Assembly (NCBI GenBank): GCA_028284775.1 | Contig: JANQRB010000042.1 | Location: 1 to 64,000 of the forward strand | Direction: 5' to 3' | Length of the DNA stretch: 64,000 bases | Origin: Candidatus Kapaibacterium sp. | GTDB taxonomy: Bacteria; Bacteroidota; Ignavibacteria; Kapaibacteriales; UBA7675 | In this document: positions 1-64,000 of the stretch, one piece after another | How the letters are laid out: every line of letters begins with the position of its first letter | Numbering within the stretch: the stretch's first letter is position 1 | Translations under genes and position numbers: made by a program | The notes under the pieces: model-generated | The model's database searches: none | Seen by the model: the letters and a program-made list of their open reading frames with translations, nothing else | What the model was told of the DNA's origin: nothing

Positions 1-1170
1 CGGCAAGGCATCGAGACCGCGCTGCGTATAGGACGAAAAGCCCTCGTAGACAACCTCCGGCCGACCGGGATCGGCGGCTGAGGGGCGAACGAGGTTTACC
101 GACCGCGGAAGATCCTCGAAGATGCATTTCAGCTTCATTCGCTGCCGCCATTTACCGCGTTCGCTGCGCAGGGGCACGGACTGTGTCGTGTTAAAACTCT
201 CGATCAGGCAGCCGGCCCGCTCGCTCCGGAAGTCGCCGTCATACAACATGTAACCGTGTCCGGTTATGCTCGTACTGCCGCCGAAGTTATCGACGCCGTC
301 CAGATCGATGTCGACGTTAACGGAAATCTGTTCGTTAAGAAAGCGTCCCAGCAGCGGGTGCGCCAGGCCGGAACGCCAGAGAATCATGGGGTTAAACAAG
401 GCGTTGGCGCCGAGCACTATCAGATCGGCATTGACGCGCGCTTCCTTGCCCTCCCTGCGAAAATGAACGCCCGTGACGATGTCATTGCGGGTCGCGAGCT
501 CGAGGACCTCGGCATGGAGCAACGTCTCTACTCGCGGATCGTCAAAATACCGCGCCATGCCGTTCTGGATGCTAAACTTGGCATCGACCGGGCAGAGGTG
601 GCAGACGCCATTGGCGCAGCACATCGCGCGTCCCTTTGCCGCCTGCCGCGCCCGGGCCGTGGCCTGCGCAAAATAGTGCTCCGGGAAGGCGCGCTGCAGC
701 AGGACATCGGTATCCGCCAGCCGGTGCGGCCCTTGCGGATAGGGCGTGGATCGCGGAAAGAGCGTCCGGTTGTCCGGCCCTGAGATCGCCATAATCTCTT
801 CGGCGGCGGCGTAGTGCGCTTCGATGTCCGCATAGCTCAGAGGCCAGTCTTCTCCGACGCCATAAAGGGAGCGGGTGCGAAAGTCGTTCGGCAGCATGCG
901 CGGCGTACAGGCCCACCAGCAGTTCGAACCGCCGCCGAAGCCCGGAGTGTAAACCCACTTTTTCCAGGGATGCACGGCGTGAAAGGTGCTGGCAGCAGTC
1001 ATACGCGCATTGCGTCGTTCCCGTATCTGCCAGGCATGACTGTCCCGGCCGCCGCGTTCCAGCACCAGCACACGCGCATCGTCTGCGGCCCAGGGCAGCC
1101 AACCCGCCAAAAAAAAGGCCGACGCAAAACCGCTGCCGACAAGGATCAGATCGTAGTGCTCAATCGTCAA
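1..1170 (-). CDS. GMC-family FAD oxidoreductase, 3' end outside window
   Basis: An uninterrupted minus-strand frame of 390 codons reaches the window edge. It has no in-frame ATG near its start: an in-frame stop lies at 1177-1179 and the only start between it and the conserved N-terminus is TTG at 1170, with GGGGGA nine bases upstream. The product begins TIEHYDLILVGSGFASAFFL, a classical FAD-binding Rossmann turn (GSGFAS) at residues 10-16. A GMC-type GFGGGSNCWW segment follows, then a Cys-rich CCANGVCHLCPVD stretch near residue 180 typical of GMC alcohol/sugar dehydrogenases. The family oxidises alcohols or sugars using FAD; the substrate cannot be read here and the C-terminal catalytic His region lies outside the window. 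It is 76 bp downstream of the glycosyltransferase and probably co-transcribed. Confidence in family is high, in substrate none. Confidence 0.88.
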   Translation of the reverse strand, partial: MTIEHYDLILVGSGFASAFFLAGWLPWAADDARVLVLERGGRDSHAWQIRERRNARMTAASTFHAVHPWKKWVYTPGFGGGSNCWWACTPRMLPNDFRTRSLYGVGEDWPLSYADIEAHYAAAEEIMAISGPDNRTLFPRSTPYPQGPHRLADTDVLLQRAFPEHYFAQATARARQAAKGRAMCCANGVCHLCPVDAKFSIQNGMARYFDDPRVETLLHAEVLELATRNDIVTGVHFRREGKEARVNADLIVLGANALFNPMILWRSGLAHPLLGRFLNEQISVNVDIDLDGVDNFGGSTSITGHGYMLYDGDFRSERAGCLIESFNTTQSVPLRSERGKWRQRMKLKCIFEDLPRSVNLVRPSAADPGRPEVVYEGFSSYTQRGLDALP

Positions 1171-1246
1171 GCGCCATTATCCCCCGTTGTCCTTTTGTTG
1201 CTTGTTTGTTTAACTCCCGGCAAGCGCTGCGGCCTGCCCGGACAAT

Positions 1247-2935
1247 TCACTTATGGCCGTCCCGCCGACCCGATTCCGCATCGCTGCCGTACAGACAAGT
1301 TTCCAACACCGGCACGCAGTCCAGTTCTTCGCGCCGCGGATGCCGCGTCCAGTAATCGCGGTGCAGAAAAAGCGCGCGGTCGATATGTTCATAGGGACCA
1401 TTCCTGAGATAGAGATAGTCGCGCCGGAAGAGCGGATTATCCAGCATGCCGGTCGACATCTGAACCCGGTAGTCGACAATCTCGGCGCGGGGGCGGCAGG
1501 CTCGAATCTTGCGCACCGAGAGATAGCCTTCGATGATATCGGGCCGCCGGCGCAGGACGTAGTCCATGTCCGTCTTGGCGTCGACCGGACCGGCAGGATC
1601 AAATCGGCCCTTGTGCGCGATGTGATGGTCATTTAAGCCCAGCACATCGATATGGCGGGCGTCGACCACATAGGGCAGCTCGCCGCCGAAGCTGCTGGCG
1701 ATCAGCGTGCCGGAATCGGTCATATCGCGCAGCCAGGTATAGTAGGGATTGAAAGGCGCGTTGGTCAGAGAAGGGAAATCTGCCGCGAGCGCCCGTGTAT
1801 CATTCAAGAGCTGCTCGTTTCTGATCAGGACGTTTTTGCCGTTGACGACCAGCAGCATAAAGACCATCAGGCCGAGCCGAAAGCCGCGCGAAGCCGGCAT
1901 AATATATACTAGGCCGGCGCCCGCCGCGAGCGCCAACAGGGGCATCAGGTGCAGCATGTGACGCCAGTAAGGAAAGGCCGTGTAGTCGTCGCCGCCGACT
2001 TTGACGATGTAGACTACATAAAGCGCGCTGAAAGCAAAAATAAAGATGAGCGGGATGTTGGCGCGCCAACCCAGCTTGCGCAGATCCAGCATCAGCGCGC
2101 CGAGGGCGACAAGCAATACGAAGACCAACAGCAGATGCGATGCCAGCCAGCGCTGCATATATTTCAGCCCCAGGACAACATGGTGCCAGCCGCCGCCGCC
2201 TGCCTTGGCGTAATAGGTATTGGGCAGCCATTCGCCGAAGACGGCCAGCCGAAACACCGTTAAGGCCAGATAGCTAAAGAAGGCCGCGCCGAGCAGCCAA
2301 TAGACGGCGCGTTTATTCCCGCTTCCCTGCGTCGCGACCAGGTAATGCAGCAGGACGCAGCCGAGGGCAAAGAGAATACCCTCGGGCCGAATCAGCACCA
2401 GCAGCACCCCCGATATGGCCGGCAGATACGCATTGTCATAGAGAAATGGTCCCAGCAGACACAGCGTCAGCAGCAGCATAAAGCTGAGCGATTCCATCCC
2501 GGAAGCGGCGTACCAGGCCGTCGGTAGATTGATGCCCAGCGTAAAGGCGCTGAACACAAACACGTCGCGATGCCGGCCGAGCAGTGATGCCGTGCCGGAC
2601 GGCAAAGGTGAGCCGCTATAGGGAAATGCCAGCACAAAGAGACAGAGAGCCAGATGAGAGAGAATTCCCATCAACTTGGCGGCCGTCAACACATTGATGC
2701 CGGCGGCGTGGCAGGCGGCCAGGAGCCAGAGCCAGAGCGGCGAAGAGTAGCCTTCGACAATTGCGCCATCCGTATTCCACGCGCCGAGGCCATAACCTTC
2801 CGCCAGATGTTCGGCATAACGAAAAGTGATGAAAGCATCTTCGAGCGTGAAGGGATAATACAGGATGTCGAGCAGAAGCACTGCCGCCGTCAGCAGCACC
2901 GCCATCAGAAAAAATTCGCGCCTGTTTCCGCGCAT
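1247..2935 (-). CDS. GT-C type polytopic glycosyltransferase (AftB/ArnT-like)
   Basis: 562 residues with roughly ten hydrophobic segments in the first 370 and a soluble C-terminal domain. The first loop carries LEDAFITFRYAEHLAEGYGL followed by VEGYSSPLWLWL. That acidic loop pattern (ED plus FRYA and VEGY.SPLW) is characteristic of lipid-linked-sugar GT-C enzymes of the PMT/arabinofuranosyltransferase type, where the acidic pair is catalytic. The enzyme is expected in the inner membrane, moving a sugar from a polyprenyl-phosphate donor to a periplasmic acceptor; donor and acceptor are unknown. It is the first gene of a likely pair with the GMC oxidoreductase. The C-terminal domain (about 375-562) resembles that of other ED-type GT-C proteins and is probably periplasmic. 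Family call is solid, exact function open. Confidence 0.85.
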   Translation of the reverse strand: MRGNRREFFLMAVLLTAAVLLLDILYYPFTLEDAFITFRYAEHLAEGYGLGAWNTDGAIVEGYSSPLWLWLLAACHAAGINVLTAAKLMGILSHLALCLFVLAFPYSGSPLPSGTASLLGRHRDVFVFSAFTLGINLPTAWYAASGMESLSFMLLLTLCLLGPFLYDNAYLPAISGVLLVLIRPEGILFALGCVLLHYLVATQGSGNKRAVYWLLGAAFFSYLALTVFRLAVFGEWLPNTYYAKAGGGGWHHVVLGLKYMQRWLASHLLLVFVLLVALGALMLDLRKLGWRANIPLIFIFAFSALYVVYIVKVGGDDYTAFPYWRHMLHLMPLLALAAGAGLVYIMPASRGFRLGLMVFMLLVVNGKNVLIRNEQLLNDTRALAADFPSLTNAPFNPYYTWLRDMTDSGTLIASSFGGELPYVVDARHIDVLGLNDHHIAHKGRFDPAGPVDAKTDMDYVLRRRPDIIEGYLSVRKIRACRPRAEIVDYRVQMSTGMLDNPLFRRDYLYLRNGPYEHIDRALFLHRDYWTRHPRREELDCVPVLETCLYGSDAESGRRDGHK

Positions 2936-3023
2936 CGCCGCCTTTGCTTGATTGAGAAAGGCGCAAATTTGCGAATTATTCCGTCGCGGCGCACGGGAAT
3001 AATTGGCTGCTCATAGCTGGGTG

Positions 3024-6000
3024 TCACTCGCTCCGCGGCGTGTAAACGATTGTGGCCAGGTCCAGCATCCGGCCGGGTTTAGCCAGGCGCAGGCTCGTCT
3101 CGTGCAGCGTTTCATCCGGGCCGCCATAATCTCTGAAGATGCGCAGACGCAGTGTGACGGGCCCGGCCATGCGACTTTGACGATTGCTCAGGTATCGTAC
3201 CCTGATTGTATAGCTGCCGGGAAGCGGCCAGGCAAGAAGAAATTCCTCCGGTCCGTAGCCGCCGGCAAAATTCCGCGACAGGCAGCCGCCGAAGCGAGGG
3301 AAGGGGTTGCCGTGATAGGCCAGTTCATTGTTGGGCCCTTCCACCATCAGGTCCAGATCGCAGTTGTCGCTGTCCCAGTCGAGCACGATGCGCAATGGCA
3401 GCGGCGGAGTCTCCAGGCTGGCGGCCTCGATGCCGGGCAGGCTAAGGCCGATATCGGCGCTTGCATCGAGAGCGATCAGTTCACGCAGGGCAATGACCGC
3501 TATGTCGGGAAAACGACGGTCCCAGGATCCGTTGATGACCGAACGCAAGTGATCGGCGGCTTCCCGGTTGCGCCCCTGCTGTTGCAAGGCCAGAGCCAGA
3601 TCACGGTTAGATTGCGGTTCTTCCTCGCGGTTTCGCAGCACATCGCGGAAGATTCCTACCGCTTGCTCCTCGTATCCCCACTCCTGCAAGCGGCGCCCGA
3701 CCATTCGCAACAACTGATGATTTTCCATCTCCAGCTCGAGAATAGAGCTGAGAATTCGCAACGCAAGCTCATGCTCGCCGCGCTCATAAAATATCGCCGA
3801 GGCATCATAATAGAAGTGTGGATCAGAGACATGTTCGGCCCGTTGCCGCAGATAGTTGCGATAGCGTTCCTTTGGGGAATCAGCCGTATGCAAGGTGATT
3901 CCGACCGGCGATTGATGCGCCGCCGGCCTTAAAAAGGTGACCGAAGAATTAAGCGGCAGACAGAAATCATAGCTCGGGCGACTGCTTCTAGCCATCCGCT
4001 CCAGGGCGAGGCGACGATCATAATCTTCGCGCATCCTGAATCTGATAGGAATGCTGATCCAGGAGGCAATCGGCCGGTCATTTTGGATGGCAGGCGTGAA
4101 ACTCGTTGCGTAAACGGCATCGAGCGCCGCCTGGTTCAGAATCGGGCTATCGCTGGTTTCGACCTGAGCGTGAAGGGGACGGCCCCGAGCATCAATCAAC
4201 ACGCGCAGAGTGACGATACCTTCCAGCCCCGCGTACCAAGCCAGTTTGGGATAAACGATGTTGCGCGTCAGTTCGAGTAGGTCAACCTGGGCTTCTCTCT
4301 CGACAGGCACAAATTCGTAGGGATAGGGAATTATTTCTTCTTCAATGGGCGGCACGTTGCTTGGCTCGGAAACTGACGGGAGCATGGTCATTTCTCCCGA
4401 CCAATCTTCAACTGTGTCTTCATTCCCGACTGCAGAGCGTAGGACTTTGTTTGCCACCATGTCTGCCGGCCCGCTTTCATCAGCGCCCTCCGACGCTTGC
4501 CGGACCAATTTCTCACTCGCGGCAAATTCCTTATGCCGATTCTCTTCAGTGGATTGTGACCGAGCGTTTTCGGCCTCCTCCCTGCCGGGACCGGAAGGCT
4601 CCGGGGCGGGTGGCGCCGTTACGCGGGCTGCTTGCTGAAGAGGGGCCGCGGCCCCTTTGGCAGAGCTCAGGGGCGGCGGCGAAGATAAAACAGCGCCGTA
4701 TGTCCGGTGCTGCGTCGCTCGGGCTATACCGGCAATCTCGGGCAACTGTTCAAGGTAGTACTGCTGCAGGCTCCAGGCGCGTAGAAGCTGAGCTCCAAAT
4801 CCCTCGCTTGAGGAATGTCGCCGTTCATCGTGCCGGACGATCTGAGCCAGGTATGCCTCGCGCAGGGCCGGTTCGTCAGCCGGCGGCTCGATTCGGAAGC
4901 GAAGGTAGTCGCGAAGAAATTCCAGCACGATGAGAGAGGTATACGGCGTGACGATGCCGAAGCGGAGGCCAAGCGACGTGATTGCTTCACGATTGCGTTC
5001 CGGGAACAGCTCCAGGGCCGCCAGTTTTTGTTGAGCCCAGATACGCGGCAGCACAGCGCCAAAATTTGTCGAATGACGTCGTTCCAGCAGGATCTGTTCT
5101 TTATGCGAGGTCCGCTTGCCATAGCCGAATCCCAGATGCAATTCGGCCGCTTCAGCAGTCAGCTTGCCCGCCAGGGTGAAATTGCGTTGCAGCGTCAAAC
5201 GACCGGCATACAGCTCGCTCACTTCAGCGCCATCGTATACCATCTTCGTCAGCCGGAAAGGCTCATTGAGAAGTTGCGCTGCAGCTTCGTCGAGATCGAC
5301 CCCGACCAGGTTAAGATAGCGCCCGCCTGTCTGCTGCGCCACGAAACGCAACAATGAGTGATTGGCCATCGGGCTGGAGTTTATGATCATAACGGGCGTC
5401 TCACCCGGCGTAATGCTCTTCTTGCCGATCGTCGCAATTCCGTCGCTGAACAGAAGGACGACATCACAGTCGTCTTTGTTAAGATTCAGCGCGCCGAGAT
5501 TGCTGCCGCCGTCGAGCGGAGTATCCAGCAGCTTTTGTTTAAGCAGACGCCAGTCGCCTTTCCGCACGGGAAACCGCCCGACCGACTCGATATCATTCCG
5601 CAAAAAAAACACGTCAACATCGCAATCCCCAAGTGCAGTCAGATAGCGGTCCAGCAAAGCCAGGTCGCGCCGGCGGTCGCGCTGCCCGGCCGAAAGCGAG
5701 GCGTCCCATACCAGAGATAGGCGCTGCGCCCTTGTTTGCGGACGCGGCTCGAAAGGCGGATACAGATTCAGCCAGAAGTAGCAATCGCCGGCTACTTCTT
5801 CCAGCAGAAGCTGCGGTACATGTTCACTGAAAGGCAGCGCAAAAGCCAGCGCTTCATCCGGCACATAATTGCGAAGCTCGACCGAACCCACATAATTGTC
5901 GTCAGTCCTGCGAAAAAGGAAGTTGCGCAGTTGATTGTCATTCAGCGAAGGAGGAAGATTTTGTTTAAGAACTTCAACACGGACGGAAAAACGCTCGACC

Positions 6001-6590
6001 GGCGCTCCGAACATCAGGGGCAGTAGATAATTCCACCGGTCGGTGGCCGCGCGCAATTCCTGTTCGTAGGCTACGACTATTGTTTTATCTCCGCGGGCCG
6101 GTATGGGAAACACCCGCGCACGAAAGACATTGCCCGCCGTCTTTTCCAGCAGACCGGGATCGACGCCGCGGCGTACGATGGTTTCAAAAGTCTTGCGCCC
6201 TTTGACTTTTTCGACTATAACGCCTTCGCGTATTTTCTTGCCGACGGACATCGCGAAACGCGAGACGGTCTGCCCTTCGCCGAGCGGAAACTGCAGCTCG
6301 CCTTCGAGCACCTGAAGCAGATCATTGTGAAAGACCATCTTCATCGTCGTCGTGGCGAGGTTGCCGACGACCTTAACATCGACATGGAGTTCGCGGAGAC
6401 GGACGCCCTGGTTGGCGGTCTGCCCCGGCAAAGAAAGCTGTGGCATGGGACGCCGCTGGCTGTCAGCTTCCGGAACGAGCTGCGCGTGAAGCCGGCGGAC
6501 TCCCAGCTGCTCCTGTCCGGTATCCGGCAGGGAAATCAATACAACTAAGAGAGCAATGCCAATTTTGCCGGGATAAGTGCGCGCTTTCAT
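3024..6590 (-). CDS. Giant VIT-VWA-TonB_C-TPR-DUF2135 protein, copy 1
   Basis: 1188 residues. An N-terminal hydrophobic stretch (about 9-21) suggests export. A VIT (vault/inter-alpha-trypsin) domain spans about 60-190, with HNDLLQVLEGELQFPLGEGQ and RRGVDPGLLEKTAGNVFRAR. A VWA domain spans about 292-440 with an intact MIDAS DxSxS (DASLS near 297). Residues 600-760 are a Pro/Ala/Glu/Ser-rich low-complexity linker. A TonB C-terminal-like domain follows at about 767-850 (YAGLEGIVTLRVLIDARGR, then FTPAIQNDR). TPR-like helices occupy about 910-1035 and a DUF2135 domain about 1063-1185 (LDWDSDNCDLDL, GGYGPEEFLL). VIT/VWA suggests metal-dependent protein binding; TonB_C normally contacts outer-membrane receptors. 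The protein is probably periplasmic or surface-exposed; no enzyme motif is seen. Copy 2 lies 144 bp upstream on the same strand. Confidence 0.88.
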   Translation of the reverse strand: MKARTYPGKIGIALLVVLISLPDTGQEQLGVRRLHAQLVPEADSQRRPMPQLSLPGQTANQGVRLRELHVDVKVVGNLATTTMKMVFHNDLLQVLEGELQFPLGEGQTVSRFAMSVGKKIREGVIVEKVKGRKTFETIVRRGVDPGLLEKTAGNVFRARVFPIPARGDKTIVVAYEQELRAATDRWNYLLPLMFGAPVERFSVRVEVLKQNLPPSLNDNQLRNFLFRRTDDNYVGSVELRNYVPDEALAFALPFSEHVPQLLLEEVAGDCYFWLNLYPPFEPRPQTRAQRLSLVWDASLSAGQRDRRRDLALLDRYLTALGDCDVDVFFLRNDIESVGRFPVRKGDWRLLKQKLLDTPLDGGSNLGALNLNKDDCDVVLLFSDGIATIGKKSITPGETPVMIINSSPMANHSLLRFVAQQTGGRYLNLVGVDLDEAAAQLLNEPFRLTKMVYDGAEVSELYAGRLTLQRNFTLAGKLTAEAAELHLGFGYGKRTSHKEQILLERRHSTNFGAVLPRIWAQQKLAALELFPERNREAITSLGLRFGIVTPYTSLIVLEFLRDYLRFRIEPPADEPALREAYLAQIVRHDERRHSSSEGFGAQLLRAWSLQQYYLEQLPEIAGIARATQHRTYGAVLSSPPPLSSAKGAAAPLQQAARVTAPPAPEPSGPGREEAENARSQSTEENRHKEFAASEKLVRQASEGADESGPADMVANKVLRSAVGNEDTVEDWSGEMTMLPSVSEPSNVPPIEEEIIPYPYEFVPVEREAQVDLLELTRNIVYPKLAWYAGLEGIVTLRVLIDARGRPLHAQVETSDSPILNQAALDAVYATSFTPAIQNDRPIASWISIPIRFRMREDYDRRLALERMARSSRPSYDFCLPLNSSVTFLRPAAHQSPVGITLHTADSPKERYRNYLRQRAEHVSDPHFYYDASAIFYERGEHELALRILSSILELEMENHQLLRMVGRRLQEWGYEEQAVGIFRDVLRNREEEPQSNRDLALALQQQGRNREAADHLRSVINGSWDRRFPDIAVIALRELIALDASADIGLSLPGIEAASLETPPLPLRIVLDWDSDNCDLDLMVEGPNNELAYHGNPFPRFGGCLSRNFAGGYGPEEFLLAWPLPGSYTIRVRYLSNRQSRMAGPVTLRLRIFRDYGGPDETLHETSLRLAKPGRMLDLATIVYTPRSE

Positions 6591-6734
6591 ATCTCATATC
6601 CGCCTGTTTCTGAAACTGCCTGTTGTTTCAGACTTAGTTCGGAAGATGAGCCGGGATATGGAATAATTTGCCGGCGGGGCGGCCGACGATTCAAGCAAGT
6701 TCTCCCTTAACTCCAATATAGCGCACAGGGCAGC

Positions 6735-9700
6735 TTATTTGTTAACAGGCACAAATACAATATGCGCCAGATCGAGAACCTCATCGACCGCCCCCAGCCG
6801 GACAGTTGTCTCGAACATGTCTTCTTCCTCATGGCCATAGTTGCAAAATATTTGCAGGCGCAGGCTTACCGCACCAGCCACCTTCTGCTGTCGGTTGCCG
6901 TAATAATTAACTTTAATGGAATAGCTGCCGGGCATAGGATGTTTAAGCAAAAACTCTTCCGGACCATAGCCGCCGGTGAAATCGTCGGAGAGGCAACCGC
7001 CGAAACCCGGCTGGCGGTTGCTATAAGAGGCTCTTTCACCGTTGGGTCCGGTGATCCACAAATCCATGTCGCAGTTGTCGGTATCCCAGTCGATGACGAC
7101 CCGCAGCGGAATTGAATCATGCTGCAACAATCGCTGATCTACGTATGACAAATTGAGCCGATCGCCATGTGCCCGGGCAAGCGCGTTAAGTTCGCGCAGC
7201 GCGATCAGGCCGACCTTCGGGAAACGATTATCCCAGTCATCCGTGACCACTCGATACAAGAGACGGGCCGCCTCGCTATATTCACGACGCTGCACGAGCG
7301 CCAGCGCCAGATCGCGGTAAGACTGCGGCTCTTCCTCGCGGATGCGCAGCACCGCCCGAAATATGTACACGGCCAGCTCATGACGCCCCCACTCCTGCAA
7401 CCTGCGCCCCAGCACCCGCAGCAGTTGGTGATTTTCCAACTCGAGCTCGGCAATATTGGACAGAATGCGCAGCGCGTATTTCTCTTCGCCGGCATCCCAA
7501 AACTCAGTCGCGGCATCGAAATAGAACGCCGGATCCTGGCCCCGCTCTTGCTTTTCCTTCAGGTATGAAGCGTAAGCTTCTTCCGGTCCCCCGGCCCGGC
7601 TCAGCAACGACGCCGGCGCTGAGCGCTGCTCCTTAAACCGCAACGTAGCCTCAAGCGTCCCCGCCGCACTGTACACAGGCAGCTGAAACACTTGCCGCCG
7701 GACGGCTTCTTTGTTTGCCTTGTTCATGCTGCTGTCAGCGGGAGTAGCCGAATGTAAACGGAAAAGGATTGGAATGCTGACCCAGCAGGCTACCTTACGC
7801 TGATTCTGAATTGCCGGCGTAAAGATAGACTCTTTAATCGCCTCGATGGCGGGCTCGGAAAATAGCTCATGATCGCTGCTTTCGACCAGGGTACGCCTGA
7901 TCTCGCCATTCCTTCCGATCAGGACTCGCAGGACTACCCGCCCTTCCAGTTTCGCCCGAAGGGCTTCGGCAGGATAGCGGAGTCTTCGCTGCAGATCCAC
8001 CAGGTCGGTAAAGGGTTCGCGGGAGACAGCAATGAATTCGTAGGGATCGGGATATTCCTGCAGGTCAAATTCACTGTTGTCTTCAGCTTCGGCGGGCTCT
8101 GCCGGTGTCGTGCGCGCGATTAGGTCCCTGAAGGTCGCGGCTTCGGCGGGATTCCGGGCAATATCGCCATAGAAGGGCTCGCGCTCGTTATCGATATCGC
8201 CGCGCTCCACGGCTTCGGCTCTGTTGTTATTCCCGCTCACCGGGGAGAAACTCAGCGCAGGCTGCCCAAGATCCATGCTGACTGAGCCTTCACCAAAACC
8301 GGATGACTCGAACTCCTCTACCGAAACGCTAAGGGGCTCGGGCTCCGCTGCGGGCATATTATTGCCCTCTGAATTTCTATCGGCGCTGAACCGGTCATGA
8401 ATTTCGAGCCGGATGACCGTATCCGTCAAATCGCGGATCTGCTCAGCGCTCCTCTCACTTTGATCGCTTCCTTCGACTCCGGCGGATGATTCTTTAGCGG
8501 GCTTTGTCGGCAGCTTCGCAATCCTCGGCCGTCGATCGATACAGGCCTTTCGCTGTTGCCACTCCTGGAATAGTTTATCGAGTCTGAATTTACCATTGTC
8601 CTTACTGTGTGCGCCCTGCTGTTTTTTACGGGCACGGTAGGTCTTGCGCCACTCCGGCTCGTCGGCCAGCGGTTCGATATCATAGCGTATATAATCTTCG
8701 AGCGCATCCAGCACGATCAGTGAGGTGTAGCGCGTGACGATGCCATAGCCCATGCCCAGCTGCGTGATCGCATCCTGAAAGCGCCGGGGCGCCTCTTCCA
8801 GCTTTGCCAGTTTGTTCTGCGCCCAGATGCGCGGTACCATGCCCGACTTCGTTGCATAGCGCTGCCGCTCGATGTTAATTGTCAGCGATTGACTGACCGC
8901 GCCGGCAATGCCGAAGCCCAGCGTCAGCTCGGCCGCATCCGCGTAGAGTTTACCGGCCAGAGCATAGTTGCGGCTGATCGCAATATGCGGACTATAGAGT
9001 TCATCGATTTCGTTGCTGTTGTAAGCCATCGACACCAGTCTGAAAGGCATCGTCGTCATTGCCGAGACGGCTTCCTTAACGGTGAGATCATTGAGGTTGA
9101 GATAACGGCCGTCCGTTGCATGAGCGACAGAACGCAGCAGGGCGTGGTTTGCGATAGGGTTGGAGTTAACAGCCAGCACAGCGCAGGTGCTGAGCGCATA
9201 GCCGTCGCCGCCGAAGTTGGAGAGTCCGTCGGAGCAGAGGATGATTTCGTCGCAGGCATAATCATAGCCGACGAGGTTAATCGCGCTCATGTTGCTGCCG
9301 CCGTCATTGGGCGTATCCTTTAACTTTTGTTTAAGGGCGGGCCAGAGACCGTTCCGCACCTGATAGCGGCCGGCCCGTTCGACAGTGTTGCGCAGAATAA
9401 CAAGATCGACCTCGCAGTCACCGAGAAATTCAAAGTAGCCGTCGATGACCTTCAGCTCCTTCCGTACATCACGCCCGGCAGCGGATGAAGAGGCATCCCA
9501 GAACAAGCCGACTCTGGCGGCTTTACTCCGCGGGCGCCGCTCGACCTCCGGATAGACGTTAAGCCAGAAGTAACTGCCGTCGGGCCCGTCCTCAACAAAG
9601 AGCTGCGGCTTGTGTCGGCTGACCGGCAGGGCGAATGCCAGCGCCTGGTCGGGCAGATAGTCGCTCAGTTGCAGCTCGCCGCGATAGGCATCGGCGTCCT

Positions 9701-10397
9701 TGCGAAACAGGAAGCCCTGAACTTCATTGGCATCCAGCGTCGGCGGCATATCCTGGTTAAACACTTCCACCACGGCGGAAAACTCTTCTACTTCTTCTTT
9801 ATAGGCCAGGGGCAGCATATAGTTCCAGCGGTCGGAACCGGGCAGAAGCTCCTGCTCGTAGGCTACGATAATTGTTTTATCGCCGTTGGCAGGGATGGGG
9901 TACACGCGCGCACGAAAGTTGTTGCCCGCCGTCCATTCCAGCAGACCGGGATCGACGCCGCGCCGCACGATCGATTCGAAGGTCGCGCGGCCTTTGGCTT
10001 TTTCCACCACCACGCCCTCGCGCATTTTATCGCCGATCGACATGGCAAATCGCGACACGGTCTGCCCATCGCCCAGGGGGAAGACGAGCTCGCCTTCCAG
10101 GATGCGATCGAGTCCGTTGTGGAATGTCATGGCCATTGTCGTCGTCGCGATATTGCCGATCACGGCGATGCTGATGTGCAGCTCGCGCAGACGCACGGCC
10201 GCCTGTCCCTCCGGCAAGCCGGGCAGACGCAGCGCCGGCGGACGAGCTTCTTGTGTTAAGGCGTTGGAGACTGGTTCGGCATTCCGGGACTGTTGCTCCG
10301 AAGACCGGTCACTGCCCCACAAAGGCCAGGACAGCGCCAGCGCAACGGCCAGGCCGGGATAGACAAATCGGCTGCGAAACAAACGGCGGATAGACAT
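6735..10397 (-). CDS. Giant VIT-VWA-TonB_C-TPR-DUF2135 protein, copy 2
   Basis: 1220 residues, a full-length paralogue of the downstream copy with identical domain order. It has a basic N-terminus and hydrophobic signal (about 12-27), VIT about 60-190 (FHNGLDRILEGELVFPLGDG), VWA about 285-435 with MIDAS DASSS, a long acidic/Ser-rich linker (about 615-790), TonB_C about 800-885 (LRAKLEGRVVLRVLIGRNGE), TPR-like helices about 945-1070, and C-terminal DUF2135 about 1096-1215 (IDWDTDNCDMDLWITGPNGE). The linker is the least conserved part, while VIT, TonB_C and DUF2135 are near-colinear, which indicates an old tandem duplication. Known bacterial VIT/VWA proteins are cell-surface or secreted; a TonB_C domain placed internally rather than at the C-terminus of a membrane-anchored TonB is unusual. 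A candidate promoter (10490-10500) lies about 100 bp upstream of the start. Confidence 0.88.
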   Translation of the reverse strand: MSIRRLFRSRFVYPGLAVALALSWPLWGSDRSSEQQSRNAEPVSNALTQEARPPALRLPGLPEGQAAVRLRELHISIAVIGNIATTTMAMTFHNGLDRILEGELVFPLGDGQTVSRFAMSIGDKMREGVVVEKAKGRATFESIVRRGVDPGLLEWTAGNNFRARVYPIPANGDKTIIVAYEQELLPGSDRWNYMLPLAYKEEVEEFSAVVEVFNQDMPPTLDANEVQGFLFRKDADAYRGELQLSDYLPDQALAFALPVSRHKPQLFVEDGPDGSYFWLNVYPEVERRPRSKAARVGLFWDASSSAAGRDVRKELKVIDGYFEFLGDCEVDLVILRNTVERAGRYQVRNGLWPALKQKLKDTPNDGGSNMSAINLVGYDYACDEIILCSDGLSNFGGDGYALSTCAVLAVNSNPIANHALLRSVAHATDGRYLNLNDLTVKEAVSAMTTMPFRLVSMAYNSNEIDELYSPHIAISRNYALAGKLYADAAELTLGFGIAGAVSQSLTINIERQRYATKSGMVPRIWAQNKLAKLEEAPRRFQDAITQLGMGYGIVTRYTSLIVLDALEDYIRYDIEPLADEPEWRKTYRARKKQQGAHSKDNGKFRLDKLFQEWQQRKACIDRRPRIAKLPTKPAKESSAGVEGSDQSERSAEQIRDLTDTVIRLEIHDRFSADRNSEGNNMPAAEPEPLSVSVEEFESSGFGEGSVSMDLGQPALSFSPVSGNNNRAEAVERGDIDNEREPFYGDIARNPAEAATFRDLIARTTPAEPAEAEDNSEFDLQEYPDPYEFIAVSREPFTDLVDLQRRLRYPAEALRAKLEGRVVLRVLIGRNGEIRRTLVESSDHELFSEPAIEAIKESIFTPAIQNQRKVACWVSIPILFRLHSATPADSSMNKANKEAVRRQVFQLPVYSAAGTLEATLRFKEQRSAPASLLSRAGGPEEAYASYLKEKQERGQDPAFYFDAATEFWDAGEEKYALRILSNIAELELENHQLLRVLGRRLQEWGRHELAVYIFRAVLRIREEEPQSYRDLALALVQRREYSEAARLLYRVVTDDWDNRFPKVGLIALRELNALARAHGDRLNLSYVDQRLLQHDSIPLRVVIDWDTDNCDMDLWITGPNGERASYSNRQPGFGGCLSDDFTGGYGPEEFLLKHPMPGSYSIKVNYYGNRQQKVAGAVSLRLQIFCNYGHEEEDMFETTVRLGAVDEVLDLAHIVFVPVNK

Positions 10398-10489
10398 GGC
10401 ATCGCCCCATGAGCTAATTGCTTGTCGGAAAGGAAAACACTACTGATTCGCAAAGGGGGCGGGAATATGGAATTTGATTGCGAATTGGA

Positions 10490-10500
10490 CTGCAAGTATA
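10490..10500 (-). promoter_or_regulatory. Candidate -7 promoter element (TATACTTGCAG)
   Basis: Minus-strand TATACTTG followed by CAG, about 93 bp upstream of the VIT copy 2 start. It matches the Bacteroidota -7 box TAnnTTTG except for C in the first T of TTTG, and is one of five TAnnYTTGCAG sites in the window, all on the minus strand in intergenic DNA. No clear TTTG is seen at the usual -33 distance. Confidence 0.4.
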
Positions 10501-10590
10501 CACTGAAGTGCTTTTTGATGCCAGTCGAAAATTCCCGACAGCGGAGCGATCCGTGCACGACGGGCATTTTTTCAATTAAATTTTTAATAA

Positions 10591-10712
10591 TTACCCTTCC
10601 TCTTAAAATAAGAGGAGGTTAGGAAGGTTATGAGGTTTAGACACTTCGAACTCCCCTACGCCCTCTTTCGCAAAGAGGGAAGGTAGAATTAACTTATTTG
10701 AAATAACACTAG
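10591..10712. repeat. Three-hairpin intergenic repeat, copy 1
   Basis: About 122 bp containing three stem-loops: CCTCTTA/TAAGAGG (10599-10615), CCCTCTTT/AAAGAGGG (10661-10679) and TTATTT/AAATAA (10694-10706), ending in CACTAG. The reverse complement aligns along its whole length with 50950-51076, sharing GGTTATGAG, AACTCCCCTA and the terminal CTAGTG. The stems differ in sequence but keep pairing, so structure rather than sequence seems conserved. It lies between the Lon stop and VIT copy 2, so it may also act as a transcript end or stabilising element. It resembles REP- or MITE-like dispersed repeats; no transposase is nearby. Confidence 0.7.
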
Positions 10713-10861
10713 CCCGGAGCTGCCGCGCAACGGGGCTCATGTCCCCGCTGCGAATCAGACAACAGTCAGGGAATCGCGGACGGCGCTTAAAGAAGCAGTG
10801 GCAAGGTGAGCCCGGCGCGCTGTGCCGCACCAACCGCCGGGCGACATAGCGACGGCAGGGC

Positions 10862-13345
10862 TTAGGTACCGAATGCAATCCGCAGCACATCATCGAAGTA
10901 GTCGGCGTAATGAACCTCGATTCCTTCGCGAATGTATTCCGGCAGCTCTTCGAAATCCTTCTTGTTAGCTTTGGGAAAGATGAGGGTACTGATTTCAACC
11001 CGTCGCGCGGCAATGGTTTTTTCTTTAACGCCGCCGATCGGCAGGACCTTGCCGGTCAGCGTTAACTCGCCGGTCATGGCCAGGTGGACCGGTACGACTT
11101 TGCCGGTCGCCAGCGAATAGAGCGCCAGCGCCATCGTAATGCCCGCGGAGGGGCCGTCTTTGGGCGTAGCGCCCGCCGGGACGTGAATGTGAATCAGGTG
11201 ATTTTCAAAAAAGCTGCAGAAGTTCTCGCGCTCGCAAAGGCGGGCCCGCACATAGGAATAGGCGATCTCCGACGATTCGCGCATCACATCGCCGAGCTGA
11301 CCGGTCTGCTTAAAGCCGCCCTTATTACCCGCAATGGCGCTGGCTTCGACATAAAGCGTTGCGCCGCCCTGCGAGGTATAGGCCAGCCCCAGGGCAACGC
11401 CCGCCTGATCTTTGTTGTAAAGCTCCTCGGTGGTAAAGCGCGGCGCGCCCAGGAAGGCCTCGATTTCGTCCGGACCGACTCTGAGAGCGACATCGGCTTT
11501 CTCAGCCTGCTTAAGACTTATCTTGCGCAATATCTTGCGAATCTGTTTTTCGAGATTGCGCACGCCCGCCTCACGGGCATATTTGTCCACAATTGCGCGC
11601 AGGGCATCGTCATCGAACGCGACCTCATCGACGGCAAAGCCCTGATCCTGCAATTGCTTCGGTATCAGATGCCGCCGGGCAATCTGGACTTTTTCTTCCA
11701 GCACGTAGCCCGAGAGGCGGATAATTTCCATCCGGTCGATCAGGGGCTCGGGAATCGTATCGAGCTGATTGGCGGTACAGACAAAGAGGACATTGGAGAG
11801 GTCGAAGTGGACATCGAGATAATGATCCAGAAACTCCGTGTTTTGCTCGGGATCGAGTACTTCGAGCAGGGCGGCGGCCGGATCGCCGCGATAGCTGGCG
11901 CCGACCTTGTCGATCTCATCGAGCATAATTACCGGGTTGGAAGAGCCCGCGCGGCGAATCGACTGAATCAATTTGCCGGGCATTGCGCCGATGTAAGTGC
12001 GCCGATGCCCCTTGATCTCCGCCTCGTCCCGCATACCGCCGAGCGAAAATCGATAGAACTTGCGGTCCAGGGCCGCCGCGATCGATCGGCCGATTGAGGT
12101 TTTGCCGACACCCGGCGGGCCGACCAGGCAGAGGATCGACCCCGAGATGCTGCCGCGTTTGATAATGCTGGCCAGCAGCTCCAGGATGGATTCCTTAACG
12201 TCTTTCAAGCCATAGTGCTGCTCGTCGAGCGTGGCGCGTGCCTGCGCCAGATCGGTTTCGTCGGCGGTGAACGAGCCCCATGGCAAATCCGTCAGCACTT
12301 CCAGGTAGGCGCGGGTGACATTGCGTTCGGGGGAATTGGCATCCAGCGTCCGCAGCTTGTCCAGCTCTTCATCGACAACTTTCTGCGCCTCTTCGCTGAG
12401 CTGCAATCCTTCCAGCCGTTTTTCGAAACGTTCCAGGTCGGCATCTTTTTCATCTTTCTCGATGCCAAGTTCTTTTTTGATGGCCTTAAGCTGCTCGCGC
12501 AGAAAAAACTCCTTCTGCTGCGCGGACATCTTCTCGCTGATCTGTTCCTGAATCTGCTGCTGCATCCTGGCCATTTCGATTTCTTCGCGAATCAGGATCA
12601 GCAACTTCTTCGCTCGTTCGTACAATACCAGCGTCTCGAGCACTTCCTGCATTCTGTCGCCGCTGACGGTCAAGACGGAGGCAATGACGTCCATCAACAA
12701 ACCGGGCGTCTCGAAATTGACTTTGGCAACGATCAACTTGAGCTGTTCCTGGAAGATCGGGTTCAGTCCGATCAGGTCCTTCACTTCCGATATGATCGCC
12801 ATCATATAGGCTTTCAGCTCGTTGTCGGGCTTTACCTTGGCGTCATCCAGATACTCCACTTCCCAGACGAGGTAGGGTTCGCGCTGCACTTCGCGCACTT
12901 TCCGAAAGCGCTTGATACTGCGGGCGAAGACTTGCACTGAACTTTCCGTCAGAGGTACGAGCCGAAAGAGTTGCAGCAGCGTGCCGACTTCGTTCAGCTC
13001 CGAATCATAGAGCGCGCTATCATTGAGCTCTTTCACTTTGACGCAGCCGAAAACACCGGAATACTTTTCGGCGGCGGCGCCGACAGCTTCGATGCTGGTC
13101 GGATCGGAAAACGACAGCGGAATCGACATACCCGGAAAAACAGGTCGATCTTTCAGCGGCGCGATAATGATCTCGTCCGGATAGGAATCAGGCATCACCG
13201 CCAGATCTCCGGCGTCCTGGGCGCCTGCGCTTTTCCCGGCGTCATCGGATGATGATGAAGCCTCGTCCTCCGCCGTGACAGCCTCCGCTTCGATGATCGT
13301 CTCGGGCTGTTCCGATTCTTCCGCCTGCTTTTTGTCTTCAGCCAT
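10862..13345 (-). CDS. lon: ATP-dependent Lon protease
   Basis: 827 residues, a typical LonA length. An acidic N-terminal extension (about 1-50) precedes the LON substrate-binding domain (about 58-270), a coiled-coil region (about 280-340), and the AAA+ module with Walker A GPPGVGKTS (near 405) and Walker B VIMLDEID. The C-terminal protease domain has PKDGPSAGITMA (catalytic Ser near 733) and GGVKEKTIAARR (catalytic Lys near 776), a canonical Ser-Lys dyad 43 residues apart. It is a cytosolic hexameric protease that degrades misfolded and regulatory proteins. It is probably monocistronic: 197 bp separate it from recQ upstream. The acidic, Ser-rich N-terminal tail is an addition to the core family. 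Confidence 0.97.
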   Translation of the reverse strand: MAEDKKQAEESEQPETIIEAEAVTAEDEASSSSDDAGKSAGAQDAGDLAVMPDSYPDEIIIAPLKDRPVFPGMSIPLSFSDPTSIEAVGAAAEKYSGVFGCVKVKELNDSALYDSELNEVGTLLQLFRLVPLTESSVQVFARSIKRFRKVREVQREPYLVWEVEYLDDAKVKPDNELKAYMMAIISEVKDLIGLNPIFQEQLKLIVAKVNFETPGLLMDVIASVLTVSGDRMQEVLETLVLYERAKKLLILIREEIEMARMQQQIQEQISEKMSAQQKEFFLREQLKAIKKELGIEKDEKDADLERFEKRLEGLQLSEEAQKVVDEELDKLRTLDANSPERNVTRAYLEVLTDLPWGSFTADETDLAQARATLDEQHYGLKDVKESILELLASIIKRGSISGSILCLVGPPGVGKTSIGRSIAAALDRKFYRFSLGGMRDEAEIKGHRRTYIGAMPGKLIQSIRRAGSSNPVIMLDEIDKVGASYRGDPAAALLEVLDPEQNTEFLDHYLDVHFDLSNVLFVCTANQLDTIPEPLIDRMEIIRLSGYVLEEKVQIARRHLIPKQLQDQGFAVDEVAFDDDALRAIVDKYAREAGVRNLEKQIRKILRKISLKQAEKADVALRVGPDEIEAFLGAPRFTTEELYNKDQAGVALGLAYTSQGGATLYVEASAIAGNKGGFKQTGQLGDVMRESSEIAYSYVRARLCERENFCSFFENHLIHIHVPAGATPKDGPSAGITMALALYSLATGKVVPVHLAMTGELTLTGKVLPIGGVKEKTIAARRVEISTLIFPKANKKDFEELPEYIREGIEVHYADYFDDVLRIAFGT

Positions 13346-13542
13346 AACGCTGTGTCTTTCGATCGTTTAACGTGTAATTGTCTTTCTGGGCTTCGCAGGA
13401 CCTCGCCTTGGAAGTCGCAATTCAAATGTCGACGACTAAGGCGAATTTTATTTTTAGCATGCGCTGCAGTGCGAATGACCTTCGCAGCATCCGGCGCTTC
13501 CGGCCGGGAAGGGGCCTCAGGGTCCCGGAAGACCCCGGCGTA
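13346..13542. other. Gap between recQ stop and lon start
   Basis: This 197 bp stretch should contain the lon promoter and the recQ transcript end. No TAnnTTTG box with a -33 partner and no convincing terminator hairpin could be identified by eye. Confidence 0.4.
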
Positions 13543-15708
13543 TCACTGCAGTACGAAATACAGCTGCATAATGCGCAGTTCGTGGTAGCTGACAGATTCG
13601 CCCAGCTCTTCGAATGCCGGACGCAGCAGGTCGGCGCCCAGACGTTCAAAGACATCCATCACGCTCGCCTGCTCTTCGGCACTGAGCTGCGACAGCGCCA
13701 GAATACCGTCGGCGGGCAGGCGATTGCCCTCAGCGGCATAAGCATAAAGGTGGTTGATGACTGTGTCGATCCTGATGTTGTTGTCGGCCGCCAGTTGACG
13801 GGGCGCGACACCGGCCAGGTAGGCCTCGGCAATCAAGTGATGGCGGCGTTTCTTCGGCGCTGCGCGTCGCTCACGGCGACGCTCCGGCCGGGGGGCGGCA
13901 AGCCGATCCTCGATGCCGCGCTCTTCACAGTAGCGGCGTATCTGGGTTAAGAAGGCCTCGCCATAACGACGCCACTTGGCCTGCCCGACGCCGCCGACGC
14001 GCTGCATACTTTCAGGACTCTGCGGGAAGCCGGCGGCCATCTCGGCCAGCGTCTTGTCATTGAAAATGATATAGGGCGGTACGCGATCGCGGCGGGCCAT
14101 CACTTTGCGCAGGTCGCGCAGGAGCTCGAAAAGCGCCGGGTCGTAGTCCGGTGTCGCGCCTTTGGGCCTGGCGATCGTCGGCTCCGCCGCTTCCAGCTGT
14201 CCCATGACGCTGGCGCCGTTCAGCAGGACTTCATAGCCTTTGCGGGTAACCTGGAGAGCACCGTAGGCAAGATCCTGCTGCAGCAGGCCCTGCTGCAGAA
14301 ATTGGCGCGCCAGATGCTGCCACTGGCGTTTCGAATATTCCTTACCGATGCCATAGGTCGACAGCAGATGGTGACGGAAGTCCAGCACCTTTTTGGCGTT
14401 GGAGCCGCGCAGGACATCGATGATATGAGCAGCGCCGAATTTTTCGCGGCAGCGCTTCACGCAGGAGAGGAATTTCTGAGCCGCTTCACTGAGATCGACA
14501 AGATCGGCCCGCTCTTCGCTGAGGCAATTGTCGCACATGTCACAGCTCTCTTTGTCATAACTCTCGCCAAAGTGCTGTAGCAGGGGCTGGCGGCGGCAGA
14601 GACCTGTTTCCGCGTAATTCATCATCGCAGCCAGGTGCAGATTGGCGACGCGCTGCTCGTCTTCCTCTTTCTGCGCTATGAAGTACCTGATTTTCTGGGC
14701 GTCTGCCGGCGTATAAAGCAGCAGACATTCGGCCCGCAGCCCGTCGCGGCCGGCCCGCCCGATTTCCTGATAATAACCTTCGATGTTCTTCGGCAGATCG
14801 TAATGCACCACAAAGCGCACATTGGGTTTGTTGATGCCCATGCCGAAAGCAATCGTCGCGACAACGATCTGAATCTCGTCGCGAATGAACATTTCCTGGT
14901 TGCTGCGCCGCTCATCGTCGCCCAGGCCGGCATGATAGGGACGCACGGAAAAGCCCGCCGCCGACAGGTCTTCCGCCAGCTCTTCGACTTGACGACGCGA
15001 AAAACAATAAATGATGCCCGACTGATCACGACGCTCCCGGAGAAAGTCGAGCGTCTGGCGCGTGGCGGCGCCTTTGTCCGCCACCTGCAGGAAGAGATTC
15101 GCACGATCGAAGCTCGCGATGAACTCGTTCGAGGCGCTGAATCCCAAACTCTCCTTGATGTCTTCCTGCACTCGGGGTGTCGCCGTCGCCGTCAGTGCCA
15201 TACAGACGGCCTGCGGGAAGCGCCCGCGCAGTTTTGCCAGGCGACGATATTCAGGCCGGAAGTCATGCCCCCATTCCGAGATGCAGTGCGCTTCATCGAT
15301 CGTCAGACAGGCCACCCTGAGGGAGCTGAGAATATCGAGCGTCCGTTGTCTGAACAGCGTTTCCGGGGCCACGTACAGCATTTTGGCGCTGCCCTGCAGT
15401 ACCATCGCAACATTGCGTTCATATTCGACGGCGGACAGGGATGAATTTAGCACGGCAGCCGGGACGTCGAGCGCTTTTAACTGTTCCACCTGATCCATCA
15501 TGAGTGAAATCAGCGGCGAGACAACAAGCGTCAGTCCATCGAAGAGCAGGGCCGGCACCTGGTAACAAATCGACTTGCCGCCGCCGGTGGGCATGATGAC
15601 CAGGGTATCGTTGCCGGCCGTCACATTGGCGATAATCTCTTCCTGCAAGGGCCGGAAGCTGTCGTAGCCAAAGGTATCTTTGAGGACGAGGCGCGCCTGT
15701 TCGAGCAT
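13543..15708 (-). CDS. recQ: ATP-dependent DNA helicase RecQ
   Basis: 721 residues. The helicase core has Walker A MPTGGGKSICYQ (about 39-50), DEAH box TIDEAHCISEWGHDFRPEYR, and motifs V/VI in the second RecA-like lobe (ATIAFGMGINKPNVRF, QEIGRAGRDG). A RecQ zinc-binding segment follows (CRR...CDMCDNC), then winged helix, an HRDC domain (about 520-595) and a C-terminal helix-turn-helix extension (about 635-690) seen in RecQ of this superphylum. It unwinds DNA 3'-5' during recombinational repair. The next gene upstream starts 1.8 kb away, so it may share a transcript with the acyltransferase 100 bp upstream. Confidence 0.96.
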   Translation of the reverse strand: MLEQARLVLKDTFGYDSFRPLQEEIIANVTAGNDTLVIMPTGGGKSICYQVPALLFDGLTLVVSPLISLMMDQVEQLKALDVPAAVLNSSLSAVEYERNVAMVLQGSAKMLYVAPETLFRQRTLDILSSLRVACLTIDEAHCISEWGHDFRPEYRRLAKLRGRFPQAVCMALTATATPRVQEDIKESLGFSASNEFIASFDRANLFLQVADKGAATRQTLDFLRERRDQSGIIYCFSRRQVEELAEDLSAAGFSVRPYHAGLGDDERRSNQEMFIRDEIQIVVATIAFGMGINKPNVRFVVHYDLPKNIEGYYQEIGRAGRDGLRAECLLLYTPADAQKIRYFIAQKEEDEQRVANLHLAAMMNYAETGLCRRQPLLQHFGESYDKESCDMCDNCLSEERADLVDLSEAAQKFLSCVKRCREKFGAAHIIDVLRGSNAKKVLDFRHHLLSTYGIGKEYSKRQWQHLARQFLQQGLLQQDLAYGALQVTRKGYEVLLNGASVMGQLEAAEPTIARPKGATPDYDPALFELLRDLRKVMARRDRVPPYIIFNDKTLAEMAAGFPQSPESMQRVGGVGQAKWRRYGEAFLTQIRRYCEERGIEDRLAAPRPERRRERRAAPKKRRHHLIAEAYLAGVAPRQLAADNNIRIDTVINHLYAYAAEGNRLPADGILALSQLSAEEQASVMDVFERLGADLLRPAFEELGESVSYHELRIMQLYFVLQ

Positions 15709-15807
15709 AATGTTCCGGCTGAAGAAATGTGGATGTTACCGACAGCGGCCATGATGACCGGCGGGGTGTTGCGAATGCGACAAATTATGAAAATTGACCA
15801 ACGCGAT

Positions 15808-16947
15808 TCAATCCTGGCGGCGCTCCAAACGCGCAATTATCTTTTTTGCGGTCAGTATTCCGGGCTGTTCGATCCACCGGTAGCTCAATGCGGCAATCGG
15901 AACCGTTATGGCAAGCGCCGCCACATAGACGGCAGCAAAGTGCAGCAGGGGCCCCAGTGGATGCCCGAAGGGCTGAAACCACGCGGCGGAAAGCAGCTTG
16001 TCGGTGACATCGAGAGCCGCAAAATGGAAGACGTAGGCGCTGTAGGAGATTGTCCCCATCATTCGCAGCGCCGGGTTAACAAACAGACGCGGCGGTTTAA
16101 GAGCCAAAGCGAGCGCCAGGGCCGTGAAGACGATTCCGTACACAAGATGAATCAGGACGGGCTGCCGGTAGGTGTAGGCCAGCGGCAGTAGCGCTCCCAG
16201 GGCTGCAATCAACAGCCATGTGGCGCGGCGGCCCTGCCGCAGCCAGTCAGTCAGGTCGGCGCGACGTAGTAAAAAAAACAAGACGGCGCCCATGCCGAAG
16301 ACGCAGAGCTGCGTCGGGAACCAATACATCATGAAGCGCTGCACAAGGTAATGCTGCTCCGGCGGGTAGATCGTCAGCAGCCAGCTCTCCACCTGCCAGT
16401 TGAGCAGCAAGCCCAGGGCGAGGGTTATCAGGACCAGCAGGACGGCATCGCGCATGCGGCGCAATCTGGCGGCGAGTACAGGAACGAAGAGATAAAATGT
16501 CATTTCCACGCCAATCGACCAGCCTCCCGGCACGACGCTGTTTACCGAGCTGGGATGCCAGCCATGCACAAAGGCTGAGGTTGCGATAATGTGCCAGAGG
16601 CCGATTCCCTCCGGCGCCGAACGCCGCGGCAGCAGGCCATACCAGGCCAGGTAGAGCAGGATCGCGAGCCAGAACAGCGGCGCGATGCGCCAGAAACGGC
16701 GCAGGAAAAAATTGCGCAACGGCTGTCGCTCCCTGCCGCGCCGAGCTTCATGAGATATCAGGAGCGTCAGCGCGCTGACCAGGAAAAAGAGATGGACGCC
16801 GAAAGCGCCAGAGACCCAGAGCGGCATTCCCGGCACCATCCCGGCGTGAATGCTGGCATGCACGGACAGCACGCCCAGGAAGGCCATGCCGCGCAGGGCA
16901 TCGATGTAAGCGTAGCGTTGCGATGGATTCTGCGTGTCACTTGACAT
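15808..16947 (-). CDS. Acyltransferase family 3 (OafA/YrhL-type) membrane protein
   Basis: 379 residues from the preferred start at 16947; an upstream in-frame ATG at 16986 would add 13 residues. The product begins SSDTQNPSQRYAYIDALRG, matching the family signature R..Y.D.LRG at the first membrane helix, followed by the conserved His in FLGVLSVHASIH. About ten transmembrane helices are visible. The family transfers acyl (often acetyl) groups from the cytosol to extracytoplasmic glycans such as O-antigen or peptidoglycan; the substrate is unknown here. A candidate promoter lies at 17058-17068. Confidence in family is high. Confidence 0.92.
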   Translation of the reverse strand: MSSDTQNPSQRYAYIDALRGMAFLGVLSVHASIHAGMVPGMPLWVSGAFGVHLFFLVSALTLLISHEARRGRERQPLRNFFLRRFWRIAPLFWLAILLYLAWYGLLPRRSAPEGIGLWHIIATSAFVHGWHPSSVNSVVPGGWSIGVEMTFYLFVPVLAARLRRMRDAVLLVLITLALGLLLNWQVESWLLTIYPPEQHYLVQRFMMYWFPTQLCVFGMGAVLFFLLRRADLTDWLRQGRRATWLLIAALGALLPLAYTYRQPVLIHLVYGIVFTALALALALKPPRLFVNPALRMMGTISYSAYVFHFAALDVTDKLLSAAWFQPFGHPLGPLLHFAAVYVAALAITVPIAALSYRWIEQPGILTAKKIIARLERRQD

Positions 16948-17542
16948 AAAGCGAAGTGCCCAGACCGCTAGTGAAAGAGTATGCACCGGGTGCTTCGCCT
17001 GAGCTTACCTGAGACACTCAGGGCTGCGCCGCCGGGCTTCACCACTCCATTGGCAGCCTGCAAGATTACAAAGAGTTTGCTTCATGAGCACGGTGAAATT
17101 CATTGATGCTGCACGGTCGGCATCAGCGTGCGCCGGCGGACTATACGAATCTGCACTGATACAAAGCGGGATCGCCGTTGTTATTCCGCAATGACATTCC
17201 GGAGAATTGTCTTCATTGCCGGCAGATTGGGTCAGGTGATCGGGTCAGCGGCGGTGTGTAAAACATTGAATCGACAGCAATTCAAAATGATGCTTGGCAG
17301 TACTGCGAGGCATTCATATTTTGAGGAGCCACACACTCGCTGACGATTCAGGGCAGACTGGCGCATCGATTAAGTGCTTCAACACATGCATGGCTGCTCA
17401 TAATTCTTAAACCCCTCTCCAGGCACCTGCGTGATGAAGATCGGCAAAATCGGTCCGAAGTTTACGAGGGCAGTATGGATCACTATTCTGACCGACAGCG
17501 GTCGTTGACACCGGCTATCGGGCTGAAGGAAAATACACCCCT
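16948..17542. other. Divergent intergenic region, acyltransferase / TPR regulator
   Basis: About 595 bp between divergent genes. It carries the minus-strand TAATCTTGCAG element (17058-17068). A weak plus-strand pair also appears: CTTG at 17293-17296, 19 bp, then ATATTTTG (17316-17323), which would read toward the TPR regulator about 220 bp away. No further gene was supported here; short open frames lack coding character. Confidence 0.4.
17058..17068 (-). promoter_or_regulatory. Candidate -7 promoter element (TAATCTTGCAG)
   Basis: Minus-strand TAATCTTG plus CAGGC, preceded by TTTG, about 111 bp upstream of the acyltransferase start. The 17-bp context GCCTGCAAGATTACAAA (plus strand) recurs exactly at 26496-26512. 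It belongs to the five-member TAnnYTTGCAG set. No -33 TTTG is visible at 19 bp spacing. Confidence 0.4.
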
Positions 17543-19294
17543 ATGATCAAGACAAAGATTCCCGCCAGCGACGAAGCGTTAAACCTCAAACGAAAGCTCA
17601 GTTTCGAATTGCGCACAGTTCGGCGAATGGCGTCCGGCGCCGATCCCGCGAAAAGGCTGGCGATTGCCCAACGCTGTCTGGCTGCCGCGCGGCAGGCGGA
17701 AATGCCTGATTTTCAACTGCGCTTCTGCTTTGAATGCGCCAAAGCCTGTCTGCACCTAGGCCGCCCTGAAGTCATGCAGGCCTATCTGGCCGACGCCGGC
17801 GCTATTGCCGGGCAATCGGACGATGCAGAAAATCGCGCGCATTATTGTACCATGATGGGTGCTTTTAACGTGGAAGGCCGGAATCTGCCGCAGGCATTGC
17901 CGCTGTTGCTGCAGGCCCTGGAACTGCTCGATGGCGACAATTGCGATCGCAGCGATCTGGTTCAGGCACTGTTGTCCATGGGCAAACTACATCTCCACCT
18001 TGCCGACCACCGGCAGGCGCTGCCCTACCTGCTGCGTTGCCTGAATATTCAGCGCGAGATCGGTCATCTGGCAGGGCAGGCACCTGTTCAGCAACTTCTG
18101 GGCCGACTTTATGCCGAACTCGACGATAGCGAACGGGCACTGGGCCATTTCACTCTCAGCCTGGAAATCAGTCGAACACTTGACGCCACGCTGGACATCG
18201 CTCTTTCGCTGGACTGCATAGGAGGCCTGCTGAGCCGCATGGGCAAGCCGCAGAACGCTCTCATCTATCTGTTTGAGGCGCAGGAGCTTTATGATCAGTT
18301 GGACAACAGAAAACTCAAGATGCACATAAAGGGTGTTATCGGCGACGCGTATCACTGTATGGGCGAAACGAAGCGCGCGCTGGCGCAGTATGAATCGATG
18401 CTCGCGCAGGGCGCCGACTACCCCGACCTGCAGTGTCAGGCTCTGGCAATGCTGGGACAGGTCCACCAGGAACAGGGGTCCTATGCGCGCTGTATCCGCT
18501 TCTATGAGCAGGCAGTCGATCTCTGCGCGCGTTGGGGCTTCGCAGAGCGCCGGGTGGAGCTGACCGGCAGGCTGGCCGATGTGTTCGCGGAACAGGGCGA
18601 CATAGCACGGGCATTGGAGCATCGCAAACGCAGCATTAAACTCCAACAGGAATTGCTCGACAGTCAGCGTCAGATCCCGGCGTGGGAAAGCGCGACACAG
18701 GAGGCTCGCAATGCCAAGGACGACCCGGGGCCGGAGCTGCGTCAGGCAGCCGAACACTCACTGCAACAGCTCGAAGAACACGAAGCGGCATTGGCTAAAA
18801 CAACTATCGATCTGCTGCAAAAGAACGCAGCGCTGCGTGAGCTGCAGAAAACCGCCCGGCAGTACGCGCGCAAGAGCGATTCGGCACTCAGACAACTGGC
18901 GACGCATGTACTCGAATGTTACAATGAGTGCGAGAGCAGGACAGCAGCGACAGCGACAACAGATGCCGTCATCGCCAGGGCCTATCGCGAATTCACTGCG
19001 CGCCTTAGGGCTGCGGCGCCAGAGCTGACGACGGCCGAGTTACGCGTTTGCCTGCTGATTAAACTCAATCTCTCGATTAAACAAATTGCCGCAACGCTCC
19101 TTTTGTCCACGGAGACTGTTCGCTCTCATCGCAAACAAATTCGTCGCAAGTTGGGCTTGAACGCGGATGCCAATGTCGACTTTTTCATTCGTTCACTGCC
19201 GAAGGGCTACGAGTCTGCTGCACTTTCTGTTAAAAGACCGGGCAATGCCATGGACGAATATCAGGACGATCTCTTCTTGCAGGAGGCGAAATGA
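17543..19294 (+). CDS. TPR-repeat transcriptional regulator with LuxR-type HTH, copy 1
   Basis: 583 residues. The N-terminal two thirds (about 40-385) is an array of TPR-like helical pairs (for example QALPYLLRCLNIQREIGHLA, RALAQYESMLAQG). A coiled-coil-rich linker (about 395-460) follows, then a C-terminal LuxR/GerE-type helix-turn-helix around 500-550 (ELRVCLLIKLNLSIKQIAAT then TETVRSHRKQIRRKL). No signal peptide or membrane helix is present, so this is probably a cytosolic regulator in which TPRs sense a peptide or protein and the HTH binds DNA. A GGAAAA run lies 13 bases before ATG. The stop overlaps the next start in ATGA, implying translational coupling with its paralogue. Targets are unknown. 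Confidence 0.85.
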   Translation: MIKTKIPASDEALNLKRKLSFELRTVRRMASGADPAKRLAIAQRCLAAARQAEMPDFQLRFCFECAKACLHLGRPEVMQAYLADAGAIAGQSDDAENRAHYCTMMGAFNVEGRNLPQALPLLLQALELLDGDNCDRSDLVQALLSMGKLHLHLADHRQALPYLLRCLNIQREIGHLAGQAPVQQLLGRLYAELDDSERALGHFTLSLEISRTLDATLDIALSLDCIGGLLSRMGKPQNALIYLFEAQELYDQLDNRKLKMHIKGVIGDAYHCMGETKRALAQYESMLAQGADYPDLQCQALAMLGQVHQEQGSYARCIRFYEQAVDLCARWGFAERRVELTGRLADVFAEQGDIARALEHRKRSIKLQQELLDSQRQIPAWESATQEARNAKDDPGPELRQAAEHSLQQLEEHEAALAKTTIDLLQKNAALRELQKTARQYARKSDSALRQLATHVLECYNECESRTAATATTDAVIARAYREFTARLRAAAPELTTAELRVCLLIKLNLSIKQIAATLLLSTETVRSHRKQIRRKLGLNADANVDFFIRSLPKGYESAALSVKRPGNAMDEYQDDLFLQEAK

Positions 19295-21021
19295 CCGACG
19301 ACTCAAGTGAGAGGGAACGGCGCTCCGCGCATTCGGATGCAGACATCGATGAGCAGTTCACTGCGATCGAGCCGCAAAAAACTACTGCGATGGACAGGCG
19401 CGAGTATAGCCTGCTTAAACGCGAAGAAGAAATCTACCTGACACTTGCAAGGACAAATCCCGCAGCGGCGCTCGTTGCCCTGGAGGAATGCCTGCGAGAT
19501 GCGGAAGAGAGCGAGCTGCCGGTGCTTCAAATGCGTTTTCTTTTTACATGCGCCGAAATTTGCGATCATCTCGGCGATCACAGCAGCATGGACCGCTACG
19601 CCGCGCGAGCACGCACACTGGGCAGCGGCATTAGACATTCCGGCGCGCGTGCATACTTCTGCACCATGCATGGAACCTATGCGATGGTAAAGGGAAGCCA
19701 CGAAGAGGCGCGCGCGCATTTGCAGGAAGCCATTGTTCGCAAAGAAGAGCTTGGTGAAACGGACTGGGTTCTCAACCAGGCATTGGGGGCTCTAAACAAC
19801 GCGCTGTTTAATTTGGGCGATTATCGGGAAGCGCTGCTGGCGGCGTTGCGCGGCCTCCAGGTCTGTAGCTCGATCGGGCATGTGCGCGGTATCGCGCCAA
19901 TCTGCCAGCAACTTGCCGCGATATACTCCCGCGCACGCTTCTTTCAGGCGGCCGAAGACTTTCTCGCTAGGGGTCTGCAAAGCAGTCGCACAAGCGGTCT
20001 CGTGCTTGAACAGGCGGACATGCTGATTGACTGCGCTGCCATGCATGGGCGCATGGGCCGCCATGACGAGGCGCTGCATTGTCTGTTCGAGGCACGCTCA
20101 ATGTTCGCAGCAATCGGCAACGAGCGCAAACTGTCCGAAACGCTGCTGAGCATCGGCGATCAATTGCTTGGAACCGGCCGCAGGGCCCAGGCGGAACGTT
20201 TCCTTGGCGAGGCCCTGACGATGGCCGAGGATCTTCGTCTTGACCTGATACGCTGTCGCGGGCTGCTGGCTTCGGGTCGCCTGCAAGGTGAACTGGGAGA
20301 ATATACCCGGGCTTCGACCACGCTGCAGCAAGCATTAAAACTGGCCTGCGAAAAAAATTGGCGGTCCGAGTCGCTGGCAGCCCATCGGGAGCTGGCGGTG
20401 CTTGCCGAAGCATTGGAAGAGCCGGAGGCAGCGTACCGACACTACACACAGGTTAACACTCTTCAGACACAACTCCTCTCGCAGGAACAGCAGCAGTCTC
20501 TTGCCGCCATCAGTGTCCAGGACAGCATCAGGGAACAACAGCGGCAGCAAGAGCTGTGGCGAGAGATTAAGCGAAAGGCGCGACAATCCATCGAGAATAT
20601 CGTCGCCAGCTTCCAGGATGCGACACAATTGCTGGATCAGCACAATGAAACATTAATGCTTGTGCGGACAACAGTACAAATTCCTGTTGCTTCCACCGCT
20701 CGTCCCCTCCGGCAGCTGAGAACGCGCATCCAAGAACTCTGCGACACCCAGGGCGAGACCGCCCGTGATACGCGTGTTCAGTCCGAAGCCCGTCAATTGA
20801 GAGAACAGGATTTTGTGGCCTGGCTGCGCCGGGAGGCAGCAGACCTGACTGCGACCGAGTTGCGAGTTTGCCTGTTAATTCGGCAGGGTCACTCGATTAA
20901 TCAAATCGCCGACGCACTATATGTAAGCAGGGAAACGGTCCGCTCGCACCGCAAACACATACGCAAGAAGCTGACGATCGCGCCCGGCGCCGATCTCCAC
21001 GGAGTGTTTATAAGGGTGTAG
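19291..21021 (+). CDS. TPR-repeat transcriptional regulator with LuxR-type HTH, copy 2
   Basis: 576 residues with the same architecture as the preceding gene: an N-terminal charged stretch, about eight TPR-like helical pairs (about 40-380), a linker with coiled-coil propensity, and an HTH at about 525-565 (TELRVCLLIRQGHSINQIAD then RETVRSHRKHIRKKL). The HTH recognition helix SRETVRSHRKHIRKK closely matches copy 1 (STETVRSHRKQIRRK), whereas the TPR parts have diverged, suggesting similar DNA sites but different sensed ligands. The start overlaps the previous stop by 4 nt. The stop codon overlaps the end of the convergent SRPBCC gene by 14 bp (21008-21021). Confidence 0.85.
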   Translation: MTDDSSERERRSAHSDADIDEQFTAIEPQKTTAMDRREYSLLKREEEIYLTLARTNPAAALVALEECLRDAEESELPVLQMRFLFTCAEICDHLGDHSSMDRYAARARTLGSGIRHSGARAYFCTMHGTYAMVKGSHEEARAHLQEAIVRKEELGETDWVLNQALGALNNALFNLGDYREALLAALRGLQVCSSIGHVRGIAPICQQLAAIYSRARFFQAAEDFLARGLQSSRTSGLVLEQADMLIDCAAMHGRMGRHDEALHCLFEARSMFAAIGNERKLSETLLSIGDQLLGTGRRAQAERFLGEALTMAEDLRLDLIRCRGLLASGRLQGELGEYTRASTTLQQALKLACEKNWRSESLAAHRELAVLAEALEEPEAAYRHYTQVNTLQTQLLSQEQQQSLAAISVQDSIREQQRQQELWREIKRKARQSIENIVASFQDATQLLDQHNETLMLVRTTVQIPVASTARPLRQLRTRIQELCDTQGETARDTRVQSEARQLREQDFVAWLRREAADLTATELRVCLLIRQGHSINQIADALYVSRETVRSHRKHIRKKLTIAPGADLHGVFIRV

Positions 21022-21967
21022 TTTTAATGCGTTCGGTTTGTGCATACAGCCACTCAATATGGTCTTCTATCGATAGTGCCTCATACGCGAGATCGTCCTG
21101 CAGGTACAGAGCCAGGCGAGCGCAAAATCCGGCCCAGCCAATCACATAATCCGCATAGTCGGCGGGCATCGGAGCAAAACCGGAATGACGAAGCGTTATG
21201 CGCGCCCGAGCACCGACACTTTCGACTCTCCACTCCACATGCGTGCCGGCTTCATCCGCGTAGTGCCAGTCATAGGCAATGCATTTGCCTTCTTCGAAAG
21301 CGCTAATTTTTGTGGGACCATCATTGCTCCAGCCATAGCTGAGTTCGCCGCCCGTGCGCGGGTCTATCCGTGCATCGGTCGCGATCCACTTGTTAAGATG
21401 TTCGGCCTGGCTGAGTGCGGCGAAGGCCCTGTCGGAATCGGCTCCCGTCTCAAAGCTGAGTTCAACAACATCCCGGGGACTCCAATCCAGGTTCAGCTTG
21501 AGGGCCGGAGCGTTGCCGCTTAGATGCAGCCGCAGCGCCAGCAGGTAATAGGTCCAGAGATCGTTAACATAGAGCCGGCGTGTGTTTTGTTCCGAGATGA
21601 CGGCAGCAGAAGCAGTAAAGCGCAGCCTGTCATTGTGCAGAGCGCGGTGTTTCACCGTCAGGCGCGTGCCATCCAGTTGAGACTCCAATTCCCATGTTAC
21701 TTCCGTGCTGGCGTCCCGAAGCGGCCAGCTAAAGGACATGCGACGGCCGATTGCCAGAGACGTGATGATCTGCGCACCGCCATCGAGCACGCCAGGACCG
21801 AGCAAGGCGAAGCGTCCCCCCTCGCGCAGATCGACATTCGCGCTGTCGCAGAACCATCGGCATAGCTCCCGCTCGTCTGTTAAGGCCCGCCAGACCTGAT
21901 CCGGCGCCGCATTTAACAGAATTGAACGTACGAATTCCAGTCCACGTGAATTGCGTGGATGTTCCAT
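21008..21967 (-). CDS. Double SRPBCC/AHSA1-domain protein
   Basis: 319 residues from the start at 21967, chosen because GGGAG sits 7 nt upstream; an ATG at 22030 would overlap the upstream gene. Two START-like SRPBCC domains are arranged in tandem: about 8-150 (VRSILLNAAPDQVWRALTDE, WFCDSANVDLREGGRFALLG) and about 170-300 (VVELSFETGADSDRAFAALS, WIATDARIDPRTGGELSYGW). The fold binds hydrophobic ligands or acts in stress response; the ligand is unknown. It lies 28 bp downstream of a winged-helix regulator, a recurrent ArsR-SRPBCC operon arrangement. The 3' end overlaps the convergent TPR regulator by 14 bp. Confidence 0.88.
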   Translation of the reverse strand: MEHPRNSRGLEFVRSILLNAAPDQVWRALTDERELCRWFCDSANVDLREGGRFALLGPGVLDGGAQIITSLAIGRRMSFSWPLRDASTEVTWELESQLDGTRLTVKHRALHNDRLRFTASAAVISEQNTRRLYVNDLWTYYLLALRLHLSGNAPALKLNLDWSPRDVVELSFETGADSDRAFAALSQAEHLNKWIATDARIDPRTGGELSYGWSNDGPTKISAFEEGKCIAYDWHYADEAGTHVEWRVESVGARARITLRHSGFAPMPADYADYVIGWAGFCARLALYLQDDLAYEALSIEDHIEWLYAQTERIKTTPL

Positions 21968-21995
21968 CTTTACACTCCCTAAGTATTTGTTGCCG

Positions 21996-22592
21996 TTAAT
22001 TGACTTCAGAAGAGCCTTTAAGCTCTTCAACTTCCGGGTAGCAAATTATCATCGCGGTATAGCGCTGTTCCGGACTGCTGCTGCCCTGGTACTTCTCCAA
22101 AACGCTATGCAGCGCAGTGAGAAAGTCTTTTGTGAAAGCCTGGCGTTCTTCTTCCGATCGCAACACAATGTCTGCGGTTACGCCGATGCTCGGCACTTCG
22201 TCGCGTCCTTGAGCATCCAGCAATTGCCCTACGTCGTGCTGCAGTCGTTCGGACATCAACAGCAGGTTATGCAAACTCAGTTGTTCTCGTACCTTGCGAA
22301 GGTCGGCTTCATTCGAGCGCAGCAACTGCGGCGAGAACCAGAAGGCCTTGCTTACCGTCTGGTAAACGCCTTCGATGAAATTGCGTTTTGTTCGATTCTC
22401 CACCAGGCGCACCAGGCCCGCCCGCTGCATTTCCCTGATGTTGTTGTTCACCCGCTGCTGCGTGATTTTCAACTTGCGGGCTATATCCAGACATGTTAAG
22501 GGCGATTGAAGCATTTCGAGCATCGCCACCCGGATCGGATTGAGGAGTATGCGCGCTTCATCGATGCGCTGTATAACGTGGAGTTCCTTCAT
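21996..22592 (-). CDS. ArsR-like winged-helix transcriptional regulator
   Basis: 198 residues. The N-terminal winged helix (about 8-85) contains LLNPIRVAMLEMLQ, the HTH LTCLDIARKLKITQQRVNNN and the wing region AGLVRLVENRTKRNFIEGVY. The remaining 110 residues are helical and probably mediate dimerisation or ligand sensing; no Cys metal site typical of classical ArsR is apparent. AGGA seven bases upstream supports the start. It is probably the repressor of its own operon with the SRPBCC protein: an inverted repeat flanks a -7 box 40-90 bp upstream (22629-22682). Ligand unknown. Confidence 0.85.
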   Translation of the reverse strand: MKELHVIQRIDEARILLNPIRVAMLEMLQSPLTCLDIARKLKITQQRVNNNIREMQRAGLVRLVENRTKRNFIEGVYQTVSKAFWFSPQLLRSNEADLRKVREQLSLHNLLLMSERLQHDVGQLLDAQGRDEVPSIGVTADIVLRSEEERQAFTKDFLTALHSVLEKYQGSSSPEQRYTAMIICYPEVEELKGSSEVN

Positions 22593-22628
22593 TGAACGGT
22601 CCTTCTATATTCGCAGGAATACGCCAAT

Positions 22629-22682
22629 ATAAATCGATTCATGTTCATACAAAAATATATTTACATAAAGTCATCGATTTAT
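22629..22682 (-). promoter_or_regulatory. Promoter with flanking inverted-repeat operator
   Basis: Two perfect 10-bp inverted half-sites, ATAAATCGAT (22629-22638) and ATCGATTTAT (22673-22682), are separated by 34 bp; their centres are 44 bp apart, about four helical turns. Between them, on the minus strand, is an exact TAnnTTTG -7 box (TATTTTTG, 22657 to 22650). The half-sites would therefore cover the -33 region and the transcript start. Placement just upstream of a winged-helix gene suggests autoregulation. No -33 TTTG is evident. Confidence 0.55.
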
Positions 22683-22826
22683 TTCACGCCTCAATCCTCT
22701 ACAAGGTCAGGCAATTTCCGCGATCGGGCACTGCGATCTGACAGGCATTTTGAGCGGGGCCGGCTGGAAAGGGTGATTGGATTTCGATACGTGCGCCACG
22801 GAGGAAGGCTAATCGGCGGTAATGAT

Positions 22827-22837
22827 CTGCAAGCGTA
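22827..22837 (-). promoter_or_regulatory. Candidate -7 promoter element (TACGCTTGCAG)
   Basis: Minus-strand TACGCTTG plus CAG in the 398-bp gap between the glutaminyl cyclase stop and the winged-helix start, about 240 bp upstream of the latter. It is a member of the TAnnYTTGCAG set. The rest of this gap (22593-22990) shows no gene beyond the operator at 22629-22682. Confidence 0.35.
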
Positions 22838-22990
22838 GTGTCTTGCAACAGGCGGATAACCGATGGGAACTTCGGGAGATTAGCAACTCAGACTATCGCT
22901 TTGCTACGATCGATCGCAGGTCTCGAATTTTGCAGAATACTGGAATATAGCGCTGCCTGGAGCGATGCGGCAACATATCTCAAACAATTG

Positions 22991-23884
22991 CTAGCGCGGA
23001 AGCAATTCGATTTCAAACAAAAGGGGCCACAGTTTACCGGTCACAAAAAGGCGATCGTTTTGCGTGTCGTAGGCGATGCCGTTGAGCACATCCATTCCCA
23101 TGCGAAAGCGCTCTTCGTCGCTGAAAAGTCCGCTAAGGTCGATCCAGCCTATGACGGCGCCGCTGATCGGGTCGATCCGCACGATACGGTCGCTGCGATA
23201 GACGTTAGCAAAGATTTCACCCTTTATGTACTCAAGCTCATTAAGCTCAGTGACGGGCATTGAGCCATCGCGCACGCGAACGCTGCCGGTGACAGCAAAA
23301 CTTTGCGGGTCGATGTAACGCAGCAGATCGGAGCCATCGCTCATGATCAGACGACGGCCGTCGTGGGTCAGACCCCAGCCCTCACCACTGTAGCTGAATT
23401 GCTGCAACAGTGCCAGGCTTTCTTTGTCATAAACCAAAGCGATACCGGCACGCCAGGTAAGCTGATAAATTTTATCTTTCAGCACAGCGATGCCTTCGCC
23501 GAAGTAGCGGGCGTCCAGGGCCTGCTGCTGCTGCACTGCGCCAGAAAGCAGGTCCAGCTTGCGAATGGCCGATGAGCCGTACAGCCCGGTACCTTCGTAG
23601 AGAATATTTTCATGAAACACCAGGCCCTGGGTAAAGGCCGAAGGATCGTGAGGCAGCTTCTGCAGAATTCGATAGCCGTAGTGCCGAGCGGCTTGCGGCG
23701 CAGCCGACACCGGGACAATCTGATCAATCTGATTTGCGACAACATTTTCTTTAACAGTTTCTTTAGTCGGAGTTTGCGCGGTGACGGTCTCCCGGCGCGG
23801 CGGCTCTTCGTTGCAACTCGCAGTCCCCGCCAGCAGAGCGGCCAGCGCAGCGAGGGCAATGGTATTTCGAATGCGTGAAATCAT
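22991..23884 (-). CDS. Glutaminyl-peptide cyclotransferase-like lipoprotein
   Basis: 297 residues. The N-terminus IALAALAALLAGTASC has a lipobox (TASC), so the mature protein is probably a lipoprotein. From about residue 65 the sequence matches the plant/bacterial glutaminyl cyclase beta-propeller family: LPHDPSAFTQGLVFHENILY, EGTGLYGSSAIRKLDL, YFGEGIAVLKDKIYQLTWR, SDGSDLLRY, ELEYIKGEIFANVY, LNGIAYDTQNDRLFVTGKLW. The enzyme converts N-terminal Gln to pyroglutamate, here on exported proteins. T9SS organisms often have such cyclases because many exported proteins begin with Gln after signal cleavage (established for Bacteroidota; assumed here). It lies 50 bp after a DinB gene, likely the same operon. 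Confidence 0.92.
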   Translation of the reverse strand: MISRIRNTIALAALAALLAGTASCNEEPPRRETVTAQTPTKETVKENVVANQIDQIVPVSAAPQAARHYGYRILQKLPHDPSAFTQGLVFHENILYEGTGLYGSSAIRKLDLLSGAVQQQQALDARYFGEGIAVLKDKIYQLTWRAGIALVYDKESLALLQQFSYSGEGWGLTHDGRRLIMSDGSDLLRYIDPQSFAVTGSVRVRDGSMPVTELNELEYIKGEIFANVYRSDRIVRIDPISGAVIGWIDLSGLFSDEERFRMGMDVLNGIAYDTQNDRLFVTGKLWPLLFEIELLPR

Positions 23885-23934
23885 ACTTTATTCGCGGTCC
23901 TCGATTCGGGCAAAGGAAGACGTCGGCTTGCAAT

Positions 23935-24417
23935 TCAAGCGGACAAATAGGCGGCTTCGCTCAGCCAGAGTTCTTCAATACGATACATGTGCAGATGATC
24001 GTGCATCAAAACGTGACGCAGCAAAATATCGGGTGAATACAATCGATACTCGCTGTGCTGCGCCCGACGTAGCCAGATCGATTCGTCGAGCTCACGCAGG
24101 AACGCCAGCAATCGACCGCGCTGCGTCGCAAATGTCTCCAAAGCCTGATCCCAATCCATAGCGAGCAAGTGTTCGTCCGACGCTGTGTTGCCCGGCAGAT
24201 AGGGCTCGAAGCGCGGCGATTCCTCATCCCGAAATTGCTCGAAACGCCCCCGAAGCATCGGCTGCACATCTGCCAGATGACAGAGATGTTCATGGATACT
24301 CCACTTAGCCGCGATGCGCCGCGGCTTGCGCTCAGCCTCCGGGATTGCCGCCGCGAGATCGGCCAGAATCACCGGACTTTGCTCAAGGCAGCTTAGTATG
24401 GAATTACGGCTCTGCAT
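23935..24417 (-). CDS. DinB-fold protein, copy a
   Basis: 160 residues. A four-helix DinB/YfiT-type bundle with the expected metal-ligand histidines: WSIHEHLCHLADVQ near residue 40 and LRHVLMHDHLHMYRIEELW near 140. DinB-like proteins are often metal-dependent thiol transferases or detoxification enzymes; no specific reaction can be read. Three nucleotides separate its start from the stop of the next DinB gene upstream, so they are co-transcribed and probably coupled. Confidence 0.85.
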   Translation of the reverse strand: MQSRNSILSCLEQSPVILADLAAAIPEAERKPRRIAAKWSIHEHLCHLADVQPMLRGRFEQFRDEESPRFEPYLPGNTASDEHLLAMDWDQALETFATQRGRLLAFLRELDESIWLRRAQHSEYRLYSPDILLRHVLMHDHLHMYRIEELWLSEAAYLSA

Positions 24418-24420
24418 AGC

Positions 24421-24942
24421 TCATGTACTCGCTTGCCCTCGGGCGGGGCGGCTGCGTTCCAGCACTTCTTCTTCCGTCAGACCGTAGAGCGGTGGATTGG
24501 CCACGCCGAGCATTCCAAGATAAATAAAAATCTGACCGCGATGATGAATTTCATGTTCCACCATCGCGCGCATCCACTTCCAGGTGCTGATTTCAATGCC
24601 GGCGGGAGTTCGGCATTTGCGCCGTAAATCGTCGTCGCCAAGCGACGCTATCAGTCCGAGAGACTCGTTATGTGTTTGCCGCATGTACCCCAGGATATTG
24701 TCATAGCCATCGGCCAGACTTTTCCCATGGCCGGGATAAGAGCTGGGACGGCCGCAGAAATTTTCGCAGAACATATAGCGTTCCAGAGCCGCGATATGGC
24801 GCAGCAGATCGCCCAAAGTGAACTTAGCGGGTTGATAGGTCCACTCGATATGTTCGGGCGGGATGCAGCCGGCGATGTGCATCGTACGTCCGCGAATACG
24901 GCGATAGTAATCCAGGAACGATGAAACCGAGGGAATCTCCAC
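24421..24942 (-). CDS. DinB-fold protein, copy b
   Basis: 173 residues of the same superfamily but divergent from its neighbour. Metal-site histidines occur in LGDLLRHIAALERYMF (near 48) and VEHEIHHRGQIFIYLGMLG (near 135), the latter a canonical DinB signature HE.HHRGQ. The C-terminal tail LTEEEVLERSRPARGQ is charged. First gene of a tight pair with copy a. Function within the superfamily is undetermined. Confidence 0.87.
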   Translation of the reverse strand: MEIPSVSSFLDYYRRIRGRTMHIAGCIPPEHIEWTYQPAKFTLGDLLRHIAALERYMFCENFCGRPSSYPGHGKSLADGYDNILGYMRQTHNESLGLIASLGDDDLRRKCRTPAGIEISTWKWMRAMVEHEIHHRGQIFIYLGMLGVANPPLYGLTEEEVLERSRPARGQAST

Positions 24943-25513
24943 AGGAATCTCCTTGATGCAGGCTGATTAAATGTCGACCCATGCCGTCGTAGCTACGCGG
25001 CCGGACCGACGGTGTTTTCAGAGCGTTGCCTTCTCGGCCTTGTCGATTTTGCAATTATTATATTTCATGGAATTGCATTTGCCTTTGAAGGCTTACGCAG
25101 CGAATGGGTAAAAATGACGCTTTTGAATGCCGTGCTTCACCTGAGCCTGCGGGCAATGTGCAGCTTCATCGCTTTAAGTCTACAATGTAATCGTCCACGC
25201 AAACCACTGCAGTATGAAGCGCTCTCGTATGCACGAATTCGACTGCTTTCAATATCAGATTTTGTTCGGCGGCGGACCGGATATTGCCTTCCCTGCAAGG
25301 GTCACAGCACAGATCGATGCCGAAGCGTTTGTCCGCACAAGCTGCGAGAGCCAACACCGAGATCAATTCAAGCTTCTGCGGGTCCGAAGGCCGGTTGCGA
25401 GGTCCAGCTCCCTGGGATAAGCTTTCGAGCTACGAAGTTTGCCGGTAAAGCCGAGAAGACAAACCCGGCATCGCTACAATCCGGAATTTTCACTCTTGCG
25501 GCGAATAGTGCTT
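24943..25513. other. Spacer between DinB genes b and c
   Basis: 571 bp. On the minus strand an 88-codon open frame (stop 25166-25168) reads a protein-like stretch including FGIDLCCDPCREGNI and AVEFVHTRALHTAVV, but it has no ATG and no ribosome-binding site and was not recognised. It may be a gene remnant or chance. No promoter box for copy b was found. Confidence 0.35.
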
Positions 25514-26074
25514 CTAATGGGAGTCAGCTCCACGACGCAACTCAGTAATCTGTCCGCGGTGTTCCGACTCGTGCTGCGCCAGATGATTGATTACCCAGGC
25601 CGGGCTGACCCGATAACGTTCCAGGCTTCGCGGGCGGTCCAGGTCCTCATCGCTCATTCCCCGCAATTGATCCAAGAACAGCGCCCTGACGGCGTCGAGT
25701 CGCTCAATGTGCCGGTCGAGTCCGATACCGCTGATATGGGAGAGACGCCCGTCCGCGTCGCGCACATCATAAGGGAACATCGTGCGCACATTCTCAGGGA
25801 ACGATCGGCAGAGAATTTCGGCAAACAACCAATCGACTTCGATCACAGCGATGTGGTAGAGAAGCGTGCCGATCGAGTTGCCGCCGCTGGCAGGCCGGCT
25901 GTCGAGCACTCGTTGGTCTATTCCTTCGAGAGTACGCTTGGTACGCCGCCGCGTCTCTTCCAGGAGCCAAAGCGAACGCCCGACCTGAGGACTGTAGCCG
26001 GCAAGCGCTTCGACTGCAAGGTGTTGGGTTTGGGGTTCCACAAGATCAAGATAGTAAAATTGACCTTCATACAA
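25514..26074 (-). CDS. DinB-fold protein, copy c
   Basis: 186 residues; the frame has no ATG before the conserved region, and the start used is TTG at 26074 (uncertain, no clear SD). The DinB signature histidines are present: GTLLYHIAVIEVDWLFAEIL near 70 and INHLAQHESEHRGQITELR near 160 (H...H..H arrangement). It is nearer to copy b than to copy a in the HxxEHRGQ motif. Separated from copy b by a 571-bp spacer, so it may have its own promoter. The substrate is unknown. Confidence 0.83.
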   Translation of the reverse strand: MYEGQFYYLDLVEPQTQHLAVEALAGYSPQVGRSLWLLEETRRRTKRTLEGIDQRVLDSRPASGGNSIGTLLYHIAVIEVDWLFAEILCRSFPENVRTMFPYDVRDADGRLSHISGIGLDRHIERLDAVRALFLDQLRGMSDEDLDRPRSLERYRVSPAWVINHLAQHESEHRGQITELRRGADSH

Positions 26075-26157
26075 TATGATGGCAGTGACTTTTAAACAAC
26101 AGAATGCTAGTGGGTGTTAAATTCGTGTGACGCTCTCGCTGATGAATTGCTAGTGAT

Positions 26158-26343
26158 CTACGCGTGAGAAATCAGCTGTAGTCGCGGATGTTTGCCTGCC
26201 TCAGTTGAGCTTGAAAAGGATTGTAGGCAGCGGGGTGGCGGCGAATTTTGGAGCGAGGTGTTTGCAATGCGGAAGAAGAGCCAGGTGAGAACGCTGTAGA
26301 TAGTTGAGATTATGATGGTTGTCAGCACAACTAATACAACCAA
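26158..26343 (-). CDS. Possible small single-span membrane peptide
   Basis: 61 residues starting with TTG at 26343, with AAAGGGG eight bases upstream. The N-terminal 28 residues form one strongly hydrophobic helix (VVLVVLTTIIISTIYSVLTW), followed by a polar Ser/Pro-rich tail. The TTG abuts a TAA (26344-26346) ending an upstream same-frame Gly-rich stretch (GFGGGLGALGF, then six Gly), which itself has no start codon. It could be a real small protein, a remnant of one longer gene split by the stop, or chance. Not recognised. Confidence 0.22.
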   Translation of the reverse strand: MVVLVVLTTIIISTIYSVLTWLFFRIANTSLQNSPPPRCLQSFSSSTEAGKHPRLQLISHA

Positions 26344-26496
26344 TTAGGATGCCCCTTTGGGCCCACCCCCGCCGCCGCCTGACCAAATCTTAGCAAAACC
26401 CAAGGCACCAAGTCCCCCACCGAATCCCTCAGGAAAACAGCGTTAATCATTCACTATCCGGCTTCCGGTTTTCGCACGGCCGATGCACATCAACGC

Positions 26497-26507
26497 CTGC
26501 AAGATTA
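26497..26507 (-). promoter_or_regulatory. Candidate -7 promoter element (TAATCTTGCAG)
   Basis: Minus-strand TAATCTTG plus CAGGC, with the same preceding TTTG as the copy at 17058-17068 (17 bp identical). It lies about 425 bp upstream of DinB copy c and about 155 bp upstream of the possible small membrane ORF. Part of the TAnnYTTGCAG set. Confidence 0.33.
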
Positions 26508-27024
26508 CAAATGCTGCGGCACAATTCCATACGTGATGCAGGCAGACTCGGCTTGAAAGAGTTAAACGAGAAGCTCAGCGCGCTTAACGGTCAGCACAAC
26601 GACTTTTCTGAATACCGACAGAAAGTTTCTCCGGTTCCGTCCTCGTTGTACATTTACGTCGGCCTCGGCAATTTCACGGGAGCAAAAAAGTGTCAATGCC
26701 GAAATTGTGTTTCGAGTAGTCAAAGAAACTGCAATCGACAATGCTCTATCTTAAGTTCGGTATTAATCGCTACTCAGCGGCCGCGTGGTATCCGGCAGAC
26801 GATTCGAACTACGAGAAGTCTGGAATTCTCGTCCGCTGCAGACACGGAAGAAGCGGAACTCGGGCGCGAAATCTGCGCCTTTGAGCAAAAAGGAATAAAA
26901 TTGCCAACCGCGCCAACGTTTATTGCGGGATTGGTCTCCGGAACTCTAAATTAATCCCGCAACACAAACAGTTCTGATGCAGCGCTAAGCCCCTGACTTA
27001 CTCGGACTTTTAGCGGTGATCGCC

Positions 27025-30018
27025 TCAGTGTCTCCGCAGCATTTTTATTAAAAGCTCTTGCCTCTCGCCACTGACGGGATTCGTCATCGTCAGGCGGCAG
27101 AAGAACAGCTCTGCAGCGATCTGCGCCCTTGGAATACCAGAGCTGGACCAGCGCAAGCTGTGTGAACCGGAAGCGAAGCTTCCTTCGGCGAGTACCGCGA
27201 CAGATCGTCCCAGCAGGTCAAACACCTCGAGACGCACCGAAGCCGACCGTGGCAGGACAAAGCTTAATTCAGTTTCATCGTAGAATGGATTGGGCTTGTT
27301 CTGCGCCAGCCGCAGTTCGGGTACAGGCGGGGGCGGTTCACCTTCGGTACCGTCCGGCACATTGGGGGCGGCGGGACTGCCGCTGTGTCGCGAAACATGC
27401 CAGTTACGTGCCAGACTGTTGTCGCTCAAAGGATCGAGCAGCACCAGCGTTACACCTTTACCATTGGCTTCGGGCGGCCAGGGCCAGGAGTTCCGGTATT
27501 CGACAATGTCCATCAGGTCATTATCAGCATTAAACAATCGTACGGCATCGCCGTCGCTGCCCAGTCCGAAGTCCATGTTGCCTGTAACGTTGACAACAGA
27601 CGGGAAGTGCAATCCGAATCGCTGCAGGTCGCGCGTCACGACCAGGAAACCCTCGCCGGCCACGACGGTGCCTTCCGGAATGACAAACTCGTGCGCGTCG
27701 TCGTCGTCCTTCAGCACCCACCCGCTAAGATCGGCCGGCTCCGTACTCGTATTAAACAGTTCAACCCAGTCGTCGGGGTCGAACTCAGAAGAGGACTTGT
27801 AATTGATTTCGTTAATGACAATTTGCGGGCCTGCAGGACGGAACAAGGCTTTAACGTCAAGCGGACCATTCAACAATACTTCGATCACCTTTGCACTGCC
27901 ATCACCCAATTCGGAGTTCTCCCAGCCGACAAATTCATAGCCGGATGACGGAATGGCCTCGATGCGAAGCGGCACATCGAAAAAGTACTCGCCGACCCAG
28001 GGAAATTTTTCGATTGTGAGCGTCGATACCTTCAGAGAGCCTCCGCCGGCAATGTCAACGTCGAGTGTCAGCGTATCGCTGCCTCCGAGCTCGTACTCAC
28101 GTATTAACTGTTGTCGCAAGGTATCGGGACGATAACTCAAATGCTCAAACATGTAGGCAATCGCAGCGGTGAATTTATTCGACTCGGCATTCCAACGTAT
28201 GATCTCAGCCGGGACCTCTTCCTCGATTCGATTAACAATTTTATCAAGATGCGCCAAAGTCTGCTCGGGATGCAGATATGAGTTAAACATATCGGCGCAA
28301 CGATTAAGGAATGAGTAACGAAAACGCTCATTGCGCAGCATGGTGCCCAGCAGCCAGAAATCATAGGCGACTTCGCGTTCAATCAGCCGCGTCAGATCGT
28401 TGCCTTTGTAGTGATTCCACCAGTCGTAGTCGTAGCCGATCCAGCGCCAGCGGCCGTCGGGTCGGCGGGGACGCCAGTAGCGAATATTCTGATTGTCGCC
28501 TTTGCCCGCATACAATTCGTAAATCCAATAGTCGATAAAGTTAGGCATATCCATCCAGCTCAGTGCGCGCTCATAGTTGCGATCTTCCCTGATGTTCTCA
28601 TCCCGCAGAAAACGCAGCAAAGCTTGGTAGTTGTCGATATCGCCTGTCACGATCTGATGCTGCTGACCATGATTTTTAAGGATATCCACGTCCGTCTGGC
28701 CAAAGTTGCTTTGAACGAAGTCAAGTCCCTTGCGCTCCATTATGTTGTAAATACCCCAGTATTCCCCATTAAGGTAGAGGATGGCGGGACGGTAGGCCTG
28801 CATGTCCACCACGCGGCCGGTGGCCTTATTGACTTCATAAAGCAGTTCGTTCTTCATGCGCCAGCCGCCGCTTTCGAAGGTATCGGCGCGCAGCAGGATT
28901 CCCTCGAAGCTCTCGATATCCTTGTCATCGAAAAAACGATAGTTGATGCGAGGCGTGCCGAACTTGCCGCGTGTCACGACGGTGATGGATTTTTTGTCCC
29001 AACCGCGGCTCCAGCTACCTGCGATTTTAATCCCGGCATCGATTCGCAGCTCCGGCTGACCTTCGGCCGTAAAATATTCAAAGTGCGCCGGGCGCTCCCA
29101 GTCCTGCCAGAAGTTGGAGCCGATATACGGGAAGTTGGTGTCGCCGCGATCACCGCGTACATAGATGCCGCTATCCTGGTCCCACAGGTTTTTCGGATCA
29201 GTGACCAGTGACACGATCGATAGGCTGTGCTTTACTCCGAGAAGATAACTTTGGGTTATGATCGCCCCCGGCAACTGGCCGTCCACGTATGCGCGGGCAC
29301 GCAGGACTTCCTTCCCAGTGATTTCCAGCGCTCCGGTATACGCCAGGCTGTCATGCGGCGTAGGCGTACTTCCGTCGCGGGTGACGAAGATTCGCGCCTC
29401 CGCTTGCGGCGCGGTCAGTTCCACTTTCAGAGGCCCCGGATAAAGGCCGCCGGGCTCCGAGAAAACAACGTCGCCGGTTATCGCGCTGAAACTCGCCCCG
29501 CCATTAGCCTGGGAAGGCGTCGGCGTTGTGAAGAAACGCCAGTCGGGGCCGCCGTCGCTGGAACGACCCAAAGATACGTCCGAACGCTGCCGGCCAAAGC
29601 TGATCGCATCGATCTGCGTCTGACCGTCTCGTTCAGACAGAACGAGCGTCTCGCCGCCGCTGCTCAGCTTCAGTTTAGCGTGGAGCGGACCCTGATCGCT
29701 GGCATCGTCCAGCCAGATTAAGAGATAGCCACGAGGCGGGATTGTCGTGAGGGACGGCGAATCATCCGGGATACGCCATTTTTGCGGCACTGAAATGTCG
29801 TCGCTGAGATACAAGCCGCCGGCATCTTCCGCTAGGTCGCCGGCATTGTACAACTCCACCCAGTCGTCGAATTCGCCCAGCTCATCGGCATTTGTAAGGG
29901 CATTCGAGGCCAGAATCTCGTTGATGAGCAGCGATGAGGCAGGCAGTGCGGCCGCCGGCAGTAGTAGCGCAAGCGTAAGAAATGCAACTAATCGATAGAC
30001 CATTTTAGCAACCTGCAT
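27025..30018 (-). CDS. CotH-kinase / lamin-tail surface protein with T9SS sorting domain, copy 1
   Basis: 997 residues (a second ATG at 30003 would remove five). Signal peptide MVYRLVAFLTLALLLPAAAL; lamin-tail domain (LTD) about 30-165 (INEILASNALTNADELGEFD, DDWVELYNAG); chitobiase C-terminal-like domain about 180-250 (ARIFVTRDGSTPTPHDSLAY). A CotH kinase-like domain follows at about 260-520 (GIKIAGSWSRGWDKKS, RMKNELLYEVNKATG, YLNGEYWGIYNIMERKGLDF, WRWIGYDYDWW). A second LTD spans about 755-880 and a T9SS type A sorting domain the last 90 (KPNPFYDETELSF, VFDLLGRSVAVL). CotH proteins phosphorylate spore coat proteins in Bacillus; here the domain is on an exported surface protein, function unknown. 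A full-length paralogue lies 127 bp upstream. Confidence 0.93.
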   Translation of the reverse strand: MQVAKMVYRLVAFLTLALLLPAAALPASSLLINEILASNALTNADELGEFDDWVELYNAGDLAEDAGGLYLSDDISVPQKWRIPDDSPSLTTIPPRGYLLIWLDDASDQGPLHAKLKLSSGGETLVLSERDGQTQIDAISFGRQRSDVSLGRSSDGGPDWRFFTTPTPSQANGGASFSAITGDVVFSEPGGLYPGPLKVELTAPQAEARIFVTRDGSTPTPHDSLAYTGALEITGKEVLRARAYVDGQLPGAIITQSYLLGVKHSLSIVSLVTDPKNLWDQDSGIYVRGDRGDTNFPYIGSNFWQDWERPAHFEYFTAEGQPELRIDAGIKIAGSWSRGWDKKSITVVTRGKFGTPRINYRFFDDKDIESFEGILLRADTFESGGWRMKNELLYEVNKATGRVVDMQAYRPAILYLNGEYWGIYNIMERKGLDFVQSNFGQTDVDILKNHGQQHQIVTGDIDNYQALLRFLRDENIREDRNYERALSWMDMPNFIDYWIYELYAGKGDNQNIRYWRPRRPDGRWRWIGYDYDWWNHYKGNDLTRLIEREVAYDFWLLGTMLRNERFRYSFLNRCADMFNSYLHPEQTLAHLDKIVNRIEEEVPAEIIRWNAESNKFTAAIAYMFEHLSYRPDTLRQQLIREYELGGSDTLTLDVDIAGGGSLKVSTLTIEKFPWVGEYFFDVPLRIEAIPSSGYEFVGWENSELGDGSAKVIEVLLNGPLDVKALFRPAGPQIVINEINYKSSSEFDPDDWVELFNTSTEPADLSGWVLKDDDDAHEFVIPEGTVVAGEGFLVVTRDLQRFGLHFPSVVNVTGNMDFGLGSDGDAVRLFNADNDLMDIVEYRNSWPWPPEANGKGVTLVLLDPLSDNSLARNWHVSRHSGSPAAPNVPDGTEGEPPPPVPELRLAQNKPNPFYDETELSFVLPRSASVRLEVFDLLGRSVAVLAEGSFASGSHSLRWSSSGIPRAQIAAELFFCRLTMTNPVSGERQELLIKMLRRH

Positions 30019-30144
30019 GCTGAAACATCCTTATGCACGGGGCAGTCAGCTATTGTACCGCGCAGCGAAAAAATACAAGCTTGCGACACACCCAAAATAC
30101 AAAACTATTTCTCTCATCCCGGCCGAGTGCTCAGGGAGCGGGGA

Positions 30145-33108
30145 TCAGGGCAGATACAGCATCTTGCGTATCAAGCTAATGCGCCGGCTCGAGTTGAGAG
30201 GTTCAACAATCAGCCGACAAACATAAAGTCCGGCTGTTTCACCTGATTGCTGCGACGCGGGATTCTGCCAATAGACGCTGTAATTTCCGGCATCCTGCAC
30301 AACCGCCGGCATGGAATCGACGAGTTTGCCGAGTTGATCATAGATGCTGATTGCGACCCGCGCCTGATAGGGAAGCACATATTGCAGTTTCGTGCCGTCT
30401 CGAAAAGGATTCGGACGATTTTGCGCCAGAGCCGGCTCAGGAAAGGCTATATCGGATGCCAGCTGTACCACACGATTGAACTCGCAGGGACTGCCGTAGC
30501 CCTCCGAAACATTCCAGCTCCCGGCCGAGAAATTGTCAAGCGAATGATCGGTCAGAACCAAGGTTGAGCCACTGCCATTAGCTTCTGCGGGCCAGGGTGC
30601 CTTGGAGCTGAACCATAGTTCATCAGCCGGGAGACCGTCGGCCGTGTAAAGGCGCAGAGCATCACCATCGGCGCTCAGACCGAATCCGAGCGAACCCAAT
30701 GCACAATGGGCCTCGGGAAACACTTGTGAAAATCGCTCGAGATCGCGCGCGACCACCACGAAGGAACGGGCAGCAACGATTGTTCCCGGAGGGAAGACGT
30801 ACGCGTTCGCAGCATTGGCATCACGCAAAACCCAGCCCTCGATGTTAAGATCATAATGAGTGGGGTTAATCAATTCGAGCCAATCGCCGGCATCGGCTTC
30901 GGGCGCGGATTTGTAGTTAATCTCGTTAATAATCACATTCCAATCCCGCTCGGAGTCCTGCCTTTCGAACTTGGCTTGCAGCTCGCTGCGCTCGGCGGGA
31001 TCGACAAGTATGCTCCGTGTCGTTCCCAGCGCCGTATCGCTCCAGCCGCTAAAGACGAAGCCCGGATTCGGAATGGCCTCGACCGCAATGGGAACCCCCT
31101 TGAAATAGATGCCGCGCCAGGGAAAATCCTCGATCTCCAGAGTAGAAATTCGTAGGCGGCCGGACTGATGTATGTTAACATCGAAACTGATGCGGTTCGT
31201 ATCGGCCAGATCGAATTCCTCCAGGATATGCCGTCGCACGATAGGCGCTCGCGCTTTGATGAAAGCCTCCATCCAGGCGATGCGTTTGGGGATTTCGGCG
31301 ACGCTGCGATACCAACGTTGCAGGTTACGCGGCATCTCGCTTTCGATGCGCTTAATAATAGCCGTAAGTGTCTGCTGCACTTCCGCCGGAGATAGCACGG
31401 TATTTAACAGGTCGGCAAAACGATTGATAAATGAATTGCGAAACTCATGGCTGTGGAGCATCCGGCCCAGCAGCCAGAGTTTGTGTGCCGAGTCGAGCGC
31501 TGCGATTCGATGCAAGGTGCTGTCTTCTTTATCGGCCCACATATCATGATCGTAGGCAATCCAGCGCCAACGGCCGTCCGCTTGGCGTGGTCGCCAGTAA
31601 CGAATGTTGACGTTATCTACCTTGGCGATAAATATCTCGTAGATCCAGTAGTCGATAAAATTGTCGATGTCGATCCAATCCTGTAGTCGACGATATACAC
31701 TTGACCTGTTAAGATCGTTGGCATTGAGGTAGGCCAGCAGCGCATGATAGTTTTCCGCGTCACCGGCCTTGATATCGCGGAGAGAAGCATTGGACTCGAT
31801 AATATCGACGTCGCGGTAGCCATGATGATTCGCGATGAAATCATTGTCTTTGCGTTCCATCACATTATAGATGCCCCAATACTCGCCGTTGATGTAGAGC
31901 ACGGCAGGCTGATAAGCCTGCATATCGACATGAGCGCCGGCGGCCTTGTTTATCTCGTAGACAAGTTCGTTCTTCATTCGCCAGCCGTTCCAGGCGTCGG
32001 CGCGCAACTGCAGGCCGTCGAAGGTTTCGAGGTCGAGATCTTCGAAGACGGGATAGTTAACATTGGCGGCGCCGTACTTGCTGCGCGTCATAATGGTGAA
32101 GGATTTTTTGGGCCAGGGACGCGTCCAGCCGCCGGAAATCTTAACACCCGCATTCAAACGGAAGCCGGCCCTTCCGCCGTCGGTAAAATATTCCAGATGA
32201 ACGGGACGCTCCCAATCCTGCCAGTAGTTGGCGTTAAAATGAGGGAAGGCAGTGTCCGCATTCGGCCCCAGCACATAGATTCCCGTTTCCCAGTCCCAGA
32301 AATGGCGCGGATCGCCGACCAGCGAGACGATGGGTAAATCGTGGCGCACCTCGAGCAGATAGCTGTGACTGATAACATCGCCCGGCAGCATATCGTCTTC
32401 GATGGCCTGCGCGCGCAGGACAATCGTGGTGTCGGAGTAGAGCGGCCCCGTATAGAGCAGGCTGTCGAGAGCTTTGGGATCGCTGCCGTCGCGGGTGACG
32501 TAGATTCGAGCGCCCGGTGCGGCAGTATGAAGCTCCAGCGTCAGCGGCGTGGAATACAGCCCTCCTAAACGCGAGAATTGCACCTCTCCGCTGATGCCCC
32601 TGTATGTTTTCCCCTGGTTGGCGGCCGAAGGGCTCGCTTGCGCCAGGTAGCGCCATTCGTCACTGCCGTCAAGCACGCGACCGTAGGAAACGTCAACTCG
32701 CTGCTTATCAAAGACAACCCGGTCGAGCAGCATACCTTCGCGATTGTAGAGCGCCAGTTCCTCTCCCGTAGCGCTCAGCTTGAAGCCGGCATGCAGCGGA
32801 CCGCTCGCCGGCTCATCGTCGAGCCATAGCAACAGATAGCCGCCGGCTGCAATGGTACTCAGCGCCGGCGCATCCTCCGGCACCCGCCACTTTAATGGCT
32901 CTTTCGGATCATCGGACAGGTACATGCCCCCGATATCGATCGCCAACTGTCCGGCATTGTACAGCTCAACCCAGTCGTCATAATCGCCCTGCTCATCCGC
33001 CAGGATCGATTCGTTCTGCACCATAATTTCATTGAGGTAAAGCCGGGCTTCGCCACTATGACCCGCTAGCAGCATAAGACCCAGCCAAAGCAAGAAGGCT
33101 TGCCTCAT
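30145..33108 (-). CDS. CotH-kinase / lamin-tail surface protein with T9SS sorting domain, copy 2
   Basis: 987 residues, colinear with the downstream copy. Signal peptide AFLLWLGLMLLAGHSGEA; LTD about 25-155 (GDYDDWVELYNAGQLAID); chitobiase-like domain about 170-245 (ARIYVTRDGSDPKALDSLLY). CotH kinase-like domain about 255-510 (GVKISGGWTRPWPKKSFTIM, RMKNELVYEINKAAGAHVD, YINGEYWGIYNVMERKDNDF, WRWIAYDHDMW). Second LTD about 745-870 (DAGDWLELINPTHYDLNIEG), C-terminal sorting domain (RPNPFRDGTKLQYVLPYQA, IYDQLGKLVDSM). A 12-bp interrupted inverted repeat sits 7-38 nt upstream of ATG. Probably an operon with copy 1. Confidence 0.93.
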   Translation of the reverse strand: MRQAFLLWLGLMLLAGHSGEARLYLNEIMVQNESILADEQGDYDDWVELYNAGQLAIDIGGMYLSDDPKEPLKWRVPEDAPALSTIAAGGYLLLWLDDEPASGPLHAGFKLSATGEELALYNREGMLLDRVVFDKQRVDVSYGRVLDGSDEWRYLAQASPSAANQGKTYRGISGEVQFSRLGGLYSTPLTLELHTAAPGARIYVTRDGSDPKALDSLLYTGPLYSDTTIVLRAQAIEDDMLPGDVISHSYLLEVRHDLPIVSLVGDPRHFWDWETGIYVLGPNADTAFPHFNANYWQDWERPVHLEYFTDGGRAGFRLNAGVKISGGWTRPWPKKSFTIMTRSKYGAANVNYPVFEDLDLETFDGLQLRADAWNGWRMKNELVYEINKAAGAHVDMQAYQPAVLYINGEYWGIYNVMERKDNDFIANHHGYRDVDIIESNASLRDIKAGDAENYHALLAYLNANDLNRSSVYRRLQDWIDIDNFIDYWIYEIFIAKVDNVNIRYWRPRQADGRWRWIAYDHDMWADKEDSTLHRIAALDSAHKLWLLGRMLHSHEFRNSFINRFADLLNTVLSPAEVQQTLTAIIKRIESEMPRNLQRWYRSVAEIPKRIAWMEAFIKARAPIVRRHILEEFDLADTNRISFDVNIHQSGRLRISTLEIEDFPWRGIYFKGVPIAVEAIPNPGFVFSGWSDTALGTTRSILVDPAERSELQAKFERQDSERDWNVIINEINYKSAPEADAGDWLELINPTHYDLNIEGWVLRDANAANAYVFPPGTIVAARSFVVVARDLERFSQVFPEAHCALGSLGFGLSADGDALRLYTADGLPADELWFSSKAPWPAEANGSGSTLVLTDHSLDNFSAGSWNVSEGYGSPCEFNRVVQLASDIAFPEPALAQNRPNPFRDGTKLQYVLPYQARVAISIYDQLGKLVDSMPAVVQDAGNYSVYWQNPASQQSGETAGLYVCRLIVEPLNSSRRISLIRKMLYLP

Positions 33109-33114
33109 AGCTTG

Positions 33115-33146
33115 GTACCATGTAATTCGTTATTACAAAATGGTAC
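33115..33146. promoter_or_regulatory. Inverted repeat upstream of CotH copy 2
   Basis: GTACCAT+GTAAT (33115-33126) pairs with ATTAC (33132-33136) and ATGGTAC (33140-33146), with a three-base AAA bulge and a five-base loop. It starts 6 nt before the CotH copy 2 ATG, so in the transcript it would form a hairpin over the ribosome landing region; alternatively it is a DNA operator. Copy 1 has no counterpart. Confidence 0.45.
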
Positions 33147-33312
33147 GGGGAGTGGGTTACTTACTGTTCGACGTTGTTAGCGCAGCGAATGCGAAGATAG
33201 ACAGATGAACTATTCCCGTCAACGGAAAAATTGGGGGATTGCGGAGCATCGCTATCTGTACAGCCGCCGTACCCCTGCCAGGCCCGCTGCATTCCGAAAA
33301 GCGGACCCTGCC

Positions 33313-33672
33313 TCACTCCGTGATTACAAGGTATCGCCCAGGCTTATTTTGCGCGCCAATGCCCGGCAGCACTCTAAACTTGCTCAGAAGAGCAATCAGG
33401 AATGGTAGCAGCAAGGCGCCGCAGAAGGCAATGATCGTCATCAGAGCAAAGTACTCCGCGTTCTACTCGAAGGCCTCTTTAAAACGCTTGGCAAACGAGG
33501 CGCCCGTGGCTGCTTTAAGCCAGCTCTCCCGCAGACTGCGCTTAATGGTTCAAAGTTCGTTACTCTTGTCGGCGGTCCGGATCTCCGAAATAGGCGTAGG
33601 TGAAACGGAAAAACACATTGCGATAAAGGCAAAGACAAGGCAGTGGATTCCCCTCCGAATGGCGGATTTCAT
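33313..33672 (-). pseudogene. Decayed small exported/membrane protein gene
   Basis: One continuous minus-strand reading frame of 120 codons is interrupted by TGA (33550-33552) and TAG (33463-33465) and ends at TGA (33313-33315). Segment 1 is a signal peptide (ATG at 33672, MKSAIRRGIHCLVFAFIAMC), segment 2 a charged amphipathic stretch (RSLRESWLKAATGASFAKRF), segment 3 a transmembrane helix (ALMTIIAFCGALLLPFLIAL) with a basic tail. All three sit in the same frame and look protein-like, so the simplest reading is a roughly 117-residue gene inactivated by two nonsense changes; readthrough or sequencing error are alternatives. The family was not recognised. It lies downstream of the response-regulator cluster on the same strand. 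Confidence 0.5.
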
Positions 33673-33925
33673 GCGCTCGCGCCCGGGATTTATGAGCCGA
33701 TTGACGGATGCCCGGCCTAAAATCGGATAGAGTGCAGAGTTGCGGTCTTGGGGAGACCAGAGGTCTGAGATGACTTTGGCTGCCCGGAATACGAAATTCA
33801 CTGAAGAACTACGTCGGGCATGGTAACAGCGACAGATTGCAGGTGCCGCTCGAATCGAACAGACAGGAGGCAAGCCGGGCTGCACCAATTCGGCTCAAGT
33901 GCCGCAAATCGCGATGGCGTCACGC

Positions 33926-35206
33926 TCAGCCGATTAACTGCTCCATTGTCACGATAAAAATCTTGTCATTGCTGCTGCGGAATACGAGAGTCAGGTTAGT
34001 GGAATTGTTGGAAGGCTCTTCCTCAAGACCATGCACGGTGGAAGGCAATTCTTCAAGCATGATGTTGTAGTGTTCAAACGCCGAGCGCAGGCGGCCGGCG
34101 ACGGTATGAAGAATCTCCTGAAACACTTCCATCGTCTCTGAGCGGCTGAGCGTCCTTGAGCTTAACACCTGCTCGGCCAGCCAGGAGGCGTCGGCAAACG
34201 ATGAGACAAGCCGTACATTGATTGTTATCTTATCTTCGCGATTACAGAGCGGTGTGCAGGCGAAGACTTCACTGTCGAACTTATCGGCGTAGCGACTGTT
34301 AACAATTGTAAGATCGATGCCCGCCATAATTCCAAAAGTCTGGCTGACGGCCTTAAATATTTCACTGGGCATGTGATCTTTAATAATTTGGGCGTGACTG
34401 GCGGACATCGCTTCGCCACCCAGGGCGATGGCGGCAAACTTCTGCAGGAAAACATCCGGCACGAAAGACTTCGGCATGAGGCCGTCAAAGCTGTTCTTTT
34501 CCTGTATTGCTTGCGGATCGGAATCCGTGAAAAGAAAGAGCTTGGCGCTGTTGTGCGACACTGCCCGAATTTTGGTAGCCAGTAGAATCTCATTGAGCAG
34601 GGGCAGCTTTTCGGCAATACAGACATAGAGCGGGCGGGCTTGCAGATACAATTCAAGGGCGGCAGCGCCCGTTGAGGCTTCCAGCACTTCGAAACGTCGC
34701 CCGAGAATATTTGCTACAAACTTGGTGAAATTGGGATCGGCATCGACGACTAATAGTTTGTTGGCGTCCGACTTCAGCGTTCGTACATTATGGGGTCCCT
34801 GCAGGACGGCGCTTGACTTCAATTCTTCGACTAACTGATTGAAGCGCTGCACCGCAAACTCATACTCGAGCGGTTTCAGTATATAGTCAGTAACCCCAAG
34901 CGAGATCAGATCTTTGAATATCGACTTGGACTTAACGGCAGTGAGCACAATAACGGGCAGATGGGCGAATTGTCGATCGGAGCGGATGGCGGTCAGCACT
35001 TCCTGTCCGTTCATGACCGGCATATTGATGTCGAGCAGCACAAAGTCGGGCAGTTCCTTTTCCAGAAGCTGAAGGCCTTCCAGACCATTGCCGGCTTCCG
35101 CTACGGCAATGCCGAACTTTTTCTTCAGCAAGCCTTTCAGATAGAGTCTATCCGCTTCACCATCATCGATAATGAGAGCTTTAAGAACCTTTTTCGGCGC
35201 ATTCAC
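33926..35206 (-). CDS. Response regulator with degenerate second receiver and CheX/CheC-like output
   Basis: 426 residues. Receiver 1 (about 7-128) is complete: DD at 14-15, phospho-acceptor Asp 59 in FVLLDINMPVMNG, Thr/Lys switch residues (VIVLTA, YILKPLEY). Receiver 2 (about 148-265) is degenerate: VCIAEKLP replaces the phospho-acceptor Asp. The C-terminal 150 residues resemble the CheC/CheX phosphatase fold (FGIMAGIDLTIVNS, TMEVFQEILHTVAGRLRSAF), but the expected Asn of the E-x2-N motif reads as His, so phosphatase activity is uncertain. Cytosolic; probably the output of the two kinases upstream (29-bp and 62-bp spacing). No DNA-binding domain. Confidence 0.8.
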   Translation of the reverse strand: MNAPKKVLKALIIDDGEADRLYLKGLLKKKFGIAVAEAGNGLEGLQLLEKELPDFVLLDINMPVMNGQEVLTAIRSDRQFAHLPVIVLTAVKSKSIFKDLISLGVTDYILKPLEYEFAVQRFNQLVEELKSSAVLQGPHNVRTLKSDANKLLVVDADPNFTKFVANILGRRFEVLEASTGAAALELYLQARPLYVCIAEKLPLLNEILLATKIRAVSHNSAKLFLFTDSDPQAIQEKNSFDGLMPKSFVPDVFLQKFAAIALGGEAMSASHAQIIKDHMPSEIFKAVSQTFGIMAGIDLTIVNSRYADKFDSEVFACTPLCNREDKITINVRLVSSFADASWLAEQVLSSRTLSRSETMEVFQEILHTVAGRLRSAFEHYNIMLEELPSTVHGLEEEPSNNSTNLTLVFRSSNDKIFIVTMEQLIG

Positions 35207-35234
35207 ATCCGGGCCTTTTCCTTGATGAGGGTCA

Positions 35235-36362
35235 CTACTCCTGCGCCGGCTTCAAGGTGAAGTAAAATGTCGTTCCCTGTCCGTCGATCCCTGTGGCTTC
35301 GCTGCCGACTTTACCGCCCAGCTTCTCGACGATACGGTTGACGATCGAGAGTCCCAGGCCGTGACCACGCGTCAAGGCGGAGTTTAATTTGGCAAGCGGC
35401 ACAAAAAGCCGGCTGCGCTCGATGTCACTCAGGCCGCGACCATTGTCGCGAATCCAGAAGCGCACCGTCCCCTCCGCCGTCAGATCGGATCCCATTTCGA
35501 TACGGGGCGGACGGCCGCCGTACTTAATGGCATTGCTGAGATAGTTAACCCAGACTTCCTCGACCCATGGGGCGTAGCCCAATGCACGCGGCCATTCGTC
35601 GGGCAGCCCGATACGGGGTGTATGATCTTCAATCAGATATTCCAGCCGGCTGATTGCTTCATCAACGATCTCCTGCATATCGAGCGCTTCCAGGTTCACT
35701 TCGGTGTCGTTGACCGTCGCCATCATGAGTAACTCATCGATGATATTGCCCATCTTTTTGCCGCTGCGGACGATTGCGCGCATAAAACGGTAGCGCTCTT
35801 CGCGTGAAAAGGCAAGAAAGTCTTCGGCCAGCAAATTGGCGATTCCGACGATGCCGCCCAGCGGCGTCTTCAGGTTGTGCGCCACGGTGTGGGCATAAGC
35901 TTCCAGATCGCGCACCCGGGTTTTCAGCTCCGCCAGGTCATGAATGCGGTTTTCCTGCTCCTTGCGCTGCTCACTGGTCTGCATCCACGAGCGGAGGGCA
36001 TTGTCGGCAATCGAGCACATATTGCTCATCGTCCGTTCCGACTTGACCACATAGTCGAGGGCGCCGGCTTTCATAGCTTTGACTGCAGCGTTTTCATCGC
36101 CATGCCCCGTCATGATAACGACCGGGTACTGGACGACGTCACTCTTGGCGGGCAGTAGCTCGATCCCGCTGCCATCAGGCAGCCTCAAATCCGTAATGAT
36201 CAGGATGGGCGAAGCTTCGGCAATGATACGACGCGCTTCGGCCAAGTTATGCGCCACGGTCAAAACTTCATCAAGATCCTCCGCTTCGAAGGCTCGACGA
36301 ATCAGCTCGGCATGCGAAAGTTCATCTTCGACAAGAAGAATACGACTAGCCATACGTTTCAT
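35235..36362 (-). CDS. Hybrid receiver-histidine kinase (REC-HisKA-HATPase)
   Basis: 375 residues. An N-terminal receiver (about 6-125; Asp 58 in LIITDLRLPDGSG) precedes a coiled-coil, a HisKA helix with the phospho-accepting His in YAHTVAHNLKTPLGG (near 165) and an HATPase domain (N box WVNYLSNAIKYGG, G1 RDNGRGLSD, G2 RGHGLGLSIVN). No membrane helix: a cytosolic kinase controlled by its own receiver, as in cyanobacterial-type phosphorelays. It sits between a stand-alone receiver and the CheX-type regulator, all minus strand, forming a three-gene phosphorelay unit. Confidence 0.93.
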   Translation of the reverse strand: MKRMASRILLVEDELSHAELIRRAFEAEDLDEVLTVAHNLAEARRIIAEASPILIITDLRLPDGSGIELLPAKSDVVQYPVVIMTGHGDENAAVKAMKAGALDYVVKSERTMSNMCSIADNALRSWMQTSEQRKEQENRIHDLAELKTRVRDLEAYAHTVAHNLKTPLGGIVGIANLLAEDFLAFSREERYRFMRAIVRSGKKMGNIIDELLMMATVNDTEVNLEALDMQEIVDEAISRLEYLIEDHTPRIGLPDEWPRALGYAPWVEEVWVNYLSNAIKYGGRPPRIEMGSDLTAEGTVRFWIRDNGRGLSDIERSRLFVPLAKLNSALTRGHGLGLSIVNRIVEKLGGKVGSEATGIDGQGTTFYFTLKPAQE

Positions 36363-36424
36363 CGCTGCTTACCTACTTATTTCCGCGCGAATAAAATACA
36401 TTTTTTTTGTCGCTTTACGGTAGA

Positions 36425-36901
36425 TCAGCCACCGCCATATCGGTTCCGGCTGAGCCAGTACACGCCAAGCTCCCGCATAAGCAAATGAAATTGCTGATAC
36501 TCCAACGGTTTCACGAGGTAGCTGTTGGCCCTATACTCGTACGCCTGCGCAATGTCGCGGTCCGCTTCCGATGTTGTCAGTACCACCACCGGGATGGAAC
36601 GTAACTGAGGCGCGTGCTTGATCTGACGCAACACCTCCAGTCCATCAATTCGGGGCAGGCGCAGATCGAGCAGGATAACATTGGGACGAGGAGACTGTTC
36701 GCTTTGTGCATAGTCGCCTCGCTGAAACATATAATTTAAAGCGGCTTCACCATCCGCGACATGACGCAATCCCTCGTGCACGCCATGATCTTCAAGGCTG
36801 CGTTTCACCAGGGTTGCATGAGCCGGATCGTCTTCCACCAATAGTATTGTCATCGAGTCTGTCACTTGGGAATCCTGAATCATTGCTATTGAATCCTCCA
36901 C
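36425..36901 (-). CDS. Single-domain response regulator (Rcp1-type)
   Basis: 158 residues, receiver only. LLVEDDPAHATLVKRSLEDH, phospho-acceptor Asp 79 in VILLDLRLPRIDG, VVLTTSEAD and SYLVKPLEYQQF switch residues; the insertion before the Asp (YMFQRGDYAQSEQSPRP) is typical of Rcp1/phytochrome-associated regulators. The start could be Met 17 (MTILLVEDD) since the first residues are non-conserved. It likely shuttles phosphate to or from the adjacent hybrid kinase (62 bp downstream). Confidence 0.92.
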   Translation of the reverse strand: MEDSIAMIQDSQVTDSMTILLVEDDPAHATLVKRSLEDHGVHEGLRHVADGEAALNYMFQRGDYAQSEQSPRPNVILLDLRLPRIDGLEVLRQIKHAPQLRSIPVVVLTTSEADRDIAQAYEYRANSYLVKPLEYQQFHLLMRELGVYWLSRNRYGGG

Positions 36902-37523
36902 GGCACGGTGATGTATCTAGGCTCCGCGGTACCGGCCACAACCGCGGGAACAGGGTAGTGTGTTTTAAGCGATTTTTGTGTTGTCGCCGCTGAAGCCCGG
37001 CAGAAGCGCATACGATTCATACGCTTCGTGTTTCTACTATCCGCTTGCTTCCAACGGCTGACCGGCGAATGCCGAGAATATTTTCCGTTATTTGTCCTCC
37101 GGCCGCCGCCCGGGGCGGCCTGCCCTGCGAAGTCAGGCACGGGCCCGCCGCAGCGGGTGCACAAGAGCGAGCGAGTCATATACAGCAGTTTGCAGTCTGA
37201 TCGGTGCAGGTAATCGACCCGGCTTTGCCGTTATCGGTTTTGCCTCGACAATCCGCAGGCCAGAGTGAGCCGACGCATCGCGCTTCACATAACAGATCGG
37301 CAAACTTACAGAAAATGCGACCTGCCCGCAATACAGGAGCGAGAAAGCCGGACCACAGCTCCCTCCCGCGTAACATTTCGCTCCTCCCAATGCCTGTAAC
37401 GGCGTACAGGCAACCTGTGTTATAGCTCCTTTTTCCATCGCTGTCGCAGCCAGGACAGGACGGAATCCCCGGGCCTACATGCACTGGCGCTTCGAGTCGT
37501 CATGGTGCAATTGACTAAGTCAT
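36902..37523. other. Divergent intergenic region, response regulator / TlpA-like lipoprotein
   Basis: 622 bp between divergent genes. Both strands contain 70-100-codon open frames with Cys/Arg-rich, non-protein-like translations, so no gene is called. No TAnnTTTG box with a -33 partner was found by eye; the promoters of both neighbours must lie here. Confidence 0.35.
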
Positions 37524-39314
37524 ATGGTGAAATCTATGAACTGTCTGATGAAATCGATCCTACTCCAACTGGTTCTGCTGCTGGCGGGAGCCCTGGCGGT
37601 CTCGTGCAGCAACCGCAGCGAGACCGGTATTTCCGGAGTTCTCACCGGCGCCGGCGATCGGCCGCTCGCACTTGCGCATATCCATTTGCTGCAGCCAAAT
37701 GTCAATGAAGCCGATTCGCTCCTGCTGAGCGCCGTCACCGATTCAAATGGCGCTTTTCGCCTCGTAACGGAGCATCAGGGTATCGTGAAGCTGCGCTGCA
37801 CGGCTCCGGATCATAGTATGCTTGATATTCAGCCTCTCCTGCTTCAGGGCAGGGACAATATTTCGCTCACTATTCGCCTGGGCGGCCACCGTTATGCCGA
37901 CCGCTTCGATTCCGTCAGCCTTATCGGCGACTTCAACAATTGGAATTGGGACAGGGCCCTGCCGCTGCTGCCGCAGCCCGACGGCCGCTACACCCTTGAG
38001 CTTCCGGCAACGGAAGAACGCTTCGCCTATCAGCTTATCAATGTTGCCCTGGACAAATCCATCAACGGCACACAGTCGGATTCCTTTGAATATGACGGTG
38101 ACGGCGACTACCGTTCGATCGTCCGCAGCGAAGGCGGTCGTGTTCGGATTGTCTTCGATCCCGCTTTGTTGCCGCAATCGGGTCACGAAGCTTTCGTAAG
38201 TCCACTCGACGCAAATCGGGAAAGTCTGCTGCAATTCGCCGATGCCGCCCGCCGACGTGAAGACAACTATTTTATGGCGCGATCGCAATTTGTACTCAAT
38301 GGTCATCGAGCTGAAAGCTTTCGCTGGCACGACGCCGAAGAATTCCGGGAAGCGCGTGCCGGACTCGAGGCGGCCGATGGCGAGCTGCAGCAGCAGACGG
38401 CCTTGCTGAATTATCTCCACCTGGCCATTTTCAGCGAAGAATTCGATACGCTGCTCGTCCGGTGGGCCTACGAGGAAATTGCGCCTGATTCCTACCTGTG
38501 GTCCCTGCCGGAACGCATCGCAATCGTCAAGCTCCTGCCATGGTCGATGACGAAAACCGGCGACCGGCAGCGGGCCTGGGACTATCTGACGGCCGTTGCG
38601 GCAGAGCACCCCGACCACGACGTTCGCGCGCACGTGCTCTACGATCAGCTCAACTACGCCGACTTCAACCGCGCGAAAGATGAGCCGCAGCCGGAGTCTT
38701 TTACGATCAGCATAGACGAAGCCCGGCAGATATACCAGACGCTCTTGCGGGATTTTCCCGATTCACGCTTTGCCGGCACGGCCATCAGTTACAATCCAGA
38801 CCGCAGTATTCGTATCGGGAATCCCATCCCTTCCTTTGCGTTGCCGGCCTTTGACGATAGTGTCGCAATGTACGACGCTTCCAGCAGCGGCGACCGCAGT
38901 TTGCTGCTGCACTTCTGGGATCCCGGATCGCCGGGATGTGTGGCGGCAATTCCGGAACTGATACGCGCCCACGAACGGTATGGCACCGATAGCCTCGCGA
39001 TCCTGTCCGTCGCGCTGGCCGGCAACCCGGACGAACTGCGACAATTCCGGCAGGAACAGTACGCAATGCCCTGGATGCACTCCAGCTTCAAGGCGGAAGA
39101 AAGCGGTCAGGTTCGCACGCTCTTCGAAATTGTGGATGTTCCAACCTTGATTCTCGTAGGCGCGGACGGCATCATCGAGGCGAGCAATGAGTTTCTGGAC
39201 AAGGGCAGGCTGATGCACCTGCTGGACACCCGCTTTCACAATGCCCGTCGGAGCAACGAAGGCAATTCGACAATCCTCGGCGGTTTTAAGATCAAACCCG
39301 ACCAGAAAGAATGA
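37524..39314 (+). CDS. Thioredoxin-fold (TlpA-like) lipoprotein with CBM48-like domain
   Basis: 596 residues. A lipoprotein signal peptide (LLQLVLLLAGALAVSC) implies outer- or inner-membrane anchoring; starts at residue 5 or 9 are also possible. Domains in order: a carboxypeptidase-regulatory-like beta-sandwich (about 32-110), a CBM48/early-set-like segment (VSLIGDFNNWNWDRALPLL, about 128-205), an alpha-helical middle part, and a C-terminal thioredoxin fold (about 435-575; PIPSFALPAF, LLLHFWDPGSPGCVAAIPEL, VDVPTLILVGADG). The usual CxxC is SPGC here: the first Cys is missing, so classical disulfide exchange is unlikely. TlpA-type thioredoxins in this superphylum often support cytochrome or cell-surface redox chemistry. 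It may instead act as a chaperone or sensor. Confidence 0.8.
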   Translation: MVKSMNCLMKSILLQLVLLLAGALAVSCSNRSETGISGVLTGAGDRPLALAHIHLLQPNVNEADSLLLSAVTDSNGAFRLVTEHQGIVKLRCTAPDHSMLDIQPLLLQGRDNISLTIRLGGHRYADRFDSVSLIGDFNNWNWDRALPLLPQPDGRYTLELPATEERFAYQLINVALDKSINGTQSDSFEYDGDGDYRSIVRSEGGRVRIVFDPALLPQSGHEAFVSPLDANRESLLQFADAARRREDNYFMARSQFVLNGHRAESFRWHDAEEFREARAGLEAADGELQQQTALLNYLHLAIFSEEFDTLLVRWAYEEIAPDSYLWSLPERIAIVKLLPWSMTKTGDRQRAWDYLTAVAAEHPDHDVRAHVLYDQLNYADFNRAKDEPQPESFTISIDEARQIYQTLLRDFPDSRFAGTAISYNPDRSIRIGNPIPSFALPAFDDSVAMYDASSSGDRSLLLHFWDPGSPGCVAAIPELIRAHERYGTDSLAILSVALAGNPDELRQFRQEQYAMPWMHSSFKAEESGQVRTLFEIVDVPTLILVGADGIIEASNEFLDKGRLMHLLDTRFHNARRSNEGNSTILGGFKIKPDQKE

Positions 39315-39458
39315 ATTCAGACAGTTAAGGCATCTCAGCCCGTATAGCCCCGGGACCCCGCATTCCATAACTTAGCCGCAGACATAATCCCCTGCGGGCG
39401 AGCGGTGATACTGACCTGTTGCGCAGCCATGAAGGCGACCCGGAAAAGACAGGAATAT
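39315..39458. other. Convergent gap
   Basis: 144 bp between the 3' ends of the TlpA-like lipoprotein gene and the hydrolase gene. Only a short weak hairpin around GCCCCGGGACCCC (near 39347) was seen; no convincing bidirectional terminator. Confidence 0.3.
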
Positions 39459-40463
39459 CTATTTCAAAAAAGTCAGAAGTTCAATGTGAAACTGGCTGGT
39501 TTGTTCCAGATGCGGAATATGACCGACGCCGTCCATCTCCTTGAGCTTTGCACCCGGGATCGCCGCCGCGGCCTTGCGCCCCAGCTCGGGATAATTGCCC
39601 ATCGAAGCCAGCACCGAATCGCTTACGACGCCGTGCCCCAGCGTGGTTCGGTCCTCTTGACCGATGATCAAAAGCGTGGGGACCTGCAGCGCGGGAAACT
39701 CGTAAAGAACAGGTTGCAGGTAGATCATTTGATAGGTCAGGGCTGACGACCAGGCCAATCGCGGATAGTCGGCGCTTCTGGTCCAGGCGGCGTGAACATT
39801 GGCATAATTTGCAAACTTGTCCTTCCATTGCGCATAGTAGCGCCGGTGAGAGTCCAGAATTCCCTGGTCAGTGTAATTGAGAATCTCGCTATACCAGTCC
39901 TCGACGCTGCGATACGGCACCTTCAGGCGATAGTCTTCAAGTCCAATGGGATTCTCCAGGACAAGCTTGAGACTGCGCTCGGGATACATCAGTGCGAAAC
40001 GCGCGGCGAGCATACCACCCATCGAATGACCGAGCAGGGCAACTTTACCGATCCCAAGCTGATCGAGCAGCATGCCTGTGCTTTGCGCCATACGCTGAAA
40101 GCTATAATGAATGTTGGGCTTCGAAGATTTGCCAAAGCCGATCTGATCGGGAATTATGACGCGAAATCCGTTCTTCGTCAGGAAGCGAATGGTCGTCTGC
40201 CAATAAGCTCCGAAGAAATTTTTGCCGTGCAGCAACAGCACGGTCGGCGCCCGATCTTTGCCGGCCGGTTTCATATCGCCATAAGCCATACGCAATTGTT
40301 TGCCTTCAATCACCAGATCGAAGTAGCGCACCGGATAGGGATAATCAAAATTTTCCAGTCCGATGCCCATCGGAGCATGAGCGGAAACTTGCGGCTGGGC
40401 ATGCAGGGTCGTCAGCGCAGCAAGTGTCAACAATACCAACAGGAATCCCCGGCGAACTAACAT
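39459..40463 (-). CDS. Secreted alpha/beta hydrolase
   Basis: 334 residues with a cleavable signal peptide (LLVLLTLAALTTLHAQ). Alpha/beta-hydrolase fold: oxyanion HGKNFFGAYW (near 80), nucleophile elbow LLGHSMGGML (Ser near 147), acid in LLIIGQEDRTTLGHG and catalytic His in VGHIPHLEQ near the C-terminus. It is probably periplasmic or secreted, with ester or amide substrate unknown. A well-formed Bacteroidota-type promoter lies 56-86 bp upstream (40516-40549). It may also be reached by readthrough from the kinase gene 119 bp upstream. Confidence 0.92.
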   Translation of the reverse strand: MLVRRGFLLVLLTLAALTTLHAQPQVSAHAPMGIGLENFDYPYPVRYFDLVIEGKQLRMAYGDMKPAGKDRAPTVLLLHGKNFFGAYWQTTIRFLTKNGFRVIIPDQIGFGKSSKPNIHYSFQRMAQSTGMLLDQLGIGKVALLGHSMGGMLAARFALMYPERSLKLVLENPIGLEDYRLKVPYRSVEDWYSEILNYTDQGILDSHRRYYAQWKDKFANYANVHAAWTRSADYPRLAWSSALTYQMIYLQPVLYEFPALQVPTLLIIGQEDRTTLGHGVVSDSVLASMGNYPELGRKAAAAIPGAKLKEMDGVGHIPHLEQTSQFHIELLTFLK

Positions 40464-40515
40464 TATGCATTCGTCCTTATTGAATTGAAAGCGGGTGAAG
40501 CAATGAACGTGAGGC

Positions 40516-40549
40516 CTGCAAATTTACATTTATCCAGGCTGGCGGCAAG
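40516..40549 (-). promoter_or_regulatory. Bacteroidota-type promoter of the hydrolase gene
   Basis: On the minus strand, CTTG (40549-40546), exactly 19 bp, then TAAATTTG (40526-40519) followed by CAGGCC. This fits the established Bacteroidota primary-sigma consensus TTTG-N19-TAnnTTTG with one mismatch. It is 56 bp upstream of ATG (-7 box edge to start), giving a short 5' UTR. The best-formed member of the TAnnYTTGCAG set. Confidence 0.65.
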
Positions 40550-40582
40550 ACAATTGCTCGGGGCTGCGGCCTTCCGGTTCAG

Positions 40583-41677
40583 CTAGGGTGCAGCCAGCGG
40601 CAAGGTCACCGAAACGTTGGTGCCGATGTCCGGTAGACTTTTTACTTTCAGCGCGCCGCCGTGCAATTCGGCAATAAGTTGAACAATTGCAAGGCCGATC
40701 CCAACGCCCTGTTGTTCGTAGAGGAGGCGATCGAACTGAATGTGGGCGCCGAGACGGGCGATCTGGGCGTCGCTCATACCGCGGCCGGCGTCGCGCAGCG
40801 TCAGCAAATAGTTGTTGCCCTGTACCTTGCCGCTCACCGCGATGGAAGTACCGGCGTCGGAAAACTTCATGGCATTACGCAACAACTCGGTTACGACATA
40901 GCGGCAATAGTTGCTGCCGACCTGCACTCCATAGGGCTGCAGCTCGACACTGCAATCGCCGGAGCGATGATACTCCCCTTCCAATTCCTTCAGCGCCGCA
41001 GCAACCGTCTGTTCCGACAGCTCGCTCGCGGGTCGGCGCAGCTCGCGGATAGCGGCGGCATCCGAAGAGATCGAGCGCAAATGCGCATACATCAGGAAAT
41101 CGCTGACCATCCGATGCAGACGATGACCGGCATCGTGAATCATTCGGGCGTGGTCGCGCAGCTGGTGCCGCTCGATGATTTCATTGTTCTCAATGGAATC
41201 GAGGATCAGTCCGGAAAAGCCGATTACCGCGTTGAGAGGTGTCAGAAATTCATGCGGCAGAGCCTGCGAAAGATTGCTCCGCAGCTCATCGAGCGTATGC
41301 TTGAGCGCCTGCTTGCGCCACAAACGGATCTCGATCGCGCGCAGCAACTCATCGATATCGATCGGTTTCGTCAGATAATCGTCAGCGCCGATATTCATTC
41401 CATAGCGCCGGTCGTGATGCTCGGCCTTGGCGCTGAGAAATATGAATGGTATTACCGCCGTATCCGGGTCGTCGCGCAAAGCCTTGAATACAGCGTAACC
41501 ATCCAGCTCGGGCATCATAATGTCACAGATTATCAAATCAGGATAGTGATTGCGGGCGGCAGCGACACCTTCCCTTCCGTCGCCGGCGCAAAGAACCTCA
41601 TACTCATGTGCCTCCAGGATGTCGGCCAGCGAATCGCTGATTTTATGGTCATCTTCAATAATGAGAATAGTTTTCAC
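40583..41677 (-). CDS. Hybrid receiver-histidine kinase (REC-HisKA-HATPase)
   Basis: 364 residues. Receiver about 3-120 (phospho-acceptor Asp 52 in LIICDIMMPELDGYAVF; Lys in YLTKPIDIDEL), HisKA with LPHEFLTPLNAVIGFS (His near 153), HATPase with N box VTELLRNAMKF, G1 LRDAGRGMSD and G2 GVGIGLAIVQL. Cytosolic, no membrane helix. Its start overlaps the upstream sensor kinase stop by 4 nt (ATGA), so the two are translationally coupled: the membrane kinase would feed the receiver of this one. Confidence 0.93.
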   Translation of the reverse strand: MKTILIIEDDHKISDSLADILEAHEYEVLCAGDGREGVAAARNHYPDLIICDIMMPELDGYAVFKALRDDPDTAVIPFIFLSAKAEHHDRRYGMNIGADDYLTKPIDIDELLRAIEIRLWRKQALKHTLDELRSNLSQALPHEFLTPLNAVIGFSGLILDSIENNEIIERHQLRDHARMIHDAGHRLHRMVSDFLMYAHLRSISSDAAAIRELRRPASELSEQTVAAALKELEGEYHRSGDCSVELQPYGVQVGSNYCRYVVTELLRNAMKFSDAGTSIAVSGKVQGNNYLLTLRDAGRGMSDAQIARLGAHIQFDRLLYEQQGVGIGLAIVQLIAELHGGALKVKSLPDIGTNVSVTLPLAAP

Positions 41678-43449
41678 TCCACCTTTTCCTTTGATGAGGC
41701 AAGCGGCAGGGTCAACACAAAGCGACTGCCATTACCTGCCTCGCTTGAAACATCGATATGTCCGCCGAGAGCGAGCGCGGCATGCCCGGCAATTCCCAGT
41801 CCCAGTCCTGTACCCCGAATCGTGCCCACATTGGCGCCCCGAAAAAACGACTCAAACAAGCGATTCCGATCGTCCGCTTCTATTCCAATGCCGTAATCAC
41901 GGATGCCGAATTCCAGGCTGCCATCGCGCTCCGATACGTCGAACTCCACCGGGCTGCCCGCCGGCGAGTATTTGAAAGCGTTCGACAATAAGTTGCTCAA
42001 ACAGCGTCGCAGCAGTTTGTCGTCCAGCTCGTATTCAGCGCGGACTGAAGCCGATATCTTCAGCAGCAGTTCGTGTGTCCGTTCCTGCTGCATCTCATCC
42101 CGCAGGTTTTGACACCAGGCGCGCAGGTTCAGCGGGACCGGCTTAACGAGCACTTTGTTCGCATCGGCTTTACTGGTAAACAACACGTCTTCCAGCAACT
42201 CCTTCATGCGGCGCACCGAGTCATCGATGTAGCCGAAATGTTTGGATACTTTCGCCGGGTCACTGCGTTCGCCAAAACGCTGCAGGAACTGGCTGGAATT
42301 ATGGATGGCGGTCAGCGGCGAACGAAATTCATGCGACACCGTGGCGACGAAGCGCGACTTAATTTCGTTGAGCTCCTGTGCCCTCGCCAAAGCACCTTTG
42401 ATTTCCGCCTCGGCTAACTTGCTCTTGGTGACGTCTTGAAATATTGCCGTAAGTGTCGTGAACTCCGCCTCGCCTTCTCTGTTGGGCACCGCGTTCCAAT
42501 GCCACACCCGGCCGCCGAATTCCAATTCGAAACTCGCGTTTTTACCGGCGAAGGCGCGCTGATAGAAGGGCTTGCACAGAAGCAATAACTCTTCGGACTG
42601 TAAATACTCTGCAATATCCTTGTTTTCGTCTCCGGACGGCGTGGAGTCCTCAGCTTGAAAAGCGGTGCCGCTGAGTTCCAGGTGCCGGTAGTCGCGGCTC
42701 ACAAGAGCGACGCCTCCGTTCGGTATATTGTCGACCAATGTCCGGTAGCGTTTTTCACTCTCGGAAATTCTTTCTATCGAAACATCGAGCCGGCGGTACA
42801 CCGGCCGAAAGGTCGAGAAGGAGAGAAAGAACAGCAGCAGAAACAGGATCAACAGCACCGCGATTTCCAGCGGCAGAATGTTGGCCTGCTGAAGGTCAAT
42901 ATCTTCGTCGAGCCAGCCGAGAATACGCTGAGAACATTGCTCGATGTCGTCGTCAATCGCCACAAGCTGGTGGATGAGAATTCGAATCTCTTGCGGAGGA
43001 AGCGTTCGCCGGATATCGTCTGCGGAGGTGTCGATCAGTCCTGCGACAAGCTCAGCCGGGGCCGAATACAATGAATCGAGGCGTCGTAACTGTTCGAAGA
43101 CAACGGCATTGTCCTCGCCGATGAGCAAGCGTAACTCGTGACTGTTTTGCCGCAGTTCCGCCGCAGCGCTGTCTGCAGAATCCAAAAAACTGATGAGTTG
43201 TTGTACAGGCGTGAGCGCCGAGGAGTCGATCAGGTTGGTTTGAAGCTGGAACGCCGTTTCAACAATACCTTGTTGAAGCCCGGAGTTCAATTGTACCGCG
43301 GAGTGGATCAGATGCGTTTCACTGTTGCGTTTGTCCGAGAATGATTCAACAAAAATCAGTGCGCCGATCGCAATAAGCACGATAGTCGCCACAATCACGT
43401 TGAATCGTCTGCGCAAGGACTGAATCTCGCGTCGTGACGAATGAGTCAT
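41674..43449 (-). CDS. Membrane sensor histidine kinase with PAS domain
   Basis: 591 residues. TM1 about 18-36 (VIVATIVLIAIGALIFVES), a roughly 150-residue helical periplasmic sensor region with no recognised domain, TM2 about 195-215 (AVLLILFLLLFFLSF), PAS about 228-345 (VDNIPNGGVALVSRDYRHLE), HisKA with FVATVSHEFRSPLTA (His near 375), HATPase with N box LSNLLSNAFKYSP, G1 RDYGIGIEADD and G2 GTGLGLGIAGH. Overlaps the next kinase by 4 nt. The periplasmic ligand is unknown. Confidence in class is high. Confidence 0.93.
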   Translation of the reverse strand: MTHSSRREIQSLRRRFNVIVATIVLIAIGALIFVESFSDKRNSETHLIHSAVQLNSGLQQGIVETAFQLQTNLIDSSALTPVQQLISFLDSADSAAAELRQNSHELRLLIGEDNAVVFEQLRRLDSLYSAPAELVAGLIDTSADDIRRTLPPQEIRILIHQLVAIDDDIEQCSQRILGWLDEDIDLQQANILPLEIAVLLILFLLLFFLSFSTFRPVYRRLDVSIERISESEKRYRTLVDNIPNGGVALVSRDYRHLELSGTAFQAEDSTPSGDENKDIAEYLQSEELLLLCKPFYQRAFAGKNASFELEFGGRVWHWNAVPNREGEAEFTTLTAIFQDVTKSKLAEAEIKGALARAQELNEIKSRFVATVSHEFRSPLTAIHNSSQFLQRFGERSDPAKVSKHFGYIDDSVRRMKELLEDVLFTSKADANKVLVKPVPLNLRAWCQNLRDEMQQERTHELLLKISASVRAEYELDDKLLRRCLSNLLSNAFKYSPAGSPVEFDVSERDGSLEFGIRDYGIGIEADDRNRLFESFFRGANVGTIRGTGLGLGIAGHAALALGGHIDVSSEAGNGSRFVLTLPLASSKEKVE

Positions 43450-43722
43450 ATTTATTGCCGCTTTCTAATCCGAATCCGACGGAATCATTTACTGCAGGCA
43501 GCCGAAGCCGAACCGGCCGGAAATGATCTGAAGGCGGCAAAAAGTTAAGAAACCCAGGCTCAAAAATCAATAAGATCACAAAGCGAACGCACTCACTGTT
43601 TTTTTCTGTTACACACCGCCCATCGGCTCCTTCATGTTCATCAAGGCCGGAGTTAGCCGGGGCACCTGCAGGCGCAAATGTTGGAAGGGACACTGCGAGA
43701 GCAGTAAGGAGAGCCTGCGCCA
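43450..43722. other. Gap between helical-repeat protein and sensor kinase
   Basis: 273 bp on a common minus-strand direction. An ATG overlaps the upstream stop (TAATG) and opens a 125-codon frame that runs into the kinase gene; only its first 15 residues look like an exported peptide, so it is not called. AT-rich runs (GATTTTTGAG, GGTTTCTTAAC) could hold a promoter for the kinases. Confidence 0.35.
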
Positions 43723-45291
43723 TTAGCGCTCACGGTTATCCGGCTGCGCAATACTGCCTTCCCGTTGGATGGCGTGGAGCTCGCGCATTATCATGGCCCA
43801 CAAGGTTTCGTACGGCAGGAGCTCGAGCGTGTCGAGATTCGCCAATGCCGGGTGCGTGGGTGTCCGCATCAGCAAGGCGAGGTTCGACCTAACGACATTC
43901 AGGACAGCATTATGCGAATAGTTATTGTCGCGCATTTGAGCCAGCATCCTGATGATAACTTCCGTGCGCGCGCAGCCATGACCTTTTAAGTGGCGCTTGG
44001 CATATTCGCGCATGGCATTGATGCGGTACTCGAGCAGATCAAACTGCCGGGCTCGCAGGAGAAAAAACAACTGCGCCAGGAGAATCATGATGTTTAAGCC
44101 GCGTTTATCCCGACGATAGAGCGGCACTTCCTCCAGGTAGCGACCGACAGAGAAGGACGAACCGTGAAGAGTAATTTCACCTGGAAGGCTCAGCTCATCG
44201 GACTGCGTCAGCGCCATCCGTAAATAAACTTCGGCGATGCGCCAAAATTCCAGACGCTCGGGCAGCGCGTCGCGTTTCTGGCTGTCCAGAATGATGATAA
44301 AGATTTCAATCGCCCGTTCCAGACGATTTGTATGGAGACAAAGAATAAATGTCATAAGCTGAATCAGATGCCAGCGGGAAGTAAACCTGTTAACATTTTG
44401 CAGTGCCGCGCGAGCGTTTGCTTCGCCTTTGCTGAAATTTTTAGTGAAGACGCCGCAGACAAGGATCTTGCATTGGAACTCAGCCAGGCGCTGCCCCGTG
44501 CACAAAGCCGGATTGCTCTGCAAATACGCCAGCGCCTCCTCGCAGATATCGATGGTATGCGCATACTCGCCTTTCAACTGATGGGCCAGCGCCTTAAGGC
44601 GAAAATACATCAGGTTAAGCGTCCGCGTATTAAAACGCGTACGCATCTCCGCCACTTCCTTGGCGGCCTCCAGGGCCAGTGAAGCATGTTGCGGCGCTGT
44701 GGCTGCCGTTGACGCATTAACACATTGCAACTGGTCGAATAAGGCGCGCGCTTTTACCTCGGCATTAAAAGCCTCCAGCACCTGTTCCGCGTGGCGGCGC
44801 ATTTCGCCACAATGTTTGCTGTTGCCGCGAAGCGCGTGATAGTTGCGCAGAAACTCATAACAGTCAAGTTGGGCCGCCGTAAGCGAGTATTCGCGCGCTT
44901 TCGGCAAGAGGCGATGAACAACTATGAAGTAGGCAGCGGCCGGCATCTCGAACAGTTCGAGAATCCCGAGTATTGCCTGCCAGCGCTTGCAGGACAAGGC
45001 GGCTTTTTTGTAAGCGGGACGCCTCTGACCGCTAAAGCTGAGCAGGAGTATCGCATCCAGCAGGGCGTCGATAAAACGCGACTTCTGAGTACAATAGCGT
45101 GCTTCGCGCGCCAGGCAGCCAAAAAGGAATTGCGCGGCCTCGTCATCGCTGTGAACATCACCACGACGGACGGCATCAAAAAAGCGGCGCCGTGCTCCCT
45201 TGCGGCCCATCGCGAAGTTGATTATCCCAACCCAGCGGCGCTTTTCCTGCGTAAGCAATTCCACCATTTCGATAATGTGCTTCAACAGCAA
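43723..45291 (-). CDS. Helical-repeat protein of unknown function
   Basis: 522 residues, almost entirely alpha-helical, with loosely TPR-like helical pairs (about 180-400; for example AEMRTRFNTRTLNLMYFRLK, LKGEYAHTIDICEEALAYLQ). The N-terminus is basic (EKRRWVGIINFAMGRKGARRRF). No signal peptide, membrane helix or known catalytic motif. It precedes the two-kinase operon and is divergent from a small exported peptide gene 163 bp away, so a sensor or peptide-binding role like Rap/PlcR TPR proteins is conceivable but unproven. Not recognised as any named family. Confidence 0.7.
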   Translation of the reverse strand: MLLKHIIEMVELLTQEKRRWVGIINFAMGRKGARRRFFDAVRRGDVHSDDEAAQFLFGCLAREARYCTQKSRFIDALLDAILLLSFSGQRRPAYKKAALSCKRWQAILGILELFEMPAAAYFIVVHRLLPKAREYSLTAAQLDCYEFLRNYHALRGNSKHCGEMRRHAEQVLEAFNAEVKARALFDQLQCVNASTAATAPQHASLALEAAKEVAEMRTRFNTRTLNLMYFRLKALAHQLKGEYAHTIDICEEALAYLQSNPALCTGQRLAEFQCKILVCGVFTKNFSKGEANARAALQNVNRFTSRWHLIQLMTFILCLHTNRLERAIEIFIIILDSQKRDALPERLEFWRIAEVYLRMALTQSDELSLPGEITLHGSSFSVGRYLEEVPLYRRDKRGLNIMILLAQLFFLLRARQFDLLEYRINAMREYAKRHLKGHGCARTEVIIRMLAQMRDNNYSHNAVLNVVRSNLALLMRTPTHPALANLDTLELLPYETLWAMIMRELHAIQREGSIAQPDNRER

Positions 45292-45454
45292 TTCCGTGAT
45301 TTTTGGTCAGATTCAATTTTCCGCAAACATGGATTTGAATCCGGCAAGTCCTTAATCGTGTAAGGAAATTTCAATTACATCATTTGAGCGCTTAATAAAT
45401 CGCTTTTAGATTACTTCATGGAAGGATTTTATTAACATTGCTCAGGATGCCGTT

Positions 45455-45661
45455 ATGGAAATTCTCCTATGTTTACTGCTTTACTTGACGGTGATAACAT
45501 CGCCGGGGACCTATAGCCAGAGTGAAATCATGGACTTTGAGCAGGCGAACGAACAGGAAATTAGCGCCATACAGCAGGATCAGCCGCTCACAGCCCAGAT
45601 TGTGGAAACATTTATTGATGATGTTCAGTTTGTCGAAGTTGCCGATTACATCTCTGAGTAG
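45455..45661 (+). CDS. Small exported acidic peptide (hypothetical)
   Basis: 68 residues: a hydrophobic N-terminus (EILLCLLLYLTVITSPGTYS) that could be a signal peptide or anchor, then a strongly acidic tail (IMDFEQANEQEIS, TFIDDVQFVEVADYISE). The signal peptide lacks the usual basic N-terminal residues, lowering confidence. No SD except GGAUG-like GATGCCGTT before ATG. Divergent from the 522-residue helical-repeat gene. No homologue recognised; composition (no Arg or Lys) is striking. Confidence 0.45.
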   Translation: MEILLCLLLYLTVITSPGTYSQSEIMDFEQANEQEISAIQQDQPLTAQIVETFIDDVQFVEVADYISE

Positions 45662-46087
45662 CCCGTCGGCGGCCATCAGCCATAATTAAGCAAAAGTGGC
45701 CGGCAATCAGGTGCGGCAGTTGTCGGTTTCCGGAACTTCCCTTTCCGAATGACAGATACCATTTTCACCGGCCGGATTTGTTATTTAATCTCAGCGCTAC
45801 AATTTAGCGGGTAGGTCTGCGACGCGCAATGGGTGACATTCCAATTTTGCTTGCTTTGTTTACATGGTTGGCGAGCTATCCCACTGGAATCCGCAGGCAG
45901 CCGAGAAAAGCCGGAGACAGCAGATCTGCCGGGCATTGCGGTGGTCATCAGCGAACGTGATGGCATTTCGGGCTGTCGACAGCAGGATTCCGGCGAAGGG
46001 ATCACTATCGGCTCCTAGGCACAGCCGGTCCAAACCAGGCTCGTCTGACCGTGGCGAAATCCGATCGACAAGCCGGCTGAACACACC
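45662..46087. other. Convergent intergenic region
   Basis: 426 bp between the small peptide stop and the antiporter stop. No gene, promoter box or strong terminator recognised; short frames on both strands have no protein-like composition. Confidence 0.35.
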
Positions 46088-47368
46088 TTAGTGAGATTTG
46101 TGCGAAATACGCACCGGCATTTCGCCGACAGTTTTGTGCTCGGGCATCGATGTCTCTTGCCGGTGGCGATCCATGCGGCGCGCATACCAGCCAGTGGCGG
46201 GAACAGCCGTCATACCATGCGCGAAGATACTGAGCAGTACCGTTAGCCCGACGATTGCCAGGATTCGATCCGCGCCGGGCAGCGCTGATTCTTCCAGCAC
46301 TAATAGAATAAATAAAAGGGAGGCTATGCCGCGCGGTCCGAACCAGCCGAGGAACAGGTGCGTCTCCCAGCGCAGGCCGGCTCCCAGCAAGCTCAGGGAT
46401 ACGGGCAGCATGCGCATCACCGTCAGGCACACGATTGCATACAGCAGCGTTTCCCAACCGAGATACAGCAAGGCATCGGGCGCCATTGCAGCGCCAAAAA
46501 TCAAAAAGACGATCAGTGTCAACAGCTGGCCTTCCGCTTCACCGAATTCAAAAAGGCAGGAACAGACGGCGCGCGCAGTATTACCAAGCGTCATTCCGGC
46601 GCAAAAAGCCGCGATAAAACCATTACCGTGGATAAAGGGCAGTTCGGCGACCGTGAAGGCCAGCAGCGCCAGACCGATTGCCGACAGACGCTGAAAGCTG
46701 CCATCCATCCAGCCCTTCCGTGTTGACAGTTCAACCAGCTTGCCTCCCCCGTAGCCGATGGCGATGCCGACGAGCGGTCCCAGCACTACCTGTCGCGCAA
46801 CAAACTCAATCCAGTAGCCCGTCGACTGCATTCCGGTGGTGGCGCAGGCAATCGACAAGGTGATGAGCAGAATCGGCAGCGCGATACCGTCGTTCAGACC
46901 ACTTTCGACATTGAGCGCCTGTCGTATCCGGACCGGCACTTTGCTGCTCGACACTACGGCCTGCCCCAGAGCCGCATCGGTAGGTGTCAGGATGACCGCC
47001 AGCACCAGCGCATTCCAGATTCCGATGTCGCTGAAGATCATTAAAGCCAGGGGAAGGCCGGTAAGTATCGTCAGCGGCATACCGATGGCCAGCAGCCGGA
47101 CCGGCACCGTATGCTCGCGGCGCAACTGCCGGAGATCAATCCGCGATGCATCGGTAAAGAGCAGCAGCACCAGGGTGAACTCAGCCAGCAAATGGATGCC
47201 GGCCGTCTCCGTGTCCAGTGTCAGCAAAGCCAGGTAATCCGAGGCAAACAAAATGCCGAGCAGCGTAAAGACCATCGGCGGCGTGATTATCGTTTGCTGC
47301 AGCCGCGCTGAAACAGCGCCGTAGAGAAGGATGGCAAGAGCGACAAGAGCAATGATTTCAATACTCAT
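46088..47368 (-). CDS. CPA1-family Na+/H+ (cation:proton) antiporter
   Basis: 426 residues with about 12 hydrophobic segments. Family motifs: LLLFTDASRIDLRQLRRE after TM3, LAVILTPTDAALGQAVVSS (with the conserved TD), RIRQALNVESGLNDGIALP (ESGLNDG, the ion-binding ND pair), IAAFCAGMTLGN and LGWFGPRGIASLLF. Inner-membrane exchange of Na+ or K+ for H+. The C-terminal tail is short (about 35 residues, basic, EHKTVGEMPVRISHKSH), without the TrkA_C or cNMP domains of longer relatives. It is likely monocistronic: 346 bp separate it from the barrel gene upstream. Confidence 0.94.
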   Translation of the reverse strand: MSIEIIALVALAILLYGAVSARLQQTIITPPMVFTLLGILFASDYLALLTLDTETAGIHLLAEFTLVLLLFTDASRIDLRQLRREHTVPVRLLAIGMPLTILTGLPLALMIFSDIGIWNALVLAVILTPTDAALGQAVVSSSKVPVRIRQALNVESGLNDGIALPILLITLSIACATTGMQSTGYWIEFVARQVVLGPLVGIAIGYGGGKLVELSTRKGWMDGSFQRLSAIGLALLAFTVAELPFIHGNGFIAAFCAGMTLGNTARAVCSCLFEFGEAEGQLLTLIVFLIFGAAMAPDALLYLGWETLLYAIVCLTVMRMLPVSLSLLGAGLRWETHLFLGWFGPRGIASLLFILLVLEESALPGADRILAIVGLTVLLSIFAHGMTAVPATGWYARRMDRHRQETSMPEHKTVGEMPVRISHKSH

Positions 47369-47714
47369 AAACCTGGATGATTAGGTGATAAGCTCCGCCC
47401 CGGCACCGGGACGCGAGGTCGAAAATGCTGTTTAGGCTGTGAGCGATCGGGGCTGTGCCCCGACCGCAATGCCGGCGATCAGACATCGGGATCCACCGCT
47501 CCCGGAACCCAGTTTCGGAGGCTTAGTCGTGCCCGAGGCTTAAACCTTACACCACGGCCGTGGCAGGCGCTGGATCGCGACCGATCAATATCGAGATTTC
47601 CCCTTGAACGACAATAGCCGGTGCTATCGCTGTGTAGACGGTGTCGGAATGCGGCGCGAAGTTTACACTTGCTTTTGAGACCGATTTGCGTCGTTCGTAA
47701 AAGGGTTTGGCGGC
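47369..47714. other. Gap upstream of the antiporter with a 7-bp hairpin
   Basis: 346 bp. The only structure seen is TCGGGGC/GCCCCGA with a three-base loop (47447-47463). It is not followed by a T-run on either strand, so a terminator role is not established. Promoter of the antiporter presumably lies here; no TAnnTTTG box was identified. Confidence 0.35.
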
Positions 47715-48533
47715 TTAGAGCTCATAGCTAAGGCGCAGTCCCGTCCGGATCACCCAGAGGCTCCAGCTGCCGGTATCCGAAAGGCTGTTCAGCGCCAGGG
47801 AAGTGCTGACGAAGGGCGCTGCCACCAGCGGCCTGAGAGTGAACTCATAGAGCAGTCCCGCTTTGGCGAACACCAAAGGCGATGCGGCCGCCGGGATCGA
47901 TCGCGAGGGGAAGGTGATGCGGCGATTGTCTTCGCTGTATTGAAATTCGGTCTGCGGCTCGGCGGGCGGCGGGAAGGATGCATCACGCGGTTCAAGCAGA
48001 GCAAAGTACTCCTGAATCTCGCTCGAGATCGGAAAGGCGATGGCGGGGCCGGCAAATATTCGTAGCCCGATGCGGGGTAGGTACATGTGCATGAGTAATT
48101 CGGCGCTGATTTGTCGAAAGTCGACATCGGCGACATACTGCGTCACAGGGCTGATGGCCGTACCGTTATCCAGGTTCCGCAATTCTTCCGTATCGAAGCG
48201 GCCCGCGACAAAGGAAACGCCGGCATCCAGATAGCTGACGGCAAGCGCCAGGGCGGCTACAGACGCCGTTGAGGCTCCGAGCCGCAATTCAATCCCGGCA
48301 CCTGCACTCAGACCGGACGACTGCTGCTCGCCAAAGGTACCCGGTGAATCCTGCTGCCCGGGAATTCGCAGCAACTCGGAGCTGCTGTGGCTGTACCAGG
48401 CATTGGCCGCCTCCAGGCTTATGGCAATCCGACCGCGGGATACCGATTCATCCAGCGGCGCCGTTGACAGCACGCAAACTGCCACGAGTTTCAGAACGAT
48501 TCCGACGCCCAATAGTCTCTTCATCTGTCTCAC
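47715..48533 (-). CDS. Outer-membrane beta-barrel protein, tandem paralogue 1
   Basis: 272 residues (start at Met 4, 48524, equally possible). Signal peptide about 1-25; the rest alternates as beta strands ending LWVIRTGLRLSYEL, an aromatic-rich barrel C-terminus. Shared landmarks with the next two genes: SSGLSAGAGIELRLG, YLDAGVSFV, SPVTQYVADVDFRQISAELL, IFAGPAIAFPIS and EFQYSEDNRRITFPSRSIP. These place it in a three-member tandem family. Probably an 8-10-strand outer-membrane barrel; function unknown. Confidence 0.8.
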   Translation of the reverse strand: MRQMKRLLGVGIVLKLVAVCVLSTAPLDESVSRGRIAISLEAANAWYSHSSSELLRIPGQQDSPGTFGEQQSSGLSAGAGIELRLGASTASVAALALAVSYLDAGVSFVAGRFDTEELRNLDNGTAISPVTQYVADVDFRQISAELLMHMYLPRIGLRIFAGPAIAFPISSEIQEYFALLEPRDASFPPPAEPQTEFQYSEDNRRITFPSRSIPAAASPLVFAKAGLLYEFTLRPLVAAPFVSTSLALNSLSDTGSWSLWVIRTGLRLSYEL

Positions 48534-48648
48534 CCCGTCAGGATTTAATCATCACTACCTACTAAAAAATGAGTGAGCGCGGAGAGAATCGATACAAAAG
48601 CCGCAATTAACATTTTGCTTAGATAGAGACGCAATTTAAAAGTCGCCT

Positions 48649-49470
48649 TTAGAATGGATGCATCACGCGAACACCTGTTTGCAAAGTCCAGAGTGTCCAG
48701 TTAACCGATCCGGAAAGATCGTTAAGCGCGAAACTCGTACTGAGATATGGCGCCAGCGAGAGACCTTCCATCCGCAGCTCGTACATCAATCCGCCTTTAA
48801 CAAAATACAGAAGTGATGTCTCCTCCGGCAGACTGCGTTCCGGAAAGGAGATGCTGCGATCATCCCGACTGTAACGGAGCGCATCATCCGGATCGGGATC
48901 AGGGGGAAATTTGGCCTCGGAAGGCAATACAAGCTCATAGCTTTCCTTGATTTTCGCATTCATCGGCGTCGCCAACTGTGGGCCGGCAAACACACTCAGT
49001 CCTGTTCCGGGAACAAAGTAGTTAAACAAAAGCTCCGTCGTCAGCAGCGAATACTCGACACTGGCCACAAAGCGGGTCAAGGACGTGATAACGTCTGTTT
49101 CGTCGGAAACTACGCGTGTTTGCGTTTCCTCTCCCGCGAGGACAAAATCGACGCCGGCATCGAGATAAGCAATCGACACCGATAGAGAGCCATAAGGGGA
49201 AAAATCCGGGCCCAAATACTGGACGAGGGTAAGGCCCGCGCTAAGGCCGCCCGACTGTTCTTCGCCAAAAGCTCCCGGCGACATAGGGTCATCGGGTATG
49301 CGCAACAGGACTTCCGAGTCATGTCCGGTGTGGGCATAGCCAATATCAAAACCGATCGCATAACGATCTATTGGTGGTGATGTTTCCAGCGGAGATTCCG
49401 CAATGAGCCAGAGCGGAAACACGAGAGCCGCCAGAAGAAGCGACACGAGAGTCAGGGTAAAACATTTCAT
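48649..49470 (-). CDS. Outer-membrane beta-barrel protein, tandem paralogue 2
   Basis: 273 residues with signal peptide (LTLVSLLLAALVFPLWLIA). Landmarks: SGGLSAGLTLVQYLG, IAYLDAGVDFVLAGE, SLTRFVASVEYSLLTTELLF, VFAGPQLATPMNAKI, LRYSRDDRSISFPERSLPEE, end WTLQTGVRVMHPF. The strong conservation of RYSRD.RSI.FPERSLP across copies 2 and 3 suggests a functional loop or plug. It is closer to paralogue 3 than to 1. Confidence 0.82.
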   Translation of the reverse strand: MKCFTLTLVSLLLAALVFPLWLIAESPLETSPPIDRYAIGFDIGYAHTGHDSEVLLRIPDDPMSPGAFGEEQSGGLSAGLTLVQYLGPDFSPYGSLSVSIAYLDAGVDFVLAGEETQTRVVSDETDVITSLTRFVASVEYSLLTTELLFNYFVPGTGLSVFAGPQLATPMNAKIKESYELVLPSEAKFPPDPDPDDALRYSRDDRSISFPERSLPEETSLLYFVKGGLMYELRMEGLSLAPYLSTSFALNDLSGSVNWTLWTLQTGVRVMHPF

Positions 49471-49892
49471 AGGTTTTTGCTCCCATCAGTCTTGTCTGTG
49501 AATTCAATAAGATCAGGCAGCTGTCTTGAAGCGAATTCGATCCTGACAATACTAAACTATTCGCACAAAGCTTTTTCCAACAGAGTCGTGAGCGGTCTGT
49601 TTGTCGTAGCAAGTGGATCTTCGCTTTACCTAGTCAAACACAATTGGGGGCACAAAGCGCAAAGACAAGTCATACGGATAAATGGTCTCAGCTAATCCGT
49701 ATTTGAGTAGTATAATGTATTGCAGCGGATTGGCAGTCAGCGAAGCTAAGCAGGAGGACGAACGGCACGCCTATGGTGGCCGAGGTCAGCAGACAGCGCC
49801 TTTTTTCCTGTACTCGCTGGTGGGCCGAAGGAGCCGCTGACACATATAGCTTGACAATTTACTCCAGGCTTCGAGTTCATTCGAATCAACCG
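49471..49892. other. Gap between barrel paralogues 2 and 3
   Basis: 422 bp with no supported gene. Minus-strand TAGTATTG (near 49552) is a one-mismatch -7 box without a -33 partner at 19 bp; other AT-rich stretches lie near 49710-49725. The region is less GC-rich than the genes. Confidence 0.35.
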
Positions 49893-50714
49893 TCAGAATG
49901 TATGCATCAGCCGCAGACCGAAGTGCATCCATGTAAGTTTCCAACTGACGGTAGAAGAAGGTTGTTTGAGCACAAGGCCTATACTGTAAAAAGGCGCCGC
50001 GATGAATCTCTTGATTCGAAATTCATACAGCATTCCGAGCTTGAGCGCGTACAAAGTCTTACGCGCGTCGGGCAAGCTGCGCTCCGGCAAATGGATGCTG
50101 CGATTATCCCGACTGTAACGCAGATCATCCTTCGGGTCAGGGTCGGGAGCGAAAGAAGCTTCCCGCGGCTGAACAAGCTTGAAGTGTTCACGCATTAGAT
50201 CGGACATCGGGAAGGCGAGTTGCGGTCCGAAATAGACTCGCAGGTGTTTATCTGAAGCATAGTAATGAAACAAAATTTCGGTTGTTAGCAGCGAATACGA
50301 CAGCTCGGCTGTATACTGCGTCAAGGGACTGGTAACTTCTTCATTTCCAAGTAGTACGCGCTCCGGATAATCAACAACATTCCGGACAAATTTGGTGCCT
50401 GCATCGACATAACCCAGTGCGACAGACAGCGCGCCAAAATGCTTCCATCGCGGTCCAAGCATTAGGTCGAAATTTATCTGTCCACTCAGACTGCCGGTCA
50501 ACCCTTCGCCGAGTTTAGGGGCCGAATCCGGTTCACCCGGCACGGGAACTAAAGCCCTCGAAAAATGAGTGACATAGCCATAAGCGAGCTCGAAGCCGAT
50601 CGCAAATCGATCAAGCGGCGGCGAGGGCTGGATCTGATCCGATGCCTCGAGTTCAGTTGAATGCAACAGTGTCACAAACAAAAGCACCGCTGCAAATTTT
50701 GAGATTAAAGCCAT
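49893..50714 (-). CDS. Outer-membrane beta-barrel protein, tandem paralogue 3
   Basis: 273 residues from ATG at 50714, preferred over 50765 because AAGGGG lies 10 nt upstream and the length then equals paralogue 2. Signal peptide ALISKFAAVLLFVTLLHSTE. Landmarks: TGSLSGQINFDLMLG, ALGYVDAGTKFV, SPLTQYTAELSYSLLTTEIL, VYFGPQLAFPMSDLM, LRYSRDNRSIHLPERSLPDA and the barrel end WMHFGLRLMHTF. Third member of the tandem family. Downstream copies probably arose by successive duplication. Confidence 0.82.
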   Translation of the reverse strand: MALISKFAAVLLFVTLLHSTELEASDQIQPSPPLDRFAIGFELAYGYVTHFSRALVPVPGEPDSAPKLGEGLTGSLSGQINFDLMLGPRWKHFGALSVALGYVDAGTKFVRNVVDYPERVLLGNEEVTSPLTQYTAELSYSLLTTEILFHYYASDKHLRVYFGPQLAFPMSDLMREHFKLVQPREASFAPDPDPKDDLRYSRDNRSIHLPERSLPDARKTLYALKLGMLYEFRIKRFIAAPFYSIGLVLKQPSSTVSWKLTWMHFGLRLMHTF

Positions 50715-51595
50715 ACGAACTGTACCCCTTGTATTTCTTAAGCAGCGCGATATCGGCCGGTACATGCTGGGCAGAGGTCGGGTATTGCGAAGTTAGGCCG
50801 CTCGCAATCCTCAGACGGAACAGATCAAATTGCCGCGATGCGAATTGCCAGCCTGCCTTCCTTGAGGGCAATTCCCTGTTAATGTACAGCGACAGAGGAT
50901 TCTGGCCGATCGGGTTTTCGCCCTGAGCGCCGCACGATATCGCAGCTCGCTAGTGCTTAGTCAACTAAGTTATTTTCAAGCTCCCCTCTTTTTTGAAAGA
51001 GGGGTTAGGGGAGTTAAGAAGTCCTTAAATACTCATAACCCCTCCCAGCCTCCCCTTACCTTAAGGGGAGGTGTCACTATAAAAGTTTTCCTTAACACAG
51101 CATTAGTGTCAATTTCTGTCTTCCATTGATTAACAAGGCCGGCTATGGCAGCTTGCTAAATGAGACTTCGGCAGACGTCGCGACTATGCTGGAGTTGATA
51201 GTGGGTTTGCAACACTCCCTGCCCTCTGCGTAATCCACCAACGATACGAATCGAAGAAGTCAAGCAACCTGGAGAAAGCAGATTCGAAGGGCGCAATAAG
51301 GACCGGATCGATGTTAACATTATGCTGTAGCGACACTCTCCGCAAGAGAACTTTCGGCCAGACATCCGGAATGTTCCTAGCGGGGAAAGCGATCCGGCAA
51401 GAACCGGAGACGCCCGAACCGAGGGTCAGCGTCAACACAGTCTGCAAGGCTTGCAAGATCCGGCGCTCTCCTTTTGTTGAAGAATGCCTCGGCTGCGTCT
51501 GAACTCAGGGCCGAAAAAGGGCGGCCTGAAGCTGTAAGACAAAGCATCGGGCAAAACGTCTCACAGAGACGCGACAGAGATAATGCGAGTATTGC
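50715..51595. other. Intergenic region upstream of barrel paralogue 3
   Basis: 881 bp between the OmpA-like gene stop and barrel paralogue 3. It contains repeat copy 2 (50950-51076). 51077-51595 shows only short frames; a 90-codon minus-strand frame (51184-51456) has a plausible but unrecognised translation and no SD, so it is not called. Confidence 0.4.
50950..51076. repeat. Three-hairpin intergenic repeat, copy 2 (inverted)
   Basis: Inverted partner of 10591-10712. Stem-loops: CTTAGT/ACTAAG (50956-50969), CCCCTCTTT/AAAGAGGGG (50983-51004) and CCTCCCCTTA/TAAGGGGAGG (51049-51071). Shared linear blocks with copy 1 include CTAGTG, TAGGGGAGTT and CTCATAACC. Compensatory differences in the stems keep pairing. 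Like copy 1 it sits downstream of a minus-strand gene, but in the opposite orientation. Confidence 0.7.
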
Positions 51596-53632
51596 TTATT
51601 CGATCGGTGATTTAACAAAGAGCACGACCGTCCGGCTGTATAGACGGCCTTCGGGAAAGGTGTTATCATAGAGCAGGACGCTTTCGCCGATCCCCTGCAC
51701 CGTAATACCGTCGATGCCCATTGCCTTGGCCACGGCTTCGGCCCGCTCGAAGGAAAGCGTTTCGTTGTAGGCGGCTTCGCCGAGCCGGTCGGAATAGCCA
51801 CGGGCGATGATCGTGGAACGGGGCGAGATGCGATCCCGTACATATCGTATCATTGCCAGGTTCGAGCGGTTCAGCAGCGCGCTGTTGTAGGGAAAGACCA
51901 CCAGGCTGTAGCGTTCCAGACTCGTCTCCACGCCCTGCTCGAATATTTGCGTTCGTGTGATGCTCTTCTCGAGCGGCAAGGCTTGCGCGTCGGTCGTCAG
52001 ACTTTGATCGGCGCGGTCGTGCACTTCAAGCTGATAGAGGAAAGGCCCCTCGGCATGCAGCAGGAGCGAATCATTGTTGACCTCGGTCAGGAGTGTTGCG
52101 GGCACGGCACCCTGCCCCTGACGGCTGGCCACCAGCACGTCGTTGTAGCGCACCTCCAATCGCCAGTTATCGAGCTCCGCTTCAGCCTGAACGTCCGGTT
52201 CGAAATGCAATCGCGGCAGCGTGACGTTGCGGTCGACTTCCTGCAGCAGCAGCGGCTCCAGGATCGCAAAATCATCCGAGGCAATCTCCACCCGCCGGTT
52301 TTCGGCGACTCCATCCGGGTCGGAGACATTGGATGAAACCGGCGGCAGATTCCCGGCGCGTACTTTCATCCGGGTGACGTCAATATTCCACACATCCCAG
52401 AGATACTCGCGGACGGCTTCGGCGCGGCTCATCGACAAGGTTCGATTGTTGCGTTCCTGATCGATATTGGCGTTGTAGCCGCTGATCGTAATGTTCGCCG
52501 CAGGCCGCGCCCGCAGCCGGGCGCCGATGACATTCAACAAATGGTGGTAGCGCTGAAGAGTGCTCTCGGCGTACAGGCTATCTTCATCGAAGGAATGCGT
52601 TTCGTCCCTCAGGAGACGACGATAGCGCTCCGGAATCACGGCTGAATTCTGCTCGAAAAAGACAAAGGGCAGCAAGGGCTGTCCAACGGTTGTTTCGATG
52701 GTTTCTACCCGGAGATAAGCCGTATCCAACAGCTCGCCGCGCAGTCCCAGGCTGGCGCCGCTGATGCTCGCCGTCAGTAGCGGCAGGGGCTCCGGCTCGG
52801 CGGGCGCGGGCGGCGGAGGAGGAGGAGGTGGTGGCGGCGGCGGTGGCGGCGCAACAACAGCGGGCTCGGGCGACGGTGATGGCCGATAACTGACGCTCAC
52901 ACCGCCCCGCAGCGACGAGACACTCCAGTTCAATCCCTTCACCAAGGGCGTCAGCCCGTGTTCATACATCAATTCAGGCTGCAGGAAGAGCGTGGCCGCG
53001 GCATCGAGCGGCAGCTCATAACGCAGTCCCAGGACCAGGGCCATGTGGAGCGAGCCTGCTTCCGGGATCTCGCCCGCAAACTCATTGCGGCGGCGGCGGC
53101 CGTTCTCAAAAACGCCACGTGTTGCCGGCTGCAGTAATTCTTCGCGCTGCTCGTAGTCCCGTCCGGTTAACAGTGCGACATTCGCGCCGCCCACTGCGCT
53201 GAGCGCCGGCGTCAGTCGATACAGCGCCAACGGCTCGAGACCGAAGCTCGTCAGGCTGGCGTCGATCACGTGTTCGATCGTTCCTTCTACGCGTTCGCCA
53301 TCGATGCCCAGGACTTCCCGTTCAGTCGTCGTTAACAGACCGCCGCGGGTGAACAGCCCCGCCCGGAGTGTCCAGCGCCAGCGGTCATCGATCGGCTGCT
53401 CATAGCCCAGGCCAAACGCGAGGCCGCCGCCGCTGCCCGATTCAAAGCGCGGACAGCAATTGGGGATGCTCGGCAGAGCGCGGAAGTCGGCGCGGTGCAT
53501 GTTAAATGCACCGTTAATAAACATCGCGAAACTGCCGCGATCACTGCTGTCGGCGACAGGCGTCGACTGGCCGAAGTGAACGCCGGGAGTAAACAATAGC
53601 AGCAGCGAGGCAGCCCAAATGATGTTTTTCAT
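51596..53632 (-). CDS. Outer-membrane protein with barrel, poly-Pro linker and two OmpA-like domains
   Basis: 678 residues. Signal peptide (IIWAASLLLLFTPGVHFG), a PorT/OmpA-type N-terminal barrel (about 25-255), a run of 14 prolines (about 260-280, encoded by a GGN-repeat tract near 52806-52855), OmpA-like domain 1 (about 320-450; FVFFEQNSAVIPERY, NNRTLSMSRAEAVREYLWD, NRRVEI), an Ig-like spacer (about 455-565) and OmpA-like domain 2 (about 575-675; VVFPYNSALLNRSNLAMIRY, GYSDRLGEAAYNETLSFERA). OmpA-like domains bind peptidoglycan, so this anchors the outer membrane to the wall. The start overlaps the upstream T9SS cargo stop by 4 nt, so the two are translationally coupled. Confidence 0.88.
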   Translation of the reverse strand: MKNIIWAASLLLLFTPGVHFGQSTPVADSSDRGSFAMFINGAFNMHRADFRALPSIPNCCPRFESGSGGGLAFGLGYEQPIDDRWRWTLRAGLFTRGGLLTTTEREVLGIDGERVEGTIEHVIDASLTSFGLEPLALYRLTPALSAVGGANVALLTGRDYEQREELLQPATRGVFENGRRRRNEFAGEIPEAGSLHMALVLGLRYELPLDAAATLFLQPELMYEHGLTPLVKGLNWSVSSLRGGVSVSYRPSPSPEPAVVAPPPPPPPPPPPPPPAPAEPEPLPLLTASISGASLGLRGELLDTAYLRVETIETTVGQPLLPFVFFEQNSAVIPERYRRLLRDETHSFDEDSLYAESTLQRYHHLLNVIGARLRARPAANITISGYNANIDQERNNRTLSMSRAEAVREYLWDVWNIDVTRMKVRAGNLPPVSSNVSDPDGVAENRRVEIASDDFAILEPLLLQEVDRNVTLPRLHFEPDVQAEAELDNWRLEVRYNDVLVASRQGQGAVPATLLTEVNNDSLLLHAEGPFLYQLEVHDRADQSLTTDAQALPLEKSITRTQIFEQGVETSLERYSLVVFPYNSALLNRSNLAMIRYVRDRISPRSTIIARGYSDRLGEAAYNETLSFERAEAVAKAMGIDGITVQGIGESVLLYDNTFPEGRLYSRTVVLFVKSPIE

Positions 53633-56600
53633 TCGAGCACCTCGATGGCTTTTGTTAAGATCGTACTTGGCGTCACCAGCGAGACGAAGTAGCGGCCGGC
53701 CGGCAGCGCAGAGGTCGGCAGGCGTAAATCGTAGCGGCCGGCGAGTTGCAGGCCCTCAGTGATCAGCATCGGGCTCCGCCCCAGCAAATCGCTCACGAAG
53801 ATTCGCATCGGCCCGCTCTCGATCAGCTCGTAGTCCAGGTTCAGGACGCCCGGCGCTATGGCGACGCGCAAGGCCAGACTGCCGTTGGAATGAATCAGGC
53901 GGGTGCCGCCTTCTTCACAGAGACCGGTCAAGCAAAAATCGCCGTCGATGGTGGCGGTGCTGACCGTGGCATCGAACCACTCGAAGGAGACAATCTCAAG
54001 CGCGGTGCAAACGCTGTCGCCTAGCAGCGCTGTAAAATCCAGCTGCGCCAGCAAAGGGTCGTCGGGGATATAACGTCCTTCAACGCTGATGATTCGCCGG
54101 CTCGGGTCGGCGGCATCGATACGGCCGATATCGCTCGCTCCGGCGGGCATCAGCAGATTTTTGTTAAAGGCGACTTCAAAGCGAAAACGATCGGCGGCGG
54201 CGACGTCCAGGTTGTCAGCTTCGATTAACTCGACCGGCACCCTCAGATCACGGCCGGGATCGGCCTGAATGCCGCTTTGGATGCGGACGCGGGCAAAGCC
54301 ATCTCGTGGCGTCGCCGCCGCCAGCGCCGTCGCAATCCCGAGATCACAGGGATCGCTGCGCAGACGAAGCGTATCGCTGTGGATGCCGGGCACAGCGGTA
54401 TAGACCACCGTCACCAGCAGTTCTTCACCCGGCCCTAGCGGCGCGGGCAAGGCAGGAACGCTTGTGAAACTGAAGGGAGGGGCAAGAGCTCCGTCGGCAT
54501 CGATTGTCAGTGTTGTCTCGCCATTGTTAACATAGCGCAGCACCCGGCTGTCCGAGGGAGGGCCGTTTACTTCGCCGAAATCAAGGTCCGCAGCGCTTTG
54601 CAGATCGAATGTCAGGGCACGGCCGCGGAGCCTGATCCGCCGCGTGATGTCGCAGGGCGCAAATTGAAGCTCGAGTTCTTCACTGAACTCACCACTCGCC
54701 GGCGGAATAAACTCCAGGTTAAAACTGCGCTCTCCATTATTGCCGATCACATCGTTAAGCTGAATATCGCTGTCGAAAGCCGTTAAGGCCGAGCTCATCG
54801 TTATCGTGGCGTCCGCGTCACCGCCGCTGCTGCGAATAACAAGCGGCAGACTGAGTCGCGCCGGCTGACCGGGACAAAGCACGATGTCGCCGAAGTCGAT
54901 TTCCTGCGGCGCGGCAATACTCGGTCCGTTGCGGACCCCGGTGAGGCGAACCGTGACGGTCTTATTGCAGGGAGCATAGACCAGGACAAAATCACTGCTG
55001 ACGCTGCCCGCGCTCTGAGGGCTGAATCGGACACGAATGGTCGTTGATTCGCCGGGCGCCAACACGGGCTGGTCTATTTGCAGAGCCTGTCCATGGTCGT
55101 CAGTTCGAACTTCGATAATTGTCAGCTCCGCAGGGCCGCTGTTTGTAACGGTGATGATGGTATCTTTCTCCGCATCGCAGCCGAGCAGGTCGGGAAGCAG
55201 GAGCTCGCTTTCGGCGGAGCTAAGTTCGGCATCGGTATGCAGTCCCCGCAGAGGCAAAACGATCGAATCCTGACAACTTGCCGAGCTGAAGGGAAAGGTG
55301 GCGTCGAGTGCATAATCGGCCTGAGCCACCGGCTGATAGCGCAGCTGCACTTCAACACTTGCGCCCGCTGCGAGAGGCTGCGGGAAGGCCGGGCCGAGCA
55401 GCGACCAGGGGGCGGCCAGCCGCGGCTCCGCGAGCGTCAGAAGCTCCGTGCCATTGTTACTGATAATAATCGTCGTATCGCGCGGCGCTGTCTGGCAGCT
55501 AAAGGAGGCGCCGTAATCGAGAGCTTCCGGCGCGGCCGTCAGCACCGCGCGTAGTTTTTCCGCCCTCACCGGCAGGCTGACCTCTTCGCCGCAGGGCTCG
55601 GTGACGATTGTCAGGGTCGCCGTTTTCACTCCCTCGCCGGCGGGCGTAAAGCGGACCGTCACCTGCACATCATCGCCCGCGGGAACAATAAACGAGCCAG
55701 GGGGACTCACGATCTCGAATTCGGCCTCGTTTAAAAGCAGCTCGCGAATCGTGGCATCGCGATTGCTGTTGTTAGCGATGTTAAAGTTCCTCTCGCGGGT
55801 CGATTCACAGCCGCTGAGTGTTCCGAATTCCAACACGAAGTCAGGGAAGGCAAAGGGAATCTCCGGCAGCACCTGCACGACTACCTGATCGCTGGCCTCG
55901 CAGCCCTTGCTGTCGCGAACCGTTACCGTGTATTCGGTCGTCACGTCCGGGCGCGCTGTCGGCGTGGCGCTGGCGGCATCGTCAAGGCCGGTGATCGGCT
56001 CCCAGCGATAGGTATAGGGTGGACTGCCGCCCTCCGCTTCACGGCCGATCTGCAATTCTTCGGCAGGACAAAGATTCACGTCCTCACCGGCATCGACCGT
56101 CGGCAGCGGATTGACCGTCACGGTCACTTCGGCCGACAGGGTGCAGCCGATCTGATCCCTGACAGTGACGGTATAGACTGTTGTGACATCCGGCTGCGCC
56201 ACCGGGCTGTCCGAACCGGCGTCATCCAGATTGTCGGCAGGCGACCATTCAAAGCTGTAATCGGGAGCGCCGCCCTCAACCAACACAGTCAATGTGACTT
56301 CCTCACCGGCACAGATTTCCAGGTCGCCGCCGCCCTGCACGCTCAGCGACTGACCGCCGCCGCGTTCCACGAAGGGTTCCGGGTTGGCATATTTGCGCAC
56401 GCGCACATACTCGACGCGCATGCCGCCGATAACAGTCGAAAAGGACGAAAAACCGATGTTATTCCAGGTCCAGGCCGCCGGCAGGTTGGTCGGCGCCAGA
56501 TCCTGGCGGCGCGTGCCGTTCGTCAGTGATTGGCGCGTGCCGTCGACACCGCCGCCAAGCAGGTTGATCTGATAGCGCACGCGCTCATCCCCTTCCCACT

Positions 56601-57372
56601 CAAAGTTGGAGCCCGCGCCGAAGGTGGAGGCGACACTGACATCACGAACGCCGAAGTCGTCATCTGCGAAGCTGCGCAGGTCGTGCTGAAGCAGAAAGTG
56701 GCGCGGCGCCTCGGGATCGTCACTAAAAAAAATGATGCTACCGCCATTCTGGCCTAGCGGCGACCAGATTTCACATTCGATCACGCCGCGATTGGCCAGA
56801 CCGGCAAAATTATTCACGCTGTAGATATAGTTATTTCCGCCCCAGGAGAGGTTTTCCTTGACCGGTTCCAGTGCGCCGTTGACGATTACCGTGCCGTCGC
56901 TGCGCTGCCATTTGGCCGGATCGGGCGCGGCGGCCTCGAAGTCATCGTAGAGCTCGAAGACGCGGTCTGGGTCGGAGCTGGCAGGCGCCGCATCATTTCC
57001 GTAGAGCAGTAGGAATGGCGTGGTCCCGGGTTCCAGGAGCGGGAAACGTATCCAGACCACACAGGAGCGGCTGTTAACGCCCGACTCGATCCAGTGCGGT
57101 AGAAATTCGGTTTCACTGCATTCGAGCACAAAACGAATATCGGCGCCGTCTTCGCGCGAGCGACCCAGCTGTACCAGGGCGGCATGATCAAAGACAAAAC
57201 GCACCTGGAACTCACTGAGGTTGGCGTCTCCTTCATTGGCAACCTGGTAAGGATCGGCAAAGCTCCAACCCGGCGGTTGCGCGTCAAGCTTAGCAGCCAG
57301 GACGAAGAGCAGCATAACAAAAACAGGGAGGATTCTGAGGCGGCCGTTGCGAAAGAGTCGAGCGTGTATCAA
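53629..57372 (-). CDS. Large multi-domain surface protein with T9SS sorting domain
   Basis: 1247 residues. Signal peptide (VFVMLLFVLAAKLDAQ); DUF2341 about 45-140 (IRFPLLEPGTTPFLLLYGND); LamG-like region about 145-330 (ELYDDFEAAAPDPAKWQRSD); two PKD-like domains about 350-505 (PDYSFEWSPADNL, PPYTYRWEPITGL); a run of choice-of-anchor-D/ASPM-type Ig-like repeats about 515-1030 (VQVTVRFTPAGEGVKT, VEVQLRYQPVAQADY, TTIRVRFSPQSAGSV); a cohesin-like domain about 1035-1165; and a T9SS type A sorting domain (IFVSDLLGRSPMLITEGLQL). No catalytic domain: probably an adhesive or structural surface protein. Coupled by ATGA to the OmpA-like gene downstream, and 94 bp downstream of an exported unknown. Confidence 0.92.
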   Translation of the reverse strand: MIHARLFRNGRLRILPVFVMLLFVLAAKLDAQPPGWSFADPYQVANEGDANLSEFQVRFVFDHAALVQLGRSREDGADIRFVLECSETEFLPHWIESGVNSRSCVVWIRFPLLEPGTTPFLLLYGNDAAPASSDPDRVFELYDDFEAAAPDPAKWQRSDGTVIVNGALEPVKENLSWGGNNYIYSVNNFAGLANRGVIECEIWSPLGQNGGSIIFFSDDPEAPRHFLLQHDLRSFADDDFGVRDVSVASTFGAGSNFEWEGDERVRYQINLLGGGVDGTRQSLTNGTRRQDLAPTNLPAAWTWNNIGFSSFSTVIGGMRVEYVRVRKYANPEPFVERGGGQSLSVQGGGDLEICAGEEVTLTVLVEGGAPDYSFEWSPADNLDDAGSDSPVAQPDVTTVYTVTVRDQIGCTLSAEVTVTVNPLPTVDAGEDVNLCPAEELQIGREAEGGSPPYTYRWEPITGLDDAASATPTARPDVTTEYTVTVRDSKGCEASDQVVVQVLPEIPFAFPDFVLEFGTLSGCESTRERNFNIANNSNRDATIRELLLNEAEFEIVSPPGSFIVPAGDDVQVTVRFTPAGEGVKTATLTIVTEPCGEEVSLPVRAEKLRAVLTAAPEALDYGASFSCQTAPRDTTIIISNNGTELLTLAEPRLAAPWSLLGPAFPQPLAAGASVEVQLRYQPVAQADYALDATFPFSSASCQDSIVLPLRGLHTDAELSSAESELLLPDLLGCDAEKDTIITVTNSGPAELTIIEVRTDDHGQALQIDQPVLAPGESTTIRVRFSPQSAGSVSSDFVLVYAPCNKTVTVRLTGVRNGPSIAAPQEIDFGDIVLCPGQPARLSLPLVIRSSGGDADATITMSSALTAFDSDIQLNDVIGNNGERSFNLEFIPPASGEFSEELELQFAPCDITRRIRLRGRALTFDLQSAADLDFGEVNGPPSDSRVLRYVNNGETTLTIDADGALAPPFSFTSVPALPAPLGPGEELLVTVVYTAVPGIHSDTLRLRSDPCDLGIATALAAATPRDGFARVRIQSGIQADPGRDLRVPVELIEADNLDVAAADRFRFEVAFNKNLLMPAGASDIGRIDAADPSRRIISVEGRYIPDDPLLAQLDFTALLGDSVCTALEIVSFEWFDATVSTATIDGDFCLTGLCEEGGTRLIHSNGSLALRVAIAPGVLNLDYELIESGPMRIFVSDLLGRSPMLITEGLQLAGRYDLRLPTSALPAGRYFVSLVTPSTILTKAIEVLE

Positions 57373-57466
57373 ATCGATCGTCGCTTATTATTGAGACGTT
57401 ACTGTTCCATAGGCCTACATAAGACACGTCACAAAGATAAGCGATTTCACTTTTCACAAAGCCTTT

Positions 57467-58516
57467 TTACTCGACTTTCTGCAGGCTGGCGGCGACCCCG
57501 CGTAAAACACGCATGTGCTGAGTATCGATAGTGGTTATAAAGACATGCAGCGACAGGTGGCGCTCAAGGGGATGCGGCAGAATCACTTCCTCCAGAAAGA
57601 CCGACTCCGTGGGCTGCGCGGGATTCAGTTGCCAGCGCGCCCATTCGACCTCGCGTCCCAGCAGCCGTCCGGCTTCCATTGTCACATCGTCCCGCTCCTG
57701 CTGGCGATACTGATAATTAGGATGGCCGCCGACATAGACACCCATGCGACCGAAAAAGCTGCCGAGCGGCGCCAGTAAGTTAACGTGATAGACAGTGAAG
57801 TCCGGTCCCTCCTGCCGGCTCAGAGCACTGGCCCAGGGCAAACGAAGCTGTAGGCGATTGTTGTCGATGCGCACTACGCCGCCCTTGTAGAAGCGCCGGG
57901 CAGCGCCGTCGGCAAAGGTCGGCGCAATGGCGTTAACCAGGCTGACGAGGCCCGGTGGATCCTTCATTCCGGCCGGATTTGCAAAAAAACGAACCTCCTG
58001 TACAGTACTGTCAGGATGAGCGATCAACAGCCCCATCAGAAAATTGGCTTCTTTCTTCACGCTGATGTTCTTCGCCTGGTAGGCCATCGTTCGTAAACCG
58101 GGCGTCTTCATTGTCAGGGGCGCCACCAGCATCTCACCCAGCTCGCCCTCGTACTGCGCCAGGAATCGCCGCGCGCCGTGCTCGAAGTCCTTCGGCACGA
58201 GCTGAAAAAGCTCGTGGCACATAATCACCATTCGTTCGTCGCCTGCATCGATGACGATCCGCGTTTCCGCCTCGGGCGCTGCCGGCGCTTCCATAATCGA
58301 ATGTCCCTTCGCCTCGATGCGCGCCTGCAGGGGCAGACGGACACTCAGATGCCCTTCCAGCACCGACGTCGATTGCGCCGCGAGTCCCAGGCCGGCGAGT
58401 TGACCGGCAGAACAGGCTGGGCCGATGAACAGACCCAGGCAGAAGATCGCAATGCCTTCCGCCAGGTACATTGGACGACGACGCTTCATACTTCTTCGGA
58501 ATATCATTTCAGGCAC
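57467..58516 (-). CDS. Exported protein of unknown function
   Basis: 349 residues; Met 10 (58489) is the more likely start (MKRRRPMYLAEGIAIFCLGL gives a standard signal peptide ending near GPACSAG). The mature part has alternating strands and helices: ERMVIMCHELFQLVPKDFEH, GELGEMLVAPLTMKTPGL, FADGAARRFYKGGVVRI, LLAPLGSFFGRMGVYVGGHP. No conserved catalytic or binding motif was recognised. It heads a probable three-gene operon with the T9SS surface protein and the OmpA-like protein, so it may serve the same surface assembly. Confidence 0.75.
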   Translation of the reverse strand: MPEMIFRRSMKRRRPMYLAEGIAIFCLGLFIGPACSAGQLAGLGLAAQSTSVLEGHLSVRLPLQARIEAKGHSIMEAPAAPEAETRIVIDAGDERMVIMCHELFQLVPKDFEHGARRFLAQYEGELGEMLVAPLTMKTPGLRTMAYQAKNISVKKEANFLMGLLIAHPDSTVQEVRFFANPAGMKDPPGLVSLVNAIAPTFADGAARRFYKGGVVRIDNNRLQLRLPWASALSRQEGPDFTVYHVNLLAPLGSFFGRMGVYVGGHPNYQYRQQERDDVTMEAGRLLGREVEWARWQLNPAQPTESVFLEEVILPHPLERHLSLHVFITTIDTQHMRVLRGVAASLQKVE

Positions 58517-59922
58517 AACGATTAAGCGGCAGCGTCATTGCCCGCGGCTGAGTATGGCGGCAGCGCAAGGCAGAAGGAACGACCAAAACCAGCTTAGTCC
58601 TGCTGACCGACGACAACCCCGCAGTCCACTTGAGTGGCCTGACAATAGGTTGAGGGCGCCGGCCCGGATTTGATCGGGGCAGTGAGCCCGAACAGGGCAG
58701 CTTTACGCAGCCATTTGGTGCTCTGCGATTAACAGGCATAACGGTTAATGGCTAAGCAACATCATGTCACTTGCGCCATTACTATTAAACAATAACGTGA
58801 CGCAGTGTAGCAAACAGCTTTATGCAGCTTGCTGCTCTGATTTTTCTCATTGCAGCCAGCGGAGTGCGATGCACACCTTATGAGAACATTGGACCTTGTT
58901 TAAATTTCGTGCGAACATCAAAATCGCAAAACCTCTCTGCTGCACATAATCAGGGCATTCGAGGAAGAAAGAAGGTTTGCCCTCTCAACCGACTCTTTCG
59001 GACAGCCGCGCCAGAAAACGGACAGCTACGACAGCCTGGAATCTACGACTCGCCGGTTCTTCAATCCCCTGCACAGTCCTTTCAACCTGGTCATTAATCG
59101 CAAAACGTTTAACCGGCAGCATTTGCAGGCATCTTCACATTGTTTAACTTTACACAATACAACATTTACTAATGCTTAAAGCTCAGCCCAATGATTACTT
59201 GGCAGCGACAAATAAGGCTCATAGTACAGGAGCCGAATTAACCAATGTGAATCGAAGGGGACTTCATTAAGAATAGTAAAAGAATGCAGGCTTTCCGGAT
59301 ACATAGAACTCTCTCTGTGCAACGACAATAGCAGATTGTTACTATCGCAAACAACTCACCCGCAGCTCTGGCGCCAATATTATCAGCCTTGTGCATAGAG
59401 ACAATTGCGTATCGACAGATTGCTGCGAACAGTGGAACTCGCTTAGCCGCGAGCAGTGAGACTCACTCTGCTCCTGTCCCCGGATTGATCGTCTTTCGAC
59501 ATCCGATTTTCTGATCGGCCCAACATTCTTACCGGACTGGGTTTGGCGCTTCCGGCGCTTTCCACCGACGCAAGCGAACAATTTGTAGCACTCCCGGTGC
59601 CTTTCGGCGAAGAGAATAATCGGACGCGACGATAGTGTCAGCAGCCGATAGATCATCGTCCCCGGCTCCGGCTTTGTCCGGCGGATGCAGGCTGCACGCC
59701 GGAAGCCGGGCGAGATGTTAGCTATCTGAAAGAGCGCTGCAAATACTGACTGCTGTCACTTCTTCAGGCACGCGTTTTCAAGGCGTGATTTCCTGATCGC
59801 ATTTCACGCTTTTTACTTAAATTGTAAGGCTTTGCATTGTGCGACGGAAGATGGCTTTCCCATGCACAACAATCCCAGTAGTCTAATCCAAGTAATCCCG
59901 AAACTCAAGAAGGTTGACAGCT
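58517..59922. other. 1.4-kb intergenic region upstream of ald
   Basis: The longest stretch without a confident gene, visibly more AT-rich than the genes, especially 58740-59330. It includes a strong hairpin at 59668-59709 and a smaller one (CACGC/GCGTG, near 59770-59788). A plus-strand 91-codon frame (58822-59097) begins with a hydrophobic stretch but lacks an SD and protein-like composition beyond it; a minus-strand 104-codon frame (59342-59656) is likewise unconvincing. It must contain divergent promoters for ald and the 349-residue exported protein. Confidence 0.45.
59668..59709. promoter_or_regulatory. Strong hairpin upstream of ald
   Basis: CCGGCTT (59668-59674) pairs with AAGCCGG (59703-59709), CCGGCG (59678-59683) with CGCCGG (59697-59702), and an inner TGCA/TGCA pair closes the loop; a three-base TGT bulge interrupts the 5' arm. 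No T-run follows on either strand, so it is not a typical intrinsic terminator. It lies 214 bp before the ald start; it could be part of a leader RNA if the ald transcript begins upstream, or a DNA-level element. Confidence 0.4.
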
Positions 59923-61047
59923 ATGCTTATCGGTGTTCCCCGTGAGATCAAGCCGAATGAAAATCGTGTTGCCCTTGTACCCGCCGGTGCCGAGCAACTC
60001 ACACGTGACGGCCACAGCGTACTGATTGAAGACAATGCGGGAATTGGCAGCGGCTTTAGTAATGAAGAGTTTATTCAGGCCGGTGCACAGATCGTTGGTT
60101 CGGCCGCCGAGGTGTATGGACGCGCCGATATGATCGTCAAGGTCAAGGAGCCCATCGAGCCGGAGTGGGGCCTGATACGTGAAAATCAGCTGCTGTTCAC
60201 CTATTTTCACTTTGCCGCTTCACGCGAACTCACCGAAGCGATTATTGCATCGAAGAGCATTGCGATTGCCTATGAGACCGTCGAAGACCCCGACGGCAGC
60301 CTGCCGCTCCTGATACCGATGAGCGAAATCGCCGGCCGGATGGCTACCCAGGAGGGCGCCAAGTATCTCGAAAAAACAACCGGCGGTCGCGGCGTGTTGC
60401 TGGGCGGTGTTCCGGGGACGCCGCGCGCCAATGTCGTTGTGCTCGGCGGTGGCGTCGTGGGTACCCAGGCCGCCAGGATTGCCGCCGGCTTTGGCGCCAA
60501 CGTCGCCATTATGGACACCAACCTTACTCGCCTGCGCTATCTCGATGACGTGATGCCGAAGAACTGTACGACGCTGATGAGCAACCCTTCGACGGTACGC
60601 GAAGCCGCCAACGCGGCCGACCTTGTCATTGGCGGCGTGCTGATTCCGGGTGCCAAGGCGCCCTACCTGATTACACGCGATATGCTGGCGGACATGCGCA
60701 GGGGTGCCGTGATTGTCGATGTGTCGGTCGACCAGGGCGGCTGCGTGGAAACGAGTCGTCCGACAACACACGAAAACCCGATTTTCACGGTCGACGGCGT
60801 GATTCATTACGGTGTCGCCAATATGCCCGGAGCGGTACCGTATACCTCCACCATCGCTCTCACCAATGCCACGATGCCGTTTGTACGCAGCATCGCCGGC
60901 AAAGGCTTTGAGAAAGCATTGGAAGAAGATAAGCGCCTGCGACCCGGATTGAACATCTACAAGGGTCACGTCACTTATAAAGCCGTCGCCGACGCTTTCG
61001 ACATGGAATACTGGGACGCTAAAAACTTCTTCGATTGGTTTATCTGA
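59923..61047 (+). CDS. ald: Alanine dehydrogenase
   Basis: 374 residues from ATG at 59923, chosen over TTG at 59914 because AAGAAGG is 9 nt upstream and the family begins MIIGVPKEIK (here LIGVPREIKPNENRVALVPA). Substrate-site residues: KVKEP (Lys near 74) and TYFHFAAS (His near 95). NAD-binding Rossmann motif VVVLGGGVVGTQAARIA (about 168-184) with acidic IMDTN at the end of beta 2. The catalytic segment VIVDVSVDQGGCVETSRPT and the C-terminal GVANMPGAVPYTST are canonical. It catalyses reversible oxidative deamination of L-alanine to pyruvate and ammonium with NAD, in the cytosol as a hexamer. Monocistronic. Confidence 0.97.
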   Translation: MLIGVPREIKPNENRVALVPAGAEQLTRDGHSVLIEDNAGIGSGFSNEEFIQAGAQIVGSAAEVYGRADMIVKVKEPIEPEWGLIRENQLLFTYFHFAASRELTEAIIASKSIAIAYETVEDPDGSLPLLIPMSEIAGRMATQEGAKYLEKTTGGRGVLLGGVPGTPRANVVVLGGGVVGTQAARIAAGFGANVAIMDTNLTRLRYLDDVMPKNCTTLMSNPSTVREAANAADLVIGGVLIPGAKAPYLITRDMLADMRRGAVIVDVSVDQGGCVETSRPTTHENPIFTVDGVIHYGVANMPGAVPYTSTIALTNATMPFVRSIAGKGFEKALEEDKRLRPGLNIYKGHVTYKAVADAFDMEYWDAKNFFDWFI

Positions 61048-61133
61048 TTCGCAACCGAGTGGAATCTGTCAGCGAGGCCGCAGCGATGTTTTGCCCCGGA
61101 TTCCAGGCATTCAATAAAACGGTGTCAAAATAA

Positions 61134-61166
61134 AAGAGCCTCGGCAGCAATTCTGCCGAGGCTCTT
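61134..61166 (-). terminator. Intrinsic terminator between ald and the UPF0173 gene
   Basis: A perfect 14-bp stem (AAGAGCCTCGGCAG / CTGCCGAGGCTCTT) with a five-base loop. Read on the minus strand it is followed by TTTTATTTT, a good U-tract, so it terminates the UPF0173 transcript 46 bp after its stop. On the plus strand the tract after the stem is CACTAG, so termination of ald through it would be weaker, though it may still block convergent transcription. Confidence 0.88.
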
Positions 61167-61211
61167 CACTAGATTGCCTTTAGGAAATTTGTAAGAATGG
61201 TCCGCCTGACC

Positions 61212-62012
61212 TTATTGCTCCGCCTTGTCTTCAGCGGCTGGTTTTACCTCACCATTGACGGCATCCTGCGCTTCGCTGACCAGCTCCTGAACGACGCCGC
61301 CCATCCGCAGCTCTTCATCGTGCTCCTGCTCGAACAAGGGCATGCTGCTGCCGATTTCCATCAGGTGCAGTGTCGCCCCGGCTGCCGCAAATTTACCCCT
61401 GGCTTCGTGATGGTTGATTTTGATCGGAGGAAAGGTGTCGTAGTGCATGCCGACCACGTTGCCGCAGTTGATATAGTTCGAAGCCTGGATGGCGTCATCG
61501 ATGCCCATCGTGAAATTGTCGCCAATCGGCAGCAGGGCATAGTCGATGTTATGCTGTTGCGTCAATAAACGCATATCGGTCGTCAGGGCGGTATCGCCGG
61601 CATAGTAGAGTGTTCCGGCTTCCGCTTCGATCACAAAGCCACCCGCCAAGCCGGCATAAGAGCCATCGGGGAATGAACTGGAATGAACGGCGTTGCAAAG
61701 GCGTACCCGCCCAAAGTCAAAATTCCAGGTGCCGCCGGTATTCATCGGATGCCCCTTGTCGAGCCCCTGTTTGGCGGCCCAGTTTACAATCTCATAGTTG
61801 CTGACAACCGTTGCGCCTGTCCGTTTGCCGATGCGGACCAGGTCGGCCAGGTGATCTTCATGTCCATGCGACACAAGGATGTAGTCGCACTCGATACTAT
61901 CGACGTCGATATCTTTCGCCAGTTCATTGGGCGTGATAAAGGGATCGAACAAAACTTTTTTGTCCGCTACTTCCAGCAGAAAACAGGAGTGACCATAATA
62001 GGTAAGTTTCAT
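61212..62012 (-). CDS. UPF0173-type metallo-beta-lactamase-fold hydrolase
   Basis: 266 residues. LTYYGHSCFLLEVADKKVLF at the N-terminus and the metal motif HGHEDHLAD (near 54), with further ligands in AVHSSSF, AGDTAL and GMHYDTFPPI. This is the UPF0173 branch (YtkL-like) of the MBL superfamily; the substrate is unknown, the family is broadly conserved and cytosolic. A 35-residue C-terminal extension (MEIGSSMPLFEQEHDEELRM, then a charged tail ending EDKAEQ) goes beyond the usual roughly 230 residues. It lies 58 bp downstream of the exported OmpA-like gene and ends at a strong terminator. Confidence 0.93.
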   Translation of the reverse strand: MKLTYYGHSCFLLEVADKKVLFDPFITPNELAKDIDVDSIECDYILVSHGHEDHLADLVRIGKRTGATVVSNYEIVNWAAKQGLDKGHPMNTGGTWNFDFGRVRLCNAVHSSSFPDGSYAGLAGGFVIEAEAGTLYYAGDTALTTDMRLLTQQHNIDYALLPIGDNFTMGIDDAIQASNYINCGNVVGMHYDTFPPIKINHHEARGKFAAAGATLHLMEIGSSMPLFEQEHDEELRMGGVVQELVSEAQDAVNGEVKPAAEDKAEQ

Positions 62013-62070
62013 AGCTTCGAAGGGGATAAGTGGTTAGGATACCGTCGATTAACGGAGTTAATTTATGTGA

Positions 62071-62754
62071 TTAACGGAAGAGGTCTTGAACTTTCTTGAC
62101 TGTCAACACAAAGGAATGCTTTTGTGAGCCGGCAGCCGCCTGCACCGTGACCCGGCGTGATACCAGCCGGCCTTTCGCCGTCACAAATTGTTTGACGGCT
62201 TCTATGCGTTGCTGCTGCACAGAACCGGCAGCCCCGTCTGAGCCAATACTGGCCAGTACATACAAGGCACGGTTAAACTTCACCAATTCGGTCATTTCTT
62301 CCAACACGCGCTTGCCGGCGGCAGAGATGCGAGCGCTCCCGGCCTCGAAGACATTTGCCGCCTGGAGCTCCATTCCTTTCTGGACCAGCTTAACATGCAG
62401 ATCGCGTTCGGTCTCATAATAATAACTTTCGCCCTTCGGCAAGTGTACTGTATCCTGGGAGGCCAGGATGTTGTAGCCGGAGAATTTCAGGGTATAGACC
62501 TGATCCTGCGGCACGACGACTTTGATCAGTCCCTCTTTCTCGCTGGTCTTGCCCTTGACAACATTCTCGCCTTTTTCATTCAGGATTTTGTATTCCACCA
62601 CCACTGGCGTACGCGTCGTGTGATCCGTCACTTTCGCGAGCAGGAGTACGTTAGCATCGGACTGGGCATCGGCCACGGAGCCGAAGGCCAGGGCGAAGAC
62701 TGCGGACAAGGTCATCAGGCGGATAGCCGCAAACTTGCTGAGAGATTTCATCAA
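62071..62754 (-). CDS. Exported protein with OmpA-like C-terminal region
   Basis: 227 residues (Met 2 equally likely as start). Signal peptide LMTLSAVFALAFGSVADA. Residues 30-125 form a beta-rich carboxypeptidase-regulatory/PEGA-like domain (EGLIKVVVPQDQVYTLKFSG). The C-terminal half resembles a divergent OmpA fold (VFEAGSARISAAGKRVLEEM, QQQRIEAVKQFVTAKGRLVS), but the NxxLS and R-acidic peptidoglycan residues are not clearly conserved. Probably periplasmic or outer-membrane associated. Spaced 32 bp after the enoyl-CoA hydratase stop, likely the same operon. Confidence 0.72.
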   Translation of the reverse strand: MMKSLSKFAAIRLMTLSAVFALAFGSVADAQSDANVLLLAKVTDHTTRTPVVVEYKILNEKGENVVKGKTSEKEGLIKVVVPQDQVYTLKFSGYNILASQDTVHLPKGESYYYETERDLHVKLVQKGMELQAANVFEAGSARISAAGKRVLEEMTELVKFNRALYVLASIGSDGAAGSVQQQRIEAVKQFVTAKGRLVSRRVTVQAAAGSQKHSFVLTVKKVQDLFR

Positions 62755-62786
62755 TCGAACGCTCGTAGAGAATGAACAAAAAGTTT

Positions 62787-63548
62787 TTACTTCCCTGCCA
62801 GGAAACGCGCAATGCCCTTCCTGCAGTCATCGGTCATACGCGCCACGGCATTCATCGACGAGGCGTATTGTAGTCCGGCTTCAAGGGACATGCCCTGCAG
62901 ACTGTTTAACATTTCCTTCGATAGCGCCAGCGCACTGGCGGAATGACCCGCCAGACTGCGGGCGAGCTCGCGAACTGCATCATCAAGCTCGACGTCGTCT
63001 ACGACCTTGCTGATCAGTCCAAGTCGCTCGGCTTCCTCCGCGCCGATCATTTCGGCGCCAAGTATAAGTCGTCGTGCGCGCGTATCGCCGATTTTGCGAA
63101 TCAGGTAGACCATCACTATGGCCGGAATAAAACCGATTTTGACTTCCGAATAGCCGAAAAGCGCCTTGCTGCGCCCGGCTACGACAAAATCACAGACCGT
63201 TGCGAGCCCGCAACCACCGGCAATCGCGGGCCCCTGGACCTTGGCGATAACCGGCTTCGAACAGGTGTAAAGCTGGTGCAGCGTTTCCTGCAACAGGCGC
63301 GAGTCCTCCATATTTTCCAGCACCGAGAAGTCAGCCAGACGCTGGATGTAAGCCAGATCCGCACCGGCACAGAATGCTTTTCCGGCACCGGCAAGCACAA
63401 TCACCCGGACGTCATCGCTGTCAGCGGCACGATGGACTGTGAGGCTCAATTCACGCACAAGGTCACTGCTGAGAGCGTTGCGTTTCTGGGGACGGTTCAG
63501 CGTAACGTTGGCAATAGCGCCATCTTCTTCGTAGAGAATATGCTGCAT
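62787..63548 (-). CDS. Enoyl-CoA hydratase/isomerase family protein (methylglutaconyl-CoA hydratase-like)
   Basis: 253 residues, crotonase fold. Oxyanion-hole segments GKAFCAGADLAYIQ (about 57-70) and GPAIAGGCGLATVCD (about 105-120); SEVKIGFIPAIVMVYLIRKI (about 135-155) matches the leucine-degradation methylglutaconyl-CoA hydratase subgroup better than FadB-type enzymes. Catalysis is hydration of an enoyl-CoA in the cytosol. Genes for the rest of that pathway are not in the window, so the specific substrate is inferred. A possible -7 box (TATGTTTG) lies 108 bp upstream. Confidence 0.92.
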   Translation of the reverse strand: MQHILYEEDGAIANVTLNRPQKRNALSSDLVRELSLTVHRAADSDDVRVIVLAGAGKAFCAGADLAYIQRLADFSVLENMEDSRLLQETLHQLYTCSKPVIAKVQGPAIAGGCGLATVCDFVVAGRSKALFGYSEVKIGFIPAIVMVYLIRKIGDTRARRLILGAEMIGAEEAERLGLISKVVDDVELDDAVRELARSLAGHSASALALSKEMLNSLQGMSLEAGLQYASSMNAVARMTDDCRKGIARFLAGK

Positions 63549-63874
63549 GGATTGCGCGCGAAATAGATGAATTGCTGCGGGAACCTGTGAACCGAAATTG
63601 AAAATTACGCGGAATCAACGTGCACAGGTCGGATTCTGTTACAGGGAACGAGCTTCAAACATACGATTTTTTTGAAATTCTGAGGCATCGTCACAACGTC
63701 AAATTTCACCGCAGCGTTAATGCCGCGGCAGGCGCTTCTGTACAGGCCCGAAGCTTCACGAGGGTGGCTGCTGAATAATCGGAGCTTCCGTCTGTCTGAT
63801 GTCGCAAGCAGCGAACAGCAGGCATTGTACCTTGCGGGCAGGACGCAAATGGCTGCACCTGATTGTGCTAATCC
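63549..63874. other. Gap between T9SS cargo stop and hydratase start
   Basis: 326 bp; the only element seen is the -7-like box at 63656-63663. No gene or terminator recognised. Confidence 0.35.
63656..63663 (-). promoter_or_regulatory. Candidate -7 box upstream of the hydratase gene
   Basis: Minus-strand TATGTTTG, an exact TAnnTTTG, 108 bp before the ATG at 63548. The -33 position (19 bp upstream) reads GCCT, so the match is incomplete. Expected once per about 4 kb per strand by chance, hence low weight. Confidence 0.3.
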
Positions 63875-64000
63875 TTAACGAATAATCACCGGCAGCACAA
63901 TGGCAGTCGACGAAGTCGTCACGCGAGCAAAGTACAGACCGGCGCTGAGCCACGCGACATCGAGATTCAGACGCGCCGTACTGCTGCTGTTTCTGAAGGT
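63875..64000 (-). CDS. 3' end of a T9SS-exported protein gene
   Basis: The last 41 codons plus stop of a minus-strand gene that begins outside the window. The translation STARLNLDVAWLSAGLYFAR followed by VTTSSTAIVLPVIIR is the final part of a T9SS type A sorting domain (the L..G.Y....... T......K/R ending shared with the three complete cargo genes in this window). Nothing can be said about its passenger domain. Confidence 0.8.
   Translation of the reverse strand, partial: TFRNSSSTARLNLDVAWLSAGLYFARVTTSSTAIVLPVIIR

Follow-up and report, generated by a model that had tools for sequence, protein, structure and literature searches.

Two tandem genes in a 64,000-nucleotide stretch of Candidatus Kapaibacterium DNA (the whole of which we call the window) encode VIT-VWA proteins that carry a genuine TonB-type C-terminal domain (CTD) at an internal position, between the VWA domain and a TPR-DUF2135 tail. 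In relatives that have a recognised domain at this position, hereafter the slot, it is usually the receptor half of the Ton interface, and TonB_C is the minority variant. Our results suggest a Bacteroidota-wide family of VIT-VWA-slot-TPR-DUF2135 proteins, apparently undescribed, that is wired into the TonB energy system.

The preliminary description reported tandem paralogues with the domain order VIT-VWA-TonB_C-TPR-DUF2135, and this arrangement held up: both open reading frames are intact and colinear, are separated by 144 bp, and are 46% identical across their full length (Table 1). Their size, given in its title as "1.2-kb-residue", is correctly about 1.2 thousand residues. VIT, TonB_C (PF03544) and DUF2135 (PF09906) were recovered over the Pfam cut-offs, the last at E 1.3e-8 and 9.1e-13 for copy 1 and copy 2 (35.2 and 48.5 bits, cut-off 22), whereas neither copy matched the Pfam VWA models at E<=1 and the Pfam matches to TPR were sub-threshold only. 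The intact MIDAS claimed for the VWA domain was confirmed by other means. Its DxSxS...D residues are invariant across the family alignment (W295 D296 S298 S300 ... D383), copy 1 having DASLS at residues 296-300 plus D383, and the second MIDAS motif is GGS versus the GGT typical of the family. The AF2 model of copy 1 (mean pLDDT 72.9), in which the VIT, VWA, TonB_C, helical-repeat and beta domains are well modelled, found the VIT-VWA part of human ITIH1 (6fpy) as its best solved match (Foldseek E 9.3e-22, ~580 columns). By fold and residues, rather than by a Pfam VWA match, the proteins have an ITIH-like VIT plus MIDAS-bearing VWA. The TPR-like region of copy 1 was modelled as paired helices in series and is strongly conserved among relatives. 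Neither window protein carries a T9SS tail, and neither has a plug or a barrel.

Table 1. Positions of the tandem VIT-VWA-TonB_C-TPR-DUF2135 genes and their parts in the window.
Feature	Residues	Window position	Strand	Length or basis
Copy 1, VIT-VWA-linker-TonB_C-TPR-like-DUF2135 protein		3024..6590	(-)	1188 aa
Copy 1, hydrophobic export/anchor segment	1-30	6501..6590	(-)	sequence
Copy 1, VIT domain	65-175	6066..6398	(-)	Pfam E 1.5e-24
Copy 1, VWA domain	~290-462	5205..5723	(-)	MIDAS residues and Foldseek match to human ITIH1
Copy 1, disordered linker	620-755	4326..4733	(-)	pLDDT below 50
Copy 1, TonB_C	777-852	4035..4262	(-)	Pfam E 2.8e-16
Copy 1, TPR-like helical repeat	895-1045	3456..3908	(-)	model and conservation
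Copy 1, DUF2135	1122-1169	3084..3227	(-)	Pfam; core of a beta domain at ~1064-1183
Copy 2, architecture as copy 1		6735..10397	(-)	1220 aa
Copy 2, VIT domain	70-180	9858..10190	(-)	Pfam E 1.9e-24
Copy 2, VWA domain	~295-467	8997..9515	(-)	alignment to copy 1; MIDAS DASSS from D301
Copy 2, TonB_C	805-881	7755..7985	(-)	Pfam E 6.3e-17
Copy 2, TPR-like helices	~927-1077	7167..7619	(-)	alignment
Copy 2, DUF2135	1154-1201	6795..6938	(-)	Pfam

The window also holds a second tandem pair, of CotH kinase-lamin tail domain proteins (27025-33108 (-), 997 and 987 aa) that also carry chitobiase-type and Fn3-associated domains, as well as tandem overlapping genes for TPR-LuxR-type regulators (17543-21021 (+), 583 and 576 aa).

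The internal domain had been called TonB C-terminal-like, and both sequence and fold place it in the TonB family. Against the Pfam cut-off of 24.6 bits, TonB_C scored 60.1 bits in copy 1 and 62.2 bits in copy 2. Genome-wide, the window copies were among the top four of eight TonB_C matches, with 67 and 64 bits versus 74 and 64.5 bits for the genome's own TonB proteins; the remaining two of the top four are the adjoining TonB genes of an ExbB–ExbD–ExbD–TonB–TonB cluster, in which the names ExbB and ExbD are our interpretation of the sequences. The copy 2 domain is 54-57% identical to the CTDs of the genome's own TonBs. When compared with solved structures, a profile of the two domains matched exclusively the TonB family (TonB, TonB2, HasB), and the first 14 Foldseek matches of the copy 2 domain model were TonB-family CTDs (TonB, FusB, HasB), FhuA and BtuB complexes among them. 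This model, made from two sequences, is weak (mean pLDDT 55), and the sequence scores were given precedence. In solved complexes, the final strand of TonB pairs with the TonB box; the corresponding strand in the window (ACWVSIPILFRL) nearly matches that of the genome's TonBs (QCWVSIPIKFRL). A degenerate TonB_C was ruled out by scores equal to those of the genome's own TonBs. Unlike the CTD that ends a TonB transducer, the domain is internal in both copies, with TPR and DUF2135 after it.

One alternative is a TonB-like force transducer, in which an uncleaved N-terminal anchor would engage an ExbBD-type motor and pull receptors. We consider this highly improbable. The N-terminal segment is a candidate anchor, with no clear signal peptidase site in residues 1-30 of copy 1 on inspection of the sequence, and a disordered linker of ~135 aa precedes TonB_C. 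However, the SxHxLxS motif, a motor-contact motif on the anchor helix (PMC12204202), is absent from residues 1-30 of copy 1 and from the N-termini of both copies, TonB_C is internal, and the folded VIT-VWA part separates the anchor from the linker. Moreover, many relatives outside the window's taxonomic order have apparently cleavable signal peptides. An uncleaved anchor at the N-terminus could make the topology more TonB-like than we assume. Because they lack a TonB-type ExbB/ExbD-binding anchor, the window proteins would not pull.

Conservation of the domain order elsewhere was to count as support in the preliminary description, and the order was found again in three Flavobacteriaceae-like genomes (L147, L183 and L190; the label "Flavobacteriaceae-like" is our interpretation of the sampled genomes), within a frame that is widespread. 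The TPR–DUF2135 part of the VIT–VWA–TPR–DUF2135 frame was detected in 32/396 genomes sampled across Bacteroidota and in 95/400 genomes of one Flavobacteriaceae-like family, a count that includes shorter DUF2135 proteins. Named relatives are Bacteroidota (Paludibacter, Capnocytophaga and Bacteroidota MAGs); the relatives searched include two further genomes from the family to which the window belongs, and both lack the frame.

What the slot contains is a finding beyond the preliminary description. In relatives, it holds the N-terminal parts of receptors, namely CarboxypepD_reg, a TonB box of the form LxEVVVxGYG and a plug, but no barrel. The CarboxypepD_reg extension has been implicated in receptor–TonB contact (PMC12204202). 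Among 80 members analysed with Pfam as two sets of 40, matches in the first and second set numbered 9 and 33 for CarbopepD_reg_2, 3 and 24 for Plug, and 3 and 2 for TonB_C. No other non-core domain occurred in >2 of the 80 members among the families listed, which are the 25 commonest per set of 40; the remaining listed families were VIT, VWA, TPR, DUF2135 and stray weak matches. In the second set, a VIT match was present in 31 members and a DUF2135 match in 32. A TonB-box-like motif was found in 16 of 51 slots, where shuffles gave 0.5 and never more than 4, and the VIT-VWA parts had none. One member (L143) has a full plug (E 3.5e-18). Plug counts rest on strict E<1e-10 or on Pfam, weak matches having been excluded because our own plug profile was trained on slots including their flanks. 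In a first set of 50 members, roughly half of the slots had no recognisable domain, and these may be plain linkers. By match counts, no genome paired TonB_C copies with plug-type paralogues.

Individual members vary. In a further tandem pair of the family, from Capnocytophaga (L064:9962-15934 (+)), the slot of one copy contains a TonB-box-like motif and that of the other contains none. A 1283-aa member (L204:4931-8782 (-)) has a 603-aa slot with apparently repeated receptor-type pieces (CarboxypepD_reg-like stretches and a plug-like end).

TonB_C joined the frame at least twice, from TonB types of different host lineages. The TonB_C of L147 scored 25.0 bits, just over the Pfam cut-off, and those of L183 and L190 fell under it (19.0 and 21.9 bits); a TonB_C profile with L147 among its sequences recognised them at E 2.1e-13 and 1.4e-8. 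In a tree of the core, these three members are nested in plug-type relatives and the window pair lies with relatives from its own order, so that the starred branches force at least two changes for TonB_C. In a tree of the domain itself, the window and Flavobacteriaceae-like TonB_C sequences are fully separated and the grouping follows host lineage; identity between the Flavobacteriaceae-like domains and the window copies is 20–28%, or 19-29% with own TonBs included. A chance local fusion was ruled out by the presence of the same domain order in three other genomes and by the two or more changes on the core tree.

The plugs appear to have a similar history. The slot module of L044 shares 64% identity with a 1057-aa receptor encoded in the same genome, and 46% with one in the window's genome. 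The plug of L143 reaches 76% identity with a receptor of its host genome and had no match at 1e-15 in the two searched genomes of the window's order. These comparisons point to separate captures of plug modules on more than one occasion.

The main rival to a Ton-docking function is that these are promiscuous, highly mobile exported modules, the slot being a permissive linker and TonB_C binding some other partner or nothing. Its premise is that CarboxypepD_reg, plug and TonB_C rank among the commonest exported domains of Bacteroidota. Within the window's order, TonB_C also occurs in an M56 peptidase and in MORN-repeat/lipoprotein, TPR and VIT-VWA-FKBP proteins, on which ground it may serve protein binding in general; many slots, besides, have no recognised domain, and plugs in the order are often partial. 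We regard this reading as possible, if on the doubtful side. Against it, the recurrent slot domains of the 80 members are, among the families listed, Ton-interface modules alone, other common exported domains being missing; the TonB box and plug on the one hand and TonB_C on the other are opposite sides of a single interface; and the window's TonB_C is not degraded.

Several of the other TonB_C proteins were recorded individually. In the window's genome, the domain is C-terminal in an M56 (BlaR1-type) peptidase (L211:1510-2823 (-)) and in a MORN-repeat putative lipoprotein (L210:1269-2312 (-)). A VIT-VWA-TonB_C-FKBP protein (L207:2147-4825 (-)) has an internal TonB_C with FKBP replacing TPR-DUF2135, and an exported TPR-TonB_C protein (L205:3792-4712 (+)) lies directly downstream of an ExbD-TonB-TonB cluster, with a similar one in L206.

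Gene neighbourhoods gave a different picture from the one that was to count as support, which was of TonB receptors or T9SS genes as neighbours. The window pair is flanked upstream by lon and recQ and downstream by genes for a membrane protein and an oxidoreductase; no receptor, TonB, ExbBD, sigma or T9SS gene adjoins it. Relatives within the order, as the preliminary description had not foreseen, are found in ECF-sigma operons, in which an ECF sigma gene is followed by an anti-sigma-like membrane protein and then, third, by the VIT gene. In the anti-sigma-like partner, a transmembrane segment lies between a cytoplasmic stretch and a T9SS-tail-like domain at the C-terminus. In partners adjoining a sigma gene the transmembrane segment begins near residue 48-59, and partners without a sigma gene have an export signal at the start instead. 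Three sigma/partner loci, all without a VIT gene, are present in the window's genome. TonB_C itself is present in some anti-sigma-like membrane proteins of the order (L208:1979-3985 (+), E 8e-20; L209:394-2331 (-), E 5e-17), after the transmembrane segment and a seemingly disordered linker and before a T9SS-tail-like C-terminus; the L208 gene comes after one for an ECF sigma factor. An anti-sigma factor with a TonB domain would be a new type of surface-signalling part. We also noted in the window's genome an 840-aa open reading frame (L101:5268-7790 (+)) in which an ECF sigma factor is joined to a PPIC-type rotamase and to a T9SS-tail-like end; this end scored below Pfam's cut-off.

These operons could indicate a signalling receptor, that is, a barrel-less counterpart of TonB-dependent cell-surface signalling that serves as envelope sensor of an ECF sigma/anti-sigma pathway, with the window copies acting at a distance on the three sigma/anti-sigma loci. 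The position of the VIT gene after the sigma and anti-sigma-like genes, the difference in partner starts with and without a sigma gene, the TonB_C-bearing anti-sigma-like proteins and the presence of three loci in the window's genome are all consistent with such a role. Nevertheless, the window copies are unlinked to any sigma gene, the linkage does not recur outside the order, where the neighbours checked were mostly housekeeping or unrelated genes, and the function of the partner is read solely from its architecture. We judge a signalling receptor to be quite unlikely.

We tentatively favour, with somewhat less than even confidence, an exported, periplasm-facing, ITIH-like scaffold whose slot would be its Ton-docking position. 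Members with the receptor half (CarboxypepD_reg, TonB box and plug without barrel) would be clients that TonB grips and pulls. The window's TonB_C, on its flexible linker, would, in the manner of TonB itself, capture receptor TonB boxes by strand addition. Without pulling, it would hold the receptors on a scaffold made of a MIDAS-type VWA and a TPR-DUF2135 tail, or report receptor state to these parts. The ECF sigma operons of order relatives and the TonB_C of anti-sigma-like proteins add a link to Ton signalling. The binding partner, the docking and a location in the periplasm are inferred from domain content and slot alternation, as is any consequence for transport, adhesion or signalling. 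The coupling of receptors to a VWA scaffold by TonB_C had been proposed in the preliminary description, and the plug and TonB-box slots of relatives strengthen it; its placement at the outer leaflet is unsupported, since the periplasm is where TonB_C acts and a T9SS tail is absent.

TonB is usually regarded as a motor-linked puller of receptors. A phylum-wide family that offers either half of this interface from an adhesion-type scaffold, beside sigma-factor circuits, would extend the role of the Ton system beyond import. If the slot swap holds, a single scaffold type should have TonB as its partner in some species and receptors in others. A broader version, in which Bacteroidota-wide scaffolds join either side of the TonB-receptor pair through a swappable slot, TonB-type members grip receptors directly, coupling pmf-driven transport to a MIDAS adhesion module, and some lineages feed ECF sigma factors via a TonB-domain anti-sigma, is rather unlikely in its entirety.

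Text searches of open-licence papers found none that links TonB modules to DUF2135 or to VIT proteins. The proteins bear comparison with several known systems. Order relatives share adjacent ECF sigma and anti-sigma genes and Ton-interface modules with FecI/FecR/FecA-type signalling, but they have no barrel receptor, their anti-sigma-like partner has a T9SS-tail-like domain, and at the window there is no linkage. Periplasmic vWA proteins tied to Ton/Tol-type systems have been proposed as force transducers (PMC12204202); in these, an anchored helix and a linker precede a vWA at the C-terminus, and there is no TonB_C (PMC12204202), whereas the window proteins have an N-terminal VWA and do carry TonB_C. 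TonB-dependent receptors of the SusC/CarboxypepD_reg type have N-termini 64% and 76% identical to the slots of two relatives from the same genomes; in the relatives, however, there is no beta-barrel and the plug and TonB box lie inside a scaffold protein, while the window copies hold the TonB side instead of the receptor half. With ITIH1 (6fpy), the window proteins share the VIT-VWA arrangement and MIDAS residues by Foldseek, but they are bacterial, only 14% identical, and have an extra Ton module, TPR and DUF2135. Finally, the window's TonB_C resembles the TonB CTD (PF03544) of E. coli, Helicobacter and others in score, fold and conserved last strand, and differs in being internal, before TPR and DUF2135, on a VIT-VWA protein with no ExbBD-binding anchor.
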